Positions 1 through 32,086 of a stretch of 32,086 bases of DNA are shown here, one piece after another (position 1 is the first letter of the stretch; every line of letters begins with the position of its first letter). This DNA is from a virus. The position numbers and the translations under genes were made by a program. The stretch lies in the IMG/VR virus record IMGVR_UViG_3300027759_000284, positions 1 to 32,086 of that record; one strand, given 5' to 3'. The notes under the pieces were generated by a model. That model worked only from the letters and a program-made list of their open reading frames with translations. It was not told where the DNA came from and ran no database searches.

Positions 1-3000
1 TGCTAATTTTTCTGCTTCCACTTCAGTTATACCTTCTTTTAAATAAGACTTAATCCTATTTCTATAATATGGGGCGCCCCCAGAAGCAATAGCAAAACTA
101 TCCGCAAGCATAGTTGGCGTATAACCTATCTTTAATAAATATGATACAACAGCCCCTACTTTATTTTTACTACCAGCAGCAGCATTAGCAATCTCAGAAG
201 CAGCAACATCTTCTTTCAATCCACCACGTCTTTCTTTCATTTTATCAGAATTCCATATACGTGCAAAGTCTTTCCAATATTGAGATTGATTAGCAAATGC
301 TTTTGCCGCAGTATAAGGATTATTGTCTCTAAAATTTAAAAAGTTAATGGATCCAAGTAATTGCAATGCAGCGGATCTTGTATTCAAGAACATAATTGTT
401 CCCGTAGAACCGTTAACCCAATTACTCCACATAGATGTTTCTCTATCGCTGCCAAAACTTCTATTCTTACCGTTAATCATTCTATAAATAGAATCGTCTA
501 ATGCTTCTCTAACATTAGTACCGTAAACAGCTTCTATCTTATTCATATTAGGACCAACTAATTTACCATTCTCAAATTTACCAAATATAGCTTCTGTATT
601 TTCAATAAATTCTCCTAAGAATTTTTTTCTGCCAGATCCTTCTGTAAGATTATGCAAATCTGATATAATAGTACTTGAATCCCAGTGATCACCAGGAACA
701 ACCCATCCTTTACCTTGTCTACCCATTACAATAAGCCCTTGTTTAAAAGCATTAAGTTCTGGATCATTATTTACTAAGTTAGTTAATTTTGTTTTATCTC
801 TTTGTGATAATCCGGGTATTTCTATATCATTATCATTCCAAATAGAAACACGAATAGCTTGATCATAGGTGAAATCACCATCAGGTGTTAATGTTTCTAA
901 AGTTTTTTGTATTTCAGGGAATGCTTTGTTTAATTTTTTATATTCTCTTTTAATAGATTGTCTTGCTGCATCCATTAAATCATTACCATTTGTATAAGGT
1001 TTTAACAATGCATTTGCAAAAAACTCTCGATGTTCTTCACCTTTGGTTCCCTTACCCATAAAATTATATAAAAGTAATTCAAAGTCAGCCGCGGATGGTG
1101 GAACATAAAAATCAAATTTATTTTTCTTAGCCCCTCTTTTTCTAGCAACAACATCGGAAAATACTTTATAGTTTTCAGTTCCTTTTGTATCTTCTATGAT
1201 TTGATTAAAATCTTTATCTAATGATTTGCTAAATTTAGCTCTTGCTTGTTGAATTTCAGATTTAACATCTACAACATTTAAAACATCCTTAACCTGTTTG
1301 GGTTGACCACTAAAAGAACTAGCCATTTCTCTAACCGGATATTTTGAAATTATATATACTCCATCTTCATAAAAAGCATTCCAACCTAGTTTGTTGGCAT
1401 AAATAGCAGCCATTGCATTATATAGTTTTTTTCTGCTAGGCTCCGCCGCCGTAAATATAAGACCCTCTGTTTCATTGCTTTTTACATAATCCAATACACC
1501 ATTTATAACAGTGCCAAATACCTCAAATGCATTTCCTGCTCCTGTTATTTCTACGTCCCCGTCGAAATCGCTAAATACTAAATTTAGGGTTCCTCCTTCG
1601 TATGAACCTAATAAATTAGCCTCTTCATCTTCTAAATTATATTTTTTTATTAAGTTATCTAAAATTCTTTGATCCTTGTCGCCATAACCAAAATTACCGG
1701 TATTTGTTAAAATTATGGAATATTCCTTATTATTTACATTAAAATAAGTAATGCCTCCGGAATCCGCTATATTCCATTTTAAATCTTGTTTTGAAGTTAA
1801 GCTAAATTTTACTAATGCTTGTTGCACTTTTGAATCTACCCCGGGAATATCCAAAGCTTTCTTAACAGCTTCAACATTTTGTATTGCATCATCAGCAAAG
1901 TAGAAGTCGTTATACCCTTCAGCCGCTTTATTTGTTATCCAATCTGCTTTTGCTTGAGCAGCACTGTTACCTAAACCAGTTATATTCTCTAAAGGTATAT
2001 CTATGCCTATAGAAGATAAAAATTGATGAATAGGCACTGCGGAATTAGCAGGTCTAGCAGTAAGTATATAAAAATGTTCTGGACCAAACTTGCCAATCAT
2101 TTTCTTCATCTTTTCAACCATAGGCCCAGGCTTCCCCTCAACAACTTTACTAAATTCAGAAAAGTCAAATGTTGCTCCTTCTTCTAATAGTCTAGATCCT
2201 TCTTTAGCAAATTCGGCACCATTTAATTTACCTGTAGAACCATCGGGCATTGTGTATAGCACGTTGCTTTTTGTTAATCCAACAGTGTCGTCAAAATCAA
2301 AAACAGAAATTCCTTTTTGGGTTTTAGAAAACTTAGGATCTAAAGATTTTATAACAGCATCCGCTGTTGTTTTGCTTTGTCTTATTGCTAAATTTTGTTT
2401 GTATTTTGTGAATAAAGCATTATTAGACGCCGCATTGTCAATATTATATTTTGATTTTTCTTTAAAATCAATTAAAGTCGGGAATAATCTAATTCTATTG
2501 TATTCTCCACCTCTAACCATTCTAGCGGTTAATCTAACCTTACTTTCTAATCGTGGAATTCCTAAATTTAATATATCTTTCCCTAAATAAAATAATCCCT
2601 GTTTACCAATATTAATATAATAAACTTTTTTACTATTATATAATTGTTCTATTATTTTTTGATCAGTATCTACAGAAACTGTTAAAGCCTTTTGGAAATA
2701 ATTATCACGCAAATATTCATGCTGCGTTTTTGTCATTTTATAAGGCCATGATTTTGTATTAACACCAATAGCTTCCGCTGCTTTTTTATATTCTTTAAAG
2801 TTTGGTATATTAGCTTTTAATTTAGTAGTAAATTCTTCCGGTAATTCTAAATCTTTAGAAATATAAAAGTCACTATCATCTAAACTAATATTTAATGATG
2901 CGCTACCCATTTGAGCTAAAGCATTTAATTTGACTTCAATATTTAATATATCTTTACCTAATTGAATATTAATATCGCCTTCTCCGGTAGGATCAAATCC

Positions 3001-6000
3001 CTTAGCTTTTTTTGTTATAATTTTTACACCTTTTAGCTTAAGTTTATTTAATTCTTTTAATATCATTCTTTCATATACCGTGCCTCTTGCCTTTTCTTTA
3101 ATGTTTTGATACCTTATTAAAAAATCAAGATATTCTTCAAAAACAAATTCTTTTAATTTATCTTGATCATCTAATGGCACTTTATTAAGTATATTTTCTA
3201 CTTCTTTAGAAGTTTGCCCAAATTCAGAAGCAGCCTCAAATAGTTTAGCCGCTGTCAATTTGAATTCGTCTTTAGTTAAAGAGAGTTTAATATTGCCCCT
3301 TTCAATTTGACGTGAGATTTCTGTTGCAGCATGTTCAACTAATTCAACCCCAAGTCTTTCTTGATTAACTTGAAAAGCATCAAATATAGGCCCCTCAATT
3401 TCAAAGTCATTATTGATTATATCAAAAGCTCCCTCTTCAGCCATTGCTTTTGATAAAGATTCTTTTCTACCTCTAATTGGATTGCCATCAGGGCCAATAA
3501 TTTGAGCTAAAAATACTTCGTCAGATATGTTATTTGCTACATTAGGTAATCTTCTTACTATTTCAGCCCCGGATGTTCTACCTGCCTGATCTGTTGTTGT
3601 TTTTTCTCTATCTATTTTTTGGCTAACCCAATCAGGGAAATTAACCCATTTTCCATTAATTTGTTTTTGAATAGCTTGCGGAATTCCTCCTTGACCATCT
3701 TTAGCCATTAGCCAAGTAGTCGTCATATTTTCAAGAATATAACGTTTGTTTCTTAATAATTCTTTTCTAAGAACGCCGTCTTTTTTACCGCCAAGCATCG
3801 CTTTTATGTCAATGTCCAGCAATTTTCCAATTTCGTCTTTAATCTCAGAAATTAACGGGGTTACAGTTCTATTTAAAGAGACTGGAGCATCAATTCTAGA
3901 TTTTAATGTTCTCATCACAGTTATAATCTTCTTATAAGCCGTTTCTAAGACTTCTGGTGGAAAAACTTTTGATTCTAATGCATTCTTATATTTTAGCTTT
4001 TCTTTTGCCTCTATAACAGTTTCTTCAGCTATTAAAGCTTTTTGGTCTTCTACATCTTTTTTAATGCCTCCTTTAGTCGCCCCTTCAATACCTAATTCAG
4101 AAGCTAAAGCATTTGCTCTAAGATTTAAACGCGAACTAATAAATTTATCTAATGTTTGTTTAGATGGATCAAATTCGTTATTAATTAATAAGGCAGCGCT
4201 TTGAATTAAAGCGTCTTTATATTCGTCTCTAGTTACCCCTCGTTTAGCATCGGCAGCAATTGGATCGTATAGTCTTCTAGTTATAGTTTCAACTGTGCCG
4301 CCAAGTTCTTTACCTATTACAGATTTTGAAAAATCATTAGTAACACTGCCTGATGGAGTATTTCTTAATCCTTCTGACGCTAATTTTTTAGGGTTACCTT
4401 CGTATTTTGTATCTAATAAGTTTTGTAAAGTACCTTTACTTCTAGGTTCTTTTGTTGTAATTTCTTTTTTTACAGGTTCTTTTTTAATAGGTTCTGCTTG
4501 CACGCTAGGCCCATTAGCTTCTTCTTCTTCTAATACAGCTAGTTGGGCTTCAAAATCCGCGTCTCCAATTTCCTGAGCATTCCAAGCATCATATAAGTCT
4601 TCAATACGTTCTTCGACTGTTTTAGAGAATTTTGTTACGCCAGAAATATTTTCACCTGCTTTTAATAAATCTGACGCTCTTTCAGATATTTTACCTTTTT
4701 TAATAGATTTTGAATAATCTTTTATAAAATTATAAATATCTCTACCATCTTCAAATTCTATATTTGTAATTCCTTGTTTTGCAAATATTGGTTTAAAAAC
4801 TTTATTCCATAATCTTATTAATGTTTCTTTAACATTATCGGACCATGTAATGGTTCCATTCCTTAATAATTCAAAATACTGAGTCATGTACTCATCAGGA
4901 GCATCCTCTAAATCTTTGTTAGAATATAATCGTTCTCCTTTATCATTTAATGCAAGTATTCTTTCATCTAATTTTGCTCTTTCAGATTTACTTAAAACAC
5001 TCAAAAATGCATCTTTTAATTCTATTTTACGCTTAGGATCAGAAAATTCTGACTTTAATATATTATGAAGTAATTCATGGGGAGCAACATTTAACGCGCC
5101 AATCTTAGCCGCTCTTTCTTTGTTAATTAATATTTGTCCATTTTTTAATGCAAAACCATCGGCTTCACTTATATCCTGTGGAGTTTCTTCATTTAACTTT
5201 TGAATAGTTGCATCAAATGTTTCCTGAGTTATTTCATTATTATTTAAACTTTCTTGTAGCTTATTTTTTTCGTTTTGTATATCTTTTGCAAACCATTCAT
5301 TGTAAGCATCTTGAGCATCCTTAGTATTTTCAAATACCTCAACACTTTTACCGCTACCTAATGCTGTTTTATATATTTTATTACCATCTTTATCAACGAT
5401 ACCTTCTATAGAGCCTATACTTTTATCTAAAGTCTCTTTATTAGTTTCTATTCTTATTCTTTCTCTTTCGCTAATAGCAATTGTTGCTAATTCAGAACTT
5501 ATTTCTTTAAGTCTTTCAGTTTCTGGAGTTACTAAATCTTTGTCTTTACCGTCAATGGCTTTCTCAATATTAGCTTTTTCTAACATTAGCCCTAAAGCTT
5601 TCTCTTTTGCTCCACTGGCAAATTCAGACGGTATTTTAACACCGGAACTTCTTATAGTGCCAAGTGTTTCTAGTTCTGATCGTTTTTCCTCTTCTGTAAT
5701 ATTGCCTAATTTAAATCGTTCATTAATATTGTCAGACGCTGCTTTAAAAAAGTTATCTACCTGTATTAAATTAGTTGCGTTTTTACCTGATAAATCAAAT
5801 AATGTCGCTACTTTGGTTGCTGCTGCTTTTAATTCAATTGCTGATTGTGTTTTTACTGCTCCAACAAACGGAAATACAAAACCGACTAATCCTCCTTGAA
5901 TACCTGCTTCGTTTATTTCTTTTAAATTTAAATATTTTGTTGTATCATTATGCAATTGTACACCCATACTTACTTGATCAATTGCTTGTTGCGTACTTTC

Positions 6001-7971
6001 TGTTAAGTATTCCCCTAAAGCTGAACTGGTAATTGCCTTACCGCTTTCTAATGCACTTTTACCAAAGTTTTTAATTTCTCCTCTAAATAAAGATCCTAAT
6101 ACATTTTTAGTATCGCCTCCTAAATTTAATGCCTTGCCAGTATTTTTTATTACATTTAATTCACCAGCATATTCTGTAAGTGCAGATAAAGCAGACCAAG
6201 CCGCGGCTTCTCCCCTATCAGCATACTTACCCTCTCCAATAGCTTTAGATATTTCTTGCTTATTAGGTTCTCTGCCTAAGTCTTCCTTTAATCCGGTTTC
6301 AACGGCACTGTAATATTCAGGACCGTATGTTTGAGTAAACATATTGGCTGCTGACAAACCTACAACAAGCGGATTTCCGGTTAATGCACCAGCGGTTGTT
6401 AAAGCTATATTAGGAGTTTGTTCTCCTACTAATTCAAATATATCTTTTAATTGTATTCCGTCTTTTAAATCTGCTTGATTAAATAATCCAATATATTTCT
6501 TACTTTCTTCAATTGATTTTACCCTATCATTAATCAAATTATTTGTTTTACCTAAATAGTTTTTTAATCTATTCTTGGCCTCTCCATAAGTTTTTGGAAC
6601 ATCTTGTTCTTTTGGATTATATGTGCCAAAATTATTATTCTCCCATTCATAAGCAAAAGCCTTGTCAATTGGCGTATTATCAGACTTATCCTTAATAGTA
6701 GAATAAACATTATTAAGATTAGCAATACTATTATGATTTGCTGATACCAATGACTGCTTAGCAGATTGAACTACATTTTCAACTCCTTTGCCTGCGCCTT
6801 CCACAAAATCAGTAGCAAGTTCTAATCCTTTACCGGCAACCTTACCTACAATGCCTTGCTCTTTTGTAGCTTCAGCTATATTTCTAGTAACATCAATTGC
6901 AGATAAAAAGGTATCTTTACTTCTGCCAAATGATTTAATTAAATCTTCTTTTGCTCCGTTTTCAATACTTGCAAATTGTTCGTTTAAACTTTTAAACCCA
7001 GATGAATTAATTAAGAATCCGGTAGTGGTTTTATAGGCATAGTCCTGTAATTCCTTAGTAGCTTTTTCAACTTCTATAGGATCGGTTAATTTATATTTTT
7101 TTTGTATTTCTTCAGTTTTTTGTTTAATCAGCGGGATAGCTTTTGCTTTAGCAAAGTTTTGTTCAAATTCAAAAGCACTATCTTGGGAAGCTAATTTTTT
7201 AACATTTAGAGCAATAGCTTGATCTAATTCTGCTTGCGTTTTAAAATTCTTAGGATTTATATCACTTTTAACCAGATCTACAGCTTCTTGCTTTGGTTTA
7301 GTTTCGTAAGCATCCGTTATTTGATTATATGTTTTTTCAGTATAATTAGTCTTAGGGACTAGTTTAGATACAAATAAAGCACGATCTGCAGGTTTGTAAT
7401 CCTTAAGGAATTCAAACTTGCCAGTAGCATTCATCGCGTCTTTAGAATCTTGGTTAAAAGTTTGTTGTTGGGTTTTAATAGGAGTTTGTTCATAATAGGT
7501 TAATTTACCATTATTGTCTTCCTCACTATCCGGGAATAAACTTTTAGCAAAATCTTTAGCGTCATCCCATAATGATGGTTCTTCTATTGGTTTTGCTTTT
7601 GGTTTTTTATTTATATTAGCGGAATCTATTGAATAAGGAACATTCGGACCACCAATAGGATTTTCAGCAACTTTACCAAACCCAGCAATTGTTTGTTGTT
7701 TGGGTTTAATAGTTGCTTTTTGATTAACATTATTCTTTTTTAATACCGATGAAGTAGGTTCCGATTTGGATGCCGTATTTTTTTCCGTTACAATTGCATC
7801 CTTTTTTGCAACGGGGTTTATCTTTCCCGGCGAAACTTTTTGTTTATTAGATTTTTGCTTTAAGTTATTTCTTTTTATAATATCATCAAATGTTGTATTT
7901 TGATCTTTAGCAAATTGATTGATCTCATCCTCATTATAAATGTCTCCTAATTCGTTTGTATATTCTAACAT
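1..7971 (-). CDS. Giant multi-domain polyvalent (virion-delivered) protein, 3' end outside window
   Basis: One uninterrupted frame begins with ATG at 7971-7969 and is still open at base 1, giving at least 2657 codons; the C-terminus is missing. In order: a Lys/Gln/Asn-rich, probably disordered start (residues 1-180); hydrophobic Ala/Gly stretches near 518-545 and 688-706 that could be membrane-active; a zincin motif HELLH at 965-969, with an acidic DEYMTQYFE segment downstream; a linker rich in Glu/Lys near 1130-1180; a PD-(D/E)XK-like site (E1634, D1666, then EVK at 1679-1681); a HAD hydrolase set (DFDDT at 1892-1896, ILTAR with T1971, YFADD with DD at 2027-2028); a segment with ITGAGNA and SRKKLY motifs near 2139-2195; and a region with DGDFTYDQA near 2365. 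Such fusions are typical of phage 'polyvalent proteins'. It follows two internal-virion candidates 16 bases downstream, so I infer that it is packaged and ejected with the DNA. The exact role is unknown. Confidence 0.85.
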   Translation of the reverse strand, partial: MLEYTNELGDIYNEDEINQFAKDQNTTFDDIIKRNNLKQKSNKQKVSPGKINPVAKKDAIVTEKNTASKSEPTSSVLKKNNVNQKATIKPKQQTIAGFGKVAENPIGGPNVPYSIDSANINKKPKAKPIEEPSLWDDAKDFAKSLFPDSEEDNNGKLTYYEQTPIKTQQQTFNQDSKDAMNATGKFEFLKDYKPADRALFVSKLVPKTNYTEKTYNQITDAYETKPKQEAVDLVKSDINPKNFKTQAELDQAIALNVKKLASQDSAFEFEQNFAKAKAIPLIKQKTEEIQKKYKLTDPIEVEKATKELQDYAYKTTTGFLINSSGFKSLNEQFASIENGAKEDLIKSFGRSKDTFLSAIDVTRNIAEATKEQGIVGKVAGKGLELATDFVEGAGKGVENVVQSAKQSLVSANHNSIANLNNVYSTIKDKSDNTPIDKAFAYEWENNNFGTYNPKEQDVPKTYGEAKNRLKNYLGKTNNLINDRVKSIEESKKYIGLFNQADLKDGIQLKDIFELVGEQTPNIALTTAGALTGNPLVVGLSAANMFTQTYGPEYYSAVETGLKEDLGREPNKQEISKAIGEGKYADRGEAAAWSALSALTEYAGELNVIKNTGKALNLGGDTKNVLGSLFRGEIKNFGKSALESGKAITSSALGEYLTESTQQAIDQVSMGVQLHNDTTKYLNLKEINEAGIQGGLVGFVFPFVGAVKTQSAIELKAAATKVATLFDLSGKNATNLIQVDNFFKAASDNINERFKLGNITEEEKRSELETLGTIRSSGVKIPSEFASGAKEKALGLMLEKANIEKAIDGKDKDLVTPETERLKEISSELATIAISERERIRIETNKETLDKSIGSIEGIVDKDGNKIYKTALGSGKSVEVFENTKDAQDAYNEWFAKDIQNEKNKLQESLNNNEITQETFDATIQKLNEETPQDISEADGFALKNGQILINKERAAKIGALNVAPHELLHNILKSEFSDPKRKIELKDAFLSVLSKSERAKLDERILALNDKGERLYSNKDLEDAPDEYMTQYFELLRNGTITWSDNVKETLIRLWNKVFKPIFAKQGITNIEFEDGRDIYNFIKDYSKSIKKGKISERASDLLKAGENISGVTKFSKTVEERIEDLYDAWNAQEIGDADFEAQLAVLEEEEANGPSVQAEPIKKEPVKKEITTKEPRSKGTLQNLLDTKYEGNPKKLASEGLRNTPSGSVTNDFSKSVIGKELGGTVETITRRLYDPIAADAKRGVTRDEYKDALIQSAALLINNEFDPSKQTLDKFISSRLNLRANALASELGIEGATKGGIKKDVEDQKALIAEETVIEAKEKLKYKNALESKVFPPEVLETAYKKIITVMRTLKSRIDAPVSLNRTVTPLISEIKDEIGKLLDIDIKAMLGGKKDGVLRKELLRNKRYILENMTTTWLMAKDGQGGIPQAIQKQINGKWVNFPDWVSQKIDREKTTTDQAGRTSGAEIVRRLPNVANNISDEVFLAQIIGPDGNPIRGRKESLSKAMAEEGAFDIINNDFEIEGPIFDAFQVNQERLGVELVEHAATEISRQIERGNIKLSLTKDEFKLTAAKLFEAASEFGQTSKEVENILNKVPLDDQDKLKEFVFEEYLDFLIRYQNIKEKARGTVYERMILKELNKLKLKGVKIITKKAKGFDPTGEGDINIQLGKDILNIEVKLNALAQMGSASLNISLDDSDFYISKDLELPEEFTTKLKANIPNFKEYKKAAEAIGVNTKSWPYKMTKTQHEYLRDNYFQKALTVSVDTDQKIIEQLYNSKKVYYINIGKQGLFYLGKDILNLGIPRLESKVRLTARMVRGGEYNRIRLFPTLIDFKEKSKYNIDNAASNNALFTKYKQNLAIRQSKTTADAVIKSLDPKFSKTQKGISVFDFDDTVGLTKSNVLYTMPDGSTGKLNGAEFAKEGSRLLEEGATFDFSEFSKVVEGKPGPMVEKMKKMIGKFGPEHFYILTARPANSAVPIHQFLSSIGIDIPLENITGLGNSAAQAKADWITNKAAEGYNDFYFADDAIQNVEAVKKALDIPGVDSKVQQALVKFSLTSKQDLKWNIADSGGITYFNVNNKEYSIILTNTGNFGYGDKDQRILDNLIKKYNLEDEEANLLGSYEGGTLNLVFSDFDGDVEITGAGNAFEVFGTVINGVLDYVKSNETEGLIFTAAEPSRKKLYNAMAAIYANKLGWNAFYEDGVYIISKYPVREMASSFSGQPKQVKDVLNVVDVKSEIQQARAKFSKSLDKDFNQIIEDTKGTENYKVFSDVVARKRGAKKNKFDFYVPPSAADFELLLYNFMGKGTKGEEHREFFANALLKPYTNGNDLMDAARQSIKREYKKLNKAFPEIQKTLETLTPDGDFTYDQAIRVSIWNDNDIEIPGLSQRDKTKLTNLVNNDPELNAFKQGLIVMGRQGKGWVVPGDHWDSSTIISDLHNLTEGSGRKKFLGEFIENTEAIFGKFENGKLVGPNMNKIEAVYGTNVREALDDSIYRMINGKNRSFGSDRETSMWSNWVNGSTGTIMFLNTRSAALQLLGSINFLNFRDNNPYTAAKAFANQSQYWKDFARIWNSDKMKERRGGLKEDVAASEIANAAAGSKNKVGAVVSYLLKIGYTPTMLADSFAIASGGAPYYRNRIKSYLKEGITEVEAEKLA

Positions 7972-7987
7972 AAAATTTATTTAATTG

Positions 7988-9445
7988 TTATCTTAATGCT
8001 CTTTTTAAAGTTCCTCCAATGTATTTTTGTAACACGTATGGATCATGTGTTTTTTCAGTTCCTGCTTTTGGCAATCCATCTTTATCAATTAAAGCCCAAT
8101 TACCATTTTCATCCTTAGTTAATGTATAACCATTTATTATTGGTGTACCACCTTTTCCAGTTGAAATAACATCTTTTATTCTTTTATTCAAGTTCTCTTG
8201 TTTCAATACTGAAGCAGGTGTTTTACCAGATCCTGAACCACCACTTTTGGTTCTACCCTTTGATGTATATTCGTATTGATCTTCTAATTCTACATCTTTA
8301 TTCCAATATACAGTTTTATCGCCTTCTTGAGTTCTACGTAGGTTTTTTGTTATATTTCCAAAAGCATCGTCAACTAATATATTTGTTAAAAGCTCCTCTT
8401 TATTATCAGCAGTTTTAAATACGTCATCATAGTAATGCACATCTTTTTTTAAAGTACAATTAACAAGCGCTCTTAAATCCGCTTCCTTACCTGCTTTCAA
8501 AAACGCAGATGCTTTAATACCAGCTTTCTCTCTAAGATCTGCTTTTATTTCATAATCATTTAATCTTTGTGCTTTACCTAATTGGTATTGCCCAGTGTCT
8601 TTACCGTCTACTATTACCGGTATTTTTACTTTTTCTACTTCTTGAGATAAATATTTTTGGACTATATTTTCATTTTTTTCATCATAGAAAACTTTACTTG
8701 CGGATTTGGTCCAATCATCATTGTTTATTACCTTTTGTAAATATGTTCCGCTTCCACCTTCAGCTGAAGCTAAATATGCGGCAGCATCAATCTCATCCTC
8801 AATTAAATTTCCATTCATATCTGTAGCGGATACTTTAAATTTGAATGAATCACCTAAATCTACAATGTCAATAGAATGGTCTTTATATTGTTGTGTCATA
8901 CCACTAAATACATTTAGAGTCATAGTTCTTTTTCCAATTTGATCTGGTGAACCATTTACAACCATGCCACCCGCAACTCCATAAGAATTAGGCGACATGT
9001 TCTCTCTATACGATGCCGATTCCGGCGCAAATATACCCGCAAACTTTCCTGCTGTATCCATAAACATATCTGCTTGCCTAATTGTAGCTAAATATTCAGA
9101 ACGTTTATTAGAATCTGTTTCATTTAAAAGCAATATTCTTGCATCAGCAGCAGCGGCTATTTTTGTCTGCAGCATGTCCCGAACTTTTTTATCCGCGTCT
9201 ACATTTGTTTTTTTAACTTTTTGAGACCAATCAGATAATTTATCATTGTACAAAAGATCAACCTCGTTCTTTTGTTGTTGTAATTTTTGAAGTGACAACT
9301 TCTCTTCTTTCTCTCTTTCTCTTCTTCGTTCTCCTGCAGTTAATAAACCTTGAGCAATAGAATTGGACATGGACAATATACCTTTCGATAATTGTTCACT
9401 TCCAGCATTCATATTTATTATAGGAGGATTTTCATAATATCCCAT
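7988..9445 (-). CDS. Putative internal virion / ejection (cargo) protein, 485 aa
   Basis: The sequence is hydrophilic after a short start, with a highly charged segment (about residues 38-85, including GERRREREKEEK) that should form a coiled coil. It has no signal peptide and no enzyme motif that I can recognise. The middle is mixed alpha/beta with many Asp and Lys; the last third has a Gly/Ser linker (KSGGSGSGKTPAS) that looks like a P-loop by eye but sits in a low-complexity stretch and is probably not one. It lies between a 241-aa Ala/Gln-rich internal-protein candidate and the giant protein, the position where podoviruses keep proteins ejected with the DNA (T7 gp14-16, crAss-like cargo proteins). 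The assignment rests on position and composition, not on a recognised family. Confidence 0.6.
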   Translation of the reverse strand: MGYYENPPIINMNAGSEQLSKGILSMSNSIAQGLLTAGERRREREKEEKLSLQKLQQQKNEVDLLYNDKLSDWSQKVKKTNVDADKKVRDMLQTKIAAAADARILLLNETDSNKRSEYLATIRQADMFMDTAGKFAGIFAPESASYRENMSPNSYGVAGGMVVNGSPDQIGKRTMTLNVFSGMTQQYKDHSIDIVDLGDSFKFKVSATDMNGNLIEDEIDAAAYLASAEGGSGTYLQKVINNDDWTKSASKVFYDEKNENIVQKYLSQEVEKVKIPVIVDGKDTGQYQLGKAQRLNDYEIKADLREKAGIKASAFLKAGKEADLRALVNCTLKKDVHYYDDVFKTADNKEELLTNILVDDAFGNITKNLRRTQEGDKTVYWNKDVELEDQYEYTSKGRTKSGGSGSGKTPASVLKQENLNKRIKDVISTGKGGTPIINGYTLTKDENGNWALIDKDGLPKAGTEKTHDPYVLQKYIGGTLKRALR

Positions 9446-9469
9446 TTGTTATATTTTAAATTGTTATTA

Positions 9470-10195
9470 TTATGCACCACCACCAATAAATCCACCAGCA
9501 ATATTACCGATCCCGCTAAATATAGAACCATACGCAGCATTTTGTGCATTTTGAGCACCAGCCATATTTGCTTGAGCTTGCGCTTGCTGCCCAGACAATC
9601 TATTTAATTTAGCAATATCTCTAGATTCTTGTTCTCCAAACTTAAATTTAATACCCTCAGATTCGGCTGTTTGTGTTCTAACTCCTTCTTGGTATTGAGC
9701 ATTCTGAATTCTTCTTTGCTCTTCCATTTTAGCTTCTTGTAACTTTTGAGCTCCTTCTGCTTTAAGTCTTTCATTATCTGCTTCTTGTTTTTCAATACTA
9801 GCGGAAACACCTTTCTTGCTTTGCAACGCAGCCTGAGCCAACGCAGTAGCACCCCCAGCACTTGATCCAGTAGATTTTAACATGTCTAAGGTATTTGCTA
9901 ATGATATATCCGCTTCTTCTGCTTCCATTTTAGCCGCCTGTGTAGCCACCCCTAAATTAGCAAAAGCATTTGTCATATTGCCACTTAGATCCTTAGCCAA
10001 GTAACTAAGGTCTTTAAAATTTGCATAAGGATTTGGAATAGATTGTCTACTCTGTTCTAATTTTTGTATTTCCCACGCTTTTCTTTCCGCTTCATTAGCA
10101 AAGCCATTTGCTGCTTGCCTTGCTTGATTAGCATTAACCAAACCGCCCCCAACTATTGCTGCCCCCGCTATTACCGCTGCTGTTACTGCTGCCAT
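9470..10195 (-). CDS. Putative internal virion protein, membrane-active type, 241 aa
   Basis: The N-terminus (residues 1-25) is a hydrophobic Ala/Val/Gly segment starting MAAVTAAVIAGAAIVGGG, and the C-terminus is a Gly-rich hydrophobic tail (about 220-241, FSGIGNIAGGFIGG). Between them lies a long Ala/Gln/Glu-rich helical region (about 85-215) predicted to be coiled coil. Two hydrophobic ends flanking a helical rod is the layout of small podovirus ejection proteins such as T7 gp14, which make a channel across the cell envelope. The gene ends just before the 485-aa cargo candidate and begins next to the stop of the GNAT-like gene. The role is inferred from layout and position; no specific family was recognised with certainty. 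Confidence 0.6.
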   Translation of the reverse strand: MAAVTAAVIAGAAIVGGGLVNANQARQAANGFANEAERKAWEIQKLEQSRQSIPNPYANFKDLSYLAKDLSGNMTNAFANLGVATQAAKMEAEEADISLANTLDMLKSTGSSAGGATALAQAALQSKKGVSASIEKQEADNERLKAEGAQKLQEAKMEEQRRIQNAQYQEGVRTQTAESEGIKFKFGEQESRDIAKLNRLSGQQAQAQANMAGAQNAQNAAYGSIFSGIGNIAGGFIGGGA

Positions 10196-10196
10196 A

Positions 10197-10604
10197 TTAT
10201 ATTATTTTTTTTGAAATTTCATAGGATGGAGTTTCATCAACTGTATATCCCAATTTTTTATGGGTATTTATCAAATGAATATTTCTTGTTAAACTTATTA
10301 TAATGCTATACCCTTGCGCTTTAGCCACATCCTCTAACGATGCTATAAGCAATTCTAAAGCTTCTTTTCTATCTTTATCCTTGTATTCCGGATTTGAAAC
10401 AATCCAATCTAACCATGTAGCGCTTGAATTTGTTAAATATAAAAATCCAGTTACAATTGGTATATCCCCTTTATAAACCATTAATCCACCTAACCCATTT
10501 AATGGTAATGTTTCTCGATTTATTTTTGGCCATCTCCACCATTTCCACCAGGAGGGTAAATAATCCCAATCTGATTCTTGTAATGCTTTTACATGTAATT
10601 CCAT
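10197..10604 (-). CDS. GNAT-like acetyltransferase-fold protein, 135 aa
   Basis: This is a compact protein with the strand/helix pattern of the GNAT fold: an N-terminal Trp-rich segment (SWWKWWRW, about residues 18-25), a central beta region (GLMVYKGDIPIVTGFLYL, about 40-57, followed by ATWLDWIVSN), a helix (EALELLIASLEDVAKAQG, about 81-98), a strand (SIIISL) and a closing segment with NTHKKLGY (about 113-120) that matches the usual 'yeklGF' end of GNAT domains. The acetyl-CoA pyrophosphate loop (Q/RxxGxG/A) is not clearly present, so activity is uncertain. It sits between the tail stabilization genes and the internal virion proteins, an odd place for a metabolic enzyme. It may modify a virion or host protein, or may have become a structural or chaperone factor. 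Confidence 0.6.
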   Translation of the reverse strand: MELHVKALQESDWDYLPSWWKWWRWPKINRETLPLNGLGGLMVYKGDIPIVTGFLYLTNSSATWLDWIVSNPEYKDKDRKEALELLIASLEDVAKAQGYSIIISLTRNIHLINTHKKLGYTVDETPSYEISKKII

Positions 10605-10614
10605 TTAATTTATT

Positions 10615-12216
10615 TTAATATGATGATTCAACGTATTCCGCGCTAACAGCAAATAATTCAGATTTATTATTATTATTATGAGGACATTCAAACGTTGCAT
10701 TTGCAAAAAATCCTTTAACACCAGTTATATAAGGTTGTCCCCATATAATTTCATTTTGATTGGCGGTAGATATATTTAATATATTTGCAAAATATTTATT
10801 TTCTTTCTTTTTAAATCTATTTTCAAATAATTGATCTTCTAATCCAGAAAGAGTAGAAGCAGCAAAGTATTGATTAACCGGAGCTGATATATCTGTTTCA
10901 GTAGAAAAGTCAGACAGTACCCAATTATCTGTTCCTTCGTAATTTATAGTTAAGAAAGATTTTGATTGTGATACCTCTGGATTAAATACAATAGAAACAG
11001 TAGAAGGATATTGAATACCATAATAATTAGCCTTTGTAACTTGTGTAGAATAATGCTGCCATATTCTACCGTTTTTAAAAGTATATAAGTAATTTCTTAA
11101 GCTTATCCCATTGTTTGGTATATAACTATGCAAACTTGTCCAGCCATTGTTATCTTCATCAAAACTTACTGTAGTACTATTATCTTCGTCAATATATGTT
11201 ACATTATCAACAACTTTGGTAGGTTGAATAGATACAATGTATTGTTTACTATGTATATCCCAAACGCCATATATAAATCCATTGGATAAATTAGTGTTAG
11301 ATAATTTGCCTCTAAAAAAATCAAACATTCCATAACTTGAAATCTCTGTTATACCGTCTTGTGATAATCTACATATAACATTCTGATAGTTATCAACAAA
11401 GTATTTTCTATATCCATAAACAGCAAAACTTTCTGGGTGTGAACCTATACCGTAGTTACCAGCATAGGATTGTATTTGTCCAATAACAGCGGTTCCAGAA
11501 GTTGTAATTGGCTGCCCATCTGCCGAATAAATAGCGTCTTTATCAATTAAAGCTCTACTTACTTTTAGTTCTTGGAATATTATTAAGTTTGTATCTTCTG
11601 CGTATAATTTTTGAATAGAACCTTGCCCTGGATCTACTGTTCTAGTTATATCTTCTCCAACAGAAAATTGATTTGTATTATTTACTCCTGTTTTAGAATT
11701 AAATATACCAGAATATATTAATGTATTAATTAAGTTTTCTCTTTGAGAATTTTCTTCTACAATATAAGCTTTTACGCCTAAGTCTACGGATGTATTATTA
11801 AATCCGCCTCTTATTCTAGACTCTTCTATATACCAATCCTTTGTTACTGTTTTTGTATATTGACTAGGTAAAAAATTATAATTAGTTATTTTACCTAAAA
11901 CTATATTTGTACCAGCGGGAACAGCGGCAATAAGATTATCTTGTAGTGTAAAATAAGTATATGTAATATCGGATTTTACATAAGTAACAACATTAGTATA
12001 AATAGTACCGGATATAGTCCATGTTATTGATTGACCTGGTCCATATAATGTTATATCAGGAGTTAATGATAATAATACCTTTAAGGAATTATCACCAATT
12101 GCACCCGTACCTGATGTAGCTATTCCGGTTGTTGCAGAAGGCTCTACTTTCGCAATACTATCTATTTTTTTTAACCAAAATGAATTATAATATTTTATTT
12201 CTATAGTTGCTGCCAT
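10615..12216 (-). CDS. Tail stabilization / muzzle-type protein, C-terminal-half homologue, 533 aa
   Basis: This beta-rich protein resembles the C-terminal half of P22 gp10-like stabilization proteins of crAss-like phages: segments such as YGMFDFFRGKL (about residues 295-305), FIYGVWDIHSKQYIVSIQ (about 315-332) and DEDNNGWTSLHSYIP (about 355-369) have the propeller-like rhythm I associate with that family. There is no signal peptide and no enzyme motif. The end has Cys-containing FECPHNNNNK. It lies 33 bases after the stop of the 1380-aa protein and in the same reading frame, with several in-frame stops between, so the two may descend from one gene. It is expected in the distal part of the short tail. 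The family match is from memory of motifs and not from a search. Confidence 0.6.
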   Translation of the reverse strand: MAATIEIKYYNSFWLKKIDSIAKVEPSATTGIATSGTGAIGDNSLKVLLSLTPDITLYGPGQSITWTISGTIYTNVVTYVKSDITYTYFTLQDNLIAAVPAGTNIVLGKITNYNFLPSQYTKTVTKDWYIEESRIRGGFNNTSVDLGVKAYIVEENSQRENLINTLIYSGIFNSKTGVNNTNQFSVGEDITRTVDPGQGSIQKLYAEDTNLIIFQELKVSRALIDKDAIYSADGQPITTSGTAVIGQIQSYAGNYGIGSHPESFAVYGYRKYFVDNYQNVICRLSQDGITEISSYGMFDFFRGKLSNTNLSNGFIYGVWDIHSKQYIVSIQPTKVVDNVTYIDEDNSTTVSFDEDNNGWTSLHSYIPNNGISLRNYLYTFKNGRIWQHYSTQVTKANYYGIQYPSTVSIVFNPEVSQSKSFLTINYEGTDNWVLSDFSTETDISAPVNQYFAASTLSGLEDQLFENRFKKKENKYFANILNISTANQNEIIWGQPYITGVKGFFANATFECPHNNNNKSELFAVSAEYVESSY

Positions 12217-12249
12217 AATTAATTATCACTTATTTTATTACATTATTAC

Positions 12250-15200
12250 CTAACATGAACTATATAAAGCTGTTCCGCCGTTGCCAAATGTTAAAGAGTT
12301 TTCGTATATGCAATGATAAGTAGTATATCCATACGCAATACTACCAGTTGAATCACCTGGATTTAAAACGCCCCCTATTACTTGGTAACCTGTACCAGCA
12401 CTTGTCAATGCATTCCAATTTATTTGAGCATCTCCATTATTTGTTAGTTTCCAGTTTTTAAGTGTTGTAGAAAGATAAAAGGGAGGAGTAACATTGCATG
12501 TATGGGCTTGTGAATTTCCTACAGTTGTAATTGTAGGAATGCTAATGAAATCAACATTTATTGTTCTTCCAGAAGGCAATACTCTAATTGATCCAACTAC
12601 ATGCATACTAGATACTGGATTAAAATCCCCTTCTGTTTCTTGAGTTTGTTGAAAACCAAAATTACCTTGATACTGATTAGCATCTTCCCATGTTAAAGAT
12701 CCAGTAAAGGATGCAGTACCAACAAAATAAGGAGCTGGATAATTTGCATCAATTGTAGTATATTCAATCACTGTAACATTTGAATTTCCTGCATCAATAG
12801 TTTCTCCTGGATAAAACTCTCTCCAGAAGTTAAAACTACCGCTAATTAAGTTTTTTGGTTGCGTAGGAATTACCGATGATACTTGACTAGTCCAATCCTC
12901 GCAATGGTTATCACCTATCGTTCTTATTATAGTAAGAGCGGAATCCGCATATAAAGAAGTAGTACTAGGGGTATTTAATGTATAATTATAAACATCGGTC
13001 AATCTAACTCTTAAAGTATAAGGAATATCATGAGGTAAAGCATTATTTATTAAACTAATTACACCGCTAGTTGGATTTATATCAAAAAAAGTATCATAAT
13101 CATTAGGCGTCGATGTATTTAATAAAGTCCATTGCAATTGTTCTTGATTAAAGTTTGCATCACCAGCAACAGTAGGTGCTCCGTTTGTTCCAAGACATTG
13201 GTATACCGGTCCTATTATAGGATTAGGTGAAAGAAAAACACTATAAAGCGGAGGTGTTGGAATTGGTAAAGCTGGCGCTGTTATAATTGGTATAGAATTG
13301 TTTAAATGTCCAGTTCTTGTTATAACACTGTTTCCATTTGTTACATCAATTATATTAAATGTAAATTCGTAACTTTCTAAAGTACTAGCATTTGTTAAAA
13401 AACGAAAAGCAGTATTTATTTTAATTGCATAAGTATATGTTGAATATGGAAATAAAATAAAATCATTAGTCCTGTCTGCTCCAGTTAAATCTTTAACTGT
13501 CATTATTATATTATTAACGCTTGTCATAAGTGCACCTGATGCATTTATAGGTTGAAAAGCATTAGTAACAAATCTACAATTAGCAGTACCAGCATTAGCG
13601 GGATTACTATCTGTTCCAGCCGGATCTTGAAATTCATTGTGTGTATATACAAAAGAATTAAATCCAACGGCAGAGCTATAACTTTTTAATACATCTGCAT
13701 TTATATCTGAAATCATTCCCGAAGTAGAGGTTTCCCAAAATAATTCAAGTAAAGAAGTTGTAGGGGCGGTTTCATAAATACTTAAAAAAGGATTCATGGT
13801 ATTAGCGGCTACCGGGGTTATAGGCGGAATTGTTACCGGAGCATTTGTTGCAACAACACCTATCTTATTAACCGTTGATATTCTAGCAATTAAAGGAGTA
13901 GTATTTAATTGATATATATTACTAGAAGCGGTGCCAAATTGATTAGTTGGAGCAGAGCCCCCCGCATTTAATGGTAAAAAGTTTAGATCCGCAGATGTAG
14001 CTATAGTAGAAGCGGTATCTGGTTTTCTTGCTGGAAAATATTGTTTATTAAACGTTATAGTTGATTCTAATGCGTTTTCTACCCTTCCAAATAATTGAAC
14101 ACTACTTCTGTATTGTTTTTGATCCGGACCAACTTCCGTTAAGTCTCTTGGTATTTTATTTATATTATCATTGATTAAAACAACGTGTGCTGTTTTATTA
14201 ATTTCTCCTGTTGGAAATATTGTAGGATCTGAAGCCGCACTATAGTCACCTGGAGGTTTTGTTGATTGATTCATAGGGTATCCATTCAACATGCCAGGTA
14301 AATATACGTTATAATATTCTTGTTGTTGTTGTCTTACAACTATTTTATAAGAATACCAACCTAATGGATTTATATTATAAGAATATTTTATATCTGGAGC
14401 AGTTCCAGTATAATTATAAATATCACTTATATCACCATCAGTATCAATAGAAGCACTATTAACAATAGGAAAACCAAATGTTGCAACACTTAATACTTTT
14501 ACATAATCTTTATATTTACCTCTTAAATAATTACCTGGTTTAGGATAATTTCTTTGAGCAGGACTGCTAGCAAAATTACAATAAAAATTACTTAAAGATA
14601 CAGTTCCTGATGTTATTTGAAACCCATTATTATTATTTTCTATACCATCAACAATAGCATATAGACCCGGTGTTCCAGCTCCTTGATTTATTGTAGACGA
14701 TATAGGTGAATTAAGTATTAATGCTAATGTATTACCTGTCCAATTTTTTACTTCAAGATTATTTGCCTCTGTAAAATATGGAGAATATATAGTTGAACCA
14801 ACAAAAGTTCCTATTGCATTTGTTGTAGCTAAATCATTAGAAGATAATATAACAGAAGATTGTCTTCCAAACTTATCCGCTAATATAAAACCTGCTTGAT
14901 AATTTCTATTTTGTTTTAATGTATGATTAGGATATTCTATCCAGGAAGTATATGGCAATTGTTTGTTTATAATTGCTAAATTATAATCTAAATTTGCTGG
15001 AGGAGTATTTTGATTTATAAAATTACCATAAACAACTCTATTACCTGTTATCTCTTGAGCTCTTGCTCTAATAGGCACTTTATCATAAACCCTTACTGTC
15101 TGAGCTTGCGGTAATGTTTTATAAGGTTTTTGAGATTTATACGTATAAACATAATCTGAAGTATCTCCAGCTATAAGCGCTATTTGATTTAATGAAACTG

Positions 15201-16392
15201 TTTCTACTACTTTAGTTGTGTTAGAATCAGACTCTTTATATAATATATCTATACTTGTTATCTTGTATGAATTACCAATATTATTACCCGTATCAGGTAA
15301 TTGTATATGCAGTATTATATTGTTTATATAATTTTCAAACCAAGTAACAACTGTACTTCTATAAGCGTCTGTTTCATCACCATTTAGAAAATAACCATTT
15401 TGATTTGGAATAAACATAACCTGAGTGAAGGGAGCCATTAAAGAGTATTCGCCATCATCAAATTTATATCTATAACTAAATCTTACAAATTTTTCTTTAA
15501 GGAAATTCGGATCTCCTCCCCAAGTAGAAACATCGGATTCATTTGTCATAGTTGTACCATAGAAAGTTAAAACACTTCCAGAAGGTAAACTTACAACAGG
15601 TGATTCTATTGGAATAGAAATGGTTACTGTATTAGTTTTTATTTTAGTTATAACTGCGTAATCCGTTATGTCTAAATTACTTGTTGACGCTCCAGGGTAA
15701 ATTAATTGCATACCTACTCTTAATTTCAAAATGTCTATACTGGACACATTGAAAGATATAGATTGCGCATTTCCAGTTGGGCTTGTAGGTATAACACCTA
15801 CCGATGTTGTTGTTACAGAAACTTTAGAATAAACACTTATTGGAAAAACCGGAGCGTATTTTGCAACAGATATTTGTTCTTCTTGTGTATAATAATTATT
15901 ATTATTTGTTGCAGTTGTTATATTTATTTTTCTAGGTTGATTTCTATTATCGGTCCAGAATAATAAATTCTCTAAAACATTTGCCCCTATTATTCTAAAA
16001 GGATTATTTGTAGCAAAATTTAAAAAAATACCAGAAACTAAAGTAGTCAAAGAATTAGAGGAGGGATCATACATTGTTATTCTCATATCAAAAGTAGATC
16101 CATAAGCAGGAACTGCATATAAATCACTTTGCGGAGCGGTATAATCTGTCCAAAATTGAAATACTCTATTGTTTTGATTGTCGGATACTTGACCAATACA
16201 TACTAGATCCGTATTAAATGCATCAACCATTAATTGATTACCTAATTCGCCTTCTAATGCTCCAACGTCTTTGTCTTCTGCTTTACCTACAGATATATTT
16301 AAAGCGTCTCTATATTGTCCATTTGGAATAAGTCTATCATCTAGATCTTTATTCATTTTGGATTGTAAGAAACTATTTTTTACTTCAGCCAT
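12250..16392 (-). CDS. Tail stabilization protein (P22 gp10-like / crAss-like 'stab' type), 1380 aa
   Basis: The N-terminus (KNSFLQSKMNKDLDDRLIP, then NGQYRDALNISVG, residues 5-36) matches the conserved opening of stabilization proteins in crAss-like and related podoviruses, which bind the connector and form the tail hub. The following roughly 1000 residues are Ser/Thr/Asn-rich beta structure. Around residues 1085-1135 there is a cadherin-like segment (FFDINPTSGVISL ... YTLRVRLTDVY), and the C-terminal 200 residues are rich in beta strands and Cys, ending GGTALYSSC. At 1380 aa it is long for the family, so the extra C-terminal part is probably an added adhesion module. The stop is TAG at 12252-12250. 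The gene starts 5 bases after the 411-aa ring candidate and is probably co-transcribed with it. Confidence 0.7.
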   Translation of the reverse strand: MAEVKNSFLQSKMNKDLDDRLIPNGQYRDALNISVGKAEDKDVGALEGELGNQLMVDAFNTDLVCIGQVSDNQNNRVFQFWTDYTAPQSDLYAVPAYGSTFDMRITMYDPSSNSLTTLVSGIFLNFATNNPFRIIGANVLENLLFWTDNRNQPRKINITTATNNNNYYTQEEQISVAKYAPVFPISVYSKVSVTTTSVGVIPTSPTGNAQSISFNVSSIDILKLRVGMQLIYPGASTSNLDITDYAVITKIKTNTVTISIPIESPVVSLPSGSVLTFYGTTMTNESDVSTWGGDPNFLKEKFVRFSYRYKFDDGEYSLMAPFTQVMFIPNQNGYFLNGDETDAYRSTVVTWFENYINNIILHIQLPDTGNNIGNSYKITSIDILYKESDSNTTKVVETVSLNQIALIAGDTSDYVYTYKSQKPYKTLPQAQTVRVYDKVPIRARAQEITGNRVVYGNFINQNTPPANLDYNLAIINKQLPYTSWIEYPNHTLKQNRNYQAGFILADKFGRQSSVILSSNDLATTNAIGTFVGSTIYSPYFTEANNLEVKNWTGNTLALILNSPISSTINQGAGTPGLYAIVDGIENNNNGFQITSGTVSLSNFYCNFASSPAQRNYPKPGNYLRGKYKDYVKVLSVATFGFPIVNSASIDTDGDISDIYNYTGTAPDIKYSYNINPLGWYSYKIVVRQQQQEYYNVYLPGMLNGYPMNQSTKPPGDYSAASDPTIFPTGEINKTAHVVLINDNINKIPRDLTEVGPDQKQYRSSVQLFGRVENALESTITFNKQYFPARKPDTASTIATSADLNFLPLNAGGSAPTNQFGTASSNIYQLNTTPLIARISTVNKIGVVATNAPVTIPPITPVAANTMNPFLSIYETAPTTSLLELFWETSTSGMISDINADVLKSYSSAVGFNSFVYTHNEFQDPAGTDSNPANAGTANCRFVTNAFQPINASGALMTSVNNIIMTVKDLTGADRTNDFILFPYSTYTYAIKINTAFRFLTNASTLESYEFTFNIIDVTNGNSVITRTGHLNNSIPIITAPALPIPTPPLYSVFLSPNPIIGPVYQCLGTNGAPTVAGDANFNQEQLQWTLLNTSTPNDYDTFFDINPTSGVISLINNALPHDIPYTLRVRLTDVYNYTLNTPSTTSLYADSALTIIRTIGDNHCEDWTSQVSSVIPTQPKNLISGSFNFWREFYPGETIDAGNSNVTVIEYTTIDANYPAPYFVGTASFTGSLTWEDANQYQGNFGFQQTQETEGDFNPVSSMHVVGSIRVLPSGRTINVDFISIPTITTVGNSQAHTCNVTPPFYLSTTLKNWKLTNNGDAQINWNALTSAGTGYQVIGGVLNPGDSTGSIAYGYTTYHCIYENSLTFGNGGTALYSSC

Positions 16393-16397
16393 TTTAT

Positions 16398-17633
16398 TTA
16401 GTGTTTAATCCATTTAGATTGACCTCTTAAAACTTGAGTTATTTCTTCTAGCTTAATATTTGAAAGTCTTATCTTAGTGTTTCTTAGTTTTGCGTTTTTT
16501 TCTTGCTTTAATCTTTGAACTAAATATTCAGGTGAATTTGCTCGAGTAGATATAATGGCATGTAATATATAAGCATACATTGATTCTTCTGCTAATTTAG
16601 GTACTCTTGCATCTAAATCATAAGCCAATCCATCTGATATGTATTCTAATACTATTATCTTACCTACAAGATCACTACTAAAAGATATTTTACCTTCTCT
16701 TTCGTTCATTGTAAAATAACCATTAATATTTGCAAACTGAGGATCTAATCCATATCTTCTGCCATACCAAGCACTCTGAAGCCACATATCCCCATTGTAC
16801 CAATCGCCAACAAAATTGTTGTAATCAAATGATAATCTTTCCCCTTGATTATTTCTCCATCTCTCTTCTGTTATTGAAGTACCGTCTATATTGTCTTCAA
16901 AGTTATCTTGAATAGGCACACCTCTATTATCTTGTACTGGATTTTCGTATGGGCTTATAGTTAGATTATTTGTAGGATATATTATGTGTTTAACGCCCCC
17001 ATGATCAATCCAGGACATTCTTACATAATTTACATAGTCTTGCGGAAGCACAACACTTAAACTTGGCGGTATCGTTAATTCTTGTGATTTAACACTTTTT
17101 AGAGTATCATAACTGAATTCTTGCATACTACGTTTAGCATGGAATATAACGTCAGTTCTTTTAACTGTGCCTATCAATTTGCCCGTACCTACATAAGCAA
17201 CCATGAAATTATTAACCACATCGTTTAAAGATATATAAGAATAAGAACCATAATTCTCTTCAACGGTATCTCCATAAGCATAACTATTTGGAACAAGAGG
17301 ATTTCCATATTTACCGCCATCCAGAGTCTTTAATTGTATAACTACATAAGTTCCTGTACTTAACCCAGGTATAAATAATTTATTAACATCTGTTACAGTA
17401 TTAGTTACAGTTCCAGTGTATTCATTAAATGTGCCGGGATAACCAGTTGCACTAGTATATACTTTAAAATTATTTAAAAAATAATCTGGGTCTAAAGGAT
17501 CATTAGTAACAAGAACAAGATCTGTATTGAAACTTGTAGTATAATAATTACTTCCGTCAGCCATAAATCCTTGCGCTCCTTCGTAGTATTGTCTATTTGT
17601 TTCGGTGATTAAACCGTTATTTGGTAATGGCAT
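16398..17633 (-). CDS. Tail tubular / connector ring protein, 411 aa
   Basis: The protein has an N-terminal variable beta part (about 1-135), then a conserved-looking core with an Asp-rich helical segment (SYISLNDVVNNFMVAYVG, about 131-148), FHAKRSMQEFSYDTLK (about 165-180), VVLPQDYVNYVRMSWID (about 195-211) and a C-terminal helical pair (KLAEESMYAYILHAIIST, about 345-362) ending in a basic tail. This resembles the tail-tubular or ring proteins of crAss-like phages and of P22/T7-type connectors, which join the portal to the tail hub. It stands between the 241-aa connector candidate and the stabilization protein, the expected order. Which ring it is cannot be said from sequence alone. Confidence 0.6.
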   Translation of the reverse strand: MPLPNNGLITETNRQYYEGAQGFMADGSNYYTTSFNTDLVLVTNDPLDPDYFLNNFKVYTSATGYPGTFNEYTGTVTNTVTDVNKLFIPGLSTGTYVVIQLKTLDGGKYGNPLVPNSYAYGDTVEENYGSYSYISLNDVVNNFMVAYVGTGKLIGTVKRTDVIFHAKRSMQEFSYDTLKSVKSQELTIPPSLSVVLPQDYVNYVRMSWIDHGGVKHIIYPTNNLTISPYENPVQDNRGVPIQDNFEDNIDGTSITEERWRNNQGERLSFDYNNFVGDWYNGDMWLQSAWYGRRYGLDPQFANINGYFTMNEREGKISFSSDLVGKIIVLEYISDGLAYDLDARVPKLAEESMYAYILHAIISTRANSPEYLVQRLKQEKNAKLRNTKIRLSNIKLEEITQVLRGQSKWIKH

Positions 17634-17639
17634 AAATTA

Positions 17640-18365
17640 TTAGCTTTTTGAATTAACAGTTTCGTTTTGTATTTGTTGTGCAGCTACTTGAACTATTGAA
17701 GGATCTTTTATAACAACTCCAGCATATAATAATATTCTTATTATTAGATTGGTTTGTTCAATAGGATGTAATTCAAAGTTTTGTGATCCATTAGGATTTG
17801 TAGTAGCATTATATTGAGATGGATTATATATATATTGGTAATTTGTACCTAAAGTAAAATTCCATATTGGATCAACTGGTTTTCTTAAGTAAGTACAAGA
17901 TATTACATTACCAGTTATAGTTTTTGGATAAACATATATCTTAGAATCTCTATATGTATATACAGGCCAATATACTGAAGGTCTAGTAATTGGAGATAAG
18001 TTTAATTCTAATAATTCATTTGGTTGAACATATTGAAGTTCTTTTTCATCATTATATATTACAGTTCCTAATTTATAAAAATCAGTTACCGCTGGTATAT
18101 TAAAATATCCAACTGCAGGAAGGCAAACACCTGTAGATTGAAAAATAGATATTTTTTGTTCTAAATTTTTTATACGATCACTATATTCACTATCATTTCC
18201 AGCAATACGTAATTGTTGGTTTAGATCTTCAAAGTATTCATTAAATATTTCAAGTTGAACCTGTGTTGCGGTTTTATTAAATTCATCGGGTGTTAAATAT
18301 CCCCTTTGCTCTTTATTAAGAATTAATAAAACAGTTCTATAAACTGTGTTTACATTTATTGCCAT
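17640..18365 (-). CDS. Head-tail connector / ring protein, 241 aa
   Basis: The N-terminal half is helical: VNTVYRTVLLILNKEQRGYL followed by TPDEFNKTATQVQLEIFNEYF (about residues 5-45), a pattern shared by small adaptor proteins that dock under the portal. The middle holds beta strands with Tyr and Pro (VYWPVYTYRDSKIYVYPK, about 133-150), a CTYLRKP segment (about 158-164) and a C-terminal helix (LIIRILLYAGVVIKD). No enzyme motif is seen. It begins after a 77-base spacer with a small hairpin and is followed 6 bases later by the 411-aa ring candidate. Both are best read as connector parts of a podovirus tail; the assignment is from position and general pattern. Confidence 0.6.
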   Translation of the reverse strand: MAINVNTVYRTVLLILNKEQRGYLTPDEFNKTATQVQLEIFNEYFEDLNQQLRIAGNDSEYSDRIKNLEQKISIFQSTGVCLPAVGYFNIPAVTDFYKLGTVIYNDEKELQYVQPNELLELNLSPITRPSVYWPVYTYRDSKIYVYPKTITGNVISCTYLRKPVDPIWNFTLGTNYQYIYNPSQYNATTNPNGSQNFELHPIEQTNLIIRILLYAGVVIKDPSIVQVAAQQIQNETVNSKS

Positions 18366-18387
18366 ATAGTATCTTTATTATAATATT

Positions 18388-18425
18388 TAGGCGAATACTG
18401 CAGTTTTATTTACAATATCCGCCTA
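18388..18425 (-). other. Small hairpin in spacer between head and connector genes
   Basis: TAGGCG at 18388-18393 pairs with CGCCTA at 18420-18425 (6 bp, with three more pairs inside after one mismatch). The loop contains the palindrome ACTGCAGT (about 18396-18403). On the minus strand it lies between the stop of the 289-aa gene (18443) and the start of the 241-aa gene (18365). There is no clear T-run after it, so a terminator role is doubtful; it could be an mRNA processing or stabilising structure. Confidence 0.3.
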
Positions 18426-18442
18426 TCTATTAGTATTACGTA

Positions 18443-19312
18443 TTATTTAAGTTTTTTCTCCACAGACTTGAAGATGTTTATACCTTCATCAGTCTTGAAA
18501 AATGCCGCCATAGCTGAGTACGGATTCTCATCAAATGGAACAGTCATTAATTTTCTATCATTCTCTCCCCACATAAATGTTCTATTATCTTGTGATAATT
18601 TAAGTATGCCGGATTCAGTTGCTCTAATAGCCATGTTTCTTAATTGAACATTGTCGTCATTAGCCAATTCTAAGAACAAAGAAGGATTTCTTTTAGCGAA
18701 TAGTAATAAATCTCTTTTTATCTCCTTAGAACTCATGTTAGTCACTCTAGAACCAACTTCTACCCTTACAATTGCTTCTGCTTCGTCTATATCCATTTCA
18801 AAAGCAGCATTCATTGCTTCCATTTCTAATTCAATGTAATCTAATTCATCTTCTGCTTCACCGGTAGGATCAAATTCTGTATATGCAACATTTAACGATG
18901 GGTGGTAAATTGATAATAACTTTTGCAAGCTTTGTTTTTCCTTTGGAACATTTAATACACCATTTACAAATACAATATGCCCTAATGTTACTTGCCCTTT
19001 TTGTTCTTTAACTAAAGGCGAATTTTGATTTGTAGCATATCTTATTTCTTCTTGTTCTTTTGTTTTTTCATTAAACCAAAGTAGAGGGTATCTAGAACTA
19101 TGTCTTGATTGTAATGTAAATGTTAATGGACTATCTCCATTTGTAATAAGATAAACTCTATCTTTTATTTCCCAAGTAGGAACAGAGTTAACCTTTGTTT
19201 TTGTATCTTCAAAAAACTCTCTTTTAGTAGTTTCTGTATTCTCGTGTGTTAAAACTTCATTTGTATTAACGTCTTCTAATTCTTTTGTTTTTGGTTTTTG
19301 CGTTGCAGCCAT
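18443..19312 (-). CDS. Conserved head-associated protein, 289 aa, function unknown
   Basis: Residues 1-50 are charged and Thr/Glu/Lys-rich (probably disordered). A beta-rich part follows (WEIKDRVYLITNGDSPLTF, about 47-65; WFNEKTKEQEEIRYA, about 79-93), then an acidic helix (DELDYIELEMEAMNAAFEMD, about 155-174), and a C-terminal part with RNMAIRATESGILKLSQDN (about 225-243) and DENPYSAMAAFFKTDEG (about 260-276). I do not recognise a named family. Its place directly after the capsid gene suggests an auxiliary capsid or head-completion protein. The terminator after the capsid gene would lower its expression relative to the capsid protein, which fits a minor component. Confidence 0.6.
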   Translation of the reverse strand: MAATQKPKTKELEDVNTNEVLTHENTETTKREFFEDTKTKVNSVPTWEIKDRVYLITNGDSPLTFTLQSRHSSRYPLLWFNEKTKEQEEIRYATNQNSPLVKEQKGQVTLGHIVFVNGVLNVPKEKQSLQKLLSIYHPSLNVAYTEFDPTGEAEDELDYIELEMEAMNAAFEMDIDEAEAIVRVEVGSRVTNMSSKEIKRDLLLFAKRNPSLFLELANDDNVQLRNMAIRATESGILKLSQDNRTFMWGENDRKLMTVPFDENPYSAMAAFFKTDEGINIFKSVEKKLK

Positions 19313-19339
19313 GATATAATATAATTTAATAATTTATTT

Positions 19340-19386
19340 AAAAAGGTAATAATTACCCCCGTTAATATAACAGGGGTAATATTACC
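19340..19386 (-). terminator. Intrinsic terminator after the major capsid gene
   Basis: On the minus strand the right arm 19386-19373 (GGTAATATTACCCC) pairs with 19359-19345 (GGGGTAATTATTACC) as a 14-bp stem with one bulged base and a 13-14-base loop, followed at once by CTTTTT (19345-19340 region). It begins 6 bases after the capsid stop codon. A long stem with a T-run is the standard Rho-independent design. It probably lets capsid mRNA accumulate above the level of downstream tail genes. Confidence 0.8.
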
Positions 19387-19392
19387 ATGTTA

Positions 19393-20856
19393 CTATGTTG
19401 TAGCAGTAAACAATACAAAATTGTTAGCCGCTTGTGTAACTAAACATCTTTCAGACAAGAAGTGTACTTGCATTGCATCAAGATCAGAAGTGTAAGCGCC
19501 TCCAACAGACCCAGTAATCCAAGATTTCATACGTCTGTCGTCAGCTTGATTAGCTCTATAACGAACGTGTAAGAAAGGTCTACGGATATTAGTGCCTAAT
19601 TGTTGATCATATACTGTAGATGTTCCAGCAGGAATAAGCACACCGTCAATAGACGCATTAGTCATACCTCCACGAGTAGAAGCGTCATTTAAGTATTTCC
19701 AGTCAGTTTTGTAGAAATCATAAGATCCACGACGGAAACCAGAGAAACCTAAGTTTAATGCCATTTGCTCAGAGTTTTCAAACAAACCGTAAGCAACACC
19801 ACCGGCAGAACCAGCAGATAAAGAAGCTAGCATATCATCAAAATCTAATGAAGTAGCTCTATTTAAGAAGAACATGTTTTCTTCAATAGCTCCTTGTGTA
19901 TCTAATCCTTTTAAGATAGAATCAAAATCGCTTAATCCACTTGCAGCGGTAAAGTTGTTTACAATATTACCTCTTTCTCTAATAGCAGCAAAAAGACCTT
20001 GTGTTCCTTTATAGGTTACTCCAGTTGCAGGAGTTAAAGTTGATACCCCTGAACTAGCAGCTGATAATTCACCTTCAATAACTGCCATTTCTAAATAATC
20101 TTCAAAACGTAGTCTTGTTTCGGATTCAGCTTTTAAATACCATAAGAAACCACCTGTTCCATCTTCAGTCGCAACTTCAACCCATCCAATTTGTGCTGTA
20201 TCAGATCCAGATATTTGGTATCTTTCTTTGATAATGATAGGAGAATTATTATACTGAGTGAATGAAGGTGTTACAGCATTAATAGAAGCATCGGTGGATC
20301 CTTTTATAAATTCAGAACCATAAACAAATATTTTAAGATTTGTTACTCCAGTAAAATTTACTGCGCCAGAAGTTAAACTTGCTTGCGTATAAGGATAAAC
20401 AGTAAGAGTAGCAGTAGTGCCTGAAGTAGATGAAAGATTAACAAGCACTTTAAGTTCAGCACCAGTTGTAGGATTCATAACCACTAAAGTTTGTCCCGGA
20501 GAAACAACGTTTTGAACGAAGTTAATACCAGTACCCCCAGTTGTAAATGTTAAAGTAGTAGAGGTAGCACAAGTTACATTATTATAAGCTATATGTAATC
20601 TATTTTGTTCAGACCAGATAACCTGATCGGAAGACATTGGCATTTCAGCTCCTACCATACGTAAGAATCCAGAAAGAGTTCTGTTCCCGTAACGCTCTAC
20701 TTCAGCTTCGTAGACTTCAGGTAAATATTGTTGAGCAAAATCATTACCACTTCCGTTTGCGAAGTTTAAATAGTTTGTCTCTAACGCTTGTTGTTTTTGA
20801 GACGGTTTAATAGAACCAAAATTAGTTCCAGTAACCTGGTTAACCATGTTTGACAT
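19393..20856 (-). CDS. Major capsid protein (HK97-fold type), 487 aa
   Basis: The length (487 aa) and order fit the HK97-fold capsid protein of crAss-like and related podoviruses. The N-terminal region is an extended arm (SNMVNQVTGTNFGSIKPS, then FAQQYLPEVYEAEVERYGNR at about 40-59). A middle beta-rich insertion is rich in Thr/Val/Gly (about 95-180). The helical spine follows with ESETRLRFEDYLEMAVIEGE (about 241-260) and the later DFDSILKGLDTQGAIEENMF region (about 310-330), and the C-terminal part includes RRPFLHVRYRANQADDRRMK. No protease domain is fused. It lies just after the scaffold-like gene, has an A/T-rich leader without Shine-Dalgarno and is followed by a strong terminator, which agrees with high expression. 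Confidence 0.8.
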   Translation of the reverse strand: MSNMVNQVTGTNFGSIKPSQKQQALETNYLNFANGSGNDFAQQYLPEVYEAEVERYGNRTLSGFLRMVGAEMPMSSDQVIWSEQNRLHIAYNNVTCATSTTLTFTTGGTGINFVQNVVSPGQTLVVMNPTTGAELKVLVNLSSTSGTTATLTVYPYTQASLTSGAVNFTGVTNLKIFVYGSEFIKGSTDASINAVTPSFTQYNNSPIIIKERYQISGSDTAQIGWVEVATEDGTGGFLWYLKAESETRLRFEDYLEMAVIEGELSAASSGVSTLTPATGVTYKGTQGLFAAIRERGNIVNNFTAASGLSDFDSILKGLDTQGAIEENMFFLNRATSLDFDDMLASLSAGSAGGVAYGLFENSEQMALNLGFSGFRRGSYDFYKTDWKYLNDASTRGGMTNASIDGVLIPAGTSTVYDQQLGTNIRRPFLHVRYRANQADDRRMKSWITGSVGGAYTSDLDAMQVHFLSERCLVTQAANNFVLFTATT

Positions 20857-20867
20857 AATTGTAATTT

Positions 20868-21995
20868 TTAATTGTTAAATTTTTTAGTTTGTATTCTTAA
20901 TTTAGAAGAATCAAAACCACTAATTGATTTAACTTTTAATCCATTTATAAATACATCGCCAGGAGCTTGCCTAGGTTGTGTAGATGCCGGATTTTTAGAG
21001 TTATTAATTACCTCTTTAACTGCATCAGCTTTACCTTGTTCGTAAAAATGTTGTGCAATCTTATCAGTATTCATAGCGGCATAAAGAGCTTTGTGATAAC
21101 CCTGTGCGTCAGCAATGTTTCCATCTTTGTCAAGGAACTTCCCTAGGAAATTGCTAATGTCAGATTGTTTTTCTGCAACTTGTTCTGGGTTTTGCACTCC
21201 GTATCTAAATCTTTTTTCACCTAAATTATATTCAAAACCTTTGAATTCCGATGTAAATAAATTTTTTGTACTTTGTTTAAAACTTTCGTGTTGGCTTTTT
21301 GTTCTCTCTTCATTCTTCTTGTAGCGATTGAAAAAATCATTAGCTTCTTGTTGGTCTTTGGATACGCCTGGTCTCAACTTGATCTCGTCGTAGTATTTTG
21401 TTTTAAGATCCTCTAAAAAGTTTTTGGCTTTTGCAACCTCTTCTTTAAATGCGAGTTTTTTCTTTCTGATGTCTCGCTCATCATCTTCTTCTTCGTCGTA
21501 ACTAAATTCATCCTCCATAAGAAATTGTATTTCTTCTGCATCCAAATGAGGTCTTGACTTTTTATAATATTCTTTTAATAGAGCTTCATTGTTAATAGCG
21601 GAATAGTCAGCGTTTAATCTAACATAATCTTCTACACTACCTCCGGTTTCTTCCATAAAGGAAACTAATTTCTCAATGTTTTCCGGTAATGGTTTACCCG
21701 TATTAACCTGCTCTAATATTTGAGTATTTAATTCCTGAGTAACTTCTTTAACTTCTTGTATAACCTCCTCTTCAGTAATCTCTTGGATTACGTTTTCAAC
21801 AATGGGTGTTTCAACAATCTGTTCTATTACTACTTCCCCCTTAGGTTCAGAAGGTATAATTACTTTTGTAATTTCTTCTTCTACTTTTGGAACGGTTAAA
21901 TCTACTTTAGTAACTTTAACTTCGTTACCTAAGTTTCTTGGTTTTTTTGGTTTGGAAATTTTAAAATCTCCTTCTTGTTTAATTGGTTCTGACAT
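20868..21995 (-). CDS. Putative scaffolding protein, 375 aa
   Basis: The protein is highly charged and almost without hydrophobic core: an N-terminal Glu/Val/Ile/Lys-rich repetitive part (about residues 25-105, with many EE and VIQE units), an acidic run (YDEEEDDERDIRKKK, about 170-184) and a long Lys/Glu/Phe helical part (about 185-260) suggestive of coiled coil. The C-terminus (GLKVKSISGFDSSKLRIQT) is compact and basic and may be the capsid-binding end. It sits between portal and major capsid genes, the normal place for a scaffold. No protease signature was seen. Coiled-coil scaffolds diverge quickly, so position and composition are the main support. Confidence 0.65.
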   Translation of the reverse strand: MSEPIKQEGDFKISKPKKPRNLGNEVKVTKVDLTVPKVEEEITKVIIPSEPKGEVVIEQIVETPIVENVIQEITEEEVIQEVKEVTQELNTQILEQVNTGKPLPENIEKLVSFMEETGGSVEDYVRLNADYSAINNEALLKEYYKKSRPHLDAEEIQFLMEDEFSYDEEEDDERDIRKKKLAFKEEVAKAKNFLEDLKTKYYDEIKLRPGVSKDQQEANDFFNRYKKNEERTKSQHESFKQSTKNLFTSEFKGFEYNLGEKRFRYGVQNPEQVAEKQSDISNFLGKFLDKDGNIADAQGYHKALYAAMNTDKIAQHFYEQGKADAVKEVINNSKNPASTQPRQAPGDVFINGLKVKSISGFDSSKLRIQTKKFNN

Positions 21996-22026
21996 AATAT
22001 AATAATATAAAATTGGTTAATGTAAT

Positions 22027-24432
22027 CTATGCGTTAAATTGATCCCCTAAATTTTCTAAGAAATTCATTCCATTACTTTCAAAATCTTGTGGCAATGTAT
22101 TATTTTTTCTTTGGTCTATTAAAGCGGACTGTTGTGTTGCTTGTATTTTTGTTCTATTATCTTTGCGGTCTTCAGCATCGGTAATATTCTTGTTGGCAAC
22201 TTGCTCTTTTACTTGTGCTAATTGCATATCGTATTGAAATTGTATTTGCATCAACTGTTTTTTAATTTCAGCCTCTGTTTGCATTCTTTGTATTTCAAAT
22301 TGTGATTTTGCTTGTTCAACATTAACTGTCTCCTGTGTTAACGCTTGTTGCTTTTGCACTTCAAATAGTGCCGCCTTTTCTGCAGTCTGTTGATTAGCTT
22401 GTGCTTGCGCTTGTATGTTTGCCATTTGAGCTTGTTGCTCGGCTCTTAATTTCTTTTTCTTTCTAAACTTTAATGTTTGATTTGCTAGTTTAAGATTTTT
22501 AATTTGACGTATATCAATCACATCGTCTAAATCAATACCTCCGCTTTGCAAAGCAACCTGAATATTCTGTTCTAATAAAGCTTTTTCTTCTTCATCAGGT
22601 TCTAAATCCAAGAAAATACCAAAGTCATATAAGTTTAGATTTTTAATTTCTTTTAATGTTGTTACATTATAAGTTGTTATACTGTCCTCCATTACTTTTG
22701 CTAATAAAGGATAATCCAAACAATCAGCAATTCTTAAAGATATATTCTCACAAGCCCTAAGGGTTAAGAATAAACTTGACTGTAATATATGTTTTGTTGC
22801 AGTATTTGAAGCATTAGCTGCCATCTTCTGTAATCCAACTAAAGTATCTCTATCTGGCATACTACCATCTCTTGCTTCATTAAGTCCTGTAACGTCTCTA
22901 ATGAGTTGTAAATAGTATTGGTATGTTTGTATCAATGAAGCAATTTTTGCTTGACCAGATGAGCTTGTTAGCTCTTGTATTGGTACTTTACCTTGATTTA
23001 ATCCACCATCTTGAGACATAGATCTACCAACAATACTACCGGTTTGGAAATACATATTTAATGCTTCAGCAGCATTATAGTTTGTACCATTACCTAAATC
23101 AACTTCGGCTAATCCATCTACATCTACGAATACTCCATCAGGTATCATTTTAGACATTACCTGTTGCAGTTTAAGATGTGTTAATTGAATCATATCTGCA
23201 AATCCAGTTATTCTATTAACTATAGAATCAATACGTCCCTTATACATTCTAGGTGCAGAAATAACATAATTCATTTCTACTTTAGTCATGTTTGAAAAAG
23301 GACGTGACATGTTTTCTGATAATTTCCATTCAAGCATTGTATTAGTGCCTAATATCTTTGCTCCTGTATATAGTACCTCTATTGTTCTAGATACTTTATC
23401 AAACTTGTCACTTGGAGGAGGATTAAAATCATCAGTCTTTTCAATAACTTTTTCTAATCCGTTTTCTCCATATTTTATTTTAAACACTTGGTTCATGTAT
23501 GTCTTATATTCAAAATATAATACTTGCACCGTATTTTCATCGTAGTTACCCCAGCCAGTTATATATTGTCTATTACCTGGCATTTGTTGTATCTTATATA
23601 ATTCTTCCTCTGATAAATGAGGGAATTGCATTTTTAATTCTGGTATTGTAACTGCTTTAACTTCTCCAACATAATATATATCTTCAAAGTTTGGATCTTC
23701 TGTGTATGAATAAACCAAATAAGCTGGATCAACATATTCTGTTTTAATACCTTCGCTAACATTAAAGTTTGTTTTTACACAGCCAATACCTAATACTGTT
23801 AAATCGTAATTTAATCTACGTCTTGTTAGATCCCATTTGTTTTGAGCTAATACAGTATTAATAGCTTCTTCCTCCGCTATCTCAACAGATTGCTTATAGG
23901 AAAGCTGCATGTGCAATTCAAGTTCTTCTTTTGTTTCAGGCAATTCATCTGCCCCTAATGTAGAGTTAGCAAAATCTTCTCCTGTTATAGCTTTAGCTTT
24001 TGCAACAAGATCTTGGGAATACATGTCTCTTAAGATAGCTTGTGCGTAATTTGTTTTTTGTTTTACTGATTCTGGATCTTGGGCATAAGCTTTTATATCA
24101 TAACCCTTCTGCGACATACCATTAACAACAATATCAACAAACTTTGATATTACAGGTACAGGTTTCCAATCTAAATTCAAATAAGAAATATCACCATTAG
24201 TAGCCAACTCATCTTTGTATTTTTGTACGGATTGTTCTCCTCTGGCATATAATCTTAATTGATGAAAGTTATTCCAGTTACTTAAATATCTATTTTGTGT
24301 AGTTCTACCTTGATCAAACCATTCTTGTTCTATAGCACGGGATACTTGTAATCCATATTCTTCAGATGCTTTAACTGCGTCTGGTACTACCTGACTTGGA
24401 AATGCACTGTTTGTATTTGTGTATATATTCAT
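22027..24432 (-). CDS. Portal protein, 801 aa
   Basis: The length and position between terminase and scaffold are those of a crAss-like portal. The N-terminal half includes RTTQNRYLSNWNNFHQLRLY (about 43-62), a region with YEYDP-like strands (VKTNFNVSEGIKTEYVDPAY, about 219-238) and the core helices around SRPFSNMTKVEMNYVISAPR (about 380-400) and GRIDSIVNRITGFADMIQLT (about 402-421). The stretch GLNEARDGSMPDRDTLVGLQ (about 518-537) precedes the crown side. Residues about 645-765 are an extreme Gln/Ala-rich coiled coil, likely the barrel or an internal extension. The start codon follows the terminase stop with no gap, so the two are translationally linked. Confidence 0.8.
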   Translation of the reverse strand: MNIYTNTNSAFPSQVVPDAVKASEEYGLQVSRAIEQEWFDQGRTTQNRYLSNWNNFHQLRLYARGEQSVQKYKDELATNGDISYLNLDWKPVPVISKFVDIVVNGMSQKGYDIKAYAQDPESVKQKTNYAQAILRDMYSQDLVAKAKAITGEDFANSTLGADELPETKEELELHMQLSYKQSVEIAEEEAINTVLAQNKWDLTRRRLNYDLTVLGIGCVKTNFNVSEGIKTEYVDPAYLVYSYTEDPNFEDIYYVGEVKAVTIPELKMQFPHLSEEELYKIQQMPGNRQYITGWGNYDENTVQVLYFEYKTYMNQVFKIKYGENGLEKVIEKTDDFNPPPSDKFDKVSRTIEVLYTGAKILGTNTMLEWKLSENMSRPFSNMTKVEMNYVISAPRMYKGRIDSIVNRITGFADMIQLTHLKLQQVMSKMIPDGVFVDVDGLAEVDLGNGTNYNAAEALNMYFQTGSIVGRSMSQDGGLNQGKVPIQELTSSSGQAKIASLIQTYQYYLQLIRDVTGLNEARDGSMPDRDTLVGLQKMAANASNTATKHILQSSLFLTLRACENISLRIADCLDYPLLAKVMEDSITTYNVTTLKEIKNLNLYDFGIFLDLEPDEEEKALLEQNIQVALQSGGIDLDDVIDIRQIKNLKLANQTLKFRKKKKLRAEQQAQMANIQAQAQANQQTAEKAALFEVQKQQALTQETVNVEQAKSQFEIQRMQTEAEIKKQLMQIQFQYDMQLAQVKEQVANKNITDAEDRKDNRTKIQATQQSALIDQRKNNTLPQDFESNGMNFLENLGDQFNA

Positions 24433-26658
24433 TTATTTATGTATTTTTGATAAAGAACCTGTATTATCATATTTTTTAAATCCTAATTCAAATTTTGGTT
24501 TTTCATACGGAGTTGTAGGTACATACAAATGTTTATTGCAAGCCATTATGGCTAACCCAGAACTAATAGAAGCATCATGTTTTGTTCTATTATTTATATT
24601 AAATCTTCCCCAATCTTCCAATGTTTTTTGAAAATACATATTACCATAAGATTCATTATTAAATCCAACATAATTTTCTATGTACGTTTCAATTGCAGAA
24701 GCATGTGCTTGCATTATATCTTGTGAAGAGTTTGGGATACCGCCTATTTCTTTCTCGGCTGGCGATAATTTATTCCAAACCTTATCTGGTCTATTTATAG
24801 AATAACCTCTATAACCTCTTCTTTTTAAATAATACAAAAGTCTTGGTTTATTATTCTCTGCTAGTATAGGCATTCCGTAAAACACCAATGCCATAAGAAC
24901 ATCCTCAAAAAATATCTCTGCTGTTTGAGGTCTTGCAACATATTCTAAAAAGAATTGATTAGGTGGAACATCTTCCATACTGAACTTTGTTAATCCATGT
25001 AAAGCTCCGTTAGAACCTCTACTTGCATCAACCGTTCCTGATATATCGTAACTGTCACAACCAAATGCTCCACAGTGTTCATTACCCGGATACTTTAGTC
25101 CATTCTTTATAATTACACGATTTTGAAGATGTTTAGCGGGAACCCAGGAAATTAAGAATCTTCCATCCTTATGAGGATAAAACATTACTTTAGAATCTTG
25201 TTGCCCGTTCTCCCATTGGAAACTTCCACGTGTTAAAACATTTGAGTTTTTAAGATCATCATTATAATCTATTTGCTCGTATATTTTTGTAAGATTAAAT
25301 AAAGATTGTTTTGCTTCATCTCTAAAAGCGTGTTGTTCTGTTCTTGGAAACTGTCGATAGTATTCGTTCAAACCATCTTGATCTGACTTTAAACCGTCTA
25401 CTTCATTTTGCCAATGCTCAATAACACCATACTCAATCCAATTTCCATCTACTCCTTTTACGGGATTTTTCGGAGTGTCGAAGACAGGTAACCCATGAGT
25501 ATCAATGAATCCCTCGTACGACCATTCCATAGGTATGAACAAACTATATAGTCCTGAGCTAGTCTGTCCATTGCGGTTTCTTTTTGTAACGTCGGAATCA
25601 TAATAAAGTTTTTTAAAATTATCCCCTCCTTTATCTAAAGCATTTGATGTTGAACCCATCATACACTTACCAATAATTCTACTACCTAATCGTAAACATG
25701 TTTTAGTAACACGCCAGTTGTTTAATATGTTATCAGGTTTAAGCCACTTTCCACTTTCATCATGGACCAATAGTTTTAACTTTTCACCATCGTAGGAGTT
25801 GTCTCCGGTATTTTTCCAGTCAATAGTTGTATCTAATCCTTCTAGTTCTCCTGCCGCTTCACTACTATCTAATTTCTTTCTTGTAAATTTAGAAGCAGGT
25901 ATACGATAAGCTAATTCTGTTTTAGGACGGTCCATACCATCTTGTATGGGTTTAAAAAAGAAAGGATAGTTAATAGATATAGGAACAACCTTATCCGTAA
26001 ACATGGTTTTAGCATCACCCCCTGATTTTGATAGTATACCAAATCTTGAGTCACTGGATATAGTTGCTTGATTAACTAATTCAGCAGAAGACATAAATGA
26101 AAATCCAGAACGTCTATTCTTTAAATAACACATTCCATAACATCTTGTATCTGCTTTGCAAGCTTCCCAAAATATAAAGAACAATCTATTTGATTCTCTA
26201 AAGTCTGGTGCGCCAACGTCTATCTTGCTCCATTGCAAGTACATATAATGTGTACCTGTCATATAGGTAGGAGTTCCGTTGTTATTAAAAAAAATACCTT
26301 CGTCTCTATACTTAAATTCAGCATCTACGTAATCGTACCACTGCTCTTTAAAATGATCTGGATATTTATTCCAATCAAATACATTCTTTATTTTTTCCAG
26401 TTCTTTTGGGTATTGTATCTTTTCCCAATACTGTTCTTCTTTCTTATTAGATCTAGAGTATACTTTATCAACTGGTGGCAATGCAATCTTTAAATTTTGT
26501 ATTTCATAGATTTCTCCAATCTTGCCAGTCTTACTAATAACAACTAAATCATGATCTCTGTTATAACCATACGCCCATTTGTTATTGCGATTGTTCTGCT
26601 TTATAACACTGGGCTTAATGTAATCTGTTACAACTCTGAATAAACTTTGTTCGTACAT
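24433..26658 (-). CDS. terL: Terminase large subunit (ATPase-nuclease), 741 aa
   Basis: This is the DNA packaging motor. The ATPase half has YMYLQWSKID (about 138-147), a deviant Walker A-like KNRRSGFSFMSS (about 180-191) in place of GxxGxGKS/T, a clear Walker B LLVHDE (296-301), and the coupling segment GSTSNALDKGG (about 335-345). The C-terminal RNase-H-like nuclease has its acidic residues visible: D535 in FGCDSYD, E601 in ILAENNKPR and D695 in TKHDASISSGLA. The length and the deviant ATP loop agree with terminases of crAss-like and other Bacteroidota podoviruses. The stop abuts the portal start, and the start overlaps the upstream gene as TAATG. Confidence 0.88.
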   Translation of the reverse strand: MYEQSLFRVVTDYIKPSVIKQNNRNNKWAYGYNRDHDLVVISKTGKIGEIYEIQNLKIALPPVDKVYSRSNKKEEQYWEKIQYPKELEKIKNVFDWNKYPDHFKEQWYDYVDAEFKYRDEGIFFNNNGTPTYMTGTHYMYLQWSKIDVGAPDFRESNRLFFIFWEACKADTRCYGMCYLKNRRSGFSFMSSAELVNQATISSDSRFGILSKSGGDAKTMFTDKVVPISINYPFFFKPIQDGMDRPKTELAYRIPASKFTRKKLDSSEAAGELEGLDTTIDWKNTGDNSYDGEKLKLLVHDESGKWLKPDNILNNWRVTKTCLRLGSRIIGKCMMGSTSNALDKGGDNFKKLYYDSDVTKRNRNGQTSSGLYSLFIPMEWSYEGFIDTHGLPVFDTPKNPVKGVDGNWIEYGVIEHWQNEVDGLKSDQDGLNEYYRQFPRTEQHAFRDEAKQSLFNLTKIYEQIDYNDDLKNSNVLTRGSFQWENGQQDSKVMFYPHKDGRFLISWVPAKHLQNRVIIKNGLKYPGNEHCGAFGCDSYDISGTVDASRGSNGALHGLTKFSMEDVPPNQFFLEYVARPQTAEIFFEDVLMALVFYGMPILAENNKPRLLYYLKRRGYRGYSINRPDKVWNKLSPAEKEIGGIPNSSQDIMQAHASAIETYIENYVGFNNESYGNMYFQKTLEDWGRFNINNRTKHDASISSGLAIMACNKHLYVPTTPYEKPKFELGFKKYDNTGSLSKIHK

Positions 26659-26939
26659 TATTTGGATCTCCCTTCCGCAAAACCTTTAAATACTTTTTGT
26701 GTATTGTCTTTTGCTGCGTCTTCATCCGTTATTATCTTTTCTTCTAACTCTATTCTAGTTAGTATTTCAAAGGCATCGAATATTGCCAATTTTTTTGTGG
26801 CAGCCGCGTTCTTTAGTTTGTCGGCAGATAAGTCATCTTCGCCGTTATCTAAGATAGCTTCTTCAGCTACCTTAATTAATTCCAGTACCGCTTTGTGTCC
26901 AGAGCGGATTATATTCAACTTCGTCTCCTTTATATTCAT
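26658..26939 (-). CDS. Small helical protein upstream of terminase, possible small terminase subunit, 93 aa
   Basis: The protein is almost wholly helical and charged (ETKLNIIRSGHKAVLELIKV, about residues 4-23; AATKKLAIFDAFEILTRIEL, about 46-65). Small size, helical make-up and a stop overlapping the terminase start (TAATG) match the usual place of the small terminase subunit, but I see no definite helix-turn-helix. The start at 26939 lies 68 bases inside the upstream 207-aa gene; no later in-frame ATG occurs before the helical core, so the overlap appears real. It could equally be a conserved small protein of other role. Confidence 0.55.
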   Translation of the reverse strand: MNIKETKLNIIRSGHKAVLELIKVAEEAILDNGEDDLSADKLKNAAATKKLAIFDAFEILTRIELEEKIITDEDAAKDNTQKVFKGFAEGRSK

Positions 26940-27495
26940 ATTTAATTACAATATCATTAGATTTCATACAATACAATAGTTGTTTATCAACAACAAATTC
27001 AAATTCTCCCTGCGGAAGATAACCCACAAGGTCTCCCTCGTTGATTTTAAGCTTGTTTAAAGAGTAATTTCCGTATTTTAATATACCAATAAGTTCTCTT
27101 TCTTTTTTTATGCTTAAATGGCTTGTGTTATTTAATGGTTTAATAAAACATCTGTCTCCAAATGTTTTCCATTTATCTTCCTCATTGCTTTTATATAAAT
27201 ATATCTGATCCATATCACAAAAATATAAACCATCTATAAAGTATGATCTACTGTCTTTTTGCTTTCCTTTTATATCATAGAATCTTCTAAAAACATTATG
27301 GTGTATTATTATTAAATCACCTTTTTTAATATCTGTAGAATATGCTAATGGGACCTCTATAACTTCTGCTAGATTATTTACTGACTTAAAGCTTTCTATC
27401 TTAGTATTTATTATTAATTCTTTACCGTCAATATCTACTTTATTATCGTATCTTTCTCCAACAGGTTTTACAATAAAACTAAAAACACTTTTCAT
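26872..27495 (-). CDS. Protein with two GroES-like domains (putative co-chaperonin), 207 aa
   Basis: Two successive segments follow the GroES pattern. Domain 1 (about 8-101): IVKPVGERYD, GKELI, NLAEVIEVP, IKKGDLIIIHHN (KGD at 58-60) and FIDGLYFCDMDQIYLY. Domain 2 (about 114-187): RCFIKPL, ELIGILKYGN, INEGDLVGYLP (EGD at 153-155), VVDKQLLYCMKSNDI. In GroES the order is Pro-x-x-x-Arg, a Gly-loop, 'G-V', 'GD-V' and 'ID...ILIM...DILA', and both halves keep it. I infer a phage co-chaperonin that directs host GroEL to capsid folding, comparable in idea to T4 gp31. The gene lies among head genes, starts at a TAATG overlap with the upstream gene and overlaps the downstream gene by 68 bases. The single-domain assignment is fairly good; the function is inference. 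Confidence 0.55.
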   Translation of the reverse strand: MKSVFSFIVKPVGERYDNKVDIDGKELIINTKIESFKSVNNLAEVIEVPLAYSTDIKKGDLIIIHHNVFRRFYDIKGKQKDSRSYFIDGLYFCDMDQIYLYKSNEEDKWKTFGDRCFIKPLNNTSHLSIKKERELIGILKYGNYSLNKLKINEGDLVGYLPQGEFEFVVDKQLLYCMKSNDIVIKYEYKGDEVEYNPLWTQSGTGIN

Positions 27496-27719
27496 TAGTA
27501 TTCTAAATCAAATTCTAAAGCAATTGCCATAGTAGGATAAAACTCCTTCCAAGGTTTAATCTCATCACCACTCTTTATATATATTATACAAGACTTATCA
27601 ATCTGTTTTAATATACAAGCAATTTCATGTCCTCCCCATACTTGTTGGCCTACAGAATAATGCATTGCTTCATTCTTATAATCAACGCCAATACTTATTT
27701 TTCTAACAACCGTATCCAT
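27495..27719 (-). CDS. Small conserved-type phage protein, 74 aa, unknown function
   Basis: This short beta-rich protein has KISIGVDYKNEAMHYSVGQQ (about 7-26) at the start and IKPWKEFYPTMAIALEFDLE (about 54-73) at the end, with two Cys in between. No motif indicates an activity. It is part of a run of small genes joined by one-base stop/start overlaps at both ends (27495 and 27719), so it is certainly translated with its neighbours. The coupling to the GroES-like gene and the terminase suggests a role in head assembly, but nothing in the sequence proves it. Confidence 0.6.
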   Translation of the reverse strand: MDTVVRKISIGVDYKNEAMHYSVGQQVWGGHEIACILKQIDKSCIIYIKSGDEIKPWKEFYPTMAIALEFDLEY

Positions 27720-27967
27720 TAGTCTTCGGGTGTTTCTTTAATCTCTGTATATGTTCCATCCTCTAAACTAATGTTTATAGGTCCATATTGAGATTCAATA
27801 TCTTTTTTAAACAATTCTATTGCTTCATTAAGATCTCTTATCTGGTGTAAGAATCCATGCTTCTGTGATTCTAGAATACCTATATTAGTAAGTAACGTAC
27901 TAAGATCTTTTTGTTGGTTTGTAATTGTTTCTAATTGTTCTTTTGTAATTTGTTTTACTACTTCCAT
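27719..27967 (-). CDS. Small coiled-coil protein, 82 aa, unknown function
   Basis: Residues 5-60 form a heptad-rich helix (TKEQLETITNQQKDLSTLL, then LNEAIELFKKDIESQYG), followed by a short strand-turn end with NISLEDGTYTEI (about 64-75). There is no membrane segment or enzyme motif. Upstream is the tRNA-like element (27993-28067), and downstream it shares a base with the 74-aa gene. Proteins of this kind with an 'ESQYGPINISLEDGTY' ending are familiar to me from the terminase neighbourhood of aquatic phages, without known function. Confidence 0.6.
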   Translation of the reverse strand: MEVVKQITKEQLETITNQQKDLSTLLTNIGILESQKHGFLHQIRDLNEAIELFKKDIESQYGPINISLEDGTYTEIKETPED

Positions 27968-27992
27968 TTTATTTAATTTAATTGATTAATTA

Positions 27993-28067
27993 GTAGCAAC
28001 GTATTGGAGTCGAACCAATTTAAGCGGGCTTATGAGACCCGTGAGATACCTTACCTCCCCCCTGCTA
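27993..28067 (-). tRNA. tRNA-like gene, anticodon CAT (Met/Ile2), imperfect acceptor stem
   Basis: Read on the minus strand, it has a T-arm ATTGG-TTCGACT-CCAAT (28019-28003), a five-base variable loop, an anticodon arm CGGGT-CTCATAA-GCCCG (28041-28025; CAT at 28034-28032, preceded by T33), and a D-arm GAGG...TCTC with GG in the loop. The acceptor is weak: TAGCA (28067-28063) pairs with TGCTA (27998-27994) plus a G-T pair, but then a run of six G has no proper partner and the spacing is off by one or two bases. No CCA is encoded. It exactly fills the gap between two genes. It is either a functional phage tRNA with an odd acceptor stem or a decaying one. Confidence 0.65.
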
Positions 28068-28072
28068 TTTCT

Positions 28073-28435
28073 TTATGACAATGTCAAAAGATATTTTAAT
28101 TTTGCTGTTTCACCAGATAAAGATTGCGCTAGATTTGATATATCCCCAAATTTAGCGGTATCACCATAAGTTTCTAAGTCTTTAGAAAACTTCATTACTT
28201 CATCTGCTATTTTCATAGAATCGGCTTTTGAATCGACGGCATCGATCTTTAAAGACTGAATTCTTTTTCCAGTATAACCCATTAATTTTTCTACAACATC
28301 ATCTTTAAATTCTTGTAAAAATTCATAGAATTCTCCGGTTGCTTTATGTTCTGCAAAACTTCTAGTTTGCCAATGTATTAAATGGATCTGTTCATGAAAG
28401 AACGCTAATTTACCTGCAATTTCTTCTGTTGTCAT
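28073..28435 (-). CDS. Dps/ferritin-like protein, 120 aa
   Basis: The sequence is all helical and opens with the arrangement of a Dps-type diiron site: FFHEQIHLIHWQT (residues 12-24, with H14, H18, H21), H30 in FAEHKATGEFYEF, E35, then D45/D46 and E49 in KDDVVEKLMG. In Dps proteins the set is H-(x11)-H-(x3)-D-(x10)-D-(x3)-E; the spacing here is shorter between the two His but otherwise close. Length (120 aa) is shorter than typical Dps (about 160 aa). Phage proteins of this type exist, and a role in DNA protection or in head structure is possible; neither can be decided here. It is followed 5 bases later by the tRNA-like element. Confidence 0.6.
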   Translation of the reverse strand: MTTEEIAGKLAFFHEQIHLIHWQTRSFAEHKATGEFYEFLQEFKDDVVEKLMGYTGKRIQSLKIDAVDSKADSMKIADEVMKFSKDLETYGDTAKFGDISNLAQSLSGETAKLKYLLTLS

Positions 28436-28449
28436 AATATATATTTTAA

Positions 28450-28764
28450 TTACTCATTTAGAACGGTTATTACATTGTGCCCTAAAAAACTATGCTTTGG
28501 ATTATTTACAATCATTTCATTATCCCCGAAATCAATATCTTGTTCAGACATAACATCATAGTGATAGCCATCTGTAAATATAGGAGCTATTTCTAATGTA
28601 GGATTATTAATACAGATTAATCCTATTTCTACAATAGCCTGAATTCCCTCACCAAAATATAAAACTTCTTCTTTATTTATTATTTGTTTAACATAAACTT
28701 TTTTTAATAGTAAATCCGCTATTGCAGTTTCTTTATCTGCGTATTTCAATTTGTAAATATTCAT
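28450..28764 (-). CDS. Small conserved-type protein, 104 aa, unknown function
   Basis: This soluble mixed alpha/beta protein has strands near the start (NIYKLKYADKETAIADLL, about 2-19), a central IQAIVEIGLICINNP (about 41-55), and an acidic end DGYHYDVMSEQDIDFGDNEM (about 65-84) followed by NPKHSFLGH. It has no signal peptide and no known catalytic motif. It stands 4 bases after the fibre-like gene, so it may be a fibre chaperone or an accessory of it; this is only a suggestion from position. Confidence 0.55.
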   Translation of the reverse strand: MNIYKLKYADKETAIADLLLKKVYVKQIINKEEVLYFGEGIQAIVEIGLICINNPTLEIAPIFTDGYHYDVMSEQDIDFGDNEMIVNNPKHSFLGHNVITVLNE

Positions 28765-28768
28765 AAGA

Positions 28769-30529
28769 TTATGCAGTTAAATTTGTACATTCTGTATCTG
28801 TTAAAGGAGCAGGAAATAAATAAATTCCTTTTATATATTTAGGTACATAACATAAATATGCACTTAAAAATTCTAAAGCTGTAGAAGTAAAAGTAGTTGC
28901 AGTAACTTGTTTAGTTCCATTTACAAAAACATCCATTGTAGATCCGTTCCAATTAAAAACAACTTTGATTGTATTTGTAGTAGTAGTATATAATGAAGTT
29001 AAAGTTCCAGCTATTTTTTTATTAATAACTAATCTACCAGTTCCTGTATTAATAACTCCAAAACTATTATTAGGAGTTGTTGCACTATCACCAATATAAA
29101 GTCCAGTTCCAGAATTATCTCTTGTTAAAGATAAATTATTATTTATTTCAAGATACCAAGCACCACCAGAACTTGTTATTAGTCCATTTGTATATATATT
29201 ACTTCTTGAAAATTGATCAGCATTTCTTGTAACAGCTCCTGTTGTTGTAGGGATAAATGAAGTGCTATAAGCAGCTATTGAACTTAAACCTGTTTGTAAT
29301 TGGGGCATTGATAATGTAACGTTACCAACTATTCCGGTATTATGCAAACCAACTCTAACTTCTGATATAGTTGTAGTAGCAGAAGCTGCATAAACAATTG
29401 AATAAGTATTTCCTGCCTCAATATTTGTTGTAGCTGTTATAGCTACATTATTTTTAAAATAAGTTGGAGTACCTACAGCATTAATAATGGCTAAAATAAA
29501 TTGGACTTGTACAGGGACACTTGCACTTTCAACATATACAGATAAACAACTTGTAGTATTTATAGTAAATGTTTGGGTTTGAAAAAAGAAAATTCTTGCT
29601 ATTGCTGTTGATACAAAATTATAAGCGCCTACATTAGGATTTTTTATACTTGCTATTCGTGTTGAAACTCCTGTTCCATTTAAAGACCAACTTGTAGGTG
29701 AAGTTGAACTTCCTGACCAAACACTATTTAATAATAAATTAGTTCTTTGTGGTTCTAATAATAAAGCAGGACAACCTCCAACTGTATCATAGTTTAATCG
29801 AGGTACATTTAATCTATCTGTTGTAAAGAAATAATCTTTAGGTACAGAACCTTGAACTAATTGTGCTCCCCAAAGATAATTAAACTTAATATTATCTCCA
29901 ATTACAGTTGTATTACCATTAGTATCAGTCACTCCAATTCCTATAACATTTATTGAAGTTGTTGTAGTTGTTGCTGTTACAGAACATCTAATCCAACCAT
30001 TACCAAAATCCTGAATAGTAGCAGTTCTTCCAGCTCCAATAGTTCCAAGAGTAACAGTTTGTAAATTAAAAAAACTATTGTCTGTAGTTCCATTTATATT
30101 CTCTCGAAAAAAACAATAATTAAAATCATTTTTTTTCATAAAAATAGAAATTGTATATGAACTACCTGCACTTGTTGTTATAGTTGGACCATAAACAAAC
30201 CTATGAACACCGCCAACAGTATTAGGAATAATTTTAGTTGCCGTTACTGAACCATTAGGAGAAGTTCCTTGATTTAGATAAGGAGGAGTTCCAGAAACAT
30301 TTAATTCAGTATTAGACCAAGATGCATTTCCAAACTGCTCACTATAATTTAATAAATTATAAGGAACAATTTCAATTAAACCTGCGTCATTATTTAATGT
30401 ACTACTTGCAAGCGTACTTCTTGTAAAAGTTAAATCTCCGTTACCATTAGAAGGGATAATAGAATACACTTTGCTTTCTTTAACAGCATTTGGTGTCATT
30501 ACCAAACTTGCTTTAGTTAGTAAACTCAT
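28769..30529 (-). CDS. Fibre-like virion protein with carbohydrate-binding-type domains, 586 aa
   Basis: The N-terminal segment (FTRSTLASSTLNNDAGLIEI, about 35-54) precedes NLLNYSEQFGNASW (about 58-71), the typical opening of a jelly-roll carbohydrate-binding module (about 58-230) seen in phage fibres. A second similar module follows (about 265-430, beginning with NLLLNSVWSGS). The C-terminus (about 436-586) looks like a LamG/concanavalin-type fold (WYLEINNNLS, VVFNWNGSTMDVFVNGTKQV, YIKGIYLFPAPLTD). Composition is very rich in Thr/Ser/Asn, as in receptor-binding fibres. The start codon overlaps the stop of the 55-aa gene (ATGA). Position among head genes suggests a head or collar fibre rather than a tail-tip fibre. 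Confidence 0.65.
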   Translation of the reverse strand: MSLLTKASLVMTPNAVKESKVYSIIPSNGNGDLTFTRSTLASSTLNNDAGLIEIVPYNLLNYSEQFGNASWSNTELNVSGTPPYLNQGTSPNGSVTATKIIPNTVGGVHRFVYGPTITTSAGSSYTISIFMKKNDFNYCFFRENINGTTDNSFFNLQTVTLGTIGAGRTATIQDFGNGWIRCSVTATTTTTSINVIGIGVTDTNGNTTVIGDNIKFNYLWGAQLVQGSVPKDYFFTTDRLNVPRLNYDTVGGCPALLLEPQRTNLLLNSVWSGSSTSPTSWSLNGTGVSTRIASIKNPNVGAYNFVSTAIARIFFFQTQTFTINTTSCLSVYVESASVPVQVQFILAIINAVGTPTYFKNNVAITATTNIEAGNTYSIVYAASATTTISEVRVGLHNTGIVGNVTLSMPQLQTGLSSIAAYSTSFIPTTTGAVTRNADQFSRSNIYTNGLITSSGGAWYLEINNNLSLTRDNSGTGLYIGDSATTPNNSFGVINTGTGRLVINKKIAGTLTSLYTTTTNTIKVVFNWNGSTMDVFVNGTKQVTATTFTSTALEFLSAYLCYVPKYIKGIYLFPAPLTDTECTNLTA

Positions 30530-30693
30530 GGTATATTATTTAATATTGTTAGTGATGCTAATTGGCATGCTTCAGCAGAATAAACCCCTCCATCGGCAGC
30601 GACCCTGGCTTTAAAAGCCGTGATTAATGCTAATACATTAAATCCAAGATTTTTGTTTGTAGACCAATCAATGCCAAGTCCTATACCTATCAT
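30526..30693 (-). CDS. Short gene, 55 aa, overlapping the fibre gene start
   Basis: ATG at 30693-30691 opens a frame that ends with TGA at 30528-30526, overlapping the next ATG as ATGA, a classic coupling. The peptide starts MIGIGLGIDW and continues with FNVLALITAFKARVAADGG (about 19-37) and VYSAEACQLASLTIL. The 'RVAADGGVYSAEAC' phrase is similar to short N-terminal segments of phage fibre or collar proteins that I have seen. The frame fills the 166-base stretch between two genes almost exactly, which supports a real gene. Function is unknown; it may be an attachment segment or a partner of the fibre. Confidence 0.7.
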   Translation of the reverse strand: MIGIGLGIDWSTNKNLGFNVLALITAFKARVAADGGVYSAEACQLASLTILNNIP

Positions 30694-30694
30694 C

Positions 30695-30961
30695 TTAATA
30701 TACTAATAAAATTTTATCATACGCAATATTAGTAACCGCAGTTATTTGCGATACTATAACAGGCAAAAATGTTCCACTAGTAAGCCCAGTAAATGTAACA
30801 GTACTTGAATTACCAACCGGCATAACTGTTATAGATGTTGTTGTAAGATTTGGATCTGTTACAGCACCTATATAAATAGCAGCTGATGCAATATTACTTG
30901 TAGGACCAGTTATTGTTGATACTCTAGTAGCAAAATCTGGTTGATTTCCATATTGTCCCAT
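30695..30961 (-). CDS. Small virion-type protein, 88 aa
   Basis: The start GQYGNQPDFATRVSTITGP (about 2-20) and the beta-rich remainder (SAAIYIGAV, TSITVMPVGNSSTVTFTGL, GTFLPVIVSQITAV) are Ser/Thr/Val-rich and without charge clusters. This resembles small decoration or adaptor proteins repeated in aquatic phages ('FLPV' before the last strand). No signal peptide or enzyme motif. It ends 1 base before the start of the 55-aa gene and begins 3 bases after the stop of the 86-aa gene. A capsid surface or fibre-base role is likely but not shown. Confidence 0.6.
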   Translation of the reverse strand: MGQYGNQPDFATRVSTITGPTSNIASAAIYIGAVTDPNLTTTSITVMPVGNSSTVTFTGLTSGTFLPVIVSQITAVTNIAYDKILLVY

Positions 30962-30964
30962 AAT

Positions 30965-31225
30965 TTATTTTTTAAATATTTTATTGTATATTTTACTTTT
31001 ATTCTTTAAAGCTTTGCCAAGCAATGGAAATTCCAATACAGTATCTCCTGGATAACTAATTGATTTTTCACCTGGAGCCATTACTTTTTCATTGCCTAAA
31101 TTGTCAATACCTAAAACGGGGAATTCTACGTCTTCCATAGTAATCTCCCCGCTTGGTATTACATTATAAGGTTTATCTTTATCAGGGCTATTTTTTTTAT
31201 AACCTGTTGTAGATATATTTTTCAT
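30965..31225 (-). CDS. Small protein, 86 aa, unknown function
   Basis: The sequence opens MKNISTTGYKKNSPDKDKPY and has IPSGEITMEDVEFPVLGID (about 23-41), KVMAPGEKSISYPGDTVLEF (about 47-66) and a basic tail (KALKNKSKIYNKIFKK, about 71-86). It has no membrane segment. The 'PG(E)..Y.FPGD.V.E.P' pattern is one I have seen in small proteins beside the fibre genes of aquatic phages, with no assigned function. It is separated from the metalloprotease-like gene by about 40 bases. Confidence 0.55.
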   Translation of the reverse strand: MKNISTTGYKKNSPDKDKPYNVIPSGEITMEDVEFPVLGIDNLGNEKVMAPGEKSISYPGDTVLEFPLLGKALKNKSKIYNKIFKK

Positions 31226-31265
31226 AATTAATAATATAGAGTTATGCTATTATAATTACGCGTGT

Positions 31266-31580
31266 TTATTGTTTTTTATAAGCTTCTAATTCCCAAGGTA
31301 ATTTCTTAGATCCTTCATTCATAGTTGCTCGGGGATATTTTTTGTTTTTCCAAATAACGTGGGTATCAGTATAATCTAAATCACCTCGTTTCATCTGGTC
31401 AATATGAACCATCTCGTGTTCTATTGTTTTATTCTTTGCTAATTCTAATGGAGAAACATTTTTGTTTACAAGTATGGTTCCATTATTTTGAGCCATACCC
31501 AAAACATTATCATCCATGTCTACACTATATATTGGTGTTTGATCCGTATTATACGGGGCTCCTCTCATTGAAAATGCCAT
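31266..31580 (-). CDS. Small zincin-like metalloprotease-type protein, 104 aa
   Basis: The signature IEHEMVHIDQM contains HEMVH at residues 55-59 (bases 31418-31404), the HExxH zinc-binding motif with helix before it (ELAKNKTIEHEMVHIDQMKRG). A candidate third ligand lies in LPWELEAYKKQ (E97 or E99), and a strand KYPRATMNEG runs between, as in short zincin domains. At 104 aa it is close to a minimal zincin domain. It starts 1 base after the stop of the Lys-rich gene. A prohead protease or a protein cleaving a structural partner is an attractive guess; the capsid module shows no other protease. Confidence 0.65.
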   Translation of the reverse strand: MAFSMRGAPYNTDQTPIYSVDMDDNVLGMAQNNGTILVNKNVSPLELAKNKTIEHEMVHIDQMKRGDLDYTDTHVIWKNKKYPRATMNEGSKKLPWELEAYKKQ

Positions 31581-31581
31581 A

Positions 31582-31875
31582 TTAGCATTTTTTCATTTTA
31601 GCAGCGGATCCTTTTGAAGCCATAGTTGTTTTAGGAGTTGGTCCAGATTTAGTCATTTGCTTAGTTGGAGACATAGAACTTTTTGTTGTTTTAGTAGTCG
31701 CTCCGTATTTTGCCATTTGCTTAGTTGGAGGCATAGGTTTTTTACTTTCTTTTTTCTCAAAAGGTTTAGTCTCCTTTTTTTCATGTTTCATCATGTCTGC
31801 TTTAGAAGCATATTTCTCTACCTTGCCTTTTTCGTAACTTCCTTTTTCTACGATTTTTTTTGCTGTCTTTTTCAT
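31582..31875 (-). CDS. Lys-rich protein with tandem 20-residue repeats, 97 aa
   Basis: This is a strongly basic, low-complexity protein: Lys-rich start (KKTAKKIVEKGSYEKGKVEK, residues 2-21), a KPFEKKESKK stretch, then two 20-residue repeats (PPTKQMAKYGATTKTT and SPTKQMTKSGPTPKTT with linkers) and a basic end (AAKMKKC). It has no fold-like hydrophobic pattern and is probably disordered. The charge suggests binding to DNA, for example condensation inside the head, or to the acidic capsid/scaffold; neither is proven. It follows the hairpin at 31896-31929 by 20 bases and may be the first gene of a transcript segment. Confidence 0.6.
   Translation of the reverse strand: MKKTAKKIVEKGSYEKGKVEKYASKADMMKHEKKETKPFEKKESKKPMPPTKQMAKYGATTKTTKSSMSPTKQMTKSGPTPKTTMASKGSAAKMKKC
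31621..31740 (-). repeat. 60-base imperfect tandem repeat within the Lys-rich gene
   Basis: Two adjacent 60-base units (31621-31680 and 31681-31740) share long near-identical parts, for example CATTTGCTTAGTTGGAG at 31654-31670 and 31714-31730. They encode the two TKQM-containing 20-residue repeats. The in-frame period shows duplication under coding constraint. Confidence 0.8.
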
Positions 31876-31895
31876 TTTTTTGTTTTAGATATATT

Positions 31896-31929
31896 AAATT
31901 CCCTATAAAAATTTATCTATAGGGAATTT
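31896..31929 (-). terminator. Perfect 12-bp inverted repeat, terminator-like or 5' hairpin
   Basis: AAATTCCCTATA (31896-31907) pairs exactly with TATAGGGAATTT (31918-31929) around a 10-base A/T-rich loop. It sits 10 bases after the stop of the rightmost gene (31940) and 20 bases before the start of the Lys-rich gene (31875). There is only a weak T/A run after it on the minus strand, so termination may be partial; it might also protect or attenuate the downstream mRNA. Confidence 0.55.
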
Positions 31930-31939
31930 TGATTAATTA

Positions 31940-32086
31940 TTATGCTAATACTGGCATTGTTGGGATTGTAACTCCTGCGGGTAAAGTAACAAATCCTTGT
32001 AATGGTTTACCACCAGCTACTAACGCGGTATTGATACTTGCCACTGCTCCTGCCGCTCCAGCCGTTGTTGTAGTGAAAGTATATGT
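31940..32086 (-). CDS. C-terminal fragment of a gene entering from the right edge
   Basis: The frame is open from the window edge (32086) to TAA at 31942-31940 and gives the last 48 residues: Thr/Ala/Gly-rich at first (TFTTTAGAAGAVASINTALV), then KPLQGFVTLPAGVTIP and a PTMPVLA end. No family can be named. The composition is like that of the beta-rich virion proteins to its left. It is followed by the perfect 12-bp hairpin. Confidence 0.7.
   Translation of the reverse strand, partial: TYTFTTTTAGAAGAVASINTALVAGGKPLQGFVTLPAGVTIPTMPVLA

Follow-up and report, generated by a model that had tools for sequence, protein, structure and literature searches.

The stretch of DNA analysed here (the window) is a 32,086-base IMG/VR fragment, IMGVR_UViG_3300027759_000284. 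By PHROGs assignment it holds a podovirus late block, whose last gene within the fragment encodes a giant protein:

24433-26658, TerL (PHROGs)
22027-24432, portal (PHROGs)
19393-20856, major-capsid-like protein (PHROGs)
extending down to 10615, structural proteins (PHROGs)
9470..10195, minus strand, 241-aa gene, its product weakly similar to the structural protein gp099 of phi38:1
7988..9445, minus strand, 485-aa gene for a putative internal virion protein, upstream of the giant in related loci also
1..7971, minus strand, gene of the giant, a candidate polyvalent protein, 2657 codons from its ATG, running off the contig at the 3' side

The sequence-only reading had described a single frame of at least 2657 codons, and this holds: positions 1-7971 are read through on the minus strand with no stop before the contig end. 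Complete relatives of the giant are single ORFs of 2344-3323 aa, and nearly all of 47 related loci have one ORF at the same place. Judged by how far relatives extend past aa 2657, the window giant is without its last ~320-440 C-terminal residues; the relatives' ORF stops beyond the window end mostly adjoin an opposite-strand gene. The giant had also been placed directly after internal-virion genes; the 485-aa and 241-aa genes do lie in the late block, and of the two only the 241-aa family has a structural match, a weak profile similarity to phi38:1 gp099 (E 3e-7), no profile similarity to gp099 being found for the 485-aa family.

The giant divides into the following parts, all on the minus strand:

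aa 1-42, 7846..7971, conserved N-terminal tag M-x-x-Y-x-x-x-G-x-x-Y-T-E-D-E-x-N
aa 43-480, 6532..7845, variable polar/helical region, probably disordered
aa 480-730, 5782..6534, hydrophobic helical domain homologous to elemo gp18, phi38:1 gp101 and phi18:3 gp123
aa 890-1110, 4642..5304, predicted zincin metallopeptidase (H965, E966, H969, E1027)
aa 1114-1117, 4621..4632, junction motif 1, KFSK
aa 1206-1561, 3289..4356, conserved central domain (ENxTTT..GGxPxAxxK..IDR..TDxAGxTxG), fold unassigned
aa 1562-1565, 3277..3288, junction motif 2, KLSL (K-F/Y-S in most relatives)
aa 1567-1878, 2338..3273, predicted PD-(D/E)XK nuclease, Hjc-like (G1630, E1634, D1666, E1679, K1681)
aa 1880-1883, 2323..2334, junction motif 3, KFSK
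aa 1885-2045, 1837..2319, predicted phosphatase of the HAD type, akin to the phage polynucleotide kinases of phrog_415
aa 2055-2058, 1798..1809, junction motif 4, KFSL
aa 2059-2245, 1237..1797, optional slot-C module, weakly phrog_16075/DUF6934-like, which a minority of the relatives carry
aa 2246-2249, 1225..1236, junction motif 5, KFSK
aa 2250-2657, 1..1224, first part of an all-helical C-terminal core (C-core), a family hallmark, the rest lying outside the window

The motifs of three enzymes had been read in this chain, and conservation of catalytic residues bears out all three, arguing that each is a real catalytic site in a multi-enzyme protein. In the zincin, the histidines and glutamate of HELLH (aa 965-969) and the downstream third-ligand glutamate, E1027, are the sole invariant residues among 23 diverged sequences with a mean column identity of 24%; each of the 111 full-length giants has a single HExxH, against 0.005 expected per shuffled protein, which excludes chance. 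The nuclease residues (G1630xxYE1634, D1666 and E1679-x-K1681, within GDINIQ...NIEVK at aa 1665-1681) were compared in 15 sequences, down to 18-25% identity, where D, E, K and one glycine are invariant and the helix-1 glycine and glutamate nearly so; the rows of this alignment were mostly selected by the D/E-x-K pattern, so that conservation of the triad is partly by construction. The triad is kept in one relative (L033) that the pattern missed and that was clustered by BLAST, which is independent evidence, as are the helix-1 residues. The HAD domain has all four motifs, invariant in the alignment: I (DxDxT; D1892, D1894 and T1896 in VFDFDDT, 1890-1896), II (T1971 in LTAR, 1970-1973), III (K2008) and IV (D2027 and D2028 in FYFADD, 2023-2028). 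Matches to phrog_415 (polynucleotide kinase) were found in 3 of 16 and in 6 of 17 members.

Searches against the PDB with profiles of the zincin, the HAD domain, the central domain and the C-core gave no credible match. The nuclease profile had two PDB matches only, both archaeal Hjc resolvases and both borderline (E 0.0084 and 0.23). A structural model of 1117 residues (aa 940-2056) has fairly confident blocks at the zincin, central domain, nuclease and HAD within low overall confidence (mean pLDDT 68, pTM 0.33); a PDB-wide fold search with it gave no significant match, Hjc (0.60) and a HAD phosphatase (0.57) being among the highest-probability Foldseek matches with non-significant E-values. 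The C-core is nearly all helical in its model, for which Foldseek found no significant match in the PDB. Comparison of the whole giant with Pfam, PHROGs and PDB sequences yielded nothing usable, and a match to SMC2 was rejected as an artefact of coiled-coil bias. A sigma-factor-like look of the first part of the central domain was likewise dropped, that part being unconserved between subfamilies.

The enzyme cargo is swapped among relatives at fixed slots, even inside the HAD domain. The slot between the central domain and HAD holds the nuclease, an EHxxP module or other sequence; by profile match, 19 of the 111 giants have the nuclease and 36 the EHxxP module, 56 being unassigned. The EHxxP module, with an invariant histidine and a nearly invariant proline, stands in for the nuclease in many relatives, and its profile has no credible PDB match. 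The module, seen for example at L020:13958-14875, possibly has an HNH-like fold. At the HAD slot, 81 of the giants have HAD, five a P-loop kinase instead, one (L177) both, with the kinase nested inside HAD, and 24 neither; the two kinase-bearing members tested, L154 and L177, match AAA_33 at 59.3 and 53.9 bits (cut-off 27). In four relatives (L007, L012, L035 and L040) HAD is interrupted by an ART-like insert, that of L007 matching ART-PolyVal at 15.2 bits, below the cut-off. The HAD loop after YTMP and before KLNAEEFA appears as an insertion hot spot for an ART-like domain or a P-loop kinase, inserts being seen in L007, L012, L035, L040, L107, L127 and L177. On either side of slot C lies a copy of the same flank (DVKS..QQA..KFS).

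The N-terminal part links the giant to the virion. A profile of aa 480-730 matches gp18 of the cultured Flavobacterium phage vB_FspP_elemoE_6-9C (Elemovirus; E 5e-46) and, from the likewise cultured Cellulophaga phages, phi38:1 gp101 (E 1e-25) and phi18:3 gp123 (E 9e-24), and nothing else among 540 ORFs and reversed decoys; the whole-protein match to these phages had at first looked coiled-coil-biased, and the domain-only profile with reversed decoys settled the matter. Each of the three proteins is the final gene product of its own late block, and the record of phi18:3 gp123 cites MS/MS virion proteomics, evidence that spans the homologue of the hydrophobic domain alone, since gp123 is without the enzyme part. 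Because the window giant is likewise the last late gene and shares this domain with terminal late products, one of them MS-annotated, we infer, with good support from these comparisons, that it is packaged in the virion and ejected with the DNA. The hydrophobic character that had been noted is only mild (best 19-residue Kyte-Doolittle score 1.39, aa 688-706), and the disorder that had been noted is probable, aa 46-480 being 65% polar or charged. The tag at aa 1-42 sits only at the N-termini of giants and in no other gene of the loci examined; it is possibly a packaging or ejection signal. In one subgroup (L107, L111, L113-L115 and L124), ENFQNGDAETDASVTP stands at the N-terminus instead of the YTEDEIN tag.

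Relatives of the giant are encoded by 47 IMG/VR loci, to which profiles of the central domain and C-core added 27 and afterwards another 58 distinct giants. At least 585 IMG/VR stretches encode the C-core, which has no match in 50,697 phage records and can serve as the hallmark of a large uncultured phage group. Fifteen loci are in MAG contigs, mostly with Bacteroidetes-group names, and isolates gave none. By tblastn (thresholds 1e-10 and 1e-5), TerL and the major capsid protein match only phages of Flavobacterium, Cellulophaga, Tenacibaculum and Maribacter and one environmental genome. The genome of the phage is probably 60-70 kb in size. MW202828, which has the nearest TerL, encodes a 3859-aa giant at the same place (L049, 741-12320) with two HEFGH motifs; it was considered as a family member and rejected, the profiles giving no convincing match and the HExxH motifs being all that is shared.

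Several known systems resemble parts of this arrangement. Polyvalent proteins of phages and conjugative elements, a class described by Iyer et al. 2017 (PMC5512222), combine several unrelated enzymes in one chain with a zincin hub, a late-gene neighbourhood and expected injection; the window giant has at least two disparate enzymatic domains (zincin, PD-(D/E)XK and HAD) and is the last gene of a TerL-portal-MCP-structural block. None of the catalogued polyvalent domains reaches the Pfam cut-off in the window giant, and ART-PolyVal stays below it in relatives. What distinguishes the present family is its fixed, exchangeable nuclease and HAD/PNK slots and its junction motif, of which the portions of PMC5512222 consulted give no sign. 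As to the suggestion that the combination may be undescribed, the class is described, and keyword look-ups in that article returned no PD-(D/E)XK or HAD module. Elemo gp18 (3694 aa), also a last late gene, has the hydrophobic domain (E 6e-48) and, downstream of it as in the window giant, a zincin (HEIFH, E 2e-8), but nothing that resembles the central domain, nuclease, HAD or C-core; phi18:3 gp123 (1935 aa) and phi38:1 gp101 (1691 aa) are shorter, with the homologous hydrophobic domain and no zincin or HAD motif. The N4 virion RNA polymerase is likewise a giant, ejected protein in which an HExxH domain precedes a large helical C-terminal domain, the latter without known structural relatives (PMC12633501); the likeness seen is one of architecture, and the N4 protein carries an RNA polymerase whereas the window giant has none. 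Archaeal Hjc resolvases are small stand-alone enzymes, whereas the window nuclease is a module with an extra C-terminal part. In comparison with T4-type polynucleotide kinase/phosphatase (phrog_415, phrog_505), the window giant has HAD only, the HAD of relatives is weakly phrog_415-like, and a P-loop kinase occurs in or instead of HAD, as in the nested arrangement of L177.

The reading that we favour, and consider somewhat more likely than not, is that the giant is a virion-borne polyvalent protein of a Bacteroidota podovirus that processes nucleic-acid ends. Its gene, which closes the structural block, would be expressed late and the product incorporated into the particle, as its position and its homology to an MS-detected virion protein suggest. 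At infection the giant would leave together with the DNA or before it, perhaps aided in packaging or membrane passage by the tag and the hydrophobic domain. It would then refold in the host, where the zincin may free modules from the chain or cut a host protein. The exchangeable middle would act on nucleic acids through the Hjc-like PD-(D/E)XK nuclease and the polynucleotide-kinase/phosphatase-type HAD; the presence of nuclease and HAD here and of a P-loop kinase in relatives suggests that DNA or RNA is cut, has its ends healed, or both, during the first minutes of infection, presumably in attack on host DNA or in counter-defence. The helical C-core would be a conserved scaffold.

There are two further readings of what the giant is. 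In one, it is purely structural, acting in ejection or in the manner of a tape measure, and its enzyme domains have decayed: the hydrophobic domain and the helical C-core are the parts common to cultured relatives or most conserved, and the HAD nucleophile motif is degenerate in L009 and L037. We regard this as improbable, given that conservation within the enzyme domains is highest at the catalytic residues and that the slots are refilled by other enzymes with intact motifs. The sequence-only reading had instead compared the region with that of crAss-like phages, in which giant cargo proteins and a virion RNA polymerase are placed, and the place in the late block does resemble that of the crassvirus cargo genes gp45-gp50 (PMC10172136). 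The nearest TerL and MCP relatives belong to Flavobacteriia phages, not to Crassvirales, and Pachyviridae and Pervagoviridae lie outside Crassvirales; neither Pfam nor PHROGs gave an RNA polymerase family match, and no DxDxD is conserved. The DFDGD of slot C, the one DxDxD of the window protein, was tried as an RNA polymerase motif and dropped, being unconserved in relatives. A crAss-like cargo protein that carries or replaces a virion RNA polymerase is accordingly a most improbable identity for the giant, and neither the crAss-like placement nor the polymerase comparison was borne out.

Two more rival accounts concern the zincin and the junction motif. Four KFS[KL] and one KLSL all stand at mapped domain junctions downstream of the zincin; the four KFS[KL] compare with 0.14 expected and were reached by none of 5000 shuffles, and the motif is absent from ten other window proteins tested. 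Across the 111 relatives, K[FY]S is enriched 15-fold at the C-core start and central-domain end and 6-7-fold at the HAD start and end, and is depleted within domains (in the C-core interior, 3 seen against 59 expected), counts in which sites in related proteins are not independent. The motif also stands before the unrelated P-loop kinase module. At every junction type the serine is encoded by both codon families, TCN and AGY, and since junction codons differ within one gene, the likeness of the motifs lies at the protein level at most junctions. These observations suit a self-processing polyprotein in which the internal zincin cuts the K-F-S-K/L junctions and frees the enzymes in the virion or the host, a processor role having been proposed for the zincins of polyvalent proteins (PMC5512222). 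Against it, no K[FY]S site follows the zincin in 27 of the 111 relatives, and site number shows no covariation with zincin divergence (partial rank correlation 0.015). Junctions 4 and 5, moreover, have a duplicated flank in common, and the N4 virion RNA polymerase has a zincin yet is packaged uncut (PMC5512222). Self-processing is an attractive idea, offered tentatively and as rather less likely than not. The motif could instead be a mere linker or a recombination joint that aids module exchange, the zincin attacking a host protein. The duplicated flanks around slot C and the independence of site number from the zincin fit this, as does the near absence of correlation between zincin and C-core distances (0.159), from which it follows that the giant is a mosaic; the protein-level likeness at junctions with differing codons speaks against it. 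We give the linker or joint a little under an even chance. The most far-reaching version, a self-cutting, genome-delivered polyprotein that frees an exchangeable kit of nuclease plus 3'-phosphatase and/or 5'-kinase in a very large group of uncultured aquatic Bacteroidota phages, is doubtful, more so than self-processing as such. Now that candidate sites of cutting, the invariant residues of the active sites and elemo gp18 as a cultured relative have been named, the purpose of the ubiquitous zincin of polyvalent proteins becomes directly testable in an abundant and sharply defined family.

A few further features of the loci deserve mention. In three of them the giant is broken up, with two or three ORFs in its place (L027, 7127-16290; L152, 4180-12178; L199, 5419-11881), the break lying inside HAD in L027 and L152 and at the C-core start in L199; natural fission, an intervening element or an assembly error may account for this. 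In the window, a 135-aa GNAT-like gene without a Pfam match at E 0.05 lies between structural genes (10197-10604, minus strand), and MW202828 has an annotated acetyltransferase at the matching place. A 120-aa gene (28073-28435, minus strand) matches DUF5856 above the cut-off (54.2 bits), and its product has a Dps/ferritin-like look by eye. A 104-aa gene (31266-31580, minus strand) encodes another zincin-like protein of this phage, a stand-alone one that has an HExxH (HEMVH) and a weak match to Peptidase_M76 (E 0.032, below the cut-off).
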